From assembly GCA_018648265.1 (NCBI GenBank), contig JABGRN010000003.1, positions 1 to 64,000 on the forward strand: 64,000 nt of DNA, in the 5' to 3' direction. Shown piece after piece: positions 1-64,000 of the stretch. The stretch's first letter is position 1. Each line of letters starts with the position of its first letter. The stretch is from Prolixibacteraceae bacterium. Its GTDB lineage: Bacteria > Bacteroidota > Bacteroidia > Bacteroidales > Prolixibacteraceae. The position numbers and the translations under genes are program-made. The notes under the pieces are model-generated. The model had not been told where the DNA came from. It saw only the letters and a list, made by a program, of their open reading frames with translations, and made no database searches.

Positions 1-132
1 GATTACAGGTAGTTGCATGAATATGTCATTAGCAACTTGTTTCAGGATCTTAAAAAGAAGATCTGTCATTGGAAATTAACAAGAAATCTGCTTACTGAAA
101 AGACTTCTCGTTTGGTAGGAGTAACATTTAAT

Positions 133-891
133 TCAAAGTCGATAAACTTCCGTCGCTTCAAACCGGGTTGCAACTTTAACCTCAAATTTGGAACTTAAAG
201 AATCCATTCTTTTTAAAGCAATTTCAGGAGAATTGTTTTCTTTTGAAATATGGCTTAGAAAAACACACTGCAAATTTTTACTGGCATGGTTGTCCAATAA
301 ATCAAATGCCTGGTCGTTAGATAAATGCCCATTTTCGGAAGCAACCCGTTTTTTCAGAAAATATGGATAACGACCTTCCCAAAGCATTTTTTCGTCGTAA
401 TTTGCTTCCAGAAAAAGGCCATCGCATTCATTTAAATGAGATTTTACATTCTCACAAGGTTCGCCAATATCTGTAAAAACACCCACGTTTTTTCTGTTGT
501 ATTCAACTCTAAAAGAGCAAGGTTCCGATGCATCATGATTTTTTAAAAACGAAAAAACTGTAAAATTCCCAATTTGTATTTGTTGCCCGGGTTCAAATAT
601 TTTTGGATAATCGGGACGTAAATTTTTGTACGCGCCATTGTTTGTTTTTGCAGTTAGGTAAATAGGAATTTGCAGCTTTTTACTAACTCCCCGAACTCCT
701 CGCATGTGGTCGCTGTGTTCGTGGCTTACAAAAGCAGCCTTTAATTTTGCAGGATTTAAATTCCGTTCTTTCATGCGCAAAATAATCTGCTTCGCCGATA
801 TTCCTGCATCAATTAAAATGGCATCTTTTTCATTTCCAATGTAATAGCAATTTCCGTTACTTCCCGATGCAATGGCACAGATTTCAAGCAT
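133..891 (-). CDS. WalJ/YycJ-like MBL-fold metallo-hydrolase
   Basis: A 252-aa cytoplasmic protein of the metallo-beta-lactamase fold. The metal-binding signature HEHSDH lies at residues 57-62, and the N-terminus (LEICAIASGSNGNCYYIG, then ILIDAG) matches the YycJ/WalJ group of MBL hydrolases, whose length is about 250-270 aa. Family members are proposed to act on nucleic acids or cell-wall/replication coordination; the substrate here cannot be read from sequence. It has no signal peptide. The ATG at 891 begins exactly at the conserved hydrophobic strand, so the start looks right. It stands alone, divergent from the AAA ATPase downstream in coordinate order, with about 130 bp between them. Confidence 0.85.
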   Translation of the reverse strand: MLEICAIASGSNGNCYYIGNEKDAILIDAGISAKQIILRMKERNLNPAKLKAAFVSHEHSDHMRGVRGVSKKLQIPIYLTAKTNNGAYKNLRPDYPKIFEPGQQIQIGNFTVFSFLKNHDASEPCSFRVEYNRKNVGVFTDIGEPCENVKSHLNECDGLFLEANYDEKMLWEGRYPYFLKKRVASENGHLSNDQAFDLLDNHASKNLQCVFLSHISKENNSPEIALKRMDSLSSKFEVKVATRFEATEVYRL

Positions 892-981
892 ATTTTTTTT
901 ATATTTTTTGCGGAACGAAAATAATTATTTTTTAATGAAGTTTCGTTAAAACTATTAAAAATGCTTTTCGTCGTATGTAAT

Positions 982-1020
982 CGACAAAAAGCAGTATATT
1001 TGTCGATTATAAACGACAAA
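982..1020 (+). promoter_or_regulatory. Promoter with overlapping inverted-repeat operator for the AAA ATPase
   Basis: A Bacteroidota -7 element TATATTTG (TAnnTTTG) lies at 995-1002. It overlaps the left half of an inverted repeat TTTGTCG (999-1005) / CGACAAA (1014-1020), and another CGACAAA lies at 982-988. The right half ends one base before the ATG at 1022, so the transcript leader would be a few nucleotides or absent. I saw no good -33 TTG at the usual spacing. A repressor bound here would block initiation; autoregulation is inference. Confidence 0.6.
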
Positions 1021-1021
1021 C

Positions 1022-2146
1022 ATGATAAAACGTCAAATTGAAAACATTGTCTCATCCAGATTTTTCACAGGAAAAACATTGGTATTATTAGGTGCGAGGC
1101 AAGTTGGTAAAACTACATTGTTAAAACAAATTGCTATATCGCTGGAAAAAGAAGTGATTTGGTTAAATGCCGACAATCCGGAAGACAGACTTTTATTGAG
1201 TTCATTAAATGCTTCGAGGGCAAAAGAGATATTTCCAACTGGATCGGTTGTATTTATCGATGAAGCGCAAAGAATTGAAAACTCTGGGTTGACCCTCAAA
1301 ATAATACATGATAACTGCGATGGGATTCAATTAGTGGCAACGGGTTCCAGTTCATTTGAATTGACTGATAAATTGAAAGAAACAATGACTGGAAGAAAAT
1401 CGATTTTCACTCTTTTTCCCATCTCTTTTAATGAATTACTAAATCACACAAATTATCTTGAAACCCTACGGACACTAGAATCCAGAATGGTTTTTGGTTC
1501 TTATCCCGAAATTATAAATCATCCGGGGCGCGAAATTGAGGTGCTGACAGAGTTAATTTCTGATTATTTGTACAAGGATGTTTTTGCCTTAAAAGACGTA
1601 AGAAAACCAGATGCAATTGAAAATTTATTGAAAGCTTTGGCTTTCCAGATAGGAAGTCAGGTTTCTTTTCGTGAGCTTTCACAAATTATAGGAATTGATA
1701 AAGAAACTGTTGAAAGATATATTTATCTGTTAGAGGAGGCGTTTGTAATTTTTAGGATTGGATCTTTTTCCAGAAACCTCAGAAACGAACTAAAGTTTTC
1801 GAAAAAGATATATTTTGTTGATAACGGTATCAGAAATGCTTTGATAAACCGGTTTTCTCCCTTAGGTATCCGTGATGATGTGGGTGCGCTTTGGGAAAAT
1901 TATCTTATTTCGGAGCGAAGGAAAAAAAATGAATACAAAAGGTTATACCGTTTAAATTATTTTTGGAGAACCAGACAACAACAAGAAATAGACTACATTG
2001 AAGAATACGATGGTCGGATAAATGCGTATGAATTTAAATGGAAAGCAAAACAGAAAATTAAAATTCCGGTTACTTTTACTAAAGCTTATCCAAACGCTGA
2101 AGTCCATATTATATCGAGTGAGAATTATATGGATTTTCTAAAATAG
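1022..2146 (+). CDS. AAA+ ATPase with DUF4143 domain
   Basis: A 374-aa protein of the ATP-binding/DUF4143 family. The P-loop GARQVGKTT is at residues 24-32, and a Walker B strand VVFIDEAQ follows at about 75-83. The middle part has a winged-helix-like stretch (SFRELSQIIGIDKETVERYIYLL), and the C-terminal part has the DUF4143 nuclease-like pattern ending in IDYIEEYDGRINAYEFKWK, which resembles a degenerate PD-(D/E)xK core. These ATPases are abundant accessory genes in Bacteroidota, and their biological role is unsettled. The gene is monocistronic, complete in length, and has an inverted repeat over its promoter, which suggests it regulates itself or belongs to a selfish or stress-linked locus. 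Confidence 0.85.
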   Translation: MIKRQIENIVSSRFFTGKTLVLLGARQVGKTTLLKQIAISLEKEVIWLNADNPEDRLLLSSLNASRAKEIFPTGSVVFIDEAQRIENSGLTLKIIHDNCDGIQLVATGSSSFELTDKLKETMTGRKSIFTLFPISFNELLNHTNYLETLRTLESRMVFGSYPEIINHPGREIEVLTELISDYLYKDVFALKDVRKPDAIENLLKALAFQIGSQVSFRELSQIIGIDKETVERYIYLLEEAFVIFRIGSFSRNLRNELKFSKKIYFVDNGIRNALINRFSPLGIRDDVGALWENYLISERRKKNEYKRLYRLNYFWRTRQQQEIDYIEEYDGRINAYEFKWKAKQKIKIPVTFTKAYPNAEVHIISSENYMDFLK

Positions 2147-2154
2147 TTATCTTT

Positions 2155-3195
2155 TTACAAATATCTTTTTGGTGCAAAATAACTTCGCCAGAAATTAAAT
2201 CGGGTTAACGAAGTAAACGTAATTAGCCAGTTAATAAACCTGAACTTCATTAAAAAGTGCAAAATCCGGTAGCTGAAAAAAACAATTGGTAATCCGGTAA
2301 TTGCCATGGCCAGATAGAATATTAAATCAAAATTCTGTGCGAAAAAATTGGCATCATGTGCCAGCCATCTTGCAATCCAAAGAGGGACAGCAGAAAATAC
2401 CAGCCACCAAATTATCAGAACAAAAAGGTGCGGTGTTTGAATTGCTTTTTGCGGACATCGATTCATGCAATGCATACAACTTTCGCATTTATTTGTCCAA
2501 AACGGGCGGCCGTATTTTTGGATTATTGCATTTAAAGGGCACTCATTTTCGCATATCCGACAATTGTTGCAATTACTATCAGCAATAAATGCTTTTGATA
2601 ATACAAACCTGCCGTAAAAGTAATATGCCAGCCCAATTGGACTTATTAATAAATCGATTGGCAGCGATATTAATCCTCTGTATATTTTCTTGCCTGATAA
2701 TATTTTACCAGCAAATTTCTGTGTAATTATTTCACATCTATTAAAAATTGAATCTACTACTTTCCCTTTTAATCCCGGGTGAACAGAAATCCAGTTCGAA
2801 GGCAAATCCATGGGTTGAAACCCTACAATTTTGTATCCTTTTATTTTTAAAATATGAGCAGGCAAAAGTTGAGCAAGCCCACTTAATCCGGGTGTGAAAA
2901 TTTTGGAGATCTTCATTCCGGCGCGGGTATTCAACAAAAAAATATTGTTTCTTGCTTTTGGGAATTTTAACAGGAAATCTATTACGATTGGTGGCGCATT
3001 AAAACCATGAGTTGGATAACAAAATCCAATTAAAATATTTTTTGAAATATCTTCTTTTTTAAATGAAAGCGATGGTGTTATTTTTCTGATTTCAACCGAA
3101 ATGTTTTGGTTTGTTGCAACCCCGGCAATCCAATTTGAAACAGCCAGTGCATTTCCAGTTCCGGTAAAATAGTAGATTATCAGCTTGTCGTACAT
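2155..3195 (-). CDS. EFR1-type flavodoxin/2x[4Fe-4S] ferredoxin membrane protein
   Basis: A 346-aa fusion of an N-terminal flavodoxin-like domain (FMN phosphate loop in YYFTGTGNA at residues 9-17) with a bacterial ferredoxin module. Two CxxCxxCxxxC clusters are seen, C209/C212/C215/C219 and C237/C240/C243/C247, and two hydrophobic helices follow (about 256-279 and 290-312), so it probably sits at the inner membrane. The layout matches the EFR1 family ferrodoxins, electron carriers of unknown partner. It converges on the AAA ATPase gene with only 8 bp between stop codons. Confidence 0.85.
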   Translation of the reverse strand: MYDKLIIYYFTGTGNALAVSNWIAGVATNQNISVEIRKITPSLSFKKEDISKNILIGFCYPTHGFNAPPIVIDFLLKFPKARNNIFLLNTRAGMKISKIFTPGLSGLAQLLPAHILKIKGYKIVGFQPMDLPSNWISVHPGLKGKVVDSIFNRCEIITQKFAGKILSGKKIYRGLISLPIDLLISPIGLAYYFYGRFVLSKAFIADSNCNNCRICENECPLNAIIQKYGRPFWTNKCESCMHCMNRCPQKAIQTPHLFVLIIWWLVFSAVPLWIARWLAHDANFFAQNFDLIFYLAMAITGLPIVFFSYRILHFLMKFRFINWLITFTSLTRFNFWRSYFAPKRYL

Positions 3196-3268
3196 TCCCT
3201 TTATATTATCAATCAGAAATTTACGAAAAGCTGGTGATAAAAGTAGCCAGTTTATAATGTTTTCTTGT

Positions 3269-3300
3269 TTCCTCCCTTTTGGGGAGGTTAGGAGGGGCTT
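3269..3300. repeat. Short intergenic hairpin with CTCCC/GGGAG arms
   Basis: A CCTCCC / GGGAGG inverted repeat separated by a few T residues, followed by AGGAGGGG, sits between the EFR1 ferredoxin and the purF-like gene. A similar CTCC-type hairpin occurs after sucD and again near 36757. It may act as a bidirectional terminator; it has no cargo. Confidence 0.5.
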
Positions 3301-3311
3301 CTTCTAACTTC

Positions 3312-4718
3312 TTAAAAATGGCTCGATCCGTCCCAGCAATGTGTACAAAGTTTTTCTTTAGGTAATCCAATTGCTTCAACCAGGTCACTAAGTTTCTGAA
3401 ATTTTAACGATGTTAAACCGAGGTTTTTTCTAATCCTTTCCACCATTTTTTTGTATTCATCAGCATCAGGATCAGAGTATTTTTTTAAGTCAACATCTTC
3501 TGTTCCTTCCAATTGACGGATTGCAGTTCGCGTAGCTAATTCCAATGTTTTTCTTGAACGTGAAAAATTCAGATAATCGCAAGAATAAGTTAGCGGCGGG
3601 CAGGCAATTCGCATGTGTATTTCTTTAATTCCTTCAGCTTGCAAATTGCGCGAATTGTCTTTTAACTGTGTTCCACGAACAATTGAATCGTCAAGAAAAA
3701 TTACACGTTTATCTTTTATTAGCGCAGGATTTGGAATGAGTTTCATTTTGGCAACCAAGTCGCGCATGTTTTGGTTTTGTGGCATAAAACTTCGTGGCCA
3801 GGTAGGAGTATATTTTGCATATGGACGAGTATATGGGATTTTTCTCTCGTTGCTGTAGCCAATTGCATGACCAACTCCCGAATCCGGAATTCCGGCAACA
3901 AAGTCGGCTTCCACATCATCGTTTTTTGCCAAAGCAGCTCCGCACCGATAACGCGATTCATCAACATTAATTCCTTCGTAATACGAGGGTGGATAACCAT
4001 AATAAACCCATAGGAATGCACAAATTTGCATCTTTTTGTTTGGTTCTCGCATTTGGACAATCCCGTCAGCAGTAATCCTAACAATTTCGCCCGGGCCGAT
4101 GTAACTGTCTATTTTAAACTTCAAATTTGCAAAAGCACAACTTTCCGAAGCAACTGCAAACCCATCTCCATTTTTACCAATTACAACTGGTGTCCGCCCT
4201 AATTTGTCTCGGGCAGCAATAATCTCTTTTTCGGTGAGGATTAAAATTGAACAAGACCCTTTTATTTTATTGTAAACATTTTCAATTCCTGAGACAAAAT
4301 CATGACCTTCAGCAATTAACATGGCAACCAACTCTGTTGGGTTTACACTTCCCTGGCTGGTTTCCGAAAAGGTACGATGTTTTTTTAGAAATTCTGATTC
4401 TAGTTCATTGGCATTATTTATTTTACTGACAGTTGATATGGCAAATTTTCCCAGATGCGAATTAGCAACAATTGGTTGTGCTTCGTTATCACTAATTATT
4501 CCAATACCACTATTCCCTTGAAATGTTTTAATATCATTTTCAAATTTACTCCTGAAATAACCGTCTTCGAGACTGTGGATGGCGCGTTGAAATCCATCGC
4601 CTTTATTAAAAAATGCCATTCCCGCCCTTTTTGTTCCAAGGTGCGAATGGTAATCGGTTCCATAAAATACATTGGTAACACAGTCAGTTTTTGAGATACT
4701 GCCAAAGAATCCGCTCAT
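3312..4718 (-). CDS. Amidophosphoribosyltransferase-like protein (PurF family) without Cys nucleophile
   Basis: A 468-aa PurF-family protein: an N-terminal Ntn-type glutamine amidotransferase domain followed by a phosphoribosyltransferase domain with the PRPP loop VIFLDDSIVRGTQ (about residues 345-357). Canonical PurF begins Met-Cys-Gly, and the Cys becomes the catalytic N-terminus. Here the start reads ATG AGC GGA, Met-Ser-Gly-Phe-Phe-Gly, so the nucleophile is Ser. The rest of the glutaminase domain looks intact (GTKRAGM, the NSHLGKFA strand). The C-terminus ends in CTHCWDGSSHF. From memory, other Bacteroidota carry PurF paralogues that also start MSGFFG; I could not check this. It may use free ammonia or do something other than the first step of purine synthesis. 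Confidence 0.75.
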   Translation of the reverse strand: MSGFFGSISKTDCVTNVFYGTDYHSHLGTKRAGMAFFNKGDGFQRAIHSLEDGYFRSKFENDIKTFQGNSGIGIISDNEAQPIVANSHLGKFAISTVSKINNANELESEFLKKHRTFSETSQGSVNPTELVAMLIAEGHDFVSGIENVYNKIKGSCSILILTEKEIIAARDKLGRTPVVIGKNGDGFAVASESCAFANLKFKIDSYIGPGEIVRITADGIVQMREPNKKMQICAFLWVYYGYPPSYYEGINVDESRYRCGAALAKNDDVEADFVAGIPDSGVGHAIGYSNERKIPYTRPYAKYTPTWPRSFMPQNQNMRDLVAKMKLIPNPALIKDKRVIFLDDSIVRGTQLKDNSRNLQAEGIKEIHMRIACPPLTYSCDYLNFSRSRKTLELATRTAIRQLEGTEDVDLKKYSDPDADEYKKMVERIRKNLGLTSLKFQKLSDLVEAIGLPKEKLCTHCWDGSSHF

Positions 4719-5164
4719 TGGTTTAATTTTTTGGGTTTTGTTGAAAATAAAAGCTGAAAATTATTGGTTTTTTTCTTTTAAATGAGGATTCCCGGCTAAA
4801 CGTTATTAACAAACTGTAAACACGAGAAAGAGAAATGACCTAAACCACAAGAGATTGAAAATTCCATGGCTTAGGATTACGAAGGAAACCGTTATAGTAA
4901 GCACCAAAAGTCAAACTACAAATATCAAATAATACTCAATGTTCAAAATACTAAAATCCCAAACTGTTCATAAAGATATTCTCAATTAATTAGATGTAAA
5001 TTTTGGAATTTGAATATTGCAGTTTGTAATTTATTTGTGATTTGTTAATTGATATTTGTGATTTTAGTTTGAAAGTTTTATAGAAACTAAAGTAGCTGCA
5101 AAGAAGTTGCAGGTTTTCAACCAAAATTTAGGATAACGAAATCATATGAATAAAAACCTTGTTA
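4719..5164. other. Gene-free region containing a cargo-free inverted low-complexity element
   Basis: No convincing gene. The stretch 4912-5071 is a nested set of inverted repeats: CAAACTA (4912-4918) with TAGTTTG (5065-5071), ACAAATATCAA (4918-4928) with TTGATATTTGT (5049-5059), and CAAACTG (4960-4966) with CAGTTTG (5020-5026). It would form one long imperfect hairpin. The same word family recurs near 62397-62493. Confidence 0.6.
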
Positions 5165-5713
5165 TTATTTCACCAGTTTCGAAATTGTCCTGAATTCATT
5201 ATCGCTGGATGTTCGTGTCAACTCAAACAAAATCGATTCATAAGAAGTCATCATAATTCCTTCGTGGCGAAAACGTTCTTTTGTCAATTCAATATTTTCT
5301 TTTGTTCGCGACGAAACGCAGTCCATAACAACAATTGGATTAAATCCGGCATCTTTTAAATCAACAGCCGTCTGAAGCACACAAACATGCGATTCAATTC
5401 CGCAAATAATTATATTTTTTGCATTTAGCTTTTCAATTTTTTGTGTGAAAGCAGATTCGTCGCAGCAACTAAAATCACGTTTTTCAATAAAACTGAAATC
5501 AGGAATTAATAATTTAATTTCAGGAATAGTTTCACCCAGTCCTTTTGTGTATTGTTGCGAAACCAATTGTGGAATGTTTAATTCTGATAGACCACGAATC
5601 AAGATTTTGCAATTATTTAACAATTTCTCCTTTTCATACATTACAGGAAACAAACGTTCCTGAATATCAATTATTTACCCAATTGTATTTTCTTTTGTAA
5701 TTCTCATACTCAT
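5165..5713 (-). pseudogene. Isochorismatase-family cysteine hydrolase interrupted by an in-frame TAA
   Basis: Reading from the ATG at 5713 (or the second ATG at 5707) gives MSMRITKENTIG, then TAA at 5677-5675, then IIDIQERLFPVMYEK and on without a further stop to 5165. The family expects a residue such as Leu at the stop; TTA to TAA is a single change. The DIQ aspartate just after the stop is the first member of the Asp-Lys-Cys catalytic triad, and the later parts (Lys in IEKRDF, Cys in GIESHVCVLQT) are present. An internal start (TTG at 5653 or the ATG that follows) would make a protein lacking this Asp, so the gene is most likely inactive unless the stop is read through. It has about 180 codons, the usual family length. 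Confidence 0.85.
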
Positions 5714-5765
5714 TTTATTTTTAGTTTGCAGAGAAAACTACTGAATATTCTATGCAGAAAACTGT

Positions 5766-6383
5766 TCATTGAGACTGCGACTGTTTTGCCTGCAACCTCG
5801 ATTTATCTCCCAAATAACCTCCGTGGTGGCGTTTTGCATAATCTTCGGAGGTAAACCTTATTTTTTCCATTAACGAAACTACCAGCGCGTCGCCAATTAC
5901 AGTCATTACCGTAGTAGAAGTTGTTGGCGACAATCCCAGCGGGCAGACTTCTTTTGGGTTTCCGGTGTAAACAAAAGCATCGGCATTTTTTGCCAAAATC
6001 CCTTCCGGATTTCCTGAAATAACAATTAATGGAAGTCCGGGATGAAGGTTTTCTGCTAATTCAACCAACTCAATAATTTCTCGTGTTTTTCCTGAATTTG
6101 AAATCAGCAATAAAACATCGTTTTCTTGAACAACTCCCAGGTCGCCATGTTGCGAATCGCTGGGGTGCAAAAAAACTGCCGGTGTTCCGGTCGAACTAAA
6201 TGTAGTTGCAATATTTAAGGCTATTTGTCCGGCTTTTCCCATTCCGCTGGCAACTAATTTCCCTTTTTTCTTGTGAACTTGTCGATAGATTATTTCAATC
6301 GCATTAACAAAACCATCATCAACTGGAATATTTTTTATAGCCTGCGCTTCCTGCTCAATAACTTTCCTGATTGCTTCCTTCAT
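5766..6383 (-). CDS. KpsF/GutQ-type SIS-domain sugar-phosphate isomerase without CBS domains
   Basis: A 205-aa SIS-domain protein with the phosphosugar-binding segments ASGMGKAGQIA (about 45-55) and LLISNSGKTREI (about 91-102). The end has RHHGGYLGDKSR, comparable to the HPAGALGRR motif of D-arabinose-5-phosphate isomerases. KdsD/KpsF proteins are about 320 aa with two C-terminal CBS domains; this one stops at the end of the SIS domain and has a Gln/Ser-rich tail. It probably interconverts phosphosugars, but the substrate is uncertain. It precedes the sucCD promoter on the opposite strand. Confidence 0.75.
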   Translation of the reverse strand: MKEAIRKVIEQEAQAIKNIPVDDGFVNAIEIIYRQVHKKKGKLVASGMGKAGQIALNIATTFSSTGTPAVFLHPSDSQHGDLGVVQENDVLLLISNSGKTREIIELVELAENLHPGLPLIVISGNPEGILAKNADAFVYTGNPKEVCPLGLSPTTSTTVMTVIGDALVVSLMEKIRFTSEDYAKRHHGGYLGDKSRLQAKQSQSQ

Positions 6384-6600
6384 TCAACTTTCTATTTTTT
6401 GCAAAGCTAATTGAAAAAGTTTAGGGTGCTAAAACTTGTGCTGAACTTTTTATATATTTAGATTTGTATTTATTGCTTGCTAACACCACTGAATTTCTGC
6501 CAAATATCATAAAAAAAGGTACGTATTAATAGGTGTAGATATTTAAATATTTGGTACTTTTGGCGAATTATATTTTTACATCTATTTTCAAAAAATAATA
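6384..6600 (+). promoter_or_regulatory. Divergent intergenic region with the sucCD promoter
   Basis: This stretch separates the SIS gene from the sucCD transcription unit. A -7 element TACTTTTG (TAnnTTTG) lies at 6555-6562, which would start transcription about 30 nt before the small ORF at 6601. No -33 TTG is at the best spacing. The 5' half of the gap shows nothing recognisable. Confidence 0.5.
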
Positions 6601-6690
6601 ATGGAACAAACGGGAAATATTAAACTTGCAAAAGAGGTTTATTATGAACGTATGTTTTATCCAGCACGATTGAAATTTAATATTTTATAA
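6601..6690 (+). CDS. Small ORF (29 aa) immediately upstream of sucC, possible leader peptide
   Basis: An ATG at 6601 opens a 29-codon frame, MEQTGNIKLAKEVYYERM and 11 more residues, which stops with TAA at 6688-6690, two nucleotides before the sucC ATG. It lies about 40 nt downstream of a plausible promoter. Translation ending there would bring a ribosome directly onto the sucC start, so coupling is possible. I recognise no homologue, and the peptide could be chance coding. Confidence 0.3.
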   Translation: MEQTGNIKLAKEVYYERMFYPARLKFNIL

Positions 6691-6692
6691 AG

Positions 6693-7826
6693 ATGAAGAT
6701 TCACGAATATCAAGCCCGGGATTTATTTAGGAAGTACGGGATTCCTGTTCCGGATGGTGTAGTTTGCCATTCGGTTGACGAAGTGAAAAAGAAAGTTTCT
6801 GATGAAGACAAACTAAGGGTTGTTAAAGCGCAAGTTCATGTTGGTGGCCGCGGAAAAGCCGGTGGTGTTAAAATTGCCAATACAAAAGCTGAAGTTGTTG
6901 AAAAAGCTGAGAAAATTCTTGGAATGGACATCAAAGGATTGACCGTTGAAAAAATTCTTGTTGCCGATGCTGTTGACATTGAAAAAGAATTTTATGTTGG
7001 TCTGATCAACGACCGGAATACAAAGTCGGTGACTTTGATGGCCAGTGCCGAAGGTGGTGTTGAAATTGAAGAAGTTGCCAAAGTTTCGCCTGAGAAAATT
7101 ATTAAAATGGCAATCGATCCAACCATGGGTTTAATGGATTGGCAAGCCCGTAAAATTGCATTGCAGCTTTTTACAGATCCTAAAGAAGTGCGACAAACAG
7201 CAGCAATTTTGGTGAAATTGTATGAACTTTATGTTGATACTGATTCATCGCTAGCTGAAATTAATCCGCTGGTTTTAACTCCGGATAAAAAAGTTTTGGC
7301 CATTGACGGAAAAATGAATTTCGATGACAACGCTTTGTTCCGCCAACGCGAAATTTTAGAAATGCGCGATGTTTTGGAAGATGAACAAAAAGAAATTGAA
7401 GCTGCTGCAAAAGGACTTTCGTACATTAAATTAGATGGAAATATTGGTTGCATGGTAAACGGTGCCGGACTGGCAATGGCTACCATGGACATGATTAAAT
7501 TGTATGGCGGCGACCCTGCCAACTTCCTCGATATTGGCGGTTCTTCCAATCCGGAAAAAGTTGTTGAAGCGATGAATATTTTGTTAAGCGACAAAAATGT
7601 AAGTGCAGTTATGATTAATATTTTTGGTGGAATTACACGTTGCGATGATGTTGCCCGTGGATTGGTAACCGCACTCGACGAAATAAAAACTGAAATTCCA
7701 ATTGTTATCCGTTTGTCGGGAACAAATGCAAAAGAAGGTTTGGAAATTATAAAGGATTATGGTTTACCAACTGTTGAAACCATGAGTGAAGCTGCAAAAA
7801 AGGCTATTGAATTAAGTAAAAAATAG
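6693..7826 (+). CDS. sucC: Succinate-CoA ligase [ADP-forming] subunit beta
   Basis: A 377-aa protein that starts MKIHEYQARDLFRKYGIPVP, the standard SucC N-terminus, followed by the ATP-grasp domain (KAQVHVGGRGKAGGVK, about 45-60) and the C-terminal ligase-CoA domain (LDIGGSSNPEKV near 285; INIFGGITRCDDVARG). With SucD it converts succinyl-CoA plus ADP/GDP and phosphate to succinate plus NTP in the citric acid cycle. Its length matches the family (about 385-390 aa). sucD follows 6 bp later on the same transcript. Confidence 0.97.
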   Translation: MKIHEYQARDLFRKYGIPVPDGVVCHSVDEVKKKVSDEDKLRVVKAQVHVGGRGKAGGVKIANTKAEVVEKAEKILGMDIKGLTVEKILVADAVDIEKEFYVGLINDRNTKSVTLMASAEGGVEIEEVAKVSPEKIIKMAIDPTMGLMDWQARKIALQLFTDPKEVRQTAAILVKLYELYVDTDSSLAEINPLVLTPDKKVLAIDGKMNFDDNALFRQREILEMRDVLEDEQKEIEAAAKGLSYIKLDGNIGCMVNGAGLAMATMDMIKLYGGDPANFLDIGGSSNPEKVVEAMNILLSDKNVSAVMINIFGGITRCDDVARGLVTALDEIKTEIPIVIRLSGTNAKEGLEIIKDYGLPTVETMSEAAKKAIELSKK

Positions 7827-7832
7827 AAAGTA

Positions 7833-8705
7833 ATGAGCATTTTAATAAATAAGGATACAAAATTAATTGTACAAGGAATCACAGGTCGCGATGGTGCATT
7901 TCATACCAGTAAAATGAAAACTTACGGAACCAACATTGTTGGTGGTATTTCTCCTGGAAAAGGAGGTATTGAAGTTGACGGTATTCCTGTGTTTAATACT
8001 GTTGAAGAAGCCGTAAAAGCTACCGGCGCAAATGCATCTGTAATTTTTGTGCCTGCACCTTTTGCCGGCGATGCAATTATGGAAGCTAGTTTTGCAGGTG
8101 TCGAACTCGTAATTTGTATTACCGAAGGCGTTCCTGTTCAGGACATGATAAAAGTTACTCCGGTTCTAAAACAGAATGGAACTAAAATGATTGGTGCCAA
8201 CTGCCCGGGATTAATTACCGTTGACGAATGTCTGATTGGTATTTTGCCAGGAATGATTTTCAAAAAAGGAAATGTTGGACTAATTTCACGTTCGGGAACA
8301 CTTACTTACGAAGTTGTTGACATGCTTACTCAAAGTGGTTTGGGACAAACAACTTGTGTTGGTATTGGTGGCGATTCAGTTTCGGGATTGTATTTCAAAG
8401 ATTTACTTGAAATGTACGAAAACGACCCGGAAACTGAGGCAGTTGTTTTGATTGGCGAAATTGGTGGCGACGCTGAAGAGCAAGCTGCACAATACATAAA
8501 AGACAACATGACAAAACCGGTGGTTGCATTTATTGCTGGCCAGTCGGCACCTCCCGGAAAACGAATGGGACATGCTGGTGCAATTATTTCGAGTGGTGCA
8601 GGAACTGCCGAAGAGAAAATTAAAGCGTTTGCTGCAGCCGGAGTTCCGGTTGCAAAAGAACCTGGTGAAATTCCCGGGTTGGTAAAAGAAAAATTAGGAT
8701 TGTAA
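7833..8705 (+). CDS. sucD: Succinate-CoA ligase subunit alpha
   Basis: A 290-aa protein, full length for SucD. The CoA-binding Rossmann domain begins [21 protein letters not shown], and the phosphohistidine loop [10 protein letters not shown] (His near residue 247) is present along with [13 protein letters not shown]. It carries the phosphorylated histidine intermediate of the succinyl-CoA synthetase reaction. It sits 6 bp after sucC and ends just before a terminator hairpin, so sucCD is a closed two-gene unit. Confidence 0.97.
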
Positions 8706-8718
8706 GGCCTCTCCCGAA

Positions 8719-8786
8719 CTCTCCAAAGGAGAGGAGTTAAGAAAAAATATTAAAAACCGGTTATTGAAAAGTAGCCGGTTTTTTTT
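8719..8786 (+). terminator. sucCD terminator region
   Basis: Two hairpins follow the sucD stop: CTCTCC-AAA-GGAGAG at 8719-8733, and a classical intrinsic terminator with arms AAAAACCGG (8752-8760) and CCGG (8775-8778) followed by eight T residues to 8786. Confidence 0.8.
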
Positions 8787-9075
8787 AGTTCAATTTTTAA
8801 TCTGTCATATTCCCAAATGATATTTACAATTATACCGATTAATATAATTAGATAATCTTATTCTACGCATAGGACACAAAACAAAAAGAAAGCTACAGTC
8901 GCAAAGGATTCACAATATGCGCTTTGCGTACTTTAAGTAAGAATTTTGCGCTTGTTGCGAGAAATGTATAAATGATTGACATTTTAATATCTTCTAAATC
9001 TGAACTATCTGAGTAGTTATCATAATTAATTATACACCTTATTTTGCTTTGTATTTAATTTTTTTGTTAGCTCTT
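8787..9075. other. Gene-free region after sucCD
   Basis: No supported gene. A CGCAAAG (8900-8906) / CTTTGCG (8922-8928) hairpin is visible, of the kind scattered in Bacteroidota intergenic DNA. The octamer ATACCGAT near 8834 resembles the end of the 126-bp repeat described elsewhere, but the neighbouring sequence does not match. Confidence 0.4.
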
Positions 9076-10176
9076 CTAATTGATTATTAACTTTTTGGTA
9101 TCGACCTTTTCCCCTTCTATGTTTTTAATTACGACAAGATAAATGCCTTTACTAAGATCGGAAATATAAATTTGTTCATTTGTCGAAGTTTTTTGTAAAG
9201 CTCCCCGTAAATCATAAATTTCAACAACTGATAAATTGCTGTAATTTATATTAACAACGTTGTTAGCCGGGTTGGGATAAATAATATTTGTATTTACATC
9301 GATGGAATCAAACCCCAGAAGATTATCTGTGTTAAGTTTATAAAGTGCTGCATTTCCGGTAAAATTTTCTTCTGCCGTTATATAACATTGATTTCGAGCT
9401 ACTGTTGTTATTGCTTCTATTTGTGTTGAACTGCCGGAAGGTATTCCAATGGGAAATCTTTCAATTTTCCCACCCGAAAAATTACTCAAAGAAAAATCAC
9501 TTATTTTTATTATAAATGGAAAAATATTTAAATATCCGCTTAGTAGAATGGTGTTCGATTCGGATATAAATGTAGCACCTGTAACAAGCCCATTAGAGTT
9601 TACGCTGTCTGTTTTTTTAATTTCATATGTTCCGGGAGTTTTTGGCAAGGCATAAATATTAGTCCAATTGTTGCCCCAGTTTTTGGTAAAAATATATAAA
9701 CTGTCATTGTACGATATAAGAGCTTCTGCATCAAAATTTGTGGAATATGGACCTGGATCAAAGTCTGTTTGGTCTGAATAATGAAAATTTATGGTGTCAA
9801 CAATAACAGTGTCATTAATGGCTGTTAAATAATCCGAAATGAGTAGGCGATAAATTTTCAAATCGGTCCTCGAACCGTTGTTATTTCCAAAATCTGCAAT
9901 GTAAATATAAGTATCGTCGCAACACAAATCTTCCCAATCAATATTTGTGGCTTTGCTGACCACTACCTTGCGTGTGACATTTCCTGAGACACTATCTATT
10001 TCAAATAGAAAAGGGCCACCTCCTGAATCGTTATGCGTGATTAGTTTATTGTTTAAATAAATTAAACCGGAGGTCTCTTTTATTGAATCCTGAAGTGTGG
10101 TTAGCAAGTCGATTTGCTGCCCCCAGACATCAAATGTGGAAAAAGTTATTAATAACAAGATATAAATCAACTTCAT
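9076..10176 (-). CDS. Secreted protein with T9SS C-terminal sorting domain, unknown function
   Basis: About 366 aa. I chose the ATG at 10176 (MKLIYILLLITFSTFDVWGQ) because it starts a clean Sec signal peptide; the frame can be extended only to a TTG at 10188. The middle part has the pattern ETSGLIYLNNKLITHNDSGG, DWEDLCCDDTYIYIADFGNN and DAEALISYNDSLYIFTKNW, suggesting a beta-propeller-like, SdiA-regulated/esterase-like fold, but no catalytic motif is clear. The last 70 residues (IIYPNPANNVVNINY ... KLIIN) are a type A T9SS sorting domain, so the protein is exported across the outer membrane and probably anchored at the surface. Confidence 0.8.
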   Translation of the reverse strand: MKLIYILLLITFSTFDVWGQQIDLLTTLQDSIKETSGLIYLNNKLITHNDSGGGPFLFEIDSVSGNVTRKVVVSKATNIDWEDLCCDDTYIYIADFGNNNGSRTDLKIYRLLISDYLTAINDTVIVDTINFHYSDQTDFDPGPYSTNFDAEALISYNDSLYIFTKNWGNNWTNIYALPKTPGTYEIKKTDSVNSNGLVTGATFISESNTILLSGYLNIFPFIIKISDFSLSNFSGGKIERFPIGIPSGSSTQIEAITTVARNQCYITAEENFTGNAALYKLNTDNLLGFDSIDVNTNIIYPNPANNVVNINYSNLSVVEIYDLRGALQKTSTNEQIYISDLSKGIYLVVIKNIEGEKVDTKKLIIN

Positions 10177-10417
10177 AATTAACCGCAACTAATATTTTTT
10201 TGATGGTGTTTTATCTATCGCTGATACAAAATACAATAAAGTGTTGATATTTTCCAAAGTATTTTAAAAACCTGTTTGAATATCCTCTTAATACTTACGT
10301 ATAATAGTTTGAAATCGAGTCATTGAGAGGATTGGTTCTGCTGTAAATAGCTTTGTGCAATAATTAATTTCAAGAGGGTGTAAGTTCCTTGCTGGCGGCT
10401 ATCTATTTGTCAGCCAC

Positions 10418-11038
10418 CTATTCGAATGTGCGTAGTTTTTTTATTGTTAACTTCTGTATTTCATTTTTCAAGTTTACCTTTTCTTTTAAATGAATTGTTT
10501 TAAAACCAAGTTTATTCGCGGCATTAATATTTTCCTGATTGTCATCAATAAACAATGATTCATTCGCTATTAATCCATACCGGGTAAGTAACAATTTATA
10601 TATTCTTGCATCAGGTTTTACAAGTTTCTCTGTCCCTGAAACTACGATTCCTTCCAATTCTTTAAAAAATGGATAATGATTAAATACTTTAGGAAATGTT
10701 TCAGCCGACCAATTTGTGAGTCCAAATAAGCGATATTTATCTTTCAAATCCCCAATTAAAGCCACATTTTCTTCGATTGCTCCTCCAATCATTTTTATCC
10801 AGTCAGAATAATAAATTCTAATTTCATTGTCGTATTGAGGAAATTTATTTGCTAACTCTTTAGTTGCTTCATTGAAAGAGCGACCAGCATCAAGTTTGAA
10901 ATTCCACTCGGGACTGCAAATTTTCTCTAAAAAGAATTCCATCTCAAGTTCATCGTGAAACAAATTACGATACAGATATCTCGGATTCCAATCAATTAGT
11001 ACACCTCCAAAATCAAATATTATATTTTTAATTTCCAT
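10418..11038 (-). CDS. HAD-superfamily hydrolase (subfamily IA, YihX-like)
   Basis: A 206-aa cytoplasmic phosphatase-like protein. HAD motif I is IIFDFGGVLIDW (residues 5-16), motif II is in LFGLTNW, and motif III/IV is KPDARIYKLLLTRY with FIDDNQENINAA. The DFGGV form with a non-acidic residue two after the first Asp occurs in the YihX-like group. Its likely substrate is a small phosphorylated sugar or nucleotide. It follows the VOC gene with only 3 bp between, so the two are co-transcribed. Confidence 0.88.
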   Translation of the reverse strand: MEIKNIIFDFGGVLIDWNPRYLYRNLFHDELEMEFFLEKICSPEWNFKLDAGRSFNEATKELANKFPQYDNEIRIYYSDWIKMIGGAIEENVALIGDLKDKYRLFGLTNWSAETFPKVFNHYPFFKELEGIVVSGTEKLVKPDARIYKLLLTRYGLIANESLFIDDNQENINAANKLGFKTIHLKEKVNLKNEIQKLTIKKLRTFE

Positions 11039-11041
11039 AAT

Positions 11042-11431
11042 CTATTCCGTGATTTCAACCCAATTACCTTCACAATCTTCAATAACACTTTCATAATAAC
11101 CATCTCCTGTTGTTCTTGGCTCCCCAACTATTTTAGTTCCATCAAAACGTAATTGTTCAGTTAGCTTATCAACTTTCCTCTTGCTGCCGACTGATATTGA
11201 AAAATGAGTTAATCCGTAAGAAATGGAATGTTCCCCGCCCAAGTCCTTAATATCAGGTCGTCTCATAATTTCTATTCGGGTTGAAGCTCCTTCGAATGAT
11301 AAAAAATAGGAAGAAAAGTTCTTTTTGATATTGGTGTATTTTTCGCTACACTTCATTTCAAAATACTTGATATAAAATTCTTTAACTTTTTCTAAATCAT
11401 GCACCCAAATTGCTAAATGTTCTATTCTCAT
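11042..11431 (-). CDS. VOC/glyoxalase-fold protein
   Basis: A 129-aa single vicinal-oxygen-chelate domain pair: MRIEHLAIWVHDLEKVKEFYIKYF at the start, FEGASTRIEIM in the middle, and ISVGSKRKVDKL ... DGYYESVIEDCEGNWVEITE at the end. His5 and the terminal Glu are the usual metal ligands. It belongs to the glyoxalase/bleomycin-resistance superfamily; its substrate cannot be assigned. It is the first gene of a two-gene unit with the HAD phosphatase. Confidence 0.88.
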   Translation of the reverse strand: MRIEHLAIWVHDLEKVKEFYIKYFEMKCSEKYTNIKKNFSSYFLSFEGASTRIEIMRRPDIKDLGGEHSISYGLTHFSISVGSKRKVDKLTEQLRFDGTKIVGEPRTTGDGYYESVIEDCEGNWVEITE

Positions 11432-11505
11432 ATTGTTTTAGATTAAAAAATTACAGAACAAAAGTATGGCGTACGAAAATTCAGAAATTGTATATTTTAA
11501 ACACG

Positions 11506-12360
11506 TTAAAATAACTTGAAGTTGTAATTGATGATTTTGCTTTCCGTATCGGCCAATTTTATTAATGCCTGGTAATCTGATGGCGTTTGATTTAAGAACA
11601 TTTTAAATTCGCGAATAAAGTGTGCTTGGTCAAAATATCCCGAATTTACACCTATTTAAGTTAGATTGTCCTTACTGTCAATCAAACTACAAAGTGATTT
11701 ACGAAATTTTAAAAGTCTCTCAAATTTCTTGGGAGTGATTCCAACTATTTTAGTAAAATTTCGGTTAAGCGTTGTGTAATTTGTTTCTGTTTTTTTGCAA
11801 TAATTTTCAATAGAATATGTTTCATCATTCCATCTGAATTGTTTGTAAAAGTCCATTACCTGAGAAATTGCAGCATAGGATTTTCCGCAAAATAAATTAC
11901 TTAGAAAATCGTAAATCTTTTGAATTAATTCTGTGTTAGAATCGCCAACAGAATAATCAGGAATATCTTTCATTTTTTCTCCTTCAAGAGGGTAATTAAG
12001 GGAATTATTAATCAGTCTTTTTCCTTGAATTTGAATAAAGGGATATAAACCAAAAGCAAAAAATCTTACTCCGAGCAATTTTGTTCCGGCTGGATAGGTT
12101 AAAACTGTATTTTTAATAGAAATTCCTTCTATTTGTGGAGCTTTAATTATTATATTATCCCGTTTATATGTAGAATTATTCAGCGCAAATATCAAGTTAA
12201 CATATTGATTTGGTGGAATCATTAACTCTACTTCTTTTTCTGTATTCTCTGCAATCCATATTCTTTCAATCAAATCGGGAAATAGTTCAGTTTTATATGT
12301 TTCTATGTTGAGCAATTTGGTTTTTTTAATTATACACAACGCTTGTGTGTCCGAAAACAC
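11506..12360 (-). pseudogene. AraC-family transcriptional regulator interrupted by an in-frame TAA
   Basis: The frame from about 12360 encodes an N-terminal DUF6597-like sensor domain and the first AraC helix-turn-helix (YCKKTETNYTTLNRNFTKIV, then GITPKKFERLLKFRKSL). It stops at TAA 11658-11656 after SLIDSKDNLT. The same frame then continues for 49 codons, IGVNSGYFDQAHFIREFK and so on to FKLF, ending at TAA 11508-11506. That tail is the second, signature-bearing HTH, so a GAA-to-TAA type change has cut a normal 280-aa regulator. The 234-aa product would lack half of its DNA-binding domain. No ATG is in frame at the 5' end (GTG or TTG only), so the start is uncertain and may also be eroded. 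Confidence 0.85.
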
Positions 12361-12505
12361 ACGTTTATTTCTTTATTATCCTGATTTTACTAAACTACTG
12401 ATTATATGTGGTTTTTATTCTTTTGTGCATTTACAAACCGATAAAATCGCCTACTAAATTAACAAAATATTTATGAGGAACTTTCAATTTTCAAACAAAA
12501 AAACT

Positions 12506-12614
12506 ATGAAAGAATAATTACAATAGCCCTTGAATTCGATAAAAAAGGAAATTGGGATGATGTTGTCAAAAACCCTTTCAGGCTGGGTTGCGCCAACCAC
12601 CAGAACACTAAATT
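12506..12614 (+). pseudogene. Decayed copy of the small helical-protein gene found at 13994
   Basis: The stretch ATGAAAGAATAATTACAA ... CTTGAATTCGATAAAAAA aligns base for base (one 1-nt offset) with the start of the gene at 13994 but has early TAA and TAG codons. The 30 bp before it (ACTTTCAATTTT...AAACTATGAAA) match 13875-13906 rather than the immediate upstream of 13994. This fits loss of the segment between two ATGAAA words that are still present at 13901 and 13994. The copy fades out where the 126-bp repeat begins. Confidence 0.65.
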
Positions 12615-12740
12615 ATACCGATTTAACAATCAAATGTCGCATGCTTTCGTTTTACTCAGCATACTCCTTTGTTGTAGTATCGGCATTAACCATTATAAAC
12701 TTCGAAATTGCCATGCGGCATTTCAAAGTACAATTGGTAT
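12615..12740 (+). repeat. 126-bp palindromic MITE-like repeat, copy A
   Basis: This 126-bp unit starts ATACCGATT and ends AATTGGTAT, which are imperfect inverted termini. It matches 62229-62354 with only two differences that I can see. Inside, AAATGTCGCAT near the left end pairs with ATGCGGCATTT near the right end, and ATACT/AGTAT near the centre form the tip, so the whole unit is an imperfect long hairpin. It has no ORF. No clear target duplication is visible. Confidence 0.85.
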
Positions 12741-12753
12741 TATTAGCTTAAGT

Positions 12754-13713
12754 TTATTTATTGAATCGATATTTAGTTGTTCTTTTATCACCTTGTTTTT
12801 CAATAATTTTATCTGCCACTGCTACTTTCAAATCTCTACTTGCAGTTGCAGAAGAAATATTTTTAAATGCTCGTAAATAATCTTGTCTTGAGAAAAATTT
12901 ATTTCCAATAATTTCTTTAAAATGAATTATTCTGTCGTTATTTGTTAAATTAATATTTTGAATTTTTAATAAATCTTCAAGTGCTTCTTTGATAATTTCA
13001 AGCATGAATTCAATAAAGGAGGTTGAGCTTCCTTGTTTATCCGATTTTCCCAAAACACGATAATATTCCTGTTGCTTAGCTTTTACAATACTTTCAATCG
13101 GGAGAAATTTAAAAATGGAAGAGTGTTCTTTTAAAATCAAAGTTTGCCATAATCTTCCCATTCTTCCATTTCCATCTAAGAATGGATGAATGAATTCAAA
13201 TTCATAATGAAAAACACAACTTTTAATTAAAATCAAATCATCATCATTTTTAAGATAATCAAAAAGGTCTTTCATTAACGAAAATACCATTTCTCCAGGT
13301 GGGGCAATATGCGCTATGTTGCTCCCTTTTACAATCCCAACTGAAGTTGTTCGAAGTTTTCCGGGACTTTCAATTAAATCTTTCATTAAAATTTCATCCG
13401 CTTTGTACATTGATTTTAAGTCGAAGACTTTGAGTTTATCAAGTTTATTATAAACGTTAATTGCATTCTTAACTTCTATAATATCTTTCTTGGGAGCTAA
13501 AACTCTTTTATTGTTAAACAAATCTGTAATTTGCTCAACCGTTAAAGTATTTCCCTCAATTTCAAGTGAAGACTGAATGGTTTTTATTCTGTTTTTTTTT
13601 CTTAATTCGGTTGGTGGTTTATTTAAATGAGCAGCGTTTATTTCTCCAATTTTTTCTGAAATAGAAGCGATTAAATTTAAAATCTTATTTGTTATTTCGT
13701 AGGGTGGTTTCAT
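12754..13713 (-). CDS. Fic-domain protein (probable AMPylator or related transferase)
   Basis: A 319-aa protein with the Fic core HPFLDGNGRMGR (about residues 176-187; consensus HPFxDGNGRxxR) including the catalytic His. An N-terminal inhibitory helix motif SSLEIEGN lies near residues 49-56, the (S/T)xxxE(G/N) pattern of class II Fic proteins whose Glu blocks ATP. The C-terminal region (KEIIGNKFFSRQDYLRAFKNISSATASRDLK) is a winged-helix-like DNA-binding domain, common in Fic proteins that control their own promoter. It is complete and alone; there is no separate antitoxin gene. A perfect palindrome lies just upstream of its ATG. Confidence 0.92.
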   Translation of the reverse strand: MKPPYEITNKILNLIASISEKIGEINAAHLNKPPTELRKKNRIKTIQSSLEIEGNTLTVEQITDLFNNKRVLAPKKDIIEVKNAINVYNKLDKLKVFDLKSMYKADEILMKDLIESPGKLRTTSVGIVKGSNIAHIAPPGEMVFSLMKDLFDYLKNDDDLILIKSCVFHYEFEFIHPFLDGNGRMGRLWQTLILKEHSSIFKFLPIESIVKAKQQEYYRVLGKSDKQGSSTSFIEFMLEIIKEALEDLLKIQNINLTNNDRIIHFKEIIGNKFFSRQDYLRAFKNISSATASRDLKVAVADKIIEKQGDKRTTKYRFNK

Positions 13714-13724
13714 AAACTAAAACA

Positions 13725-13778
13725 TTGATACTATCATATGATAGTATCAAATGTAATCAAATTTGTTTTTGTTGCAAA
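13725..13778 (-). promoter_or_regulatory. Fic promoter with a perfect 26-bp palindromic operator
   Basis: A perfect palindrome with half-site TTGATACTATCAT spans 13725-13750, 11 bp before the Fic ATG. On the minus strand a -7 element TACATTTG covers 13755-13748 and therefore overlaps one end of the palindrome. A -33 TTG sits 19 nt further upstream, near 13775-13777, the correct Bacteroidota spacing. Occupied by a dimeric regulator, probably the Fic protein's own C-terminal winged helix, the site would block transcription. Confidence 0.8.
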
Positions 13779-13874
13779 ACCTTTTCAAAAATTTAAATTA
13801 GCAAAATCACTAATCGAAATTGTGTTATTTTGCTTAATTACTGCCCCTAAAATTAACTAAATAATTATTCGTAA

Positions 13875-13993
13875 CTTTCAATTTTGAAAAACAAAAAACT
13901 ATGAAACGACCATGCAGAAGTGCTTCACAAACAAGCATTATAAAAATTATGGGAGTTCCATCGAATACCTTTAAAAACTAAAATTAGAATGAG
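13875..13993 (+). repeat. Leader segment shared with the serine hydrolase gene
   Basis: GAGTTCCATCGAATACC at 13953-13969, about 40 nt before the ATG at 13994, is repeated at 31678-31694 before the ATG at 31720. The two leaders also share ATGAAACGA further upstream (13901 and 31631) and the AATGAGATGAAA context of the start codon. The proteins themselves are unrelated. Confidence 0.6.
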
Positions 13994-14245
13994 ATGAAAG
14001 AAAAACTTCTAAAAGCACTTGAATTGGATAAAAAAGGAGATTGGGATGCTGCACACCAAATTGTACAAAACCTGAATCATCAATGGGCAAATTGGATTCA
14101 TGCATACCTGCACCGCAAAGAACCTGATTTAAGTAATGCTGCGTACTGGTATCGCAGAGCTGGCAAAAAAATGCCAGAATACAGTTTGGAAAAAGAGTGG
14201 AAAGAGATTTATGATTATATAAAAGCCTCGGAAATAAAATTGTGA
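13994..14245 (+). CDS. Small helical protein of unknown function (83 aa)
   Basis: Encodes MKEKLLKALELDKKGDWD with AAHQIVQ and AAYWYRRAGKKMPEYS further on. The pattern of paired helices with Trp/Tyr/Ala at set places is like a tetratricopeptide or SEL1-type repeat pair. It has no signal peptide and no catalytic motif. I recognise the type as a common hypothetical protein but cannot name a function. A decayed copy lies 1.4 kb upstream, and the start codon sits in a leader shared with the serine hydrolase gene at 31720. Confidence 0.75.
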   Translation: MKEKLLKALELDKKGDWDAAHQIVQNLNHQWANWIHAYLHRKEPDLSNAAYWYRRAGKKMPEYSLEKEWKEIYDYIKASEIKL

Positions 14246-14354
14246 ACAACATTCAATTTTAATAACAATTCACAATTTTTATGTATTCGAAATCCTTTAA
14301 ATTTGTTTGTTTAAAAAAATCATTCGTATTTTACTTATTCAAATTTTCAGCAAC

Positions 14355-15386
14355 ATGAATTACGCAAAAAAGATTTATATTTTTCTAATCACAATTACTA
14401 TTGTGGTTGTTCTTATTTACGGACAATCAATCATTATTCCATTTATTCTCGCCATACTTTTCTGGTTTCTTATTCGGGTAATAAAAAAATTATTGTCGAA
14501 GGTAAAATTTACAAGAAAATGGCCGGTGTGGATTTTAACCCTGATTTCGTCGGTGGTTTTGCTTAGTTTTTTGGTGCTGGCTGTTCAAATGATTTCGAAG
14601 AACATTCAACATCTCTCAAATACGCTTCCGGTTTACGAGGCAAATATTGCTAAAATGGCCAACTCAATAAATGAACGATTCGAAATTGACTTGTTTTCGA
14701 TGATGAGCGATTATGCAAAAGACCTCAATTTTGGCGGAATTTTATCGTCTTTGTTTTCGGCTTTAACAGGTCTTTTTGGAAGCGCGTTTACGGTGCTGCT
14801 TTACCTAGTTTTCCTTTTGTTGGAAGAACCTATTTTCCCTAAAAAATTAAAAGCCATGTACCCCAATATAGAAAGATACAATCATATAAATGAGTTGGTT
14901 GGAAAAATCGATTACTCCATTGGAAACTATATTTCACTAAAAACGGCAACCAGTTTATTAACCGGGACACTAAGTTATTTTGCCCTTTTATTTATAGGAA
15001 TTGATGCACCACTTTTCTGGGCATTCCTTATTTTTGTATTAAATTTTATTCCAACAATCGGGTCGTTAATTGCCACCATTTTCCCAACAATATTTGCCAT
15101 TTTACAATTTGGGGAATTTACTCCCGGATTTTTAGTTCTGGCAATAATTGGTTCCATTCAAATTGTTGTAGGTAATTTTATTGAACCAAAACTAATGGGA
15201 AATTCACTAAATATTAGTCCGCTTGTAGTTTTTCTTACGCTGGCAATTTGGGGGGTAATTTGGGGAGTGACTGGAATGCTTCTTAGTGTACCAATAACTG
15301 TAATTCTAATCATTATTATGTCTGAATTTCCTGGAACAAAACCCATTGCTATTTTATTGAGCCGGCGTGGAAAATTGAACAAATAA
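14355..15386 (+). CDS. AI-2E family (YdiK/TqsA-like) membrane transporter
   Basis: About 343 aa with seven to eight hydrophobic segments, including IIIPFILAILFWFLI near the start and the typical C-terminal pattern FIPTIGSLIATIFPTIFAIL, FIEPKLMGNSLNISPLVVFLTLAIWG and SVPITVILIIIM. These are hallmarks of the AI-2E exporter superfamily, which includes TqsA and also Na+/H+ antiporter-like members. I chose the ATG at 14355 (MNYAKKIYIFL) over an in-frame TTG at 14307. Whether it exports AI-2 here cannot be told; no luxS is in the window. Confidence 0.88.
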   Translation: MNYAKKIYIFLITITIVVVLIYGQSIIIPFILAILFWFLIRVIKKLLSKVKFTRKWPVWILTLISSVVLLSFLVLAVQMISKNIQHLSNTLPVYEANIAKMANSINERFEIDLFSMMSDYAKDLNFGGILSSLFSALTGLFGSAFTVLLYLVFLLLEEPIFPKKLKAMYPNIERYNHINELVGKIDYSIGNYISLKTATSLLTGTLSYFALLFIGIDAPLFWAFLIFVLNFIPTIGSLIATIFPTIFAILQFGEFTPGFLVLAIIGSIQIVVGNFIEPKLMGNSLNISPLVVFLTLAIWGVIWGVTGMLLSVPITVILIIIMSEFPGTKPIAILLSRRGKLNK

Positions 15387-15457
15387 ATTTTTAAACTATT
15401 TCTAAAAATCTACTTTTGCAAGCAACAACCTTCTATGGATTAATTATTCATCAATAA

Positions 15458-16912
15458 TCAATTTATATTCTCCAGCACTTCAACCAAATGTTTCCAGAAT
15501 TTTTCTGTGGTTGCAATGTTTAAACGCTCATCGGGAGAATGTGCCCCGCGAATGGTTGGACCAAACGAAACCATATCTAGTTCAGGGTATTTTTCGAGAA
15601 AAAGCCCGCACTCTAAACCAGCATGAATGGAACGGACAATTGGTTTTACCCCAAACAGTTTTTCGTAAGAACCGACTGTTGTTTTTAACACCTCCGAATC
15701 CGGATTGGGTGCCCAGCCAGGATAACCATCAGAATGAATAACTTCAGCACCAGCTAGTTGAAAAACAGACTCAACTATTTCGGCAGCCATGTATTTTCGA
15801 CTTTCAATTTCGCTGCGCTGACTGGTTGTAACAAATATTTTATCGCCCTCAATAAATTTCACCGATGCCAGGTTGGTCGATGTTTCCACCATCCCCTCCA
15901 TTCGGGTACTCATTTCCAGCACACCATGCGGGCAAGCCGACACCGCATTTATCAACTTTTCTTGTGTATTTTTATCAATAACAAAACCTGGCATTTCTGT
16001 TTCTTCCAAAACCAATTTTAATCCCGGTTCCGATATTTCGAATTCAAAGCGGATTTCGTTAGAATATTTTTCAAATAGGTCAGAAATGTTTTCTTTTTTA
16101 CTCTTTGGAATAACAATTATTGCTGAAGCTTCGCGTGCAATTGCATTTCGAAGATTACCGCCGTTAAAATCTGCGAGCCTTAAATTGTTATTCCTGGTTG
16201 TACTCCACAAAAACCGGTTTAGTATTTTGTTCGCGTTCCCCCGATTTTTATGAATATCGTCGCCGGAGTGACCACCAAGCAAACCCGAAACCGAAAGTTT
16301 CAAGGCTATCGAATTTTCAGGAATATTTTCTTTTTTGTATGAAAAAGAAGCCAGTGTATCAATTCCACCGGCACAACCAATAAATATTTCACCCTCATCT
16401 TCAGAGTCGAGGTTCAGCAAAACCGAACCGGATAAGAATCCGGGTTGCAAAGCAAATGCTCCGGTTAACCCGGTCTCTTCATCAACGGTAATTAAACATT
16501 CTATTGGTCCGTGTTTTATTTTGCTTGATGTCAAAACTGCCATTTGTGCAGCAATCCCAATTCCACAATCAGCGCCTAACGTAGTTCCCGTAGCTTTTAC
16601 CCAGTTATCATCAATTATTGGTTCAATTGCATCGTTGTCGAAATCAAACTCTTTATCACTGTTTTTTTCACAAACCATATCCATGTGTGTTTGCAAAATT
16701 ACAGTAGGCGCACTTTCGTATCCAGACGTTGCCTGCTTTAAAATCAGCACATTCCCGATATCATCGGTTTTGGCAAACAGATTATTTTCCTTGGCAAAGT
16801 CAAGTAAAAACTGCCTTATTTTTTCCTCTTTTTTTGAGGGACGCGGAACCTGGCAAATCTGTTCGAAATAATTGAATAGGGGTTGTGGATTGAGATGTTC
16901 GAGTATTTTCAT
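15458..16912 (-). CDS. pepD: Cytosol non-specific dipeptidase / aminoacyl-histidine dipeptidase
   Basis: Starting at the ATG at 16912 (MKILEHLNPQPLFNYFEQIC) the protein is 484 aa, essentially the length of E. coli PepD (485 aa); the frame extends upstream only through unlikely sequence. The M20 metallopeptidase motifs are present: LQTHMDMVCEKN (metal His and Asp), GTTLGADCGIG, LITVDEETGLTGA (catalytic and metal Glu), and the late metal-ligand segment GLECGLF. It hydrolyses Xaa-His and other dipeptides in the cytoplasm and depends on zinc. It is monocistronic and divergent from rluF. Confidence 0.95.
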   Translation of the reverse strand: MKILEHLNPQPLFNYFEQICQVPRPSKKEEKIRQFLLDFAKENNLFAKTDDIGNVLILKQATSGYESAPTVILQTHMDMVCEKNSDKEFDFDNDAIEPIIDDNWVKATGTTLGADCGIGIAAQMAVLTSSKIKHGPIECLITVDEETGLTGAFALQPGFLSGSVLLNLDSEDEGEIFIGCAGGIDTLASFSYKKENIPENSIALKLSVSGLLGGHSGDDIHKNRGNANKILNRFLWSTTRNNNLRLADFNGGNLRNAIAREASAIIVIPKSKKENISDLFEKYSNEIRFEFEISEPGLKLVLEETEMPGFVIDKNTQEKLINAVSACPHGVLEMSTRMEGMVETSTNLASVKFIEGDKIFVTTSQRSEIESRKYMAAEIVESVFQLAGAEVIHSDGYPGWAPNPDSEVLKTTVGSYEKLFGVKPIVRSIHAGLECGLFLEKYPELDMVSFGPTIRGAHSPDERLNIATTEKFWKHLVEVLENIN

Positions 16913-17080
16913 ATCCGGGCTAATATTGTATATCGCAAAGATGAAAAAATGAATTGAATTCTGAAACCAATTTCTTATAATAGTCATTTTTACGATCAAT
17001 GAGTCTTTTAATATCACAACGTTATTTCGACAAGAAATTCAATTTTTTTGAAGAAATTTACGAATAACCGCGATAACGTT

Positions 17081-17088
17081 TATCTTTG
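17081..17088 (+). promoter_or_regulatory. -7 promoter element of rluF
   Basis: TATCTTTG fits TAnnTTTG and lies about 40 nt before the rluF start. No -33 TTG is found at 19-21 nt. Confidence 0.45.
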
Positions 17089-17126
17089 TTTGGAAGGCAA
17101 ATAAACTCTTTTTTGCTTTGAAAAGA

Positions 17127-17852
17127 ATGGAATATAAACGACTAAATAAAGCGATTTCAGAAACCGGTTATTGTTCGCGGCGGGCTGCTGATGCTATTAT
17201 TTCGGGAGGAAAGGTAAAAGTAAATGGAACGGTTGCTGATTTAGGGGTAAAAGTTACTGCGAGGGATGAAATTAGTGTCGAAGGAATTATCATCACCAAA
17301 AAAGTAAAAAATATTTATTTGGCTTTTAACAAACCGGTTGGGATTACATGTACAACAGAATTAGATGTAAAAAGCAACATTATTAGTTTTATCGATTACC
17401 CGGAACGTATTTTCCCCGTTGGCCGTTTGGACAAACCCAGCGAGGGACTTATTTTTTTAACCAACGACGGAGATATTGTAAATAAAATTTTGCGATCAAA
17501 AAATAATCACGACAAAGATTATGTGGTAACTGTTAATAAAAAAATTACGTCGGAGTTTATAAAAAAAATGGGGAAGGGGGTTCCAATCCTCGATACGGTA
17601 ACTAAAAAATGTAAGGTTAAAAAAATAAACAGTAACACATTTAATATCGTACTTACCCAAGGTTTAAACCGGCAAATTCGCAGGATGTGCGAATACCTGG
17701 GTTACGAAGTAAAAACCTTAAAACGGACACGGATAATGAACATCTCTTTGGGAAATCTGAAGATTGGGAAATACCGTTCGTTTACAGAAATTGAATTACA
17801 GGAATTGTTGTTTCTAATTGAAGATTCGAGCAAAACAATGGAAGCTTCTTAG
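17127..17852 (+). CDS. rluF: 23S rRNA pseudouridine synthase, RluF-like
   Basis: About 241 aa from the ATG at 17127; a TTG at 17118 is an alternative. An S4 RNA-binding domain comes first (RLNKAISETGYCSRRAADAI), followed by the RsuA/RluF catalytic domain with GRLDKPSEGLIFLTNDGD, whose Asp is the nucleophile, and QGLNRQIRRMCEYLGYEVKTLKRTRI. RluF modifies U2604 of 23S rRNA. The length fits RluF/RsuA proteins; separating RluF from RluB/RsuA by eye is not fully certain, although MCEYLGYEVKTLKRTRIMNI is RluF-like. Confidence 0.85.
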   Translation: MEYKRLNKAISETGYCSRRAADAIISGGKVKVNGTVADLGVKVTARDEISVEGIIITKKVKNIYLAFNKPVGITCTTELDVKSNIISFIDYPERIFPVGRLDKPSEGLIFLTNDGDIVNKILRSKNNHDKDYVVTVNKKITSEFIKKMGKGVPILDTVTKKCKVKKINSNTFNIVLTQGLNRQIRRMCEYLGYEVKTLKRTRIMNISLGNLKIGKYRSFTEIELQELLFLIEDSSKTMEAS

Positions 17853-17878
17853 CAACAAACGCTGAATTTTTGAATAGC

Positions 17879-19966
17879 TTATTTTTTAATAAAACGTCCG
17901 GTCCATTTCTGTCTGGTGTTTTGAACTGATAAAAAATACAATCCCGATTCCATATTCGAAAGCTGAATTATATTTCCCGCCATCAGATTTATATATTGAT
18001 TATGGACACAACTTCCAGACACATTTATTATCTGGATCTGGCAATCTTCATTTTGTATTTCCTGTAAATCGATATTAATATACGTTGTTGCCGGGTTTGG
18101 ATAAATTTTTAGCTCTTCAACTTTTAATTCGCTTACTTTTTTTGCTGAAGTAAAAACAGGTGTTTCAGGATGATCTGCACCTTCAATGGTAAAAGTTTGA
18201 TCGTCAACATTTATAGTGATATTGTTTTCGAGGTTAAAATGAATCGGGATAGATTTTGTAAAATTTGTTCCATTGCTTACAACATTCACCTCGTAACTAC
18301 CCAGAAAACATTCACCAAAATTTGAATTACCCTGCTCGTTTGAAGTTAAATTTTGTGTAATTGTCCACCATTCGTCAAATACCAAATTTTTATACATTTC
18401 TCCTTGCAAACGGATTGTCCAGTCTAAATTGTAAATCGCGGCATTTGGTTTCCAATGCCTTCCTTCCCAAAAACCCCAACTTAATATACCTTTTACATGA
18501 GGGTGACTAAACAAAACGGTCATAAAATCACGGCTGTAATTTACTTTCAATTCATCGTTGGTTGAATTTATATCAAATTCTGTAATCTTAATTTCTTTGT
18601 TGAAAGTTGCAAAGCGATCAAGGATTTCAATCACCTTTGGTATTCCTGTTACTAACTCGGCAAAATGCCCTTGCAAACCAATTCCGTCGATTTCTCCACC
18701 CTTTTCATCAATGTATTCAATAATATCGAAGTATCCATTTTGGTGATTTATATCTACACCGCCATTTCCAATAATGCTGTAATCGTTTATGTACCTTTTA
18801 ACATCCGGGTCAACATCTTTTGTTTTTTTAAACCAGTCAGCCATTATTTCATCGCCGGTAACATCCTGAATAACATGGTTTGTGTAGGGTTCATTTATTA
18901 CATCCCAGTCGATCAATTTTCCCTTTGTATAACCAGCAGTTTCTTCAATATGATCCAAACTTTCACTCCTTAATCTTGCCGCATTGTTTTTGTACAATTC
19001 CATAAACGATGGCAAATAACTCCAACCTGGCCAAATTAAATTATGTCCACGCACATCAATTCCAAACGAATTTAAATTATTAATGGCAGTTAAAATATAA
19101 CTGTGGCTCGAACGTGTTACCCAGGGTTTCCATTTCAAATCGTTTTCAAAAACTACTTCGTTAAATAACTCATGAACATGGTTTCGATAAGTGGTATTTG
19201 TTAAATAAATGTTCCCGTCGATGGCCGAACCAAAACCAAATTTGTGCTTTTTCATTTCTAAAGTTACATTGGCATTTGATACGGGGTTGTTATTTGAATC
19301 GACAAGTTTAACTAAAACATTTCCTTTTCTGAATTTTTCGATCCGTTCAATAGCATCTACCCGCCAGGGAGCATCCAACTCCATTCCGGCGTAAGTTATT
19401 GCCATTGCAGGAAGTTCGTCGATAGTTTTTGTTTTTTTATAATTTAGAAACTGAATGTTTGCAACTTCGATTGTTTGCACGGCATGTCCAAAAAACAGAG
19501 CTGCTTTGTGTTTGTCAAGTGTTAAATTCATTGACGACTTAAAAGCATAAACAAAATGTGTCCATTCGCCGACAACAATAAAAGTATGGCTCAAAGGTTT
19601 TTCGTAAGTATCTTTGTGTTCAATTATCGCTGTTAATAAACCATCTCCCGCCTCCGAATTCGATTTTGTTGTCCTTGCCCACAATGAGACTAGACAAACA
19701 TCGTCAATTTCCAGTGCCATATTTGTTTGAAAAACCACCTGAAAATTCCAGTAATTATCTGGTTGCGAAGTAACATCCACTTTTATTGCTTTAGTAAATT
19801 CTGTATGTTCAACATTTACAATATTAACCGTACCCTGGCTACCAATTTGCGAGTAATTGGAAATAGGATCGTTTATCATATTTGTTCCGCCCGGAGGTAT
19901 TTCGATTGAAAAGGCTGAATATGAAAAGAAAAAAATAAGGTTTATTAGTAGGAAATATTTTTTCAT
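17879..19966 (-). CDS. Secreted endo-1,4-beta-xylanase, GH10, with N-terminal CBM-like and T9SS domains
   Basis: A 695-aa protein with signal peptide MKKYFLLINLIFFFSYSAFS, a jelly-roll carbohydrate-binding-like region (about 40-180), a short linker domain (VRVDAIERIEKFRKGNVLVKL), then a GH10 TIM barrel. Seen are GHNLIWPGW, WDVINEPYTNH (acid/base Glu) and KITEFDIN (nucleophile Glu). The last 80 residues (KIYPNPATTYINIDL ... RFIKK) are a T9SS sorting domain, so it is exported to the surface. The likely substrate is xylan or mixed arabinoxylan. It lies convergent to rluF and divergent to the DUF1080/heparinase cluster, as in a polysaccharide-utilisation region. Confidence 0.93.
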   Translation of the reverse strand: MKKYFLLINLIFFFSYSAFSIEIPPGGTNMINDPISNYSQIGSQGTVNIVNVEHTEFTKAIKVDVTSQPDNYWNFQVVFQTNMALEIDDVCLVSLWARTTKSNSEAGDGLLTAIIEHKDTYEKPLSHTFIVVGEWTHFVYAFKSSMNLTLDKHKAALFFGHAVQTIEVANIQFLNYKKTKTIDELPAMAITYAGMELDAPWRVDAIERIEKFRKGNVLVKLVDSNNNPVSNANVTLEMKKHKFGFGSAIDGNIYLTNTTYRNHVHELFNEVVFENDLKWKPWVTRSSHSYILTAINNLNSFGIDVRGHNLIWPGWSYLPSFMELYKNNAARLRSESLDHIEETAGYTKGKLIDWDVINEPYTNHVIQDVTGDEIMADWFKKTKDVDPDVKRYINDYSIIGNGGVDINHQNGYFDIIEYIDEKGGEIDGIGLQGHFAELVTGIPKVIEILDRFATFNKEIKITEFDINSTNDELKVNYSRDFMTVLFSHPHVKGILSWGFWEGRHWKPNAAIYNLDWTIRLQGEMYKNLVFDEWWTITQNLTSNEQGNSNFGECFLGSYEVNVVSNGTNFTKSIPIHFNLENNITINVDDQTFTIEGADHPETPVFTSAKKVSELKVEELKIYPNPATTYINIDLQEIQNEDCQIQIINVSGSCVHNQYINLMAGNIIQLSNMESGLYFLSVQNTRQKWTGRFIKK

Positions 19967-20095
19967 CTGACAAAATTGTTAAAGTGCTTCAAATATAAAA
20001 AACCCAAATAACAAATGTGTATCATTCATTATTTTTTGAAAAGAAAAGCTATCTACTTTTTCAGCCAACAGGAAACCACTTAACTCTAAGTTTCC

Positions 20096-20103
20096 TATAT
20101 TTG
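20096..20103 (+). promoter_or_regulatory. -7 promoter element before the DUF1080/heparinase cluster
   Basis: TATATTTG (TAnnTTTG) lies 58 nt before the ATG at 20161. The xylanase on the other strand has its own TATATTTG at 19997-19990. Neither has a -33 TTG at the ideal spacing. Confidence 0.45.
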
Positions 20104-20160
20104 ACGATTAGTAATTTAAAAATCAACGTAATATCTTTCATTCATTAAAATCAACTCATA

Positions 20161-20952
20161 ATGAAAAAAATCATAAAAAATTCAATCCTGGTTTTGTCTT
20201 CAATTACAGTCTTATTTCTTTCGCTTTGTATGGTTACTTTTAAGAACGAAGAAACCGGAGTAGGAACAAAAGCTCCCAAAAATGCTGAAGTTATTTTTGA
20301 TGGGTCGCGTAAAATGCTCGATGAAAAATGGACTTATTGGGAAGGTCCCAGGTTTTCTTCTGAGTTACCAATTAAATGGGAAGTTGTTGATGATCCGGTG
20401 GACAATGGAACGGTAGTAAATAGTAACGATCCAAATGCTTTGGGCGGGAAATATGGTACAGCAGATATTGTAACTAAAAAAAAGTATCGCGATTTCAGGC
20501 TTCATGTCGAATTTCTGGTTGAAAAAGAGGGTGGTAACAGTGGTGTTTATCTTCAAAACCGGTATGAAATTCAGGTTTTAGATGGAGATACTACAAAACA
20601 TGGAATGGGTGCAGTAATTAATGAAACCGAATCGCCTTATCACGCTTACAAAGGAATTGGGAAATGGAATTCTTACGACATTAAGTTTCGGGCAGCAAGA
20701 TTTGAAAATGGACAGAGATCTGAAAAAGCATTAGTTACTGTATATTTCAATGGCGAAAAAGTGCATATTGATGTACCAATTAACCAGGTTTGGGGTGGTG
20801 CAAATTCTGGCCTTGACGGAGGAAACGATAAAGGAAAAGGAATTTCCGACACTCCGGGTGGCCTAAAATTACAGGCCGAAGGACACGATGTTCTTTACCG
20901 GAATGTTTGGATCAGAGAATTAACTTTAGACAATGCTGACACTGATTTTTAA
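20161..20952 (+). CDS. Secreted 3-keto-disaccharide hydrolase-like protein (DUF1080)
   Basis: A 263-aa protein with an N-terminal signal/anchor segment (SILVLSSITVLFLSLCMVTF) and a single concanavalin-like DUF1080 domain: VIFDGSRKMLDEKW, EFLVEKEGGNSGVYLQNRYEIQVLD (the usual GNSG[V/I]Y..R[Y/E]E.Q[V/I] pattern), and GGLKLQAEGHDVLYRNVWIREL at the end. Members cleave 3-keto-glycosides or bind carbohydrate in the periplasm. It is first in a run of four same-strand genes with small gaps (85, 65 and 119 bp). It is only distantly similar to the two DUF1080 proteins at 40 and 46 kb. Confidence 0.88.
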   Translation: MKKIIKNSILVLSSITVLFLSLCMVTFKNEETGVGTKAPKNAEVIFDGSRKMLDEKWTYWEGPRFSSELPIKWEVVDDPVDNGTVVNSNDPNALGGKYGTADIVTKKKYRDFRLHVEFLVEKEGGNSGVYLQNRYEIQVLDGDTTKHGMGAVINETESPYHAYKGIGKWNSYDIKFRAARFENGQRSEKALVTVYFNGEKVHIDVPINQVWGGANSGLDGGNDKGKGISDTPGGLKLQAEGHDVLYRNVWIRELTLDNADTDF

Positions 20953-21037
20953 GATTATTTCTATGTAATTTTAAAATTGTTCTTTTTCAATAGTTTATTT
21001 CGTGTAATTAGATTTCGTTATTTAACCTGATCCCGCG

Positions 21038-22984
21038 ATGAAGAAAAATTTAATTTTATTTTTTTCTGTTATTCTACTTTTTGTTTCCTGCAACAATAAA
21101 AAGCAGGGGGCAATTAATAAAAAGGAAGTAAACAAACATCCCCGGCTAATTTTAAATACCGAAAATATAGATGAAATTAAAAAGCAATCATCAAACTCAA
21201 AAAACAATTTGTTCGAACTGGTTTTAAACCAGGCTGATGATTTTTGCCGGATGTCAATCCCCGAATTTAAAGATGCAAATAATTCGCACCGAAAAATCGG
21301 AGATGCGATGCCAGCCCTGGGTTTGGCATTTCAAATTACAAAAGATAAAAAATACCCTGTAATTGCTGAAAGTTGGATAAATGCCATGTTGGAAACTGAA
21401 ACATGGCATGGAAGTCAAAATTTGGGAAGGTCGGCCTGGGTAATGGGTTTAACTTTTATTTACGATTGGATGTACGATGCGCTCAATGAAGACCTTAAAT
21501 TAAAACTCCGAAACAGGTTAATTGCTGAATCTGAAATCATAATTAACGATGCATCATTTACCCGTGCGCTGAGCAACCATTTGTTAATTGAAACTTCGGC
21601 GATTGGAGTTGTTGGATTGGTTTTAGAAGATGGAAACCCTAAAAAAGAAGCATTTTTAGATCAGGCAAATGAATGGACTCAGTACATAATAAATCATGCA
21701 CCAACTGATGGTTCCTGGGGCGAAGGAGTACAATACTGGCAATACGGAACAGGTTATTTTCTTCGATTTTTGGAAGCTGCTTATACTTCGGGTTATAAAA
21801 ATTATTTCGAAGAATACGACTGGTTAAAACTGACAGGATATTTTCCCATTTACTTTTCTTTACCCGAAAAACTTACTAAAGTGATTAATTTTAGTGATTG
21901 TGGTACAGACAGATATTTACCTGCTTTTCTTCTCTATTTACCTGCAAAAAAATATAGAAATGAATATTTTCAGGATTTTGGTAAAAAGGTTCAGTCTGCC
22001 ACTTTTCATAAATTTTCTTGGCTCGATTTTTTATTTTTTGATGATTCACTCGCATCCAAAGATTTCACCTCCCTTCCTCATTTTCAGCATTTTAACGATC
22101 ATGGTTTTGTGACAATGCGAAGTGGCTGGAAAGAGGGATCGACTGTTGTAGGATTCCGGTGCGGTCCAGCTCCCGGCCATCGCAACCAGGCAGATCCCTC
22201 GAGAATTGAAAATGTTGGGTTTGGCCCCGGGCATCAACATCCGAACATTAACCACTTTACTGTTTTTTCACAAAACGAATGGCTGATTATCGATCCGGGA
22301 TATACTTATAAAAAGGAGACTAGGAATCATAATACACTTGTAATAAACGGAAACGGGCAGGCAGGCGCTGGATCAAAATGGCTTGATTACATGGAATTTG
22401 AATCGAGGGACCCAAGCCCAAAAATTATCTACACAGAAAACAATAAAGTTTTTGATTACGTTATTGGAGATGTCGGAAATATTTATGTTGACGAAGCTAA
22501 AGTCGAGTCTTACAGGAGGCACCTGGTATTTTTAAAGCCAGATGTTGTTGTTGTACTCGATGATGTTAATTTGAAGGAAAGGTCTGCTATCGAAAATTTA
22601 TTTCAACTAAATGAAATTGCCAAAATAGAAAAAATTAATAAAGCATATAAAGTAAATAAAAACGAAGTTGAGTTTTGGATCCATCCGGTTTTACCCCAAA
22701 ATCTTGAAACTATTATTCAGGAAAGAAAAGTATTGGGAAACGATGTCAATGGATTACCTGGCCAAAAAGAGGGAATATTAAAAACCATAAATATTAACGT
22801 TGAAAATAAAAAAGCAAAATTTATTACTGTAATTAGTATTCTTGATGATAAAAACAATTCTGCACCACATGTAAAATTTCAAAACGACACATTAACAATT
22901 CTCAACAACGGAACAAAAAAAGTACTAAAGTTTATGCCCGATGAAATAGAACCCGATAAGCCACTGCTAAATATAATCAACTAA
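21038..22984 (+). CDS. Heparinase II/III-family polysaccharide lyase lipoprotein
   Basis: A 648-aa lipoprotein (lipobox in LLFVSCNN). The N-terminal half is an alpha-toroid of the alginate-lyase/DUF4962 kind (RSAWVMGLTFIYDWMYDAL; SNHLLIETSAIGVVG, with the Asn-His pair typical of catalytic residues in the toroid). The C-terminal half has the heparinase II/III beta-sandwich with FGPGHQHPNINHFTVFSQ and DPGYTYKKETRNHNTLVING. It probably eliminates uronic-acid-containing polysaccharides in the periplasm or at the surface. The neighbouring sulfatase, CBM9 and amidohydrolase genes fit breakdown of a sulfated or acidic glycan. Confidence 0.88.
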   Translation: MKKNLILFFSVILLFVSCNNKKQGAINKKEVNKHPRLILNTENIDEIKKQSSNSKNNLFELVLNQADDFCRMSIPEFKDANNSHRKIGDAMPALGLAFQITKDKKYPVIAESWINAMLETETWHGSQNLGRSAWVMGLTFIYDWMYDALNEDLKLKLRNRLIAESEIIINDASFTRALSNHLLIETSAIGVVGLVLEDGNPKKEAFLDQANEWTQYIINHAPTDGSWGEGVQYWQYGTGYFLRFLEAAYTSGYKNYFEEYDWLKLTGYFPIYFSLPEKLTKVINFSDCGTDRYLPAFLLYLPAKKYRNEYFQDFGKKVQSATFHKFSWLDFLFFDDSLASKDFTSLPHFQHFNDHGFVTMRSGWKEGSTVVGFRCGPAPGHRNQADPSRIENVGFGPGHQHPNINHFTVFSQNEWLIIDPGYTYKKETRNHNTLVINGNGQAGAGSKWLDYMEFESRDPSPKIIYTENNKVFDYVIGDVGNIYVDEAKVESYRRHLVFLKPDVVVVLDDVNLKERSAIENLFQLNEIAKIEKINKAYKVNKNEVEFWIHPVLPQNLETIIQERKVLGNDVNGLPGQKEGILKTININVENKKAKFITVISILDDKNNSAPHVKFQNDTLTILNNGTKKVLKFMPDEIEPDKPLLNIIN

Positions 22985-23049
22985 ATTATGGTTTTAACAT
23001 AAATTTCAATCAGCAATTAAATGATGGATTACACTAAAATATTCGTAAA

Positions 23050-23754
23050 ATGAAACACGTAATTACAATAATAATTTTCGGATTGATTTTAACACTGAAT
23101 AGTTGCAGATCAAATGAACCAGAGATTGTTTGCAAAAAAAGTGTAAAGAAAATAATTATTGATGGTTCGCTCGATGAAGAAGCCTGGGAAAAAGCAGAAA
23201 CAATTTCCCTTCTTAATAATAAAACCGGAAAACCTGTTGAACAGGATGAATATAAAAGTGAGGTAAAAACATGTTATGATTCCGATTATTTGTACATAGC
23301 ATTTATTAATGGCGATCAAGATATTTTTACCTCGTTTACAAAAAGGGACGAGTACCTTTGGGAAGATGAAGTTGTTGAGGTTTTTATCGACACCGATGAA
23401 GGTCTATCAACTTATATTGAAATTGAGATATCGCCTGCTAATATTCAGTTCGACAGCTATATTACCGATACTGCAAATATTGATTTAATTGAAACACCAA
23501 AGTACGATATCGAGGGTTTAAAATCAGCCATTTTTGTTGACGGAACAGTTAATAATAATTCTGACATTGATAAATCATGGACGGTTGAAATTGCCATTCC
23601 ACTCGAAGAAATTAACATGGCCATAAATAGTGAGTATCCAATAAATTTTTATCGAATCGACCGGGATAGTACGGGCCCCGGTTCTTATGCATGGTCGCCA
23701 ACTTTTAGGAGGTTTCACAGCCCATCCAACTTCGGTAAAATTAAATTTGAATAA
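23050..23754 (+). CDS. CBM9-like carbohydrate-binding lipoprotein
   Basis: A 234-aa lipoprotein (LILTLNSCRSNEP) made of one family-9 carbohydrate-binding-like domain: IDGSLDEEAWEKAETISL at the start, DSDYLYIAFINGDQDI, EVVEVFIDTDEG, and WTVEIAIPLEEI toward the end. The domain binds sugar ends in xylanases and related enzymes; here it stands alone. It lies 65 bp after the heparinase gene on the same strand, so it is probably a co-expressed binding subunit. Confidence 0.85.
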   Translation: MKHVITIIIFGLILTLNSCRSNEPEIVCKKSVKKIIIDGSLDEEAWEKAETISLLNNKTGKPVEQDEYKSEVKTCYDSDYLYIAFINGDQDIFTSFTKRDEYLWEDEVVEVFIDTDEGLSTYIEIEISPANIQFDSYITDTANIDLIETPKYDIEGLKSAIFVDGTVNNNSDIDKSWTVEIAIPLEEINMAINSEYPINFYRIDRDSTGPGSYAWSPTFRRFHSPSNFGKIKFE

Positions 23755-23873
23755 AATGTCATTAAAAAAGTGCAGACGTCTGTAAACAAATCGTCCTTCT
23801 CTATACCTTGTGAAGAGAGAAGTGAAAAGAGTTCAGGCAATTTATTATCAGGCAAAAATATAATTATATTGAA

Positions 23874-25001
23874 ATGAAAAATTTAACCAGAAGGGAATTT
23901 GCCAATTTATCGGCCACTGTTGTTTCCGGCACTATTTTAACGGGAATAACGGCTTGCAATCCAAATGAAACTAAATTGGATTTAAGAAAAATACCGATAA
24001 CAAAAAAAGTTATCGATACACATTTGCATGTTGTTCCGGAAACTATCGACAGGTGTTTACAGGTAATGGATGAAAACTTTATCAGATATGGATTGAATAT
24101 CGGAATCAGGGGAGAAAGTTTTGATAAGTTTATGCCAAAAATATCAAAGCTAAAAAACAGGCTTGGTGCAATGTATGCTTTTGATTGGGACTTGTGGAAG
24201 ACCGATCTTAAATTCCCGGAAAAAGCACCCGATTTGCTCGAACGGGCAGTCGAAAATGGAGCTTTGGGTTTAAAAAATTTTAAAGACCTTGGCCTGACTG
24301 TTACCGACAACAACGGGAAGTTGGTAAAAATTGATGATCCGCGTTTGATGCCAATTTGGGAAAAAGCACAACAACTGAATACGGTAGTGGCGTTTCATAC
24401 AACCGACCCGGTAGCATTTTTTGAACCCTGGACCCCGGAAAATGAAAGATGGGAAGAGCTGGAATTACATCCCAATTGGTCGTTTGCCGATCGTTCAAAA
24501 TATCCTGAAAGAAATTCAGTACTTGAGCAACGCAACAATGTTATAAAATCGTTTAAAGAGATAACATTTCATTGTGCCCACGTAGCAAATAATTCGGAAA
24601 ACTTAAATGTTTTGGACGAATGGATGGATGAAATGCCAAATATTGTTGTGGATTTATCTGCCCGGTTTGGCGAACTAGGAAGACATCCAGCCGCTGATGG
24701 TTTCAGGTTTTTCGAAAAACACCAGGAGAGAATAATGTTTGGTACCGACCGAATGTTTTGGAAAGATGGAGAGGTGCAAGGTGCCGGGCCTTCAAAAATA
24801 TTTACAAAGGAGGAAGACAATAAATTCTACCAATCGCACTGGAGATACCTTCAAACTACCGATAAACAATTTGATCATCCAACTCCAATTCAAGGCAACT
24901 GGAAAATTAACGGTATTGGGCTTCCCGAAGAAATCCTGAAAAAAATTTATTGGGACAATGCCTACAAACTTTACAACCTTAAACAATTTGGGGTTCGATA
25001 A
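23874..25001 (+). CDS. Amidohydrolase_2-family metal-dependent hydrolase with Tat-like signal
   Basis: A 375-aa protein beginning MKNLTRREFANLSATVVS, a twin-arginine pattern followed by a hydrophobic stretch and a Cys (TGITACNPN), so a Tat-exported lipoprotein is plausible. The amidohydrolase barrel motifs are seen: DTHLHVV (HxH), AFHTTDP, FHCAHVAN and MFGTDRMFW (metal Asp). The family hydrolyses or decarboxylates small molecules; its substrate is unknown. It ends the four-gene polysaccharide cluster, and a partial copy of the 126-bp repeat begins 9 bp after its stop. Confidence 0.88.
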   Translation: MKNLTRREFANLSATVVSGTILTGITACNPNETKLDLRKIPITKKVIDTHLHVVPETIDRCLQVMDENFIRYGLNIGIRGESFDKFMPKISKLKNRLGAMYAFDWDLWKTDLKFPEKAPDLLERAVENGALGLKNFKDLGLTVTDNNGKLVKIDDPRLMPIWEKAQQLNTVVAFHTTDPVAFFEPWTPENERWEELELHPNWSFADRSKYPERNSVLEQRNNVIKSFKEITFHCAHVANNSENLNVLDEWMDEMPNIVVDLSARFGELGRHPAADGFRFFEKHQERIMFGTDRMFWKDGEVQGAGPSKIFTKEEDNKFYQSHWRYLQTTDKQFDHPTPIQGNWKINGIGLPEEILKKIYWDNAYKLYNLKQFGVR

Positions 25002-25009
25002 TATTCATA

Positions 25010-25093
25010 ATACCGATTTGACAACTAAATGTCGCAAACTTTCACTTTGTTCAGTCTGCTTCTTTGTTGTATTATCGGCATTAACCACTCATT
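25010..25093 (+). repeat. Partial, diverged copy of the 126-bp repeat (copy B)
   Basis: Matches roughly the first 84 bases of the 126-bp unit (ATACCGATT ... ATCGGCATTAACCA) with about ten substitutions, then homology stops. The right inverted terminus is missing. It sits between the amidohydrolase and GNAT genes. Confidence 0.75.
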
Positions 25094-25105
25094 TAATAAT
25101 CATAA

Positions 25106-25528
25106 ATGAAAATTTATCAGTGTATAGAGATTTCAGCAGAAGTGATTATAGCATTTAATGAATTGATTCCACAACTTAACGAGGAAAGTAAAACTCCATC
25201 TAAAGATTATTTGGATGAAATTATTAATTCAAAAAACTCATACATTTTTTTAGCTGAAGAAGAAAAAATTGTCGGTACTCTAACTTTAATTATAAATCAA
25301 ATGCCCTCGGGTAAAAAAGCCTGGATTGAAGATGTTGTTGTGAACAGTAAAATGAGAGGCCGGGGTATTGGGGAAAAACTAATAGAATTTGCAGTTGAAT
25401 TTGCCAAAAAACATGAAATTTCAAAAATTGACTTAAGCTCAAAACCTGAAAGAATTGCAGCAAATAATCTTTATAAAAAACTTGGTTTTAAACAACGGGA
25501 AACAAATGTTTATCGGCTAAAATTCTAA
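25106..25528 (+). CDS. GNAT-family N-acetyltransferase
   Basis: A 140-aa single GNAT domain with the acetyl-CoA loop MRGRGIGEKLIEFAVEFA (R/QxxGxG/A form) and the C-terminal LYKKLGFKQRETNVYRL. The acceptor is unknown. It converges on the sulfatase gene and overlaps its last codons by 4 bp. The start lies 12 bp beyond the end of the partial 126-bp repeat, so that repeat provides part of its leader. Confidence 0.9.
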   Translation: MKIYQCIEISAEVIIAFNELIPQLNEESKTPSKDYLDEIINSKNSYIFLAEEEKIVGTLTLIINQMPSGKKAWIEDVVVNSKMRGRGIGEKLIEFAVEFAKKHEISKIDLSSKPERIAANNLYKKLGFKQRETNVYRLKF

Positions 25529-26949
25529 TAATCTTTGAAAGGCCCTCTTGGCTCTGCCTTGGCCATCTCGGTTTGCCAATTTTTAAATTTCAGCTTTATC
25601 TCTTCAAATTTTTCAGATTGAATTGTGGTTAAGTCATTTCGTTCGGAAATATCGGTTGAAAGATCAAAAAATCCCTTTTCATCGATATTATCAACTATTT
25701 TCCAGTTTCCTATTCTGGCGGCAAATTTTCCCCGGCTTTCCCAATACATTTCCTGGCGTTCGAGTTTCTCATTTTCTCTTGATAATAAAGGCATTAAATC
25801 AAATCCATCAAGAATCACAGAATCATTTTTATCAATTCCGGCTGCAGATAAAATTGTTGGAAATATCTCAAGTGAGCTTACAAAATTTTCTATAATCAGG
25901 TTTTCATTTATTTTCCCCGGCCATTTAATTATACATGGCACTCGAATACCTCCCTCAAAATAATTACCTTTTCCACCACGCAAAGGATAATTTGCAACTC
26001 CTTTCCCGGTTCCGGCTCCATTATCCGACAAGAAAATCACCAAGGTATTTTCTTCTTTTCCGGCATCTTCAATAACTTTCAAAATATTCCCAATGGCATT
26101 ATCCATATCCGTTATGGCAGCCAGAGTTCCCTGTCTTTTATAATCACCTTTTTCAAAATATTCAGGATACATATCCAAATATTCCTGCGTGGCTTGTACC
26201 GGGTAACGCGGATCTTCTTTATGCTGATTCGACCCGTAATGTGGAGCATTAAATGGAAGATAAAGGAAAAACGGCTTGTCAATATTTTCATTTAGAAACT
26301 TCAGTGCTTCCCGTTCGAATAAATCGGTACAGTAAACACCTTTGTCTTTGATTGTTGGTTCGTTGTCATCGTACATTGAAGGAACCCCGTAACGTTCGTG
26401 AGTGAAATAATCGATTCCCGTATTAACATGCCCATAATATCGATCGAAACCCTGTTGTAACGGAAGGAATCTTTTCAACTGGCCCAAATCCCATTTGCCA
26501 AAACATGCATTTACATAACCGGCATCTTTTAAAACTTCTGAAATCAATACTTCCCGTAAATCTGTCCCTAAAATACGCTCTGGCGAAACACTGTATTCAT
26601 AAGCTTGATAAAGATAACCGTCGTTTACCCTGTCGTTACGAAACAGTTCGTAGGTGCCATTTCGTTGTGGATATCTTCCGGTTAATAAACTGCTCCGGGA
26701 GGGTGTACAAAAACTACATGTAACATAAAAGTTTGTTAATCTTACGCCTTCTTCTGCAAGTTTATCCAATGTTGGTGTTTTAACATCAGTGGCACCAAAA
26801 CATCCTAAATCGCGGTAACCCTGATCATCGGAAACAATTAAAACAATGTTTGGACGATTTGCATTTTGAGCTAATTTATTATCATTTTGTACTTCCTTAT
26901 TAGTACAAGCTAACACAATTAGGAACAAAAATAAAATGAAATGTTTCAT
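25525..26949 (-). CDS. Sulfatase (arylsulfatase family) lipoprotein
   Basis: A 474-aa protein with lipoprotein signal (FLFLIVLACTNKE). The alkaline-phosphatase-like sulfatase core is clear: IVLIVSDDQGYRDLG (metal Asp pair), the formylglycine motif CTPSRSSLLTGRYP (CxPSR, about residues 81-94; Cys type), GKWDLGQ, and LVIFLSDNGAGTG. It needs an anaerobic or FGE-type maturase, which is not in this window. It removes sulfate from a polysaccharide or glycan in the periplasm, which fits the neighbouring heparinase. The DoxX-fusion gene lies 113 bp upstream on the same strand. Confidence 0.95.
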   Translation of the reverse strand: MKHFILFLFLIVLACTNKEVQNDNKLAQNANRPNIVLIVSDDQGYRDLGCFGATDVKTPTLDKLAEEGVRLTNFYVTCSFCTPSRSSLLTGRYPQRNGTYELFRNDRVNDGYLYQAYEYSVSPERILGTDLREVLISEVLKDAGYVNACFGKWDLGQLKRFLPLQQGFDRYYGHVNTGIDYFTHERYGVPSMYDDNEPTIKDKGVYCTDLFEREALKFLNENIDKPFFLYLPFNAPHYGSNQHKEDPRYPVQATQEYLDMYPEYFEKGDYKRQGTLAAITDMDNAIGNILKVIEDAGKEENTLVIFLSDNGAGTGKGVANYPLRGGKGNYFEGGIRVPCIIKWPGKINENLIIENFVSSLEIFPTILSAAGIDKNDSVILDGFDLMPLLSRENEKLERQEMYWESRGKFAARIGNWKIVDNIDEKGFFDLSTDISERNDLTTIQSEKFEEIKLKFKNWQTEMAKAEPRGPFKDY

Positions 26950-27062
26950 GTTGTCAATTTAGTTTAAGATGAAGTTAAAGACAATAAAATCATTTATGAT
27001 TACCGGATTTGGAATTATGAATGATTCAAACAAAATGTCTGATTTGTTTGATTCAAATTATT

Positions 27063-28574
27063 TTATCCATACCATTTCCGGTTTCGTCCATTCAAATTAT
27101 TTAAAACGTCAATCGTTATATTTACATCGTTTACTATCTGAAAATCAAACATTCCCACACAAATAAAATCGGCGCCATTTTGAAATGCCCAGTTAAAACC
27201 ATCTTCGGGTTTTAACGCGCCGGCAGCCAAAACTTTAAATCCCATAACCGGTACCTCTGCATTATTTACAAACTCTGCTGTTTTATCGGGAAATGTGCAA
27301 AACATATTGTCGTGATATAAATTGTGGTCCTTTTTTCTACCTCCCATCACCTCAAAAGATGTGCGGTTTTCCATGGGGTGTGCCGACCAGTAATTATCAT
27401 GGTGCATGGTTTTCATGTAATAATCAGGAATAAGTCCGGCTTCTTTACAAACAAAATGAGTTTCAACTGCGTGAGCTCCAAGCCCGGCTGTAAATCCCTG
27501 GCTCCTTATTTTTTCCATCATTTTTTCAATAGCGTCAATTTGCCCGTCACGTACCAAAATATCGGCAGTGTTGCCCTGAATCTGAATAATATCTACCCCA
27601 AAGTCGATCGCTTTGTTGATAAATTGAAAATGATCTCTCCCTTCTTTATCGTGTCCCACCTGCGAAATTACCTTTATTTTGCTCCCGGTAACCCTTTTGT
27701 ATTTTTGCATGGTGTCGTTAGTCGGGAAGCCAATATTTATTGAATTGATACCAGCTTTTTCAGCAAGTATCAATGTTTCAAAAATCTTTCTCTCGGTATT
27801 GTAAGCCTTAAATAGCGATGATGCATAAATCAGATCTCGTGCGTGGGCCCAGCCTCCAATGAGATTACCACCCAGAACTAACCGGCTTAATTCATGACCG
27901 CCAATTTTCCCTTTTGGAAGTTCGCCTTTTAATTCGCTAATATCGGCACCGCCAATTTGTATGGTGGCACCCGATAAAGTATCAACTCCGTATTTTTGAT
28001 TTTCACGAAAAGCCCCCCAACCAAAAATACCCAAGGCCGGAATAGTTGCGAGGTTTTTTAAAGCCTCACGCCTTGAATTATCGTTTAACTCCTCTTTATC
28101 ATTTTCTTGAACAGCTTTCTTTTTCAATGAAAACAGGTTGAATGAATAAAGCCCGTATCCTTTTTCGTTTAAAAATAAAAGTGTTAACAGAGCCAAAGCT
28201 TCAATCAGGTTTTTATTTACTATAAACAAATTACCTTCAACCGGGCCCATAATTGAACCTCCAAACGGGGGGTAAGCAAAATAATAGAGCATCAACAGTA
28301 AAATACCCGAAACGGAAGAAATCCGAATTGCTAAACCAACAAATAAACCAAGCCCAATTAATATTAATCCGAAAATATTTACCGGATCAACAATATTCAT
28401 TAATCCTTCGGAATTACCCAACCATTGAAAAAAGGCTGAAAACGGCCCGGATGAATTTGAAAGAAACCCGGCAGCACTCCAGTTTTTAACTAGTAATTTC
28501 GAAATTCCCTCGTATAAAAAATGCCAGCCAATAGCAACCCTGAATATGGTAATTAGTACTTTTTTAAATTGCAT
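27063..28574 (-). CDS. DoxX-like membrane domain fused to a TIM-barrel aldo/keto-reductase-like domain
   Basis: 503 aa. Residues 1-150 form a four-helix DoxX-type membrane domain (FRVAIGWHFLYEGISKL; IFGLILIGLGLFVGLAIRIS; GNLFIVNKNLIEALALLTLLFL). Around 165-185 lies SRREALKNLATIPALGIFGW, which looks like an internal twin-arginine or hydrophobic segment. The rest (about 230-500) is a TIM-barrel-like domain (LSRLVLGGNLIGGWAHARDL; IIQIQGNTADILVRDG; FKVLAAGALKP; GADFICVGMF) resembling oxidoreductase/aldo-keto-reductase-like proteins found near sulfatases. Its reaction is unknown; it is possibly a membrane-tethered redox enzyme acting on sugars. It may be co-transcribed with the sulfatase. Confidence 0.75.
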   Translation of the reverse strand: MQFKKVLITIFRVAIGWHFLYEGISKLLVKNWSAAGFLSNSSGPFSAFFQWLGNSEGLMNIVDPVNIFGLILIGLGLFVGLAIRISSVSGILLLMLYYFAYPPFGGSIMGPVEGNLFIVNKNLIEALALLTLLFLNEKGYGLYSFNLFSLKKKAVQENDKEELNDNSRREALKNLATIPALGIFGWGAFRENQKYGVDTLSGATIQIGGADISELKGELPKGKIGGHELSRLVLGGNLIGGWAHARDLIYASSLFKAYNTERKIFETLILAEKAGINSINIGFPTNDTMQKYKRVTGSKIKVISQVGHDKEGRDHFQFINKAIDFGVDIIQIQGNTADILVRDGQIDAIEKMMEKIRSQGFTAGLGAHAVETHFVCKEAGLIPDYYMKTMHHDNYWSAHPMENRTSFEVMGGRKKDHNLYHDNMFCTFPDKTAEFVNNAEVPVMGFKVLAAGALKPEDGFNWAFQNGADFICVGMFDFQIVNDVNITIDVLNNLNGRNRKWYG

Positions 28575-28983
28575 TTTACAGGTTTTAGGTTTAATTTATT
28601 TTTAAGATGCCGTTAAAGATATAAAACTCAATTATTTATTCAATTCTTTTATGACCCTAAAAAATTTAGAATGAAAGTGAAATAAGCATGAAAAAAAGTT
28701 TGAGTTATTATAAAACATCAAGTAATTCTAACCTGATTTATTCGTGAGTTTTTCGTTATGAGGATTCAAAATGAACAGAATAAAGGGAAGCAAAGAGCTG
28801 AGCCCCGCAGAAAAAGCCTTAGCAATTTTGAGTAACGAGAATCGAGTATTTTCTTTTTCAAAGCAGTTTGATTTCGGAAGGATAAAATTTATGAACAGTT
28901 CAGGTTGATTTCATTTATGAAAACACAAATGTTTTTTAGGTATTGACGGCTAATCAATTACGCTATGAAAAGCCAAATATTTC
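28575..28983. other. Intergenic stretch with one doubtful small ORF
   Basis: Between two minus-strand genes. A 45-codon plus-strand frame, 28771-28908 (MNRIKGSKELSPAEKALAI and on to FMNSSG), is the only feature of note; it has no homologue that I recognise and could be a chance frame or a fragment. No repeats stand out. Confidence 0.3.
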
Positions 28984-31530
28984 CTAAAACTGCTCTTTCC
29001 CAAAAGTGCTGTCCGCTTTTTTACCCGATTTTCCATTCATGTTTAACGAGTACGAAACACCAAATTCCAGAATTGGGCCAAAACGATCGTACTCCACTTC
29101 CTGATAGAAAATCTGTGTGCCGGAAACATCAAAAGCGCGTGTATTTAATCCTGTAACATTTGATTTTAAAATATCTAAAACTTTTAATGAAAAGCCCCAG
29201 CCTGTTAATTTTGTGGGTGTATAATTTAATGCTGCATTCGACATGTAAAACATTTCGTTTCGCCCTTGCGTGGTAACAGTGGCAGAGCGCATATCAAAAT
29301 CGAGCGTAAATTTTAATTCCTTTGTGAAAAGCAAATTCATGTTTCCTTTTAAACTCCAATTTGTACTTTGGTTATCCTCTTTAAAACCAAAAACATCGCC
29401 TTGCACATTAAAATTATACAACGAGCCACCTACAAAAAACTTGGCAAATTTACCGGCAACCAAATTGGCATTTAATTCTGCACCCAATGCTTTTACATTT
29501 CCTGAGTTTGTATAACTGCGAATCAATACTTTTTCCACATCGTAAACCGTATTTACCCTAAAAACAGCATTGTCGGTTCCGCGGTAAAAACCTGTTAAAA
29601 TTACACTTTGTTTGCCTAATTTTTTATCCAGCGATAATTCAAAATTGGTCAAGTATTCCGGTTTTAGTTCTGGGTCGCCAACTTCGTAAACTTCGTAATG
29701 ACGGCGATATAAAAACGGTGCCATGCTTTTTGTTGGCGGGCGGTTTATCCGGCGGCTGGCTGCAAAAATCAACGCATCCTTTTCATTTAAATTATATTTT
29801 GCGTGAAATGTGGGAAACCAGTCAAGCTGATTTACTTCATAAATTGGTTTTGTAGGCCGTTCAAATATATTCAGGTAATTGGGGTTTTCCATTTCCATCG
29901 ACTGGTCGGTGTATTCCAAACGAAGTCCGGCTATAAAATTTAACTTGCCAATACTTCCCGAATAATCGATATAACCGGCATAAATTGCTCTCGACAAATC
30001 AATACTATTGTTGAATTGCGAATTTGTACCCCACTGGTTGGATGCCACATTTAAAGTGTCATATTTAAATCCACCAGACTGATTTACCAACTGTGGCTGA
30101 AAACCAATTCCCAGCAAATTTCCATTGTCAAGTTCTTTTTCGTAATCAATCGAAAAACGATAGCCATTTAAAGGAGTGTCGTCGGTTTCGTTAAAATGAC
30201 GTTGTAAAACACCAACCTGATCAGCTGCTTTGTTAAAATCAAAATCCTGGTTATTCAGCTCTCTGCTTAATTCAGAATGTTCCAATAACAACGAAAGTTG
30301 TAACTGCGATTTGTTATCAAATTTTTGTGTGAAATCAATATTTCCGGTATGAAAAATCCCGTACCGATCGTCAGTGTTTGGATTGTAAACCCAGTGGTTA
30401 TTTGGCTCAATTCCTGCAATTGGATTTTTACTGACATCGGCAAAAAAGTTGTTGTAAACATAAAATGCCGAGCGACCGTCGTTGCGATTTCCATAAAAAT
30501 ACGATGCTGAAATGGTGCTGTTTTCAGAAAAGCTGTAATCCATCCCGGCATTGGCCGAATAGCTTTTGTACCACTCCGGGCGTTCACCACCGGCAACCAT
30601 GTGATAGTACGATCCATCAGATTGTAACAAGCGCGCATCACCTGTACGCAAACCATTTACATTTCGTTCGTTGAAATTAAAACCGCCATAAAGTACCAGC
30701 TCATTTTTTAAATACATCAGATTAATTCCTCCTCCGTAACGATTATCATTTAAAACGTAATCGCTGTATTTATCGGTTTTATTTCCCCACGGTGCACCGC
30801 CCAGCAAACCATTTGCAGAAATCGACAGACCTTCCTGTCCGCTTTTTTTAGTCGAAATATTTATAATCCCACCTTTTCCCTGTGCATCGTAGCGCGCCGT
30901 TGGAACTGTAATTACATCGATATTTGCGATTGAATTTGCAGAGATCTGCCCCAGCAAAACCGAAGCTTCCATTTGTGTTGGTTTTCCGTTGAGATAAACC
31001 ATAAAATCGGAAGTACCACGCACGGAAACTGTTCCGTCGGGATCAACAGAAATTGAAGGTAATTTATTTAAAACATCTACTGCAGTTCCACCCTGAGCAG
31101 TTTCGAAATCGCTCGCGCGGTAAGTTTGCCGGTCTATTTTTCGCGAAACCGTACTTGCCATTCCCTGAACTTCAACACCTTCTAATTCCACAACCGAAGG
31201 TTCAATACCTACCTCTCCTAAATTAATTGAAGGTTTCTGATTTGAAAGTGTTACCAAATTTAATGTGTCGGGTGTGTAACCAATAAACGAAACCACAATC
31301 CGGTATTCACCAAATTCAAGGTTTTCGACTTCAAATCTTCCGTTATCGTTTGAAACCGCACCATTTATTAAATTTTCAAAACCTGCATCGAATATTGAAA
31401 TTGTAGCAAATGGTATTATATCGTTCGATGAATTGTCAATAATTTTTCCACTTAAGGTTCCTTTTTGTGCGAAAATGTTCACCGAACAAAACAGTAATAA
31501 TGCGGCAAAAAACCATTTATATTTTTTCAT
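28984..31530 (-). CDS. TonB-dependent receptor, outer membrane beta-barrel family 3
   Basis: 848 aa: signal peptide (FFAALLLFCSVNIFAQ), a carboxypeptidase-D regulatory-like domain (GTLSGKIIDNSSNDIIPFATISIFD, residues about 24-110), a TonB plug domain (DVLNKLPSISVDPDGTVSVRG; GGIINISTKK), then a beta-barrel of the OMP_b-brl_3 type ending GPILEFGVSYSLNMNGK. No SusD partner follows, so it is not a classical SusCD pair; it may take up siderophores, peptides or oligosaccharides. It has a good -7/-33 promoter with a palindrome over it. The barrel does not end with an aromatic, but a short tail follows as in other members. Confidence 0.92.
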   Translation of the reverse strand: MKKYKWFFAALLLFCSVNIFAQKGTLSGKIIDNSSNDIIPFATISIFDAGFENLINGAVSNDNGRFEVENLEFGEYRIVVSFIGYTPDTLNLVTLSNQKPSINLGEVGIEPSVVELEGVEVQGMASTVSRKIDRQTYRASDFETAQGGTAVDVLNKLPSISVDPDGTVSVRGTSDFMVYLNGKPTQMEASVLLGQISANSIANIDVITVPTARYDAQGKGGIINISTKKSGQEGLSISANGLLGGAPWGNKTDKYSDYVLNDNRYGGGINLMYLKNELVLYGGFNFNERNVNGLRTGDARLLQSDGSYYHMVAGGERPEWYKSYSANAGMDYSFSENSTISASYFYGNRNDGRSAFYVYNNFFADVSKNPIAGIEPNNHWVYNPNTDDRYGIFHTGNIDFTQKFDNKSQLQLSLLLEHSELSRELNNQDFDFNKAADQVGVLQRHFNETDDTPLNGYRFSIDYEKELDNGNLLGIGFQPQLVNQSGGFKYDTLNVASNQWGTNSQFNNSIDLSRAIYAGYIDYSGSIGKLNFIAGLRLEYTDQSMEMENPNYLNIFERPTKPIYEVNQLDWFPTFHAKYNLNEKDALIFAASRRINRPPTKSMAPFLYRRHYEVYEVGDPELKPEYLTNFELSLDKKLGKQSVILTGFYRGTDNAVFRVNTVYDVEKVLIRSYTNSGNVKALGAELNANLVAGKFAKFFVGGSLYNFNVQGDVFGFKEDNQSTNWSLKGNMNLLFTKELKFTLDFDMRSATVTTQGRNEMFYMSNAALNYTPTKLTGWGFSLKVLDILKSNVTGLNTRAFDVSGTQIFYQEVEYDRFGPILEFGVSYSLNMNGKSGKKADSTFGKEQF

Positions 31531-31586
31531 CCTGTAATTTAAAAAATTGAAATTGTTTCAAGATTAGTTTTATAAAAAACAGCCGG

Positions 31587-31618
31587 CAAAGATAAAAGTT
31601 TATCTTTATCGCAATCAA
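31587..31618 (-). promoter_or_regulatory. TonB-receptor promoter with 20-bp palindrome
   Basis: On the minus strand the -7 element TATCTTTG covers 31594-31587, with a -33 TTG at 31618-31616 and a 21-nt spacer. A perfect inverted repeat AAAGATAAA-AG-TTTATCTTT at 31588-31607 overlaps the -7 element, so a repressor site is likely. Iron or sugar control is a guess. Confidence 0.65.
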
Positions 31619-31677
31619 TTTTAATTTAACATGAAACGAGCATTTAAAATTTTACAAATGCACGAATCATAATAAGC

Positions 31678-31719
31678 GAGTTCCATCGAATACCATTAAG
31701 AATTTTAAATTACAATGAG
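31678..31719 (+). repeat. Leader segment shared with the gene at 13994
   Basis: GAGTTCCATCGAATACC (31678-31694), followed by an AT-rich stretch and AATGAGATGAAA at the start codon, copies the layout at 13953-14000. The distance from the shared word to the ATG differs by one base only. Confidence 0.6.
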
Positions 31720-33240
31720 ATGAAAAAATATTTAATACTCCCATTTTTACTGATTTCGCTTACATTAGTTGCGCAAAACGTTGATTTAGAGAAACTCGAT
31801 TCTTACATCGAAAAAACAGCTAAAGAATGGGGTATTCCCGGAATGAGTGTTGGAATTGTACAAGATGGCGAGATTGTTTTCAGCAAAGGTTATGGAGTTT
31901 TAGAAGTTAGCAAAACTGAAAAACCGGATGGAAACACACTTTACGCAATTGCATCGAATACAAAGGCTTTTACATCTGCAACAATTGCAATGCTGGTGCA
32001 GGAAGGCAAACTAAACTGGGAGGACAAAGTTCAAAAGCACCTCCCCTATTTTGAATTATTTAGCCCATTTATTAGCCAGGAAACTACCATCCGCGATTTA
32101 CTTTGTCACCGCGTTGGACTTGGAACTTTTAGTGGCGATGTAATCTGGTACAAATCTGATTTAACTTCCGAAGAAATAATAAAACGATTGAAATATCTTC
32201 CATCCGCTTTTAATTTTCGTGATGGATTTGGTTATTCGAATGTAATGTATATTACTGCAGGCGAAGTTATTAAAACAGTTACCGGAAAAACCTGGGGCGA
32301 AAATGTTCAGGACCGAATTCTTGATCCGGTTAATATGGATCGTACAATTTATTCGTTAAAAAAGCTGGAATCGAAAGGAAATTTTGCAACACCACACGCT
32401 TTGGAAAATGAAAAAAATATTCCAATTCCGTATGTAAACTGGGAAGAAGTTGCTGCACTTGGCGGAATAATTTCGTCGGTAAACGACATTGGGAAATGGA
32501 TGATCTTTAATATGAATCACGGAATTATTGGAAACGATACTTTGCTTACATCTTCATCGCGGAATATGATTTGGAAATTACATAATTCCTACACAGTTGA
32601 CCACACCAAAACGGATGATTTTAATACTCATTTCCGTGGATACGGTTTGGGTTGGGGATTGGCAGATTTTCATGGACGGTTGAGAGTGAGCCACGGCGGA
32701 GGTTACGATGGAATGATTTCGTCGGTGAATATGATTCCGGATGAAAAACTGGGAATTGTGGTTTTAACCAACGGAATGAAAGCACCTACAACGGCAGTTA
32801 CTAATTATGTGTTAAATGCCTTTTTGGGTGAAGAAGAAAAAGATTGGTCGGCAGAAATGCTTGAACGCCGGAATAAAAGTGATGGTGGCGACAAACGAAT
32901 TTCAGAAAGAAAGGAGAAAAGGGTAACTGGAACACGACCTTCGCTTGAATTGGGAAAATATGCAGGAACCTACAATTCTGATATTTATGGAAAAATTGAA
33001 GTAAAGATGGAAAACGATAAACTTCGAATTTATTTTGAACACACGCCCGATCTTTTGGCAACATTAGAGCACTGGCATTATGATGTCTGGAAAATTAACT
33101 GGGACAAAACGCACGCCTGGTTTAATTTTGGAACCGTAAAATTTAACACAACCAACAACCTCGAAATTACAGGAATGGATTTCGATGTGCCAAACAACGA
33201 CATCTTTTTTGAAGAATTAAAACCAAAAAGAGTGAACTAA
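31720..33240 (+). CDS. Serine hydrolase, class C beta-lactamase/penicillin-binding-protein fold
   Basis: A 506-aa protein with signal peptide MKKYLILPFLLISLTLVAQ. The catalytic S-x-x-K is S79-N-T-K82, the Tyr motif is in GFGYSNVMYITAGEV (YSN), and the third motif is in RVSHGGGYDGM (HGGG). The C-terminal DUF3471-like domain spans about 400-500. These enzymes are esterases, D-aminopeptidases or peptidases rather than true beta-lactamases; the substrate is unknown. It is periplasmic. It is divergent from the TonB receptor, with a leader shared with an unrelated gene. Confidence 0.9.
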   Translation: MKKYLILPFLLISLTLVAQNVDLEKLDSYIEKTAKEWGIPGMSVGIVQDGEIVFSKGYGVLEVSKTEKPDGNTLYAIASNTKAFTSATIAMLVQEGKLNWEDKVQKHLPYFELFSPFISQETTIRDLLCHRVGLGTFSGDVIWYKSDLTSEEIIKRLKYLPSAFNFRDGFGYSNVMYITAGEVIKTVTGKTWGENVQDRILDPVNMDRTIYSLKKLESKGNFATPHALENEKNIPIPYVNWEEVAALGGIISSVNDIGKWMIFNMNHGIIGNDTLLTSSSRNMIWKLHNSYTVDHTKTDDFNTHFRGYGLGWGLADFHGRLRVSHGGGYDGMISSVNMIPDEKLGIVVLTNGMKAPTTAVTNYVLNAFLGEEEKDWSAEMLERRNKSDGGDKRISERKEKRVTGTRPSLELGKYAGTYNSDIYGKIEVKMENDKLRIYFEHTPDLLATLEHWHYDVWKINWDKTHAWFNFGTVKFNTTNNLEITGMDFDVPNNDIFFEELKPKRVN

Positions 33241-33383
33241 CAAGTTTAAAGTTCCGAGTTTAAAGTTTAATGTTAATAATGCGTCATTCCGAACTTGTTT
33301 CGGAATCTGTTGCTAAGAATGGATACTGAAATAAATTCAGCATGACGAACTTGAAACTTGTAACCTGAAACACGAAACTAATT
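33241..33383. repeat. Low-complexity inverted element with inner palindromic repeat
   Basis: The outer arms are arrays of AAGTTT/AAACTT words: CAAGTTT (33241-33247) pairs with AAACTTG (33354-33360), and AAGTTC (33249-33254) with GAACTT (33347-33352). Inside is a second stem, GTCATTCCGAA (33282-33292) with TTCAGCATGAC (33336-33346), each half also a small hairpin (GAACTTGTTTCGGAATC). A relative of the inner word, AACTTGTTTCAGGATCT, occurs at 35-51 of this window. The element ends just before the DUF5655 start codon. Confidence 0.65.
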
Positions 33384-33797
33384 ATGTGGAACTGCCCGAA
33401 ATGTAATCAGAAATTTATACACGTAAACCAAAACCACTCGTGTAACGAACGAACTGTTGATGATTTTTTGCAAGGTAAATCGGAACGTACAATTGAATTA
33501 TTTCATTATTTTATTGCTGAATATAAAAAACTGGGAGACTTTGTTTTACACCCTGCCAAAAGCCGGATTGCATTTGCAGCAAAAACACGTTTTGGTTACA
33601 TACACCGATTGGGAAAAGACTTTTTAGATGTGGTTTTGACTTTCGATAAACCATATAAAGATAATTTTTGTTTTTATCGAATTGGCGAAGTTCCGGGCGG
33701 CAAAATTTATCAGCATTATTTGCGGGTTCTTTATAAAGAAGACATAAATGATGAGGTTCGGAAGTTTATGAGAATGGCCTTGGAATCAGGAATTTAA
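33384..33797 (+). CDS. DUF5655-domain protein with N-terminal zinc-ribbon-like knuckle
   Basis: 137 aa. MWNCPKCNQKFIHVNQNHSC gives a Cys-x-x-Cys...His-x4-His/Cys zinc-knuckle-like start, followed by a compact alpha/beta DUF5655 domain (KSERTIELFHYF; SRIAFAAKTRFGYIHRLGKDFLDVVLTF). Its function is unknown. A paralogue lies at 35590. Both genes are preceded by the same leader of GAAAC-type words ending in CGAAACTAATT before the ATG. Confidence 0.75.
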   Translation: MWNCPKCNQKFIHVNQNHSCNERTVDDFLQGKSERTIELFHYFIAEYKKLGDFVLHPAKSRIAFAAKTRFGYIHRLGKDFLDVVLTFDKPYKDNFCFYRIGEVPGGKIYQHYLRVLYKEDINDEVRKFMRMALESGI

Positions 33798-34014
33798 ATA
33801 TTCATTAAATTAACAATTCAGACTTCGATTCCGCTAATCAGGAATATCGGGGTTTTTAGGTTCGATCCTTTTTAAAAGTGACTCATTAAATTTTTTCAAT
33901 TCAGAAATCCCATTTTAAAGTCTTATTATTCTTTATTTAAATTAAATAAGAATAAAAAATCAAACTATTTTGTCACTAATAAAATTAATATCTTTAAAGA
34001 AAAACTTACTAATC

Positions 34015-35514
34015 ATGAAAAATTCTGTCATTTTTATTATCGTTCTTCTAATTTCAACATCTTTATTTTCTCAACCTGTTAAAATTAACCCTTACTCAAA
34101 AAGCGAAGATTTAAAATCGGGATTAACAATTTCGCAAGACATTTTACAGGCCGATAGTATTATTACTTTTCAATTTATTTCACCAACCGACAGTTTTATA
34201 AATAAGAAAGAGTACAATACTTTCGACGAACAAAATCAGATAAACCGGTACGAAAGCTGGACCTGGAATAATAATTCGGAATCATGGCGTAAATATGCCG
34301 GAATTCAGCAACAAATAGGTGACACAACAATAATCACTTACAATAATTGGGATGCTGATTCTGGCGTATTTATACCGACAGGAAAAGCAAAATTAATAGA
34401 ACAGGATCAATATTTTGGATATTATTATTTTTATTATATGCCTAGCAATCAAACTTTTATAGGGCAAAGCAAGAATGAAGAGTGGTTCAACTCAGAGGGT
34501 AATGATTCCTTGTATATCGAATACAATTTTAATTCCGGATTAAACCAATGGGACAATAAATCGAAAACAGAATATAAATATGATACGCTTCAAAACTTAA
34601 CCGAAGAAAACGGATTTGGTTGGAAAGATACCTACTGGGAATTAAACAGGAGAACTGAAAATGGATATGACACATTAGGAAATCTGACATTTACCATTCA
34701 TTATATGGGTATTTTCGGAATTTTGAATAATTCGACAAGGTATCTTTTTACATTCGATTCGTTAAACAACAGGGTAAACATAAGATTATTTCTTTTTAAC
34801 AACAACCAGTGGAATAACGAACGAAACACTTCTTATCAGTTTGACGATATGAACAGAAACATACTGATTTTAGAGGAAAAATGGAATGCAAATGACAATG
34901 AGTGGAATAATGAAAGAAAGATATTAATGGAATATGAGGATGTTGAAAAAAGTGCAAAAAAAATTACAGCACTTTCTACAAAAAACTCTTTTTTTAATTG
35001 GAATTCTACGTCGCAGGAATGGATTCCCGATTATGAATCAACAAATGTTTTAAATGAAATTGGTTTATCAGAAGAGTGGTGGGGCAAATCGTGGGAAACT
35101 AACAGTGAAACCTGGAGGAATTTCTACAAATATAGTTACAACTGGAATATTGAAAACAGATTGATGCTGTTGCAGGTGAATAGTACAAAGAACTCTGAAG
35201 CTGAAGATTGGAATGCAAATTCAAAAAAATATTACTATTACAACGGAATTAATGTATTTCAAAGTGTCTCAAGCGAGTTGCTGAAAACAGTAGTGCTTTT
35301 TCCCAATCCTGCAACCGATTTTGTTAATGTGATGCAACAAACTCCAAAAAATATAAACTTAAAAGTTTTTAATTTATCGGGGCAATTGTTGGTTCAATCC
35401 AAATTAAGCGGAACTAACAATCCTGTTAACATTTCATCGTTTAATAAAGGAACTTATATTTTTATAGTTTCTGATGATACAACATCACAATCATTCAAAA
35501 TAATGAAATTTTAA
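34015..35514 (+). CDS. Secreted T9SS-sorted protein of repeated YD/EW-type strands, unknown function
   Basis: About 499 aa from the ATG at 34015, which begins a Sec signal peptide (MKNSVIFIIVLLISTSLFSQ); a TTG 45 nt earlier is less likely. The body consists of repeated motifs with Tyr-Asp, Asn-Trp and Trp-x-Asn (NQWNNERNTSYQFDD; NEWNNERKILMEYED; YNWNIENR), resembling RHS/YD-like or N-rich strand repeats. It ends in a T9SS type A domain (VVLFPNPATDFVNVM ... SFKIMKF). It has no catalytic motif. It is exported to the surface or medium. Confidence 0.85.
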   Translation: MKNSVIFIIVLLISTSLFSQPVKINPYSKSEDLKSGLTISQDILQADSIITFQFISPTDSFINKKEYNTFDEQNQINRYESWTWNNNSESWRKYAGIQQQIGDTTIITYNNWDADSGVFIPTGKAKLIEQDQYFGYYYFYYMPSNQTFIGQSKNEEWFNSEGNDSLYIEYNFNSGLNQWDNKSKTEYKYDTLQNLTEENGFGWKDTYWELNRRTENGYDTLGNLTFTIHYMGIFGILNNSTRYLFTFDSLNNRVNIRLFLFNNNQWNNERNTSYQFDDMNRNILILEEKWNANDNEWNNERKILMEYEDVEKSAKKITALSTKNSFFNWNSTSQEWIPDYESTNVLNEIGLSEEWWGKSWETNSETWRNFYKYSYNWNIENRLMLLQVNSTKNSEAEDWNANSKKYYYYNGINVFQSVSSELLKTVVLFPNPATDFVNVMQQTPKNINLKVFNLSGQLLVQSKLSGTNNPVNISSFNKGTYIFIVSDDTTSQSFKIMKF

Positions 35515-35589
35515 CCGTTATCTTTTGATATTGCATATTGAAAGGAACTCAAAAATCAGAATTCGAAACTTGAAACCCGAAACTAATTT

Positions 35590-36006
35590 ATGTGGACATG
35601 CCCAAAATGTAAACGACAATTTAAAAACCGCAATCAGTCTCATTCTTGTGGCGATTTTACTATTAATCAGGTTTTTGAAAAATTTTCTCCAGAAATTTTT
35701 GAGCTGTTTAGCATTCTCCATAAAATGGTCAAATCGTTCGGCGATATGAAAATCAGAGCCGTAAAAAACGGGGTAATGTTTTCGGCAAATACAACTTTTC
35801 TGGCATTAAAACCACATTCGAAATACTTGTCGGTAGAATTCGCCTGTGGTAAGGCGTACGACGAATTCCCAATTGAAAAGTGCGTACAGATTTCCAAAAA
35901 TGAGTTTGCGCACATACTCCGAATTGAAAATGAAAATGAAATTGATCAGCAATTTATTGACTGGTTAAAAGAAGCTTATCAATTCAACAAACAGTTTAAA
36001 AAGTAG
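35590..36006 (+). CDS. DUF5655-domain protein, paralogue of the one at 33384
   Basis: 138 aa. MWTCPKCKRQFKNRNQSHSC repeats the Cys/His knuckle of the 33384 protein, but the DUF5655 part is strongly diverged (SPEIFELFSILHKMVKSFG; KNGVMFSANTTFLALK). Function unknown. The pair flanks the T9SS protein gene and shares the GAAACTTGAAAC-type leader that ends at the start codon, so the duplication may have involved this leader. Confidence 0.75.
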   Translation: MWTCPKCKRQFKNRNQSHSCGDFTINQVFEKFSPEIFELFSILHKMVKSFGDMKIRAVKNGVMFSANTTFLALKPHSKYLSVEFACGKAYDEFPIEKCVQISKNEFAHILRIENENEIDQQFIDWLKEAYQFNKQFKK

Positions 36007-36073
36007 CTTATTAAAACTTTGTTTACCAAGAATTATTGTAATTTTCGCGTCGTTTAGTTCAACATTAAAAAAC

Positions 36074-36649
36074 ATGGAAATAAGTCCACGTATAAAATTT
36101 CTTATAAAAAGCGGGTTAAGGGGGGTTGCCTGGCTTTTGGTTTTGATGGCTATTTATCTGTTTTTTAAAAAAGTTGTTGTTTCGAATAATCTTGATGCCT
36201 GGATTGAGCATTTTTATGCAAGGCCTGAAATAATCTATCTTATATATTTTGCCTCCGAATTTATTTTTGGAATAATACCACCCGAGTTTTTTATGATTTG
36301 GGCTTTGCACAAAGGTGGGACATTACATTATTTTTTTAATGTTGGATTTTTTGCGATTGTTTCTTATGCCATGGGCTATTTAACTTTTTTAATCGGTAAA
36401 TTTCTTTTCAGGCTTGCAACATTTCGATATATCCGGATAAAATACATGAAAAATTTGTGGCCACAGGTTCGAAAATATGGATTGTTCCTGATTATAGTGG
36501 CAGCACTCACACCAGTTCCGTGGGCAGCGGTAAGTTTACTTGTCGGTTCTGCTGGTTTTCCGTCCCGAAAATACCTTGTTGTTGCCCTTTTTCGCTTATT
36601 GCGGTTTGCAGTTTATGGGTACATTATTTTTCAAACTCACCAGATTTAG
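36074..36649 (+). CDS. VTT/DedA-superfamily membrane protein
   Basis: 191 aa with about five hydrophobic segments (WLLVLMAIYLFF; IYLIYFASEFIFGIIPPEFFMIW; FFAIVSYAMGYLTFLIGKFLF; FLIIVAALTPVPWAAVSLLVG). The EF/GIIPPE loop and the GxxxG..TPVPW helix are like the SNARE-associated/VTT fold of DedA proteins, which handle polyprenyl-phosphate or lipid transport. It is shorter than DedA proper. The specific role is not known. Confidence 0.7.
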   Translation: MEISPRIKFLIKSGLRGVAWLLVLMAIYLFFKKVVVSNNLDAWIEHFYARPEIIYLIYFASEFIFGIIPPEFFMIWALHKGGTLHYFFNVGFFAIVSYAMGYLTFLIGKFLFRLATFRYIRIKYMKNLWPQVRKYGLFLIIVAALTPVPWAAVSLLVGSAGFPSRKYLVVALFRLLRFAVYGYIIFQTHQI

Positions 36650-37068
36650 AAGCAGGCTTTGATTGATTGATCATCTTTCCTTTTTATTTTATGATTTAAT
36701 TGAATGTTTTTTAATCAATTAATTCCTCGTGGCTTGCCGCGAGGTTTCCTTATATTCTCCCCTAATTTTAGGGGAGATGTCAGTCGAATGACTGACAGGG
36801 GGGTAAAATAATGAAAATTCGGTTTTTCAGCTTTTTTGCTGAAAATAAAGTTGGCGAATTACCCCTTGGCTTGCCACGGGGATAGTCAACTTTAAGAATT
36901 TTCTTTATTGTGATTTCTAATACCATTTTGAAGAACAATTGGTATAATTTGTAGGCAGGTAAAATCTAACGCTTTGTATTTTTCTGTTGATTGAGAATTG
37001 CAAATCCTTGATTACTATTTTTGAAACATGCCAAATCCACTTTAACTATCTTATTTTTTTGTTAAATA
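36650..37068. other. Gene-free region with a cluster of perfect hairpins
   Basis: Four hairpins are visible: CCTCG-TGGC-TT-GCC-GCGAGG at 36725-36744; CTCCCCTAA/TTAGGGGAG at 36757-36776; GTCAGTC/GACTGAC at 36779-36796; and CCCC-TTGGC-TT-GCCAC-GGGG at 36862-36881. The first and last share a TGGCTTGCC core. At 36920-36945 an ATACCA ... AATTGGTAT mini inverted repeat looks like the two ends of the 126-bp element joined together. No gene seen. Confidence 0.6.
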
Positions 37069-37662
37069 CTAATTATTAGAAACATCTACTATATCAGGAT
37101 TTTCCATAAAAGCATATGTAATAATGTGGCATATTAACATATGAATATCTTCGACATGCCCGTAATGAAGAGAATCAACAACAACTGATTGTTTTGCAAT
37201 ATCATACAACTTTCCTTTTTTCCCTCCCACAAGAGCAATAGAATGTAGGTCGTTTTCATTGGCCCATTCAACTGCCTTAACCAAATTTGGAGAATTTCCA
37301 CTCACACTTAATGTAAAAACAGTATCTCCGGGTTTGGCTAAATTGGCTAATTGCCTTGAGTAAACATCTTCAAAGGCATAATCGTTACTTATTGCTGTCA
37401 TCAAACTCACATTCTCGTTTAGAGATATTGCTCTGATTTTTTTTCCGACTGCATCTGCCGCACCTTTGGTAAAATCAGTAACAAAATGAGAGGCATTTGA
37501 TGCGCTTCCTCCATTTCCAAAAACAAAAATCTGCTTTTCTTCCTTACAGGACTGAACAAATTTTGATATAATTGGCAAGATGATTTCACCCGTAACCACT
37601 TTTAATGCTTGATTATACTTTTCAAGGTATTCTGTCAGCCAATTTTCTAATTGATTTTCCAT
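37069..37662 (-). CDS. SIS-domain phosphosugar isomerase, GmhA-like
   Basis: 197 aa with FGNGGSASNASHFVTDFTKGA (the GmhA GNGGSA loop) and TLSVSGNSPNLVKAVEWA, closing with GHVEDIHMLICHIITYAF (Glu/His pair of sedoheptulose-7-phosphate isomerases). It may act on sedoheptulose-7-phosphate or another ketose phosphate. It is last of a three-gene minus-strand operon (transporter, kinase, isomerase) with a 24-bp gap after the kinase; this context favours catabolic sugar-phosphate isomerisation over LPS heptose synthesis. Confidence 0.85.
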   Translation of the reverse strand: MENQLENWLTEYLEKYNQALKVVTGEIILPIISKFVQSCKEEKQIFVFGNGGSASNASHFVTDFTKGAADAVGKKIRAISLNENVSLMTAISNDYAFEDVYSRQLANLAKPGDTVFTLSVSGNSPNLVKAVEWANENDLHSIALVGGKKGKLYDIAKQSVVVDSLHYGHVEDIHMLICHIITYAFMENPDIVDVSNN

Positions 37663-37686
37663 TCCATTATTATTATAATTTCATCA

Positions 37687-38610
37687 TTATACCTTAGCTT
37701 TTGACAAGAGAATTGCCCCAATCGGAACAACGTCTTCTTTAAGACGGGCAATCCTGATTTCAGGCAGGTTGTTTTTCATTGAGGACATCAGGTATTGAGG
37801 TAGTTTTTTTGAAACAGAATCCGTAACGTATTCACCAATAAGCGACAAACCTCCGCCAATAATTATTATATCAGGATTCAAAATATGAATAACATGCGAT
37901 AATCCAAAAGCGAGATTATCAAGCATTTCATCAAATATTACCTTTGCTTTAAAGTCTCCGTTTTTAATAGCTTCCAACATACATTTTGAGGGATCGTTAC
38001 CTTTTATTTTTACCAGGTTCGACAAAATTCCATCTGGCTTATCCTCTATATATTCAATTAATTTTTTATTTAAAGCCCATCCTGAACAACTTGATTCAAT
38101 AGTATCGCCAGATTTATTTATACGAATATGCCCAAACTCCGATTCACAAAGATATTTCCCATGATAAATTTCCCCGTCAATTATAAAACCTCCACCAACA
38201 CCACTTCCGAGTGTAATATAAAAAACCCGGTTATAATTTTTTCCACATCCCAATTTGGCCTCCGCCAGTGCCGCTGCATTAGCATCATTATCAACGTAAA
38301 CCGGAACATTAAACATGTTATTTAACCAACCTTTTATGTTAAAATCATTCCAGCCATCCACATGAAATGAAGTAAAAATCCTTCCACTTTTTATATCAAT
38401 TGGCCCACCAAAACCAACTCCAATTGATTTAACATCATATTTAGAAATTAATTTAGTAATACTGTTTTCAATTTTCATTCGAAGAATATTTGCCTTTTTT
38501 TCTTCGCCAACTGTATCAATAACTCTTTCAAGAATATTTGCCTGGTTATCAGTAACAATTGCCTGAAACTTTGTACCACCAATTTCAATCCCTATATATT
38601 TTTCACTCAT
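37687..38610 (-). CDS. ROK-family sugar kinase
   Basis: 307 aa. Motifs: IGIEIGGTKFQAIVTDNQ (ATP loop, N-terminus), GVGFGGPIDIKSG, VYVDNDANAAALAEAKLG (catalytic Asp-Asn-Asp), GSGVGGGFIIDGEIYHG. The zinc motif usually reading GHIxxxxxxxxCxCGxxGC is degenerate here: EFGHIRINKSGDTIESSC then SGWALN, so most Cys ligands are missing. The likely role is phosphorylation of a hexose or amino sugar delivered by the neighbouring SSS symporter. The gap to the symporter is 44 bp. Confidence 0.88.
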   Translation of the reverse strand: MSEKYIGIEIGGTKFQAIVTDNQANILERVIDTVGEEKKANILRMKIENSITKLISKYDVKSIGVGFGGPIDIKSGRIFTSFHVDGWNDFNIKGWLNNMFNVPVYVDNDANAAALAEAKLGCGKNYNRVFYITLGSGVGGGFIIDGEIYHGKYLCESEFGHIRINKSGDTIESSCSGWALNKKLIEYIEDKPDGILSNLVKIKGNDPSKCMLEAIKNGDFKAKVIFDEMLDNLAFGLSHVIHILNPDIIIIGGGLSLIGEYVTDSVSKKLPQYLMSSMKNNLPEIRIARLKEDVVPIGAILLSKAKV

Positions 38611-38654
38611 TTGTGTGTGATGTTATTATCATACTATTTTATCTTGTAATTAAG

Positions 38655-40256
38655 TTACCAAAAAGCAATATATAATACGGCAAGAATGGTGAAAATCCCG
38701 ACGGCCCCGATATTAAATACATTTCCTGTGTAAAATAATTTATTATCAATTTCAATTCCTTTTGGGTCATTTTTATCTGACTCGAATAAACTTATACCGA
38801 TAATAACAATTCCCAAAATCAGAAAAACAACGGCCCACCGGTTCATGAAAGGTAATCCCGGTGCAAGCATCTTGAAACCAAGAGATAAGGGGATTGCTAA
38901 TATCGAAGCCCAAAGTACTGAATTGGGTGTGGCCCTTTTCCAGAAAAGCCCAAAAATAAAAATTGCAAAAATTGCAGGTGTTGTAAAACCAGTATATTCC
39001 TGTATATATTGAAACACCTGGTCGAGGTTCCCCAATAATGGTTTTGCAATAATAACGGCAATAACAATGGCAACAAATCCAGAAATCCGGCCTGTTTGTA
39101 CAAGTTGATGATCCGAAACTTTTGGGTTAATGAAAGGTTTGTAAATATCCATGGAAAAGATGGTCGCAGTGCTGTTTATCATTGAACTCAGAGATGAAAC
39201 GATGGCTGCAATCAGAGCTGCAACAGCAGCACCTCTGAATCCGCTGGGAACAAAACTCTGCAATAACCATGGATAGGCTTCATCCGATTTTGCAATATCA
39301 GCATTCAGGCTAAAAGCAACTATCCCCGGAACAACCACAATAAAAGGCAATAATATTTTCAGGTACCCGGCAAATAAAAGACCTTTTTGTGCTTCATAAA
39401 GGCTCTTTGCGGCTATTGCCTTTTGAGTGATATACTGATTGCAGCCCCAATAGGCAAAATGACCAATCCAAAGCCCACCAATTAAAACGCTTAAACCCGG
39501 CAGATCCATCCAGGCATCCTTAATTCCCCCTTTTCCATCTGGAATCATAAGTTGCCCCTTTTTAATAATCATGTGAAATTTTTCCGGCACATCATCAATC
39601 AGTATCGTAAGGCCATTGATTATACCTGTTCCATCCGACAAATGGTTCAATGCAAGAACTGTTGTAAGTATGCCTCCACCAATCAAAAACACAACTTGAA
39701 TAACATCTGTCCAGGCAACAGCCTTCAGTCCACCATAAATAGAGTAAAGTGCCGAAAATGCGGCCAATATTATTATCCCATAAATTAGCTCAATATTAAA
39801 CACGGTTTGCATAAACAGTGCACCGAGATACAGCACCGAAGTGAGATAAACAAAAACATACAATAATATCCAGAAAACAGCCAGAACAGTCCTTACCCTA
39901 ACATCAAAGCGCAGCTCAAGAAACTGCGGCATTGTAAAAATATTATTCTTTAAAAAAATCGGTAGAAAATATTTTGCAATTATAATCAGTGCAATCGCGG
40001 CTGTCCATTCATAACTGGCCATTGCCAAACCAATTGCATAACCTGACCCCGACACGCCAATGAACTGCTCTGCAGAAATATTAGCTGCAATTAATGAAGC
40101 CCCGACAGCCCACCATGGCAACGATTTATCTGCCAAAAAATAATCTTTTGCCGTTTTTTTATAACCTTTTTTTGTTCGCGAAACATATAAGGCTGCTCCC
40201 ACAACTAACACAGCATATCCAACAAAAACGAATACGTCAATAGTTGAAAATTTCAT
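38655..40256 (-). CDS. SSS-family sodium:sugar symporter
   Basis: 533 aa with about 14 hydrophobic segments. The conserved start is IDVFVFVGYAVLVVGAALYVSRTKKGYKKTAKDYFLADKSLPWW, followed by GASLIAANISAEQFIGVSGSGY, the Na+/sugar symporter hallmark, and IAAIVSSLSSMINSTATIFSMDIYKPF. This places it in the SGLT/SglT-like group of inner-membrane sugar:Na+ symporters. It is first of the symporter-kinase-isomerase operon, so the imported sugar is phosphorylated by the ROK kinase. Confidence 0.95.
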   Translation of the reverse strand: MKFSTIDVFVFVGYAVLVVGAALYVSRTKKGYKKTAKDYFLADKSLPWWAVGASLIAANISAEQFIGVSGSGYAIGLAMASYEWTAAIALIIIAKYFLPIFLKNNIFTMPQFLELRFDVRVRTVLAVFWILLYVFVYLTSVLYLGALFMQTVFNIELIYGIIILAAFSALYSIYGGLKAVAWTDVIQVVFLIGGGILTTVLALNHLSDGTGIINGLTILIDDVPEKFHMIIKKGQLMIPDGKGGIKDAWMDLPGLSVLIGGLWIGHFAYWGCNQYITQKAIAAKSLYEAQKGLLFAGYLKILLPFIVVVPGIVAFSLNADIAKSDEAYPWLLQSFVPSGFRGAAVAALIAAIVSSLSSMINSTATIFSMDIYKPFINPKVSDHQLVQTGRISGFVAIVIAVIIAKPLLGNLDQVFQYIQEYTGFTTPAIFAIFIFGLFWKRATPNSVLWASILAIPLSLGFKMLAPGLPFMNRWAVVFLILGIVIIGISLFESDKNDPKGIEIDNKLFYTGNVFNIGAVGIFTILAVLYIAFW

Positions 40257-40424
40257 AATTTAGTATTTCGGGTTTAATTTATAAAACATTACTTTCTATA
40301 CCATAGATAAACCATAATATAATACCAAATCTTCTGTCATTTTCTTTGATTGTACAAAAGAATTGGCAGAAACAGTTATAAAAGCATCTTCTTATTGTTG
40401 AGGCAAATATGATTTTATTCAACT

Positions 40425-41246
40425 TCAATCATTCACTAATTCCAGTAATTCAATTTTTCTGAAATCAGTATTATGACTTTCAGCCTGGATTGAAATTGAA
40501 CCTTTTAAAACAATTTTATTTCCATCGGAAGGTAATAGTTTGTCGTAAGACGAGTCGCGTGGATCGAGTTGAGGTTTTTCATAATACATCACTTCTTCTC
40601 TCTCAACAAAATGGCGAAAACTCTCACCACCACGTACTTCCACTTCAACAGTTACCCACCCATCGCCATGGTATGTTTTCGATTTGGAAACAATACAATG
40701 TTGTTCAATTAATTTTCCATCCATTTCAACATTGGTTCCCGGGGTGCATAAATTCATGGTCGAACGTTCGTCAGTTCCATTTCCACCCAATAATTGTACT
40801 TCTACCGAAGTTGGAAAATCCTGATCCAATTCCATCGATTCGGCACTTTGTCCATGCAACATTAATCCATTATTCCGAAATGCCCAGCCGGGACCATTAG
40901 CAATTTGTTCGCCAACAAAACGGTATTCAACACGTAATTTATAATGCGCGAATTCACCTTTATAAAACATGTGCCCGAATTTGCCATTCCATTCATCCCA
41001 ATTTTCATATGAAACCCTCAACAAACCATCCTCAACTTTAAAAGTGTTATTGTAATTATCGCCCAATTCGTGGCCTTTGAATTTAATATCCCAATCGTTT
41101 AAATCTTTCCCATTAAATAATTGAATCCAGTTTTCTTCTGCCGATTTTTCATCAGCTTGCTGATTTTTAGGTTTTAAATTACATGCCGAAACCAACAAAA
41201 TCAAAGTAATTAAAGCAAATTTCGTGGAGAATAGTTTTGTGCGCAT
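40425..41246 (-). CDS. DUF1080 3-keto-disaccharide hydrolase-like lipoprotein (paralogue 1)
   Basis: 273-aa lipoprotein (lipobox LLVSACN). One DUF1080 jelly roll: ENWIQLFNGKDLNDWDIKFKGHE, GHMFYKGEFAHYKLRVEYRF, then EVQLLGGNGTDERSTMNLCTPGTNVEM and GSISIQAESHNTDFRKIEL. By eye, the mature part differs from the protein at 46156 in about 20 of some 245 positions. A periplasmic role in 3-keto-glycoside cleavage is known for relatives. It is upstream of the SSS operon on the same strand with a 168-bp gap, and might be its surface-side partner. Confidence 0.9.
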   Translation of the reverse strand: MRTKLFSTKFALITLILLVSACNLKPKNQQADEKSAEENWIQLFNGKDLNDWDIKFKGHELGDNYNNTFKVEDGLLRVSYENWDEWNGKFGHMFYKGEFAHYKLRVEYRFVGEQIANGPGWAFRNNGLMLHGQSAESMELDQDFPTSVEVQLLGGNGTDERSTMNLCTPGTNVEMDGKLIEQHCIVSKSKTYHGDGWVTVEVEVRGGESFRHFVEREEVMYYEKPQLDPRDSSYDKLLPSDGNKIVLKGSISIQAESHNTDFRKIELLELVND

Positions 41247-41498
41247 TTTTGATTATTTTTTATGAATTAATATTAAATTCTAAGATAAGTAAATATAAAA
41301 CAAAATCGGGTAATGCTATTTTCAAATTGTATTATTTTCGGGTGATGCGGTTTCCGAACCGCATTTTTAAATGGCGAATCGGAATTCGCCAAACCCTATT
41401 CAGTTATCCGATAATTCGATTGGTTAAATCTGAAAAATTGGGGTTATTTATCAAAAAGCACTCGATATGTTTTTGAAAAATCGTATAGACCGAAATAG
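41247..41498. repeat. Upstream region with GGTTTCCGAACC-type hairpins
   Basis: GATGCGGTTTCCGAACCGCA (41343-41362) and TGGCGAATCGGAATTCGCCA (about 41371-41390) are compact palindromes. The AT-rich leader ACAAAATCGGGTAATGC before them is nearly the same as the one before the second DUF1080 gene (47027-47045), where hairpins with the same words recur. Confidence 0.6.
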
Positions 41499-41741
41499 TT
41501 AAGTTTTTTATCGGATGCAGCTATTATAATTTGGTTTTCGTTACTAAAACGCCCCGGCATAAAAGTTTCAATATTGAACTTCTGGAAATTCCTTATTCCA
41601 GTTTTGGGAGCTATTTTAAGCTGGATAATTTTAAGCAACGAAAGTCCCGATTTCACTTCAATTCTAGGAATGGTAATAATTGCTTTTTCGTTGGTTGCAC
41701 TCAATTATGCTAACCGAAAGCAAAATGCAAAAATAGATTAA
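41499..41741 (+). pseudogene. EamA/DMT transporter C-terminal remnant
   Basis: In frame after a TAG at 41496 the sequence reads LSFLSDAAIIIWFSLLKRPG, then FWKFLIPVLGAILSWIIL, then MVIIAFSLVALNYANRK, and stops at TAA 41739-41741. This is the last two to three helices of a 10-TM EamA-family drug/metabolite transporter. The rest of the gene is absent upstream, and no start is available. Confidence 0.75.
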
Positions 41742-41918
41742 TCCGTTGTGTGAAATAGCGTTTAATGAAAATCTATCCTAAATCCCTGAATGGAAAGGTT
41801 GGTTACTTAGCATTCTTCCTTTGTGCGAAGTTAAAAGGTTAAAAAAGCACTAATTATTTATGCTTTTTCATATTTGTTTCGAGTTTTACCCACAGGATTA
41901 AATGTAAAAAATATTCCT

Positions 41919-41926
41919 TAACTTTG
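41919..41926 (+). promoter_or_regulatory. -7 promoter element of the LRR gene
   Basis: TAACTTTG (TAnnTTTG) lies 67 nt before the preferred LRR start at 41993. No -33 TTG is at the proper distance. Confidence 0.4.
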
Positions 41927-41992
41927 ATAGACAAATCTGTCTGGTTGTATTTAATTTTAAATGTGTATAGATTGACATTTTACCTGCCAGTC

Positions 41993-43210
41993 ATGAAAAT
42001 AATACTAAAAACGCTGCTGTTTATTTTGACAGTGATTTTTATAATCCACTGTAAAAAAGAACCTTACCTAAGCGAAGATGTTATTATCCCTGATATTAAT
42101 ATCTCTGATAACAATTTCTTAAATGCCCTGATTGAACAGGGTGTTGATGCAAATGAAGATAGTATCATTAGCTCTCTTGAAGCAAAAGTATTAACTTCTT
42201 TGTTTGTACATAATAGAGACATATCGAGTATGGAGGGTATAGAAGCATTTGTAAATTTGGATACCTTGTGGTGTCAGAATAATCGATTAACATGCTTGGA
42301 TGTTTCTAATATTACTTCATTAAAATATTTGGAGTGCGATGGTAACCAGTTAATAAATCTGGATGTTTCTAATAATACTTCTTTAATAGTTTTTTGTTGC
42401 AACGAGAATCAATTATCCAGTCTGGATATTTTTAATAATACTACCTTGAAAATTTTGGATTGCGGCGGGAATCAATTAACTAGTCTGGATGTCTCAATAA
42501 ATTATGCATTGGAACTTTTGAGCTGCTATAATAATCATTTATCTAACCTGGATGTTTCTAGTAATACTAACTTAAAAATTCTGGATTGCAATTATACTCA
42601 CTTAACCAGTTTGGATGTTTCAAAAAATTCTGTTTTGGAGCATTTGAGTTGCGGTGGTACCCAATTATCTAATTTAGATGTTTCTAATAATATTGCCCTA
42701 AAAGAGTTGATGTGCTTTAGAAACCAATTAACTTACCTGAATATCTCAAAAAATACTGCTTTAATCGAGTGTAGTTGCAACGAGACTCAATTAACCAGTT
42801 TAGACGTTTCAAATAATACTTCATTAAAATATTTGTATTGCAATATAAATCACTTAACCAGTTTGGATGTTTCAAAAAATTCTGTCTTGGAGCGTCTGGG
42901 ATGCAGTAGTAACCAATTAACTATTTTAAATGTTTCGAATAATACTTCTTTAAGATTTTTGAGTTGCATAAGTAACCAATTAACTACTTTGGATATTTCT
43001 AATAATCATGCATTAGGATCATTGAGTTGCGGTAGTAACCAATTAACCACTTTAGATATTTCTAATAATAAATTATTATACTGGTTGTACTTAGTGCAAA
43101 TGCCCTCATTGAACAAAGTTTGTGTCTGGGAAATGCCATTTCCTCCAGCAAGTGTTTTACTAAATACAACCGGCAGTCCAAATATATTTTTTACAACAAG
43201 TTGTAATTAG
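41993..43210 (+). CDS. Leucine-rich-repeat lipoprotein with a cysteine ladder
   Basis: About 405 aa from ATG 41993 (MKIILKTLLFILTVIFIIHC); Cys20 with His at -1 is an unusual lipobox. After a short cap, about 14 repeats of 21 residues follow, consensus xxLDVSNNTxLxxLxCxxNQL (for example NLDVSNNTSLIVFCCNENQL). Nearly every repeat has Cys in the same place (LWCQ, LECD, FCCN, LDCG, LSCY, LDCN, LSCG and so on), which should stack on one face. The 63-bp unit is visible in the DNA. This resembles BspA/internalin-like surface LRRs that bind host or matrix partners; the ligand is unknown. There is no T9SS sorting domain. Confidence 0.88.
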   Translation: MKIILKTLLFILTVIFIIHCKKEPYLSEDVIIPDINISDNNFLNALIEQGVDANEDSIISSLEAKVLTSLFVHNRDISSMEGIEAFVNLDTLWCQNNRLTCLDVSNITSLKYLECDGNQLINLDVSNNTSLIVFCCNENQLSSLDIFNNTTLKILDCGGNQLTSLDVSINYALELLSCYNNHLSNLDVSSNTNLKILDCNYTHLTSLDVSKNSVLEHLSCGGTQLSNLDVSNNIALKELMCFRNQLTYLNISKNTALIECSCNETQLTSLDVSNNTSLKYLYCNINHLTSLDVSKNSVLERLGCSSNQLTILNVSNNTSLRFLSCISNQLTTLDISNNHALGSLSCGSNQLTTLDISNNKLLYWLYLVQMPSLNKVCVWEMPFPPASVLLNTTGSPNIFFTTSCN

Positions 43211-43302
43211 ATATTTCAAATCTTGATATTTGGTATAATCTTATCTCCCTTTTTTTAATTTTACTCTGTTTTAATAACAATATTGAATCCAATAAAATTA
43301 TA

Positions 43303-45996
43303 TTATTTTAATTTTATCGCCTTTAAAACAGCTCCATTAAACTGTGTGGTTTTGCTTGCATCTATACGAATAAAGTACATTCCGGGCAACACCCCACCTA
43401 AATTAATTTCTATTTGCGAATTATTACTTGTCGATTCTATGGTTCGTACTTTACTTCCCAACTGATTAAAAACATCGATTTGTAAAACTTCGGTCGATAA
43501 AACTTCCGTATTTATTTTAATGGTTATTTTATCATAAAATGGATTAGGATAGATTCCTGCATCAATGTCTAATACATCTATTGTAGCATATGGCGACCCA
43601 TAAATTTTCTCAGATGCCTTCCAACTCGACCAGAGTGCGTTATCCAGGTTCGGATTGGCAAGCTCCAGCGAATATCCAGCTCCATCAGCATCTACGGGCC
43701 ACGGAATTGTGTCGGAATAAGCAACAGAATCAACCAATTGATTATATCCATTTTTTAAAATTACTGCTTCCCCACTATTACTTAACTGTTTTTCGTACTG
43801 TCCAAAAGCATTGAAATTATATATTTTATTAAAAAGCAAATTGTCATTCGAAAGAACAACACCAGCACCGGGTTGTATAATTTCAGGGTTTGTAAATGTG
43901 TAATTAATACCTTCTGTAAATGTAAAACCATCCATATTAATCGAACTCTCTCCAAAATTCATTATCTCAATAAACTCAGGATAATCATCTTCGGGGTGAT
44001 ACATTATTTCGTTAATTGTTAACTTATCGCCATAAATATCATCGAATAAAAATAAATTTTCCGCCAACGCACTCCATTTTTCTCCAGCAGTATAAAATCT
44101 TGCTTTTAGCATTGAGCTATTCTCAATTTCAATAGGTTCCGTGTATTTTATTCCTTGAATATCTCCACCCACTTTTCTTGGGTCAGAACCATCAACCGTA
44201 AAATAAATATCCCCGTCGTTGGAATTTGGATTTATTAATTTTATAATTTTTTTCGATTCTGTACTTTGTGCATCAATCTCAATTACTGGTGGCATAAAAT
44301 CCGGAAATAATTTATTCTTACTTCCCCTAAATTGGTCGATAACAATATCTCTGCGTTGTGGAATATATTCTTCCAAAGCCTTATTAACCTCTGGTATCCA
44401 AAATTCATTTTTTGTATATGTTGTATCCGATACACTTTCCCGGTAATCTCCCCAACGAGCCGATTCAAGAATTATGGCAACTTCAATTTCATTTTTTCTA
44501 AATAAAAAATTCTTTTCAAAATTTTCAGGAGTTAACGCTCCGTCGTTAAAAAGATTTTTATAAACTGCATCGGCAAACATTATTCTATACTCTTCATTCT
44601 CTTTTAACATAGTATGAATCTCAGTAGGCGCTCCTTCATCATTCTTTCCCGTATTATCGTAATCTACATTTAAAAAGCGCATAACATGCTCCGAATCCCA
44701 AGTATAAAAACGAAATCCTGTTGATGATAATCTATTTCTTCCCGCATAAAAATTATGTCTAGCCCAGTCGTAATTTCCTAAATAGAAATTCAAAATCATA
44801 TAGTCGATAAATGCAGGCAGATCTACATATTGTTGAAAATCCTCTAAACTTGTATTTGTTGAAAAACCATCCCGGGCACGTTCAAGCATTAACAGATAAA
44901 AATCGTTTGTTCCTGAAACTATTTCATCTGGTCCGTGTTTAACAATATCAAAATCTTCTCTTTCGGCATCCAGATATTCAGATAGAAATGCATCATCGGG
45001 TCTTTCGTGCAGATTACAAATCCCCCAATACAAGCCATTTAAATATAAATGGAAATACCTTCCATGAACACTTAAACTACCCATTTCGTTGTGCAAATCA
45101 GATGTTAATTGATCGCGCAAATACATGGCATGTAGCCTTTGTTTAACATCCGTAGGATGAATCCATGTTGCGTTCAGCATAACGTCCACAACCAAGGTAT
45201 TTATTGAATTTATTTCTGAATCATGGAAAAGTTTATACCTTAATCGGGTTGGTCCATATATTTCTTTAAACAAAAGGCGCATTGATTGTTTAGGAGATTT
45301 CCATCTAACAATACTTGATCCACCCTGATTTTGAACACCACATTCAATTGCAAAATTCTCTTCTGTATTATTAAAAAGAAACTCTGCGGTAACAGGTTTT
45401 TCACGAATTACATTTGTATTCGGGTAGCCAACATAAAGCCCTGTTTCATGATTAAACCACTCATCAACATCCATAGTGAGCGACAGAGAGGGAAGTGATT
45501 CAAAAGCATTTGTAATTTCATTTGCGTAGTCGGGATGATTAATAACCTCTGGATCCATTTCGTAATCGGCATCAATTATTTTAGCCCCACCCCATAGTTC
45601 CGGAAATCCTTGAGGATTAATTCCTTGTTTCGCCGAAACTGCAGGAAATACATAAGTATGAGTATAAACCGCTGAACTTTCGTTTGATGTAATTGCAATT
45701 GCTTTTACGACTATTGTTGAATCTATTTGAATACTGCCAGAATAAACAATCCCATTTTCTTCGGAAGGCATTGAACAATCTAACGTATAAAATATGTTTG
45801 CAACCGAATTATTGGAAGTTATTCTGAGTTCGAAAGGCTGATTGTATAATTCTCGTTTGTAGCTAAAATTGAGTTGTATTTCATCATCTAAGTTTGAATT
45901 TTCTCCTATCGCATTTTCATTTACAACCAAAAAAAACAAAATAAAAATTAGAATAGGGAATTTTAATTGAACCTTAATAAAAGAAACATTACTCAT
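43303..45996 (-). CDS. CotH-kinase-family secreted protein with lamin-tail and T9SS domains
   Basis: 897 aa. Signal peptide (FPILIFILFFLVVNENAIGE), a chitobiase/beta-hexosaminidase C-terminal-like cap (VANIFYTLDCSMPSEENGIV), then the CotH kinase-like core: WKSPKQSMRLLFKEIYG, YLNGLYWGICNLHERPDDAF, DYMILNFYLGNYDWARHNF and FYTWDSEHVMRF. A second chitobiase-like domain (GDIYFTVDGSDPRKVGG), a lamin-tail domain (NEIMYHPEDDYPEFIEIMN) and a T9SS sorting domain (IYPNPFYDKITIKI) follow. CotH in Bacillus is a protein kinase of spore-coat proteins; bacterial surface homologues have unknown substrates. The protein is exported. Confidence 0.9.
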   Translation of the reverse strand: MSNVSFIKVQLKFPILIFILFFLVVNENAIGENSNLDDEIQLNFSYKRELYNQPFELRITSNNSVANIFYTLDCSMPSEENGIVYSGSIQIDSTIVVKAIAITSNESSAVYTHTYVFPAVSAKQGINPQGFPELWGGAKIIDADYEMDPEVINHPDYANEITNAFESLPSLSLTMDVDEWFNHETGLYVGYPNTNVIREKPVTAEFLFNNTEENFAIECGVQNQGGSSIVRWKSPKQSMRLLFKEIYGPTRLRYKLFHDSEINSINTLVVDVMLNATWIHPTDVKQRLHAMYLRDQLTSDLHNEMGSLSVHGRYFHLYLNGLYWGICNLHERPDDAFLSEYLDAEREDFDIVKHGPDEIVSGTNDFYLLMLERARDGFSTNTSLEDFQQYVDLPAFIDYMILNFYLGNYDWARHNFYAGRNRLSSTGFRFYTWDSEHVMRFLNVDYDNTGKNDEGAPTEIHTMLKENEEYRIMFADAVYKNLFNDGALTPENFEKNFLFRKNEIEVAIILESARWGDYRESVSDTTYTKNEFWIPEVNKALEEYIPQRRDIVIDQFRGSKNKLFPDFMPPVIEIDAQSTESKKIIKLINPNSNDGDIYFTVDGSDPRKVGGDIQGIKYTEPIEIENSSMLKARFYTAGEKWSALAENLFLFDDIYGDKLTINEIMYHPEDDYPEFIEIMNFGESSINMDGFTFTEGINYTFTNPEIIQPGAGVVLSNDNLLFNKIYNFNAFGQYEKQLSNSGEAVILKNGYNQLVDSVAYSDTIPWPVDADGAGYSLELANPNLDNALWSSWKASEKIYGSPYATIDVLDIDAGIYPNPFYDKITIKINTEVLSTEVLQIDVFNQLGSKVRTIESTSNNSQIEINLGGVLPGMYFIRIDASKTTQFNGAVLKAIKLK

Positions 45997-46104
45997 GAGC
46001 GGATTAGTTGATTACGAAAAAATAATTGGAATAAAACGTATAAATTTTATTTAAACAAAAATAGAATTCTTTTTTGCTTATTAAAAAGAAAATTAATAAT
46101 TAAA

Positions 46105-46134
46105 AAACCAGCTTTCCTTTCGAAAAGCTGGTTT
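46105..46134 (-). terminator. Intrinsic terminator of the DUF1080 gene at 46156
   Basis: AAACCAGCTTT (46105-46115) and AAAGCTGGTTT (46124-46134) form an 11-bp perfect stem. On the minus strand it is followed by a T-rich run, 22 nt beyond the DUF1080 stop codon. Confidence 0.85.
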
Positions 46135-46155
46135 CCCTGGAACTATTTTATTTAA

Positions 46156-46974
46156 TTATTCCTTCAAAACGAGCAACTCTATTTTCCGGAAATCTGTATT
46201 ATGACTTTCGGCCTGAATTGAAATTGAACCTTTCGAAACAATTTTATTTCCATCGGCTGGTAATAATTTATCGTAAAATGCATCTCGCGGATCCAGTTGA
46301 GGTTTTTCGTAATACATTACTTCTTTTCCCTCAACAAAATGGCGAAAACTCTCTCCTCCACGCACTTCAACTTCAACAGTCACCCATTCGTCGCCATGGT
46401 ATGTTTTCGATTTGGAAACAATACAATGCTGTTCAATAAGCTCACCGTTCATTTCAACATTTGTGCCCGGGGTACATAAATTCATGGTCGAACGTTCATC
46501 CGTTCCATTTCCACCCAGTAATTGTACTTCAATAGAAGTTGGAAAATCCTGATCCAATTCCATCGATTCTGCACTTTGACCGTGCAGCATTAATCCATTA
46601 TTCCGAAATGCCCAGCCGGGTCCTTTGGCTACTTGTTCGCCAACAAAACGGTATTCAACACGTAATTTATAATTCGAGAATTCACCTTTATAAAACATGT
46701 GCCCGAATTTACCATTCCACTCATCCCAATTCTCATAAGATACACGCAATAAACCATCCTCAACTTTAAAGGTGTTATTATAATTATCGCCCAATTCGTG
46801 GTCTTTGAATTTAATATCCCAATTATTTAAATCTTTCCCATTAAACAATTGAATCCAGTTTTCTTCCGTCGATTTTTCATCAGCTTGCTGAGTTTTAGGT
46901 TTTGAGTTACATGCCGAAACCAGTAAGATCAAAGCAATTACTGTAATTTTTGATAAGAATTTTAGAGTACGCAT
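46156..46974 (-). CDS. DUF1080 3-keto-disaccharide hydrolase-like lipoprotein (paralogue 2)
   Basis: 272-aa lipoprotein (LLVSACNSKPK) with the same single DUF1080 domain as the gene at 40425; long blocks such as FKVEDGLLRVSYENWDEW are identical, while the signal peptide is more diverged. The leader also has the ACAAAATCGGGTGATGC stretch and the GGTTCGCA-type hairpins. The pair frames the LRR and CotH genes, 5 kb apart in the same orientation, so a duplication with later insertion, or a transposition, is likely. It has its own terminator. Confidence 0.9.
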   Translation of the reverse strand: MRTLKFLSKITVIALILLVSACNSKPKTQQADEKSTEENWIQLFNGKDLNNWDIKFKDHELGDNYNNTFKVEDGLLRVSYENWDEWNGKFGHMFYKGEFSNYKLRVEYRFVGEQVAKGPGWAFRNNGLMLHGQSAESMELDQDFPTSIEVQLLGGNGTDERSTMNLCTPGTNVEMNGELIEQHCIVSKSKTYHGDEWVTVEVEVRGGESFRHFVEGKEVMYYEKPQLDPRDAFYDKLLPADGNKIVSKGSISIQAESHNTDFRKIELLVLKE

Positions 46975-47181
46975 TTTTGTTTATTTTTTATAATTATTGA
47001 ATTATATTTCTGAGAAAGTAAAGATAAAACAAAATCGGGTGATGCAAATTCCGGTTCGCATTATTTTTTGGGTGATGCGAATTCCGATTCGCATTCCCTT
47101 GAGCTTGACTTGCAAGTCTAGCAATCAGGGAGTAGGAAATCCCCTCTCCTAATAGCGAATTGGAATTCGTCACATCCCGGT
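46975..47181. repeat. Upstream region of DUF1080 paralogue 2 with degenerate hairpins
   Basis: GATGCGAATTCCGATTCGCAT (about 47074-47094) is an imperfect palindrome; a related GATGCAAATTCCGG lies at 47042, and TAGCGAATTGGAATTCG at about 47152. They match the GATGCGGTTTCCGAACCGC words before paralogue 1. Confidence 0.55.
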
Positions 47182-47274
47182 TTAACCATCCGGTTAATCT
47201 TTTTGGTTAAATCACTTGGTCAATTCAAAAAAATATTCTATTTTTGACCAGTTGGTTAAATCACTTGGTTAAAC
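47182..47274 (+). promoter_or_regulatory. tetR-efflux operon promoter with TTAACC-N4-GGTTAA operators
   Basis: The -33 TTG (47216-47218) and -7 TATTTTTG (47239-47246) are 20 nt apart, the classical Bacteroidota layout. A near-perfect operator TTGACC-AGTT-GGTTAA (47244-47259) covers the end of the -7 box, and a perfect one, TTAACC-ATCC-GGTTAA, lies upstream at 47182-47197. The 16-nt word GGTTAAATCACTTGGT appears twice (47205-47220 and 47254-47269), bracketing the promoter. TetR-family dimers bind such sites, so the gene is probably autoregulated. Confidence 0.8.
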
Positions 47275-47285
47275 TCTTTAGGGAA

Positions 47286-47900
47286 ATGAATGAATTAAAA
47301 AAAGACAATACCGAAGAAAAAATCCTGAATGCAGCACAAACCGTTTTCATAAAAAAAGGATTAGACGGTTCTCGAATGCAGGAAATTGCTGACCATGCCG
47401 GAATAAACAAAGCGCTGCTTCATTACTATTTCAGAACAAAACAGAAATTATTTGAGGCTATTTTTAAGAAAGTATTTAAACATGTTTTCCCAAAAATTGA
47501 AATGCTTGTTTTATCAGATCTGCCGATAGAAGAAAAATTGGGAACATTTATCGAAAAATACATCGATGTTTTGTTGAAGAATCCTTACCTGCCAGCTTTT
47601 ATTCTAAAAGAAATGAACCGCGATCCTGTTTTTCTTGCTTCTGTTATGAAAAGCCAGGGTGTTCATCCGGAACATATTTTAAAAATGTTTGAAAAAGAAA
47701 TGGAAGCCGGCACAATTAGTAAAATGGATCCACGCGATTTGATGGTTAACGTACTTGGTTTTTGCATTTTTCCATTCGCAGCCAAACCGCTACTGAACAT
47801 CATGTTTTTCGAAAACGACAAAAAAGCTTACAACAACTTTCTTAAAAAAAGAAAAGAAACTGTAAAAAAATTCATTTTAAATTCAATTTTAATACGATGA
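47286..47900 (+). CDS. TetR/AcrR-family repressor of the efflux operon (CecR-like position)
   Basis: About 204 aa from ATG 47286 (MNELKKDNTEEKILNAAQTVF); an earlier non-ATG start at 47244 would lie inside the operator. The TetR HTH is ILNAAQTVFIKKGL ... MQEIADHAGINKALLHYYFR (residues about 11-50), followed by an all-helical ligand domain. It overlaps tolC by 4 bp (ATGA), so the repressor leads the operon it controls. In E. coli, CecR governs ybhGFSR, the same transporter type as encoded downstream. Its ligand is unknown. Confidence 0.92.
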   Translation: MNELKKDNTEEKILNAAQTVFIKKGLDGSRMQEIADHAGINKALLHYYFRTKQKLFEAIFKKVFKHVFPKIEMLVLSDLPIEEKLGTFIEKYIDVLLKNPYLPAFILKEMNRDPVFLASVMKSQGVHPEHILKMFEKEMEAGTISKMDPRDLMVNVLGFCIFPFAAKPLLNIMFFENDKKAYNNFLKKRKETVKKFILNSILIR

Positions 47901-49150
47901 AAAAACTACTCCTCATTTTGTTTTTGCCAATTCAAATGGTTTTTGGGCAAAACGAAATTTCGCTTGACGAATGTTACGAATGGGCTCGGGAAAATTATCC
48001 GAACTTAAAACAGGCAGAAATCTGGCGGGAAATTTCTACGTTGAATCAGGAAAATATTAAAACCAATTTTCTACCGCAGGTTACGTTAAATGCTCAGGCT
48101 ACTTATCAATCAGATGTGCCCGGAATCGATATTCCAATTCCAAATGTTTCAATTCCTTCCGTTTCAAAAGATCAGTATAAAGCTTATGCAGAATTTAAAC
48201 AAACCATTTGGGATGGCGGCATTTCAAACATGAATGCAAAACTGGAAAATGCAATATTAAAAAACCATTTGAGCCAGGTTGAAGTTGAAGCCTACAAATT
48301 AAACGAACAGGTTTCGCAAGCTTTTTTTACCGCATTAGTTGTACAACAGAAAGTTGCTGTTTTAATTGCTCAAAAAAAGGTTTTAATTGAAAAACTAAAA
48401 TTTATCGAATCGGGAATAAAAAACGGAGTTATCGAACCATCGGCAGCACTAATTATTAAGGCCGAAATTTTAAATCTTGAACAAAATGAAATACAATTAG
48501 ATGCCGGTAAAAACAGCGCCGTACAAATGCTATCTTTATTAACAGGGAAACTAATTACCCAGGAATCCAATTTAGTTTACAATAAATCGGTGATAGAAAC
48601 CAATCTGAAAATAAACCGACCGGAGTTTATGCTTTTTTCAAAACAATCGGGCCAATTAAATACTCAAATTGAATTACTTGATAAAGTCCGAAATCCGAAA
48701 CTCTTTGGATTTGGTCAGGCAGGTTTCGGAAAACCCGGTTTAAACATGTTAAACGATGAATTCGACGCTTATTATCTGGTTGGTGTTGGAGTTTCGTGGA
48801 ATGCCTTCGATTGGAAAAACACCGAGCGAAAAAAACAGGTAATAAAACTTCAACAACAAATGATTAATACTCAGGAAGAAACATTCACACAGAATATTCA
48901 TATCCTGCTTTCACAACAAAAAGAACAAATAAAAAAACTGGAAAAACTGCTGGAGAACGACCAACAAATGATTTCTTTTCGAACAGATATTACAAAAGTA
49001 GCTGCCTCAAAACTGGAAAACGAAATAATTACCAGTTCGGATTACATTCAGGAATTACAAGCAGAAACGGTTGCCAAACTCAATTTTGAAATACACAAAA
49101 TTCAATTGAACGAAGCGGTTGAAAAAAACAAACTAATAAAAGGGAGATAG
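47897..49150 (+). CDS. TolC-family outer-membrane efflux protein
   Basis: 417 aa with signal peptide MKKLLLILFLPIQMVFGQ. It has two OEP halves of long helices and short strands (SLDECYEWARENYPNLKQAEIW; QNIHILLSQQKEQIKKLEKLLENDQQMI). The first half contains IWDGGISNMNAKLENAIL, and the second FGFGQAGFGKPGLNML with FDWKNTERKKQVIKLQQQ. It forms the outer-membrane tunnel for the MacB/Ybh-type pump encoded next. It overlaps tetR by 4 bp and is followed by a (CAGTC)-type array rather than a simple spacer. Confidence 0.92.
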   Translation: MKKLLLILFLPIQMVFGQNEISLDECYEWARENYPNLKQAEIWREISTLNQENIKTNFLPQVTLNAQATYQSDVPGIDIPIPNVSIPSVSKDQYKAYAEFKQTIWDGGISNMNAKLENAILKNHLSQVEVEAYKLNEQVSQAFFTALVVQQKVAVLIAQKKVLIEKLKFIESGIKNGVIEPSAALIIKAEILNLEQNEIQLDAGKNSAVQMLSLLTGKLITQESNLVYNKSVIETNLKINRPEFMLFSKQSGQLNTQIELLDKVRNPKLFGFGQAGFGKPGLNMLNDEFDAYYLVGVGVSWNAFDWKNTERKKQVIKLQQQMINTQEETFTQNIHILLSQQKEQIKKLEKLLENDQQMISFRTDITKVAASKLENEIITSSDYIQELQAETVAKLNFEIHKIQLNEAVEKNKLIKGR

Positions 49151-49156
49151 GAAGTT

Positions 49157-49206
49157 TTCAGTCGCAGTTTTCAGTCTCAGTTCCAGTCTCAGTTTTCAGT
49201 CGCAGA
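49157..49206. repeat. Cargo-free CAGTC-word array between tolC and the HlyD gene
   Basis: The 61-nt gap is filled with TTTCAGTCGCAG, TTTTCAGTCTCAG, TTCCAGTCTCAG and TTTTCAGTCGCAG, that is, the left-arm type of the modules further down. It starts 6 nt after the tolC stop and ends 5 nt before the ATG at 49212. There is no inverted partner and no ORF, so this may be a solo arm left by deletion or the seed of a module. Confidence 0.75.
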
Positions 49207-49211
49207 CAAGA

Positions 49212-50126
49212 ATGAAAAACGGAAAAGAAATAACTAAAATATATAAAATGAAATACAAATTATTAATTCTAACAATTACCTTCCTGGCTTTTGGATGTAA
49301 AAACGATACAGAAGAATCTGATGCTTTTGGGAATTTTGAAGCAGAAACTGTAATTGTTTCTTCTGAATCGGCTGGTAAGATTCTTCAATTAAATGTTGAA
49401 AAAGGGCAAAAAATTGAAGCCGAATTCGTGTCTGCACTAATCGACACAATTCAAATTCAATTAAAACTAGTACAAATTGATGCACAAAAAGCTGCAATAA
49501 ATTCACGCAAACAATCTATTAATTCTCAAATTGCAGTTTTTGAGGAGCAGAAAAAAAACATGCAAACCAACGAAGTCCGCATTCTGAAAATGTTGGTAGA
49601 CGGTGCAGCAACTCAAAAACAATTGGACGATATTCAGGGACAGATAAAAGTAATCGACAAACAAATTGTTAGTACTAAAACACAATTTACTTCGGTTAAC
49701 AAAGAATTGGAAGTGTTGGATTCTCAAAAACCGTCGTTGATAGATCAAATTGAACGATGTACTGTAAAATCACCGGCAACAGGAACAATCCTTGAAACAT
49801 ACGCAGAGCAGGGAGAATTAACCGCTCCGGGGAAACCACTTTTTAAAATGGCCAATTTAGATGAACTCACCTTAAAAGTTTATGTAAGCGGGGCACAATT
49901 ACCAAATGTTAAAATCGGGCAAATCATCGATGTTTTGGTTGATAAATCAGAGAAAGAAAATCAAACACTTTCAGGAAAAATAAACTGGATTTCATCGGAA
50001 GCCGAGTTCACGCCTAAAATTATACAAACAAAAGAAGAAAGGGTAAAACTGGTTTATGCAGTTAAAGTATCCGTTAAAAACGATGGTACTTTAAAAATCG
50101 GAATGCCGGGGGAGGTTAAATTTTAG
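49212..50126 (+). CDS. HlyD/YbhG-type periplasmic adaptor lipoprotein
   Basis: 304 aa. The membrane-fusion-protein layout is a biotinyl-lipoyl half (SESAGKILQLNVEKGQKIEA), a long coiled-coil hairpin (about 85-165), the second lipoyl half (CTVKSPATGTILETYAEQGELTAPGKPLFKM) and a beta-barrel (LKVYVSGAQLPNVKIGQ). Met13 (ATG 49248) begins a neat lipoprotein signal (MKYKLLILTITFLAFGC) and may be the true start. It links the inner-membrane ABC permeases to TolC. It resembles E. coli YbhG. Its stop codon lies at the very beginning of a repeat array. Confidence 0.9.
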   Translation: MKNGKEITKIYKMKYKLLILTITFLAFGCKNDTEESDAFGNFEAETVIVSSESAGKILQLNVEKGQKIEAEFVSALIDTIQIQLKLVQIDAQKAAINSRKQSINSQIAVFEEQKKNMQTNEVRILKMLVDGAATQKQLDDIQGQIKVIDKQIVSTKTQFTSVNKELEVLDSQKPSLIDQIERCTVKSPATGTILETYAEQGELTAPGKPLFKMANLDELTLKVYVSGAQLPNVKIGQIIDVLVDKSEKENQTLSGKINWISSEAEFTPKIIQTKEERVKLVYAVKVSVKNDGTLKIGMPGEVKF

Positions 50127-50889
50127 TCTCAGTTTACAGTCACAGTCGCAGTGTACAGGTTGTAGTAGTAGTCACAGTGAACAGTCTCAATCACAGAGGA
50201 CGATTTGACCATAAATTTTAAGAATACTATTCGATTAATCAAATTCATGGTATTAAAATAAAACTCAAATGAAGGAAAAAATAATTTTAAAATTAATAAC
50301 TGAGGCATTTGAAGAAGCGCACAATAGGAATATCAATGAAAATACTCCGCAAAAAACAAATCGAAAAAGGAGTTCAATATTTATTGAGAATATACATAAT
50401 AATTTTGTTGAAGAGTTTCAAGAGAAAGAAATTCAAGTTTTTTCAAATGCTTATAAAAATGAAGATTTTAATCGAAGAGAATACCTTTTTGATGTTCTAA
50501 TAGCAGAAATTGGATATCTCAAACATAAAAATATTCCTTACATAAGAAATTCAAAAATTATTATTGAATCTGAATTTGCCAGAAATATCCGTGAAAGTGC
50601 TATTGATTTTAGCAAACTGGTATTGAGCGAAGCTGAAATTAAAATTATGATTCTTCCTCATAGTATAGAAAAAAATCCAAATGAAATGGAGCATTATTTA
50701 AATCCTTTGACAGAAGTTGCAGAATGTGTTAATGGTAATTTGTTTGTCATCTTCGTTCCTCACCCTAAAAACTGGCAAAATGAGATTTTAAATGACAAAC
50801 CTGTACTAACAAAAATGTACAAATTCGAAAAGTCAAATTCAATATGGATTAGGAACCGGGACTGAGACTGAAAACTGAGACTGTAAACT
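50124..50889 (+). mobile_element. Intercistronic inverted-array module with unknown 198-aa cargo
   Basis: Left array (50124-50196): CAGTC-type words ending in CAGTGTACAGGTTGTAG. Right array (50859-50889): GACTG-type words in opposite orientation. AGTTTACAGTC (50131-50141) has an exact inverse, GACTGTAAACT, at 50879-50889. The left array starts at the HlyD stop, and the right one ends 6 nt before the ATG of ABC ATPase 1. The module encloses a 198-aa ORF whose TGA stop lies inside the right array. Treating the unit as mobile or as an intervening sequence is inference. Confidence 0.7.
50269..50865 (+). CDS. Unknown 198-aa protein, cargo of a repeat-flanked module
   Basis: Encodes a charged, soluble protein (MKEKIILKLITEAFEEAHNR; KNEDFNRREYLFDVLIAEIG; IPYIRNSKIIIESEFARNIRESAIDFSKLVL; GNLFVIFVPHPKNWQNEIL). 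There is no signal peptide or TM segment. The middle looks like an alpha/beta core (VLIAEIGYLKHK ... IIIESEFARN, suggestive of a PD-(D/E)xK-like arrangement), but this is weak. I do not recognise the family. The stop codon TGA is formed by the ACTGA repeat word. It replaces the S23-type protein that occupies this place in the three other modules. Confidence 0.75.
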   Translation: MKEKIILKLITEAFEEAHNRNINENTPQKTNRKRSSIFIENIHNNFVEEFQEKEIQVFSNAYKNEDFNRREYLFDVLIAEIGYLKHKNIPYIRNSKIIIESEFARNIRESAIDFSKLVLSEAEIKIMILPHSIEKNPNEMEHYLNPLTEVAECVNGNLFVIFVPHPKNWQNEILNDKPVLTKMYKFEKSNSIWIRNRD

Positions 50890-50895
50890 AAAAAT

Positions 50896-51798
50896 ATGAT
50901 TACAATAAAAAACATATCAAAATCATACGATAAAACTGAAGCGATTAAAAACATTTCGCTAGAAATAAATCGGGGTGAATTGTTTGGGTTAATTGGTCCG
51001 GATGGCGCTGGCAAAACCACATTAATGCGAATATTAATGACGTTACTCTTACCGGATTCAGGGAAAGCAAAAATGGATGAATTTGATGTAGTGAAAGATT
51101 TTAAGGAGATACGCCACATTGTTGGATACATGCCCGGTCGGTTTTCATTGTATCAGGATTTAAGTGTAGAAGAAAACCTCAACTTTTTTGCCACTGTTTT
51201 TGGAACAACTGTTGAAGAAAATTACGATCTCATCCGGGATATTTATTACCAGATTGAGCCTTTTAAAAAACGTCGGGCAGGTAAACTTTCAGGTGGTATG
51301 AAACAAAAATTGGCGTTATCGTGCGCATTAATTCATAAACCTAAAATTCTGGTGCTCGATGAACCAACAACCGGAGTGGATGCTGTTTCGAGAAAAGAGT
51401 TTTGGGAGATGTTGAAAAAATTGCAAAAAAAAGACATCACTATTTTAGTATCAACTCCGTACATGGACGAGGCGATTTTATGTGACCAGGTTGCATTAAT
51501 GCAAAATGGACGAATCCTAGATGTGGATTCTCCATCGAGAATTACTGAAAAATTTCCAAGGAAAATTATTCAGGCGCGTTCAGAAAATATGTTTCAATTA
51601 ATTAACGATTTGCGCAATTTTGAAAAGGCTGAAGCAGTTTACGCTTTCGGGCAATTTGTACATTTTACCGGAATTGAAGATGACGTAGAAACTACCGAGT
51701 TAGATAATTATCTGGAAAAACTGAATCACAAAAATATTTTGGTTGAAGAAATAAATCCGGGGATTGAAGATGTTTTTATGAACTTAATGGAAAAATAG
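50896..51798 (+). CDS. ABC transporter ATPase, corresponding to the first half of YbhF
   Basis: 300 aa. Walker A GPDGAGKTTL (about 37-46), Q-loop YMPGRFSLYQDLSV, signature LSGGMKQKLAL (about 134-144), Walker B KILVLDEPTTGVD, and H-loop region VSTPYMDEAILCDQVALM with Pro in place of the usual His. Conserved YMPGRFSLYQDL is typical of YbhF-like export ATPases. The C-terminal 80 residues are an accessory domain. E. coli YbhF carries two NBDs in one chain; here they are two genes split by an S23 module. Confidence 0.92.
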   Translation: MITIKNISKSYDKTEAIKNISLEINRGELFGLIGPDGAGKTTLMRILMTLLLPDSGKAKMDEFDVVKDFKEIRHIVGYMPGRFSLYQDLSVEENLNFFATVFGTTVEENYDLIRDIYYQIEPFKKRRAGKLSGGMKQKLALSCALIHKPKILVLDEPTTGVDAVSRKEFWEMLKKLQKKDITILVSTPYMDEAILCDQVALMQNGRILDVDSPSRITEKFPRKIIQARSENMFQLINDLRNFEKAEAVYAFGQFVHFTGIEDDVETTELDNYLEKLNHKNILVEEINPGIEDVFMNLMEK

Positions 51799-51805
51799 TA
51801 AAAGT

Positions 51806-52336
51806 GGACAGTCACAGTCGCAGTCGCAGTCGCAGTGTGCAGTTGTAGGAAACAGGTTGAATGGAAGAATTAAACATTAAAATTAGGTTATGGATTTTAA
51901 AGAATTAATTGCATATAAAAAAGCGTTTAAACTGGCAATGGATATTTTTATTATCTCAAAACAATTCCCCAAAGAAGAAAAATATTCATTAACAGATCAG
52001 ATTCGAAGATCTTCCCGTTCAACTTGTGCAAATATTGCTGAATCATACCGAAAACGAAAATACCCAAAACACTTTGTCAGTAAACTTACTGATTCTGATG
52101 GAGAAAATAGTGAAACAATAGTTTGGCTGGAATTCTCATTAGCTTGTGAATATATTAATTTAGAAACCTTTAATAAGCTAATTTCTGAAAGCGAGGAGAT
52201 TGGTAAACTACTAAATTTTATGATTAATAATCCAGACAAATTTGGCTGTAGTACATCCAACTGAAAACTGAGAACTCTGACTGTGACTGTGATTGTGACT
52301 GAGACTGAGACTGAGACTGAGACTGAAAACTGAGAC
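51806..52336 (+). mobile_element. Intercistronic inverted-array module with S23-type cargo (module 1)
   Basis: Left array (51806-51850): CAGTCGCAG words ending in CAGTGTGCAGTTGTAG, very like the end of the preceding module's left array. Right array (52265-52336): GACTGTGACTG and GACTGAGACTG words. ACAGTCACAGTC (51808-51819) has an exact inverse, GACTGTGACTGT, at 52279-52290. The left array starts 7 nt after the ATPase 1 stop, and the right one ends 8 nt before the ATPase 2 ATG. Between them is one four-helix-bundle ORF. Confidence 0.75.
51890..52264 (+). CDS. S23/IVP-type four-helix-bundle protein (divergent subfamily)
   Basis: 124 aa, MDFKELIAYKKAFKLAMDIF, with KQFPKEEKYSLTDQIRRSSRS then TCANIAESYRKR. 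This is the S23/IVP (TIGR02436) pattern FPKEE..L..QIRRS..S...NIAEG with Gly replaced by Ser and a longer second half (WLEFSLACEYINLETFNKLISESEEIGKLL). Relatives are encoded inside 23S rRNA intervening sequences, and Avd of diversity-generating retroelements has the same fold; they bind nucleic acid through a basic face. The TGA stop coincides with the start of the right array. Confidence 0.85.
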   Translation: MDFKELIAYKKAFKLAMDIFIISKQFPKEEKYSLTDQIRRSSRSTCANIAESYRKRKYPKHFVSKLTDSDGENSETIVWLEFSLACEYINLETFNKLISESEEIGKLLNFMINNPDKFGCSTSN

Positions 52337-52344
52337 TAATTAAT

Positions 52345-53064
52345 ATGGAGAAAATAATAACAGTAAAAAATCTCGTAAAAAAATTCGGAAGTTTCACTGC
52401 AAACGACAATCTAACATTCGATGTTTTCAAAGGCGAAATATTTGGATTTCTGGGAGCAAATGGTGCTGGAAAAACCACAACTATTAGAATTTTGTGCGGA
52501 CTTTCCTCTCCTACTTCGGGCGAACTTAAAGTAGCAGGTTTTGATATTTATAAAGAAACCGAAAAAATTAAACAAAACATTGGTTACATGAGCCAGAAAT
52601 TTTCTTTATACGAAGATTTGACCGTTTCAGAAAACATACAATTGTATGCCGGAATTTACGGCATTTCAGTTAAAAAGAGAAAAGAAAAAGAAGCTGAGCT
52701 ATTAAAAAAACTGGATCTGGAAAATGCAAAAAATAAATTAATAGGGGGATTGCCACTTGGTTGGAAACAAAAATTAGCTTTTTCAATCGCCATTTTTCAC
52801 GAACCAAAAATTGTATTTCTGGATGAACCGACTGGTGGGGTTGATCCGGTTACCCGCAGAAAATTTTGGGATTTAATTTACGAAGCTGCAAACAACGGAA
52901 TTACTGTTTTTGTAACCACGCATTATATGGACGAAGCCGAATATTGTGATCGCGTTTCGATAATGGATGCCGGGAAAATTGAAGCACTCGACACTCCTGC
53001 AAAACTAAAAGAGATTTATAATGCAAAAAATATAGACGAAGTATTTTTGAAGATAGCGAGGTAG
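52345..53064 (+). CDS. ABC transporter ATPase, corresponding to the second half of YbhF
   Basis: 239 aa. Walker A GANGAGKTTT (about 39-48), Q-loop YMSQKFSLYEDLTV, Walker B KIVFLDEPTGGVD, H-loop VFVTTHYMDEAEYCD. The signature is the degenerate GGLPLGWKQKLAFS in place of LSGGQ, as in the second half of YbhF. The two ATPases probably form a heterodimer with one strong and one weak site. It starts 8 nt after the right array of the S23 module. Confidence 0.93.
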   Translation: MEKIITVKNLVKKFGSFTANDNLTFDVFKGEIFGFLGANGAGKTTTIRILCGLSSPTSGELKVAGFDIYKETEKIKQNIGYMSQKFSLYEDLTVSENIQLYAGIYGISVKKRKEKEAELLKKLDLENAKNKLIGGLPLGWKQKLAFSIAIFHEPKIVFLDEPTGGVDPVTRRKFWDLIYEAANNGITVFVTTHYMDEAEYCDRVSIMDAGKIEALDTPAKLKEIYNAKNIDEVFLKIAR

Positions 53065-53067
53065 GAA

Positions 53068-53543
53068 ATTGCTGTGGGCTTGGAGCTTTGAGAATAGAAT
53101 CTATTTATCGTTAATAATTAAATAAATAATTATGAAAAAGTTTAAAAACTTAAAAATATGGCAAGAAGGAATAAAAATCGTTTTTATTGTTTACAAAATT
53201 ACTTCTCAATTTCCCAAAGAAGAAAAATATGGTTTAATTTCTCAGATAAGAAGATGCTCAATATCTATTCCTTCCAACATTGCAGAAGGTTACGGTAGAA
53301 ATTCAGATGCAGAAATGAACCGTTTTTTAAACATTGCACGAGGTTCATCTTATGAATTGGAAACCCAGCTAATTATTTCAACCGAACTGGGATTTATGGA
53401 CACAAAACAATTAAATAATCTTACAGAACAGTTAGAGAATATTCAAAGGGGAATCACAAATTTTCAAAAGAAACTTAAAAAGTAACAAATTTCACATTAC
53501 GCAAAGCTCTGGGCTCAAAGCTCACAGCACATTGCCCAAAGCC
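53068..53543 (+). mobile_element. Intercistronic inverted-array module with S23-type cargo (module 2)
   Basis: The arms are of a second word family, AGCTTTGAG. GAGCTTTGAG (53083-53092) has an exact inverse CTCAAAGCTC at 53514-53523, and TGCTGTG (53070-53076) pairs with CACAGCA (53523-53529). The left arm starts 5 nt after the ATPase 2 stop, and the right one ends 6 nt before the permease ATG at 53550. It encloses one S23-type ORF. Confidence 0.75.
53132..53485 (+). CDS. S23/IVP-type four-helix-bundle protein
   Basis: 117 aa, MKKFKNLKIWQEGIKIVFIV, with TSQFPKEEKYGLISQIRRCSIS, IPSNIAEGYGRNSDAE and ARGSSYELETQL. This is a textbook S23/IVP (TIGR02436, PF05635) protein: four helices, basic first half, and the IPSNIAEG turn. 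It is clearly a sister of the protein at 54737, and more distant from the one at 51890. The family forms pentamers and binds RNA or protein partners in other systems; its role here is unknown. Confidence 0.92.
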   Translation: MKKFKNLKIWQEGIKIVFIVYKITSQFPKEEKYGLISQIRRCSISIPSNIAEGYGRNSDAEMNRFLNIARGSSYELETQLIISTELGFMDTKQLNNLTEQLENIQRGITNFQKKLKK

Positions 53544-53549
53544 AATAAA

Positions 53550-54656
53550 ATGACTCAATTACTTTCCTTCATAAAAAAAGAATTCTACCATATTTCTCGC
53601 GACCCGCGAACAATGCTGATTTTGTTTGGAATTCCAATCGCTCAACTGTTGATTTTCGGAACCGTTATAAAAAGCGAAATCAACGATATTCATATTGCAA
53701 TTTACGACCAATCGAAAGATGAAACTACTCAACAAATTACCAATAAATTACTTTCATCGGGGTATTTTATTTTAGATGAAAACCTGAAAAGTTTGGATGA
53801 AATTGACGCCATTTTTAAAAGAGGGAAAGTACGCGAAGTTATTGTTTTCGAAAACGACTTTGGCAAAAAACTAATAATAGAAGGAACAGCAGAAATGCAA
53901 CTAATTGTAGATGCTTCAGATCCAAATACAGCTCGTTTAGCAACTTCATACACAAAGGGAATTGTGAATGATTACATCCAAAAATTGTATCCAAACGTAA
54001 AAATGCCAATGCAAATTAAACCCGAAGTTCGAATGTATTACAACGAAGAAATGAAAAGCGCTTACATGTTTGTGCCCGGAACAATGGCACTTATTTTAAT
54101 GCTAATTTCTACAATGATGACCTCAATCGCTATCACGCGTGAGAAAGAATTGGGAACAATGGAAATTCTATTGGTTTCGCCACTTAAACCTGTGCATATA
54201 ATTGTTGGGAAAGTGATCCCATATTTTCTGCTTTCTATTGTAAATGCCTTTGTAATAATAATTATTGGAAAGGTTGTTTTTGGCGTACCCATAACCGGAA
54301 GTTTTATTTTATTGATGTTAGAAACAATCCTTTTTATTTTAATGGCGCTATGTTTGGGAATACTCATTTCTACCGCTGCCAAAAACCAAATGGTGGCCAT
54401 GTTTATTTCAATGATAGGACTATTATTACCAACAATTATGATTTCCGGATTTATGTTTCCGATAGAAAATATGCCGGAAGTATTACAGTGGTTCAGTCAT
54501 ATTATGCCGGCAAGGTGGTATATTACAATCATCCGTGGAATTATGCTGAAAGGAATTGGCATAACATTTATTTGGAAAGAGACCTTGATTTTACTTGGAA
54601 TGACTCTGTTTTTTATTGCTTTGAGTGTGAAGAAGTTTAAAATTAGGTTGGAATAG
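53550..54656 (+). CDS. ABC-2 type permease, YbhS-like
   Basis: About 368 aa from ATG 53550; the frame runs back to a TTG at 53532, which lies inside the repeat arm. It has one N-terminal TM (MLILFGIPIAQLLIFGTVI), a large periplasmic domain (about 40-170), then five TM segments (YMFVPGTMALILMLISTMMTSIAITREKELGTMEILL; HIIVGKVIPYFLLSIVNAFVIIIIGKVVFG; ILMALCLGILISTAAKNQMVAMF; LLPTIMISGFMFPIENMP). This is the ABC2_membrane_3 layout of YbhS/YbhR. It pairs with the second permease. Confidence 0.92.
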   Translation: MTQLLSFIKKEFYHISRDPRTMLILFGIPIAQLLIFGTVIKSEINDIHIAIYDQSKDETTQQITNKLLSSGYFILDENLKSLDEIDAIFKRGKVREVIVFENDFGKKLIIEGTAEMQLIVDASDPNTARLATSYTKGIVNDYIQKLYPNVKMPMQIKPEVRMYYNEEMKSAYMFVPGTMALILMLISTMMTSIAITREKELGTMEILLVSPLKPVHIIVGKVIPYFLLSIVNAFVIIIIGKVVFGVPITGSFILLMLETILFILMALCLGILISTAAKNQMVAMFISMIGLLLPTIMISGFMFPIENMPEVLQWFSHIMPARWYITIIRGIMLKGIGITFIWKETLILLGMTLFFIALSVKKFKIRLE

Positions 54657-54659
54657 AAT

Positions 54660-55127
54660 AGCTTTGAGCCCCGAGCTTTTAGCTATTAGCTTCTCAAAAA
54701 AAATGAAACTAAATATTAACCTAAAAACTGTGAACCATGAAAAAATTTAAGAATTTAAAAGTTTGGCAAAAAGGAATGGATTTAGTAAAAAATGTTTATA
54801 AATCGTCAAAGAATTTCCCAAAAGAAGAATTGTTTGGACTTACCAGTCAAATAAGACGTTCTGCTATTTCTATTCCTTCAAATGTTGCTGAAGGCTCAGG
54901 CAGAGGAACAGACAAAGACTTCAAGAGATTTCTGGATATTGCTGTTGGTTCCTCATATGAATTAGAAACTCAAATAATAATTGCAAATGAACTGAAATTT
55001 TTGTCAGAAAACGATTTTAACGATTTGAGTTTGAAAGTAAATGAAATTCAAAAAATGATTGCAGGACTTCATAAAAGTTTAAAATAAAAACTAAAAACTA
55101 AAAGCTATAAGCTCGCAGCTAAAAGCT
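54660..55127 (+). mobile_element. Intercistronic inverted-array module with S23-type cargo (module 3)
   Basis: Left arm 54660-54695 (AGCTTTGAG, AGCTTTTAGCT, ATTAGCTTCTC); right arm 55098-55127 (AAAGCTATAAGCT, AGCTAAAAGCT). AGCTTTTAGCT (54674-54684) has an exact inverse, AGCTAAAAGCT, at 55117-55127. The left arm starts 3 nt after the permease 1 stop, and the right arm ends 5 nt before the permease 2 ATG. One S23-type ORF lies inside. It uses the same word family as module 2. Confidence 0.75.
54737..55087 (+). CDS. S23/IVP-type four-helix-bundle protein
   Basis: 116 aa, MKKFKNLKVWQKGMDLVKNV, with KNFPKEELFGLTSQIRRSAIS, IPSNVAEGSGRGTDKD and AVGSSYELETQI. Full-length S23/IVP protein and the closest relative of the protein at 53132 (same first seven residues and shared turn). 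It lies between the two permease genes, enclosed by AGCTT-type inverted arms. Confidence 0.93.
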   Translation: MKKFKNLKVWQKGMDLVKNVYKSSKNFPKEELFGLTSQIRRSAISIPSNVAEGSGRGTDKDFKRFLDIAVGSSYELETQIIIANELKFLSENDFNDLSLKVNEIQKMIAGLHKSLK

Positions 55128-55132
55128 AAATT

Positions 55133-56251
55133 ATGCGAACAATACGATACATAATACAAAAAGAATTTCGACAGATTCGAAGGAATAAAACCATACTTCC
55201 GATGATTTTTGGTGTTCCACTGATTCAAATGCTTATTCTGGTTTACGCAGCAACTTTCGATATGCAGAAAATTGATATGGTTGTGGTTGACAAAGACCTT
55301 TCATCAACATCAAGACAATTGGTTGCGAAGTTTGATGCGATTCCATTCTACAATGTAAAAAATGCTGTTTTCGATGAGAAATTTGCGGAAGAAATGCTTT
55401 TAAAAGACGAGGCAGACATAGCATTGATTATTCCTGTTAATATGGAAAGAAACCTGATACGAGACAATGAAGCTCAACTTCAGCTTCTTGTAAATGCTAT
55501 TGATGGAAATTCGGCGCAACTTGCGTTTTCTTATACTGCAAATATAATTGCCGGGTTCAACAAAAATCTAATTGCTGAATGGAAAGGAACACCGGAATTC
55601 GCACCGCCAGCGAAAGTAAATATTTCTGAAAGTTATTGGTACAATTCCGAACTCGATTACAAATGGTACATGGCACCCGGAATATTAGCAATTTTGGTAA
55701 CATTAGTTGGAATGTTTTTGGCTGGAATGAATCTCGTGCGTGAAAAAGAGATAGGAACGATTGAACAACTTAACGTTACCCCTATAAAAAAGTACCAATT
55801 TATTATAGGTAAACTCGTTCCGTTTTGGTTAATCGGATTATTCGATCTGGCATTTGGACTTGTTATTGCAAAGTTATTTTTCAATCTGCCAATGGTTGGA
55901 AGCTTATTTCTACTTTTTGGTTTTGCAAGTGTCTATCTAATTGGTGTTTTGGGACTTGGCTTGTTTATTTCAACAGTAAGCGATACACAACAGCAGGTTA
56001 TGTTCGTTAGTTACTTTTTTTTAATAATTTTTATTCTGATGGGCGGAATTTTTACTCCCGTTGAAAGTATGCCAAACTGGGCACAAGAAGTCAATCGCAT
56101 TAACCCCATATTTTATTTTATGCGAATAATGCGCATGGTAGTATTAAAAGGTTCTGACTTTTTCGACTTAATTAAAGAATTTATTTCATTGGTGGTTTTG
56201 GGAATCACTTTTTTGAGTTTGGCAATTTGGAGATACCGGAAAACTGCGTAA
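55133..56251 (+). CDS. ABC-2 type permease, YbhR-like
   Basis: 372 aa. MRTIRYIIQKEFRQIRRNKTI, one N-terminal TM (MIFGVPLIQMLILVYAATF), a periplasmic domain (about 40-175), then five TMs (YMAPGILAILVTLVGMFLAGMNLVREKEIGTIEQLNVTP; LVPFWLIGLFDLAFGLVIAKLFF; LIGVLGLGLFISTVSDTQQQVMFVSYFF; FIFMGGIFTPVESMP region). It is the ABC2_membrane_3 partner of the permease at 53550. It ends the efflux operon. Confidence 0.92.
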   Translation: MRTIRYIIQKEFRQIRRNKTILPMIFGVPLIQMLILVYAATFDMQKIDMVVVDKDLSSTSRQLVAKFDAIPFYNVKNAVFDEKFAEEMLLKDEADIALIIPVNMERNLIRDNEAQLQLLVNAIDGNSAQLAFSYTANIIAGFNKNLIAEWKGTPEFAPPAKVNISESYWYNSELDYKWYMAPGILAILVTLVGMFLAGMNLVREKEIGTIEQLNVTPIKKYQFIIGKLVPFWLIGLFDLAFGLVIAKLFFNLPMVGSLFLLFGFASVYLIGVLGLGLFISTVSDTQQQVMFVSYFFLIIFILMGGIFTPVESMPNWAQEVNRINPIFYFMRIMRMVVLKGSDFFDLIKEFISLVVLGITFLSLAIWRYRKTA

Positions 56252-56596
56252 GATTTGTTTCTATTACAAAGTTTTATGTTACTATGGCATTAATTATTTT
56301 CTCTTGGATTTATGGTGTATGAAAGTGAAGTTGTTTTTGCCGGTTGGATTTAAAAACAGGATAAAGATAATTTGCAAACGTTGGGTCTAAATCCTGTAAT
56401 TGAACTTTAGCAAGAAGCAATTAATTTTGAGTTCAGTCCAATAAATAGGAAGCCACAAGATAATGTAGTAATTTCAAGCAGTCTGTTTGTTACGAGGATA
56501 GAAAATATTACAGATAATTGGGCGAAGCGGTATAGATGTTTAGGGAGAAAGTTTCAACTACGAAAAATGGGCTAATCAATATTTAAATAATACAAA
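56252..56596. other. Gene-free region with a decayed frame
   Basis: In the frame 56312-56575 (MVYESEVVFAGWI, TAA at 56351, KQDKDNLQTLGLNPVIEL, TAG at 56408, then about 54 codons to a TAA at 56573-56575) only two stops occur in 88 codons of AT-rich DNA, suggesting a degenerated small gene. I recognise no family. The rest has no features. Confidence 0.35.
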
Positions 56597-57310
56597 ATGA
56601 ATAAAACAAAGGTACTGGCAAAAATGATCGACCACTCCATCCTTCATCCAACAATGACAGATGAAGATTTAAAACGTGAGTGTGAAGTTGCGAAAAAATA
56701 TGATGTAGCATCAGTTTGTGTAAAACCCTATGCGGTTAAGCAAGCGGTTGAAATATTAAAAGGGACTGATGTTTTGGTGGGTTGCGTCATCGGTTTCCCT
56801 TCCGGAAACTCAGCTATCGAAGTCAAGGTTTTTGAAACAGAAAATGCTTGTAAAAATGGGGCGGTTGAGATTGATATGGTAATTAATATTGGAAAAACAT
56901 TACAAGGCGATTGGGATTATATTGAAAAAGAAATTGGTGGGGTAACTAATGCCAGTCATAAGAATGGTGCAATTGTTAAAGTAATTTTTGAAACTGATTA
57001 TGTTAGTAACAAGGAAGATATTATTAAATTGTGCGGGATTTGTACAAAAGTAGGAGCTAACTATGTAAAAACATCATCAGGTTTTGGATTTGTAAAAGGT
57101 GAGGATGGAAAATATTCATACACAGGAGCCACAATTTCAAACCTTGAATTAATGAAAAAAAGCGTCGGCCCAGATGTGAAAGTAAAAGCAGCTGGAGGCG
57201 TTCGTTCTTTAGATGGATTAATAGCAGTTCAGGAAGCCGGATGTACACGTTGTGGAGCAACTGCAACTATTTCAATGATGGAAGACGCAATTAAACGATT
57301 TGGAAAATAA
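56597..57310 (+). CDS. deoC: Deoxyribose-phosphate aldolase
   Basis: 237 aa, full length. The start MNKTKVLAKMIDHSILHPTM and the motifs VCVKPYAVKQAV, VGCVIGFPSGN, VKVIFETDY and the Schiff-base Lys in ANYVKTSSGFG, with VKAAGGVRSLDG, are all as in DeoC. It cleaves 2-deoxyribose-5-phosphate to acetaldehyde and glyceraldehyde-3-phosphate. It heads an operon with a sugar permease and a ribokinase, so deoxynucleosides or deoxyribose are used for growth. Confidence 0.95.
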   Translation: MNKTKVLAKMIDHSILHPTMTDEDLKRECEVAKKYDVASVCVKPYAVKQAVEILKGTDVLVGCVIGFPSGNSAIEVKVFETENACKNGAVEIDMVINIGKTLQGDWDYIEKEIGGVTNASHKNGAIVKVIFETDYVSNKEDIIKLCGICTKVGANYVKTSSGFGFVKGEDGKYSYTGATISNLELMKKSVGPDVKVKAAGGVRSLDGLIAVQEAGCTRCGATATISMMEDAIKRFGK

Positions 57311-57394
57311 TATAACTTTGGTGAGATAAAGATTATTCATTTCATCATAAAAAATACAATAAACTTTGAATTTTAAACTTTAAACTTTCTTCTC

Positions 57395-58396
57395 ATGTAT
57401 ATTGTCGATTCTTATCCTTTTGCCGTATTACTTTGTATTGTAACAATGATGTGCTGGGGTTCCTGGGCAAATACTCAAAAGCTGGCATCAAAAGAATGGA
57501 ACTTCCCTTTGTTTTACTGGGACTATACACTTGGTGTAATAATTTTATCGCTGGTGTTTGGCCTAACTCTGGGAAGCAGCGGTGATGCCGGACAAGCATT
57601 TATTCCAAATTTGTTAAATGCCGCACCAAAAGCAATACTTTTTGCATTATTGGGAGGAGTAATTTTTAACATTGCAAATTTACTATTGGTAGCTGCCATT
57701 GAAATTGCAGGAATGGCAATTGCTTTTCCTATTGGAATTGGTCTGGCACTTGTACTGGGTGTGTTTAATAACTATTTACCAAACCCGGAAGCTTACAATA
57801 CTTTGTACCTGTTTTTAGGAGTTGGTTTAGTAACACTGGCAATTATTATTAATGCCATAGCTTATAAAGGGGTTTCGCAAGGAAGTAAATCAACAAAAGG
57901 AATTGTTTTATCGTTGGTGGCTGGTTTGTTAATGTCTTTTTTCTATCGCTTTGTAGCCGATTCAATGTCCACCGATTTGGTTAATATAACTGCCGGAACT
58001 TTCACTCCTTATGCTGCAGTATTTGTATTTTCCATCGGGATATTTATTTCAAATTTTGTGTTTAACTATTATTTTATGAAAAAACCGGTTTCAGGAGATC
58101 CTGTAACTTTTAGAATGTACTTTAAACAAGGAACGCCAAAACTTCATATTGTTGGAATACTTGGTGGAATTATCTGGAGTGTAGGAATGATGTTAAGTAT
58201 TATGGCTGGCGATATTGCCGGTTATGCGATTTCTTACGGACTTGGACAAGGAGCAACTTTAGTGGCTGCTATTTGGGGAGTGTTTGTTTGGAAGGAATTC
58301 AAAGATGCACCAAAAGGAACTTCGAAATTACTGGGTTTAATGTTTCTAAGTTTTATTGTTGGATTAGTATTAATTATTCTTGCTAACGGAGCTTAA
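57395..58396 (+). CDS. GRP-family sugar permease (DMT superfamily), likely ribose/deoxyribose importer
   Basis: 333 aa with about 10 hydrophobic segments. The start YPFAVLLCIVTMMCWGSWANTQKLASKEWNFPLFYWDYTLGVII and the segments VIFNIANLLLVAAIEIAGMAIAFPIGIGLALVLGV and GGIIWSVGMMLSIMAGDIAGYAISYGLGQGATLVAAIWGVFVWKEF match the glucose/ribose porter family. The context with deoC and rbsK points to ribose, deoxyribose or nucleoside import. The leader contains low-complexity AAACTTT words (57366-57390). Confidence 0.88.
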   Translation: MYIVDSYPFAVLLCIVTMMCWGSWANTQKLASKEWNFPLFYWDYTLGVIILSLVFGLTLGSSGDAGQAFIPNLLNAAPKAILFALLGGVIFNIANLLLVAAIEIAGMAIAFPIGIGLALVLGVFNNYLPNPEAYNTLYLFLGVGLVTLAIIINAIAYKGVSQGSKSTKGIVLSLVAGLLMSFFYRFVADSMSTDLVNITAGTFTPYAAVFVFSIGIFISNFVFNYYFMKKPVSGDPVTFRMYFKQGTPKLHIVGILGGIIWSVGMMLSIMAGDIAGYAISYGLGQGATLVAAIWGVFVWKEFKDAPKGTSKLLGLMFLSFIVGLVLIILANGA

Positions 58397-58408
58397 ACGG
58401 TAATCATT

Positions 58409-59335
58409 ATGGAAAATAAAATAGTAGTCATTGGCAGTTCGAATGTTGATTTAATAATGAAAATGGATCATCTTCCCGAAAAAGGTGAAACGGTTACTGA
58501 AGCTGAATTCTTACAGGTTTATGGAGGAAAAGGAGCAAATCAGGCGGTGGCAGCTGCACGTGCCGGCGGAAATGTTGCATTTGTAAATTGTGTTGGCGAA
58601 GACGCTTACACTCCACAAATGATTCAAAATTATAAAAACGATAGGATTGACACACGATTTGTATTTCAGGAAAAAGGTATTGCCAGTGGACATGCTTTGA
58701 TAATGATTGGTGGTGATGGTGATAACTCTATTTCTGTAGCACCCGGAGCAAATTACAGATTGACACCACAAAAAATTGATGAGGCGCAGCCAATTATTGA
58801 TGAAGCTGCAATGATAGTTATGCAATACGAAATTCCGGAGGAGACCGTCAAATATGTCATTGATTTGGCTAACAAAAAAAACATTCCGGTGCTTTGGAAT
58901 GTTGCACCTGCCCGGGCTTTCGATTTTTCTTATATCCCCAAAGTTAATATTTTGGTATTAAACGAACTGGAGGCCGGATTTTTGGCTGAAACACCTGTGG
59001 AAAATGAACAGGAAGCTGAAAAGGCCGCGGATATATTATTGGCGAAAGGCGTTGAGAAAGTAATAATTACACTGGGTGCTAAAGGGGCTTTTGTTGTCAC
59101 AAAAGATGAAAAGGTACGTGTACCTGCATTTAAAGTAAATGCCGTTGACACAACCGCTGCAGGGGATACTTTCTGTGGAAGTTTTGCTGTTGCCCTGGTT
59201 GAAGGAAAATCGTTAAAAGAATCTTTACAATTTGCAAGTGCTGCTTCGGCAATTTGTGTAACCAGAATGGGGGCACAACCATCGGCACCTGACAGAAAAG
59301 AAATTGAGGCCTTTTTGATTAATGAAGTAAAATAA
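58409..59335 (+). CDS. rbsK: Ribokinase (PfkB family)
   Basis: 308 aa. The PfkB signature is complete: VIGSSNVDLIMKMDHLPEKGET at the start, YGGKGANQAVAAARAGGNV (substrate loop), LVLNELEAGFL, ITLGAKGAFVV, and the second PfkB motif AVDTTAAGDTFCGSF with the catalytic Asp. It phosphorylates ribose or deoxyribose to the 5-phosphate used by DeoC. It lies 12 bp after the permease gene, so it is the third gene of the operon. Confidence 0.93.
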   Translation: MENKIVVIGSSNVDLIMKMDHLPEKGETVTEAEFLQVYGGKGANQAVAAARAGGNVAFVNCVGEDAYTPQMIQNYKNDRIDTRFVFQEKGIASGHALIMIGGDGDNSISVAPGANYRLTPQKIDEAQPIIDEAAMIVMQYEIPEETVKYVIDLANKKNIPVLWNVAPARAFDFSYIPKVNILVLNELEAGFLAETPVENEQEAEKAADILLAKGVEKVIITLGAKGAFVVTKDEKVRVPAFKVNAVDTTAAGDTFCGSFAVALVEGKSLKESLQFASAASAICVTRMGAQPSAPDRKEIEAFLINEVK

Positions 59336-59358
59336 TTTATCGAATAAGTTTGATTTTT

Positions 59359-62163
59359 TTATTGATCTTCCTTCTCCCTATTTTCTAATCGGTATTCATC
59401 TTTCTCTTTACTCTCCCGAATCATGTCCACATTATTATCCATTATTGGCGATTCTTCCAAAGCTTTCCAATCGAAATTTTCATCGAACGGGTCAAGTGCT
59501 TTTTGTGGGTCGAAAACCCGTGGGTCTGCTGCAATAGCTTTGTAAGGTTCGTAATTTGGTGTGTTGGTGAAAAAATCGGATAAATCTGTCGCGCCGGCAT
59601 CGTACTGATTTAAATAGGGCATTCCCAAAATATTCCAGAAAGTTTTAAAAATACTTCCAAAACTATAATGGCCGTGGCTCACGTAATCTTTTTTCACCCA
59701 AGGCGAAATAAGCATTAAAATGCTTCGGTGTGCATCAATGTGGTCAACGCCATTTTGCGCATCGTCTTCGGTAATTACAATCAACATATTTTCCCAATAA
59801 GGCGTGTGCGACAAGTATTCCACAATCCGCCCAACTGCCAAATCATTGTCGGCCATGTAACTCTCGCGGAAAGGAAATCCAGCTTCTGGTCGCTCACCGG
59901 CTCCGTGGTCGTTGGGAATAATTACAGTTATAAAAGCCGGCATGGTATCCTTACCATTCATCCATTTTTCTTCAAATTCTTTTTGAAATTGGTCAATGCG
60001 AAACTGGTCGGGAATTGCCATATTATAAGTTGGAAATTGTTTTGAAGTGCGATCCCAAATTGGCTTTGGAAGCGGATAATTTATGTAATGCCTGATTCCT
60101 TCATATTTGTACTTTTCATCATAAATTCCCGGTTCAAACATTATACTAAATCCAAAGTTGAAAAAATCGATATTGTTACGTTCCAGATGATCCCACATTG
60201 AACCGGCTTCGTTGTAATCTTCAGGATAAATTGCTCCGGCAGCTCCGTTCATCGCAAAAACTCCGGGTGCATTCGAGTTAAAATCAAAGGAACGGTTTCC
60301 TCCGTAACTTGCTGCGGTACAGGTTTCCACCCATTCATTAGGATAAGTATTAACCAGCCAGCGATGACCATCGGCAGAAACATCTGCATCAACATAAAAA
60401 TTATCGCTTATTGCAAAATCGTTTGCAATCTTTAAATGGTTCGACATTATGCTGGCATTTTCAACAGAAGCTGTTCTTTTGGAATTCTGAAATGAAACTC
60501 CGGAACCATACCGAGCCAATTCAGCTTCTCCATTACCTTTTTCAACTTGACCAAAAACTTCGTCGTAAGTTCTGTTTTCTTTCGAAATAAAAACAATGTG
60601 TTTTATTGGGCTCTCTTTTTCTCCCGGATAAAGTGGAACCGGATTATTTTTACGCCATTCAAATTTCTCGGACGAGGCTTTTTCAAAATTGAAATTGTTG
60701 GTAATTACCTGATTGGTATAATTTTTTAATTCTTCATCAGTAGGAATATCCAGAATTTGTACAGAGCCTTTCATTAACGAGCCAATATAACTACCCTCCG
60801 GACCTCTTTCGAAATTTACTCCTCCGTTTGGCCCACTTCCAAAACCTTTGGCATTTGCAATAATTAATTTTTTACCATTGTTACTAACTTCAACTTTAGC
60901 TGGAAACCACCCAGTTGGAATGTGCCCGATTACTTCAAGTTTTTCAACATCGATTACCGCTACTGCATTTATTCCCGACTCGGCAACATACAACCGTTTA
61001 TTGTCTGGCGAAAGTGCCAAACCAAAAGGTATTACACCACGAAATTGTTTAACTCGGTCGTCGGGTTTTAGGAAAATGGTATTTACAACGGTATCTTTTT
61101 CAATGGAAATTACCGAAATATTATCGTTTGTTCCGTTGCTAACAAAAACGTATTTGTCGGTTGCTACCAATGAATTTGGACTTGCACCGCCAACCGCTGG
61201 AATATCTTCTACTTTTGCTCCAACCAAATTTCCGGTTTTGGTTTTTGCAATAACTTTCGGATTCTCAGGATTTTCTAAACTAACCGTAAAAACAGAAAAT
61301 GCTTCAGGAGAATTCATCTCTCCCAAACCAGGAACTGAAAGACTATCATTTTCAATTCCTTTAATCATTTCCTCGCTGCCATACTCGAAAGCAGGATATT
61401 TCAGTGCTTTTTCTCCTACGTTTTTTTCGGTAATCCCGTTTATTAAATTGTATTCAAACATGCCCACATTGGCAACATAAATTTTCTTTTCGTCGGGTGA
61501 CAAACAAATTCCAAACGGGTATCTTCCAACCGGAACATTGTGTTCTATTTTATTGGTTTCGGTATTTGCGATTACCATTCTAAAACCGATTTGGTCAACT
61601 GCATAAAGTTTTTTGCCATCTTCAGAAAGCGTTAAATCGCCAATGTAACCGTGCGAATAATCTACACTGTCGGAAACAAACGAGCAGTCGATAGAATCTT
61701 TTTTCTCGCCAGTTAGAATATCAAAAATGTATATTTTATTCGTTTGTCCGCCGGCAACATAAACCACGCTGTTGTCTTTTGAAATGGCAAGTCCCATAAA
61801 AACAGATGCCAGAACTCCTTCATCTGTTGAAGGACCGGGTGGCACTTGCTGAACTTCAGGATTCTCAGACAAAATATTTCGGATAATAGTTATAGAAAGC
61901 GGACTTGTTCCGGAGTTTGCTGTTATTGCAGTATTCCCATCTGGACTTAAAGTTAAACCAAATGGATGCGGCGCAATAACAATACTTTTACCTGCCGGTG
62001 CTACAATTCGTCCGTTGGGAATTATAGTTTCGCCCGTTTTGTCGATTGTTACAAAACGGTCGCCTGCCGGTGCTGTTATAATCCAAGGGTTTATTTCTTT
62101 ATTTTTAGAACACGAAAAAAGAATTGCGACTCCAAGCAAAAGAAAAATTATTTTGGCTTTCAT
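59359..62163 (-). CDS. Beta-propeller (YncE-like)/phosphoesterase fusion lipoprotein
   Basis: About 934 aa from ATG 62163, which starts a lipoprotein signal (MKAKIIFLLLGVAILFSCSK); the frame extends upstream to 62256 only by running into the 126-bp repeat. Residues 40-480 are a seven-bladed YncE/lactonase-like propeller (ANSGTSPLSITII; NKIYIFDILTG; YPFGICLSPDEKKIYVANVG). The C-terminal half is an alkaline-phosphatase-like phosphoesterase domain (HIVFISKENRTYDEVFGQ, DNFYVDADVSADGHRW, VITEDDAQNGVDHIDAHRS). This architecture is known in Bacteroidota; the substrate is unclear. It is anchored in a membrane. Confidence 0.9.
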   Translation of the reverse strand: MKAKIIFLLLGVAILFSCSKNKEINPWIITAPAGDRFVTIDKTGETIIPNGRIVAPAGKSIVIAPHPFGLTLSPDGNTAITANSGTSPLSITIIRNILSENPEVQQVPPGPSTDEGVLASVFMGLAISKDNSVVYVAGGQTNKIYIFDILTGEKKDSIDCSFVSDSVDYSHGYIGDLTLSEDGKKLYAVDQIGFRMVIANTETNKIEHNVPVGRYPFGICLSPDEKKIYVANVGMFEYNLINGITEKNVGEKALKYPAFEYGSEEMIKGIENDSLSVPGLGEMNSPEAFSVFTVSLENPENPKVIAKTKTGNLVGAKVEDIPAVGGASPNSLVATDKYVFVSNGTNDNISVISIEKDTVVNTIFLKPDDRVKQFRGVIPFGLALSPDNKRLYVAESGINAVAVIDVEKLEVIGHIPTGWFPAKVEVSNNGKKLIIANAKGFGSGPNGGVNFERGPEGSYIGSLMKGSVQILDIPTDEELKNYTNQVITNNFNFEKASSEKFEWRKNNPVPLYPGEKESPIKHIVFISKENRTYDEVFGQVEKGNGEAELARYGSGVSFQNSKRTASVENASIMSNHLKIANDFAISDNFYVDADVSADGHRWLVNTYPNEWVETCTAASYGGNRSFDFNSNAPGVFAMNGAAGAIYPEDYNEAGSMWDHLERNNIDFFNFGFSIMFEPGIYDEKYKYEGIRHYINYPLPKPIWDRTSKQFPTYNMAIPDQFRIDQFQKEFEEKWMNGKDTMPAFITVIIPNDHGAGERPEAGFPFRESYMADNDLAVGRIVEYLSHTPYWENMLIVITEDDAQNGVDHIDAHRSILMLISPWVKKDYVSHGHYSFGSIFKTFWNILGMPYLNQYDAGATDLSDFFTNTPNYEPYKAIAADPRVFDPQKALDPFDENFDWKALEESPIMDNNVDMIRESKEKDEYRLENREKEDQ

Positions 62164-62228
62164 AAGAATTATTTTTAAGAATTGAAATTTAGTATTTTTT
62201 AGTAACAAAGTTGGTGAGATAATTAATA

Positions 62229-62354
62229 ATACCGATTTAACAACCAAATGTCGCATACTTTCGTTTTACTCAGCATACTCCTTTGTTGTAGTATCGGCAT
62301 TAACCATTATAAACTTCGAAATTGCCATGCGGCATTTCAAAGTACAATTGGTAT
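62229..62354 (+). repeat. 126-bp palindromic MITE-like repeat, copy C
   Basis: Starts ATACCGATT, ends AATTGGTAT, and differs from the copy at 12615 in two bases. It lies 66 bp upstream of the propeller/phosphoesterase start, in the intergenic gap. The same hairpin pairing is seen (AAATGTCGCAT with ATGCGGCATTT). No transposase is nearby. Confidence 0.85.
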
Positions 62355-62396
62355 AAAAACCTAAACCAGATAAACTAGAAAAGATAATTTTCAAAA

Positions 62397-62493
62397 AACA
62401 AATATCAAATAATTTTCAATTTTTTAAATATTCAAATTCTAAATATTCCTAATATGTTTTATGCAATTTGTAATTTGATAATTGTTATTTGTT
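62397..62493. repeat. Cargo-free inverted low-complexity element
   Basis: AACAAAT (62397-62403) pairs with ATTTGTT (62487-62493), and ATCAAAT (62404-62410) with ATTTGAT (62473-62479). The words match the element at 4912-5071. It sits 43 bp after the 126-bp repeat. Confidence 0.6.
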
Positions 62494-62575
62494 ATTTTCC
62501 GCAAAAAAACAAAGCCTTCCCCGTTTTATCGGGGAATATTAGAAATAAGATAATATGGAAGAAATTGATTTCAAT

Positions 62576-63439
62576 TTATTTATTTAACTCAATTTCCCAG
62601 CCGTAATCTACATATTCCCAATTAAAGTTGTCTCCTTCAATATTTATTAAAAGATAGCCCTCTTCAGTACCATGATAAGTTCCTCCCCACCAGCTTGCCG
62701 ATACCGCGCCTGCAGTTATAAATTGAACATCCTTCACTTTTATTTCTTCATACAAATGCATGTGGCCTTGTAAAACTAATTTCAGATTTTTACCTTCGAA
62801 CATATCCCAGATTTCCTTGAAATTTTTAAAAGTATCGGTATTTGTATATTTCCCATGTAACACAGGATAATAAACAGATAAAAAAGGAACGTGAACAGAA
62901 ATAATGATTGGAGTTTCAGCATCAACTTTTTCTAGATCTTCTTTCAGCCAAAGTTTTTGTTTTTCATCAACTACCGAATTGCTGGTATTTAGAACAATAA
63001 AATGCCATCCTTTATTATCGAAAGAATAATAACTTTCATGTATATAATTTTCAAACATCCCTTCATTATACAGTGGGTTATTTTTTTCACAGCCAAAAAA
63101 TCGGTCGTGGTTTCCAACTGTTGCGTAATAATCTATATCAGAGTTTGCAATAACATTGGCATATCGTTTATAAAGTTCATGAGCTGTTTTGGCATCTTCT
63201 CCCAAAACATCAATATCAACATTGTCGCCACCAGTTAGAATAAAATCTATGTTATGCGTTTTTGCCGATTCGATTGCTTTCTCAATTCCTTGAAAACAGT
63301 TATTGTCGCGTTTGTTTAAATGAATATCAGTAAAAAAAGCAAAGCTGAATTTGTTAATTTTCTCTGGATTATCTGGCTGAGCAGCTCCAACAAAACTAAT
63401 AGTCAAAATGAAGACAAAAATATTAAGGAGATACTTCAT
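62576..63439 (-). CDS. Secreted calcineurin-like metallophosphoesterase
   Basis: 287 aa with signal peptide MKYLLNIFVFILTISFVGAAQ. Motifs of the calcineurin superfamily: FAFFTDIHLNKRDNN (DxH), LTGGDNVD (GDxxD-like), TVGNHDRFFG (GNHD), IISVHVPF (H) and LVLQGHMHLYEE (GHxH). Likely acts on extracellular or periplasmic phosphoesters. The length is typical. There is no lipobox or sorting domain. Confidence 0.92.
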   Translation of the reverse strand: MKYLLNIFVFILTISFVGAAQPDNPEKINKFSFAFFTDIHLNKRDNNCFQGIEKAIESAKTHNIDFILTGGDNVDIDVLGEDAKTAHELYKRYANVIANSDIDYYATVGNHDRFFGCEKNNPLYNEGMFENYIHESYYSFDNKGWHFIVLNTSNSVVDEKQKLWLKEDLEKVDAETPIIISVHVPFLSVYYPVLHGKYTNTDTFKNFKEIWDMFEGKNLKLVLQGHMHLYEEIKVKDVQFITAGAVSASWWGGTYHGTEEGYLLINIEGDNFNWEYVDYGWEIELNK

Positions 63440-63467
63440 TGAATAAATTATTATCTTTTATAAAAAA

Positions 63468-63497
63468 GTAAAAGGTCCGGAAATTTTCCGAACCTAA
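63468..63497 (-). terminator. Terminator of the partial gene at the window end
   Basis: GGTCCGG (63474-63480) and CCGAACC (63488-63494) make a stem around an AT loop. On the minus strand it is followed by CTTTTACTTTTTT, 25 nt beyond the stop of the partial gene. Confidence 0.6.
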
Positions 63498-63519
63498 ATA
63501 TTACTAATACTATAATGAA

Positions 63520-64000
63520 CTAATTAATCTGTTTAACTGTAAACGGATATTTGTCTGCACCAATGTCATAACCGCTAAAATCCAATTCGAGGTAAAGCTC
63601 GTTTGCAATTGCATTGTAGGTTCCGGCAGCACCACTATGAAAAGTCATTTCGTCTCCGTAAGAAACAAACGTAACATCGTTAACCAATGTAACAGACCCG
63701 GTAAAAGTGTCAATGTCAATATCGCCAAGTTGAAACTCTAATTCTACAACAGCCGTGGCGTCTGCCCAAAAATCGAATTTAAGTTTTAGTTTTTTACAAT
63801 CATTCTCTAACTTTTCACCTATACAAAAAGTTGGGCTGTAACTTTCCCATACGCCATCTGTACAAGAAATATTTCCAACCCATCGATCGGCTAAACAACC
63901 CACCGGAGGAACATAATAATCCATTATAATCGTCCAGTCTGAAAAATTGCCTGATGGAGCTGTGATCCGATATTTTCGAGGTGTTGAAAAATCACCATAA
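63520..64000 (-). CDS. Unknown secreted or surface protein, 5' end beyond the window
   Basis: The frame is open to the window edge: before the internal Met at 63924 it continues upstream as YGDFSTPRKYRITAPSGNFS and DWTII. About 160 codons are visible. The seen part is beta-rich with regular Gly/Asp turns (DIDIDTFTGSVTLVND; LYLELDFSGYDIGADKYPF) and four cysteines that may pair (GCLADR, ISCTDG, TFCIGE, NDCKKL), so it is probably an extracytoplasmic domain. I do not recognise the family. It is followed by a terminator. Confidence 0.7.
   Translation of the reverse strand, partial: YGDFSTPRKYRITAPSGNFSDWTIIMDYYVPPVGCLADRWVGNISCTDGVWESYSPTFCIGEKLENDCKKLKLKFDFWADATAVVELEFQLGDIDIDTFTGSVTLVNDVTFVSYGDEMTFHSGAAGTYNAIANELYLELDFSGYDIGADKYPFTVKQIN

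Follow-up and report, generated by a model that had tools for sequence, protein, structure and literature searches.

Background

Miniature inverted-repeat elements of the MITE type are short, non-coding transposable elements that are moved in trans, and in bacteria a MITE family is as a rule restricted to one genus or family and traceable to a known insertion sequence (IS). IS1031-type transposons of the IS5 family and the PIF/Harbinger Tourist MITEs duplicate a 3 bp target, TWA or TNA, and mPing uses TTA or TAA. IS200/IS605-type movement generates no target duplication; REPINs are proposed to move as folded single-stranded DNA via a Y1/HUH transposase (RAYT/TnpA-REP). Here, we examined a palindromic repeat in a 64,000 bp window, the whole stretch of DNA analysed, from a Prolixibacteraceae draft genome. 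It is best read as a new family of MITEs that is spread widely through Bacteroidota and has recently been active in the source genome, with an anatomy that resembles those of REPINs and CIR elements. We put the probability that the element is a MITE at roughly 0.85. No description of this element family was found in the literature searched.

Copies in the window

An earlier note on the window had reported two 126 bp copies, at 12615–12740 and 62229–62354, that differ at two positions, and a diverged partial copy at 25010–25093. All three were found as described, and the 126 bp copies are 98.4% identical. As the outermost A and T are part of 3 bp target site duplications (TSDs), the mobile unit is 124 bp rather than 126 bp, and is bounded by TACCGATT and AATTGGTA. 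The copy at 25010, which was also detected by a covariance model made from other genomes (E 2.5e-10), belongs to a second subfamily, B, and has been truncated on its right side. The features are as follows, with the minus strand being the one that folds into two hairpins.

12613–12615, no strand: left TSD (TTA) of the 12616–12739 element
12616–12739, minus strand: full-length subfamily A element, 124 bp
12616–12685, minus strand: hairpin module P1 (TACCGAT...ATCGGCA), 70 bp
12686–12688, no strand: internal TTA, the joint of P1 and P2, and a third TWA site in locus L256
12689–12739, minus strand: hairpin module P2 (ACCATT...AATTGGTA), with a conserved bulged A on the minus strand
12740–12742, no strand: right TSD (TTA) of the 12616–12739 element
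25011–25090, minus strand: subfamily B element, P1 intact and P2 lost, with TAA at 25008–25010
36920–36943, no strand: internally deleted relic TACCATTTTGAAGAACAATTGGTA, about 24 bp, between two TAA
62230–62353, minus strand: second full-length subfamily A element, with TAA duplications at 62227–62229 and 62354–62356

The first element is 14 nt from the stop codon of a Fic-domain gene (Pfam Fic/DOC; 12754–13713, minus strand), the copy at 25010 directly follows the stop codon of an amidohydrolase gene (23874–25001), and the element at 62230–62353 lies 5′ of a phosphoesterase-family gene (59359–62163, minus strand). Other neighbours include genes for a GNAT acetyltransferase (25106–25528) and a calcineurin-like phosphoesterase (62576–63439). 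Sequence near the end of the Fic-domain gene resembles that flanking a Y1 gene from a different genome (L185).

Copy number and context in the source genome

The source genome is Draconibacterium-like and comprises 5.58 Mb in 164 contigs, in which copy counts are lower bounds. When the 126 bp sequence was used as a query, at least 40 scored matches were returned, all 97–100% identical, and an inner 33-mer located at least 52 near-identical copies (97–100%; subfamily A), several of them cut by contig ends. The copy at 25010 was used to find the older subfamily B, which has about 30 copies that are 88–99% identical and further, more distant ones, giving more than 30 B copies, and more than 80 A and B copies in total. 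Most B copies extend past position 76, and many have an extra middle piece, TCCCGAAATAGATTCGGGACAGG. The end motif TWATACCRATT is present 204 times, against 12 for a reversed-pattern control, and the repeat is far beyond chance. Several contigs (C10, C26–C28, C42, C44, C57, C60, C100, C103, C115, C139 and C151) start inside or beside a copy, and the repeat thus appears to break the draft assembly.

The 28 A copies that were compared differ from their consensus by a mean of 0.75% and fall into a few sub-master types, each of which was seen with both TAA and TTA. We conclude that they are the product of a recent burst of amplification. Copies are intergenic at 73 of 80 usable sites, the genes next to them are unrelated, and most copies do not occupy shared positions. 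Subfamily A has an open frame (MSHAFVLLSILLCCSIGIN...) that is disrupted in most other lineages, and a coding role was rejected; the element is short, non-coding and multicopy, as MITEs are.

Insertion at TWA

In the orientation of the element, copies preceded by ..TA are followed by AA.. and those preceded by ..TT are followed by TA... From this pairing, the element is TACC...GGTA and the duplicated target is TWA. Among 112 copies in the source and other genomes, the flanks were TAA/TAA in 57, TTA/TTA in 40, mismatched at W in 6 and otherwise mutated in 9. The left and right TWA were identical in 97 of 103 copies from the source and many other genomes, where for the named-genome set the right-hand TWA, though not the left, was required by the search pattern. 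Two empty sites, each with a single TWA, were found in the source genome, where the joined flanks match uninterrupted paralogous sequence (L008 with L029, 90% identical over 474 bp; L005 with L030). Insertion therefore occurs at TWA, with duplication of those 3 bp. Both the TSDs and the empty sites that the earlier note had proposed looking for are present, and its suggestion of a recently active non-autonomous element is borne out by these and by the many near-identical copies at unrelated sites. The outcome that the note had named as contrary, no further copies in the genome and fixed positions in relatives, was not observed.

The ends are terminal inverted repeats (TIRs) of about 27 bp, TACCGATT and TACCAATT, with an internal AAATGYCGCAT in class I copies. 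A DDE cut-and-paste transposase that cuts with a 3 bp stagger would recognize the feet (the TIR shared with a related 165 bp family).

Two hairpins on the bottom strand

The ends and inner blocks had been taken to pair as one long imperfect hairpin. They do pair, and the plus strand folds in this way (−33.6 kcal/mol, z −4.7), but the minus strand folds better, into two hairpins (−44.2 kcal/mol, z −7.0). In 34 elements that are less than 78% alike, the arms of P1 and those of P2 are far more complementary within than between elements (z 13.0 and 13.3, respectively). A weaker third relation links the left arm of P1 with the right arm of P2 (z 4.4), and the other arm combinations in these elements gave no complementarity signal. 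RNAalifold predicted two hairpins with 36 pairs from 19 aligned bottom strands, with standard pairs in 91.8% of cells and double-sided changes in 21 of the 36 pairs. The covariation score was 0.399; shuffles gave 0.133 ± 0.014 and sliding gave no more than 0.117. There were 108 double-change cells against 36 ± 5, a number reached in 0 of 500 shuffles. While the sequence outside the conserved feet turns over, the fold of the bottom strand persists. The feet, TACCAATTGT..ACAATGGT-TAA-TGCCGAT..ATCGGTA with one bulged A, are invariant, in part through selection of the set, as the search pattern already demanded portions of these motifs. These alignments show that a predicted two-hairpin fold of the bottom strand has been kept by compensatory change across Bacteroidota.

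In 31 of the 34 elements the better fold is that of the bottom strand, and G.T pairs number 76 on the minus strand and 37 on the plus strand, counted from copies that share descent. The minus-strand fold and this preference point to a strand-specific RNA or to single-stranded DNA. A C-GNA-G triloop at the apex of P1, found in 6 of 34 elements where 0.8 would be expected, is suggestive of DNA hairpins. The fold may be under selection because it forms in transcripts, or while the DNA is single-stranded as it moves or replicates, and might make insertions tolerable or the element recognizable.

The earlier note had offered a structured RNA repeat as an alternative to a mobile element. A conserved structure is indeed carried, on the bottom strand and as two hairpins, not one. 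It is nonetheless unlikely that the element is first of all an RNA structure, retained by hosts because it acts in the processing or stability of mRNA, and that its mobility is secondary. The bottom-strand fold, the G.U preference and the covariation are what such an element would have, and of 44 sites with co-directional neighbours, 30 have the minus strand as sense and 14 as antisense (about p = 0.02, for loci that are not fully independent and copies that share descent). However, the neighbouring genes are unrelated, positions are mostly unshared and there has been a recent burst with target duplications. No Rfam family was matched above its gathering score, and the distribution is patchy, as far as can be judged from a lower bound with 8 candidates scored per genome.

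Template switching during replication corrects the arms of imperfect palindromes toward each other, and the element is a nested palindrome. The covariation could come partly from such correction. We doubt that all of the compensatory changes are a mutational by-product of this kind, arising with no selection on structure, as template switching should give no strand preference, whereas the minus strand has twice as many G.T wobbles and gives the better P1 fold in 33 of 34 elements. The bulged A, the internal loops and the sequences of the feet are also invariant across the set.

Modular structure and distribution

In Draconibacterium orientale, locus L256 has the arrangement TTA-[TACCGAT...ATCGGCA]-TTA-[TACCAAT...AATTGGTA]-TTA. 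In locus L277, which comes from a genome of a different family in the same class, only P1 is present, a lone hairpin with TTA on either side. Among related copies, the individual hairpins are bounded by TWA and by TACC/GGYA feet. Based on the arrangements in L256 and L277, the best reading of the standard element is a tandem pair of TWA-bounded hairpins, in which the inner TACC would have eroded to ACC.

A second MITE family in D. orientale (L224–L232) is 165 bp long, with at least nine copies that are 93–100% alike. It shares the outer TACC ends, the TWA target and the AAATGCCGCAT block of the 124 bp element, and a TIR of about TACCRAWTTGACnnnAAAATGYCGCAT is common to it and subfamily A.

Related elements, 72–85% identical where full length, were found in about half of the genomes of the same genus and elsewhere in the order, in other genera and families. 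A pattern made from the conserved core and right end matched at least 87 stretches in Bacteroidota and in metagenome-assembled genomes (MAGs) labelled Chlorobiota, including Draconibacterium, Maribellus, Marinifilum, Carboxylicivirga, Marinilabiliaceae, Crocinitomicaceae, and flavobacterial and Chitinophaga MAGs. When 395 genomes of the phylum were searched with the covariance model, at least four were positive, which with 8 candidates scored per genome is a floor and not a prevalence. The phages, plasmids and viral contigs searched yielded no related element, only two short matches at chance level.

Search for the mobilizing enzyme

The earlier note had pointed to a transposase gene with ATACC ends, and this was not found in the two genomes where it was sought. 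In the source genome, which contains four PF01609 genes and zero PF13586 genes, searches for PF01609, PF13586 and PF01797 returned no gene flanked by the ends of the element. The IS4/IS5-type transposases of this genome do not have such ends and were rejected as partners. In the complete genome of D. orientale, 94 TWATACCRATT ends were present, against 8 in the reversed-pattern control, and no pair of TACCRATT-pattern ends at a transposase-like spacing framed a transposase. Two end pairs, 1.0 kb (L223) and 1.6 kb (L240) apart, lie within ordinary genes, and the unpaired ends are decayed copies or chance matches; neither represents an autonomous element.

It is most unlikely that a Y1/HUH transposase moves the element in the form of folded single-stranded DNA, as proposed for REPINs. 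IS200/IS605-type movement leaves no duplication, yet 97 of 103 copies have matching TWA on their two sides. In favour of a Y1/HUH transposase are the two hairpins, conserved feet, alternative long-hairpin pairing and compensatory changes, all part of REPIN anatomy (PMC3116915), and the many intergenic copies in a genus where 35 of 37 members have Y1 genes. However, the Y1 flanks examined in the source genome and genus hold other palindromes, and a Y1/RAYT partner was rejected. Y1 genes of the YIHQNP type (subclass 2.6; L214 and L219) are flanked by copies of CCGCTGGCGCGGATTTGTAATCCGTGCC, which is likely the repeat partner of this RAYT subclass. Those of the YIxNQxxHH type (L031, L032 and L195–L213) have short, gene-specific palindromes close by on both sides, such as GGCTTTAGCC, GCACCTTTGGTGC and GACTCCAGCCGGAGTC; they belong to subclass 1.2, which has been described as lacking typical structures (PMC6006769). 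Thus, the resemblance to REPIN-type movement is an analogy of form, not membership. One 165 bp-type element (L212, 1936–2100) is inserted precisely at the TAA that terminates a Y1 transposase gene. It was rejected as a partner of that gene, which is surrounded by its own palindromes, and looks like a chance insertion that used the stop codon TAA as its target. Y1_Tnp Pfam matches in L033, L034 and L035 fall within open frames encoding about 1,200 aa, which resemble type IIG restriction-modification/N6-methylase proteins.

A retro-element or bacterial SINE, moving through reverse transcription of its folded minus-strand RNA, would combine a strand-specific, RNA-like fold with target duplication, but TIRs and a fixed 3 bp TWA target fit DNA transposons better and make this extremely improbable.

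For the MITE that we favour, a DDE mechanism does not require a covarying, strand-biased fold. It is possible, though improbable, that the folded bottom strand, with its two TWA-bounded hairpins, is the recognition unit. Integration with 3 bp duplication would then fall to an enzyme encoded by the host in single copy, of a kind so far not connected with transposition and co-evolving with the element across Bacteroidota as RAYTs do with REPINs.

Comparison with known systems

This MITE family spans many Bacteroidota lineages and carries a strong covariation signal. Among MITEs of this phylum, Porphyromonas has MITE239, MITE464 and BrickBuilt, and the TIRs of Porphyromonas MITEs (GAGACC..., ACGTCAG...) match ISPg elements of the IS5 family, whereas the TACC ends match none of those listed (PMC4596501). 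The ERIC/RU-1 and RUP elements are likewise palindromic intergenic MITEs of about 107–127 bp with TA-rich targets (PMC2229807, PMC10969869), but they target TA and form a single long hairpin, where here TWA is duplicated and there are two hairpins. The 3 bp target duplication is shared with IS1031-type IS5 transposons and the eukaryotic PIF/Harbinger Tourist MITEs; unlike in those systems, no transposase with the ends of the element was found in the source genome and D. orientale.

As in the CIR elements of Caulobacter and Brucella, in the account of Chen and Shapiro (2003) given in PMC2229807, two long inverted-repeat arms are joined by a linker. In that account CIRs have a GANTC loop motif, while here the linker is TTA and the ends are TACC/GGTA, and we claim no sequence relation. 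The likeness to REPINs, and to REP/BIME sequences with their RAYTs (PMC3116915, PMC6006769), extends to tandem hairpins with an alternative end-to-end pairing, to conserved feet, to compensatory changes in the spacer and to many intergenic copies with no gene of their own. Unlike those repeats, the element duplicates a 3 bp TWA and has no 5′ guide tag of the GTAG/GTGG type, the feet being TWA-TACC and TAA-TGCCGAT. Its copies do not flank a cognate Y1 gene in the genus flanks examined, where the RAYT genes carry other repeats. The mobilizing enzyme, if found, would test whether recognition of a folded strand is compatible with staggered-cut integration. The family shows a route to a two-hairpin element, the tandem joining of TWA-bounded hairpins, and it joins a structure like that of REPINs and CIRs with DDE-like insertion in one element.
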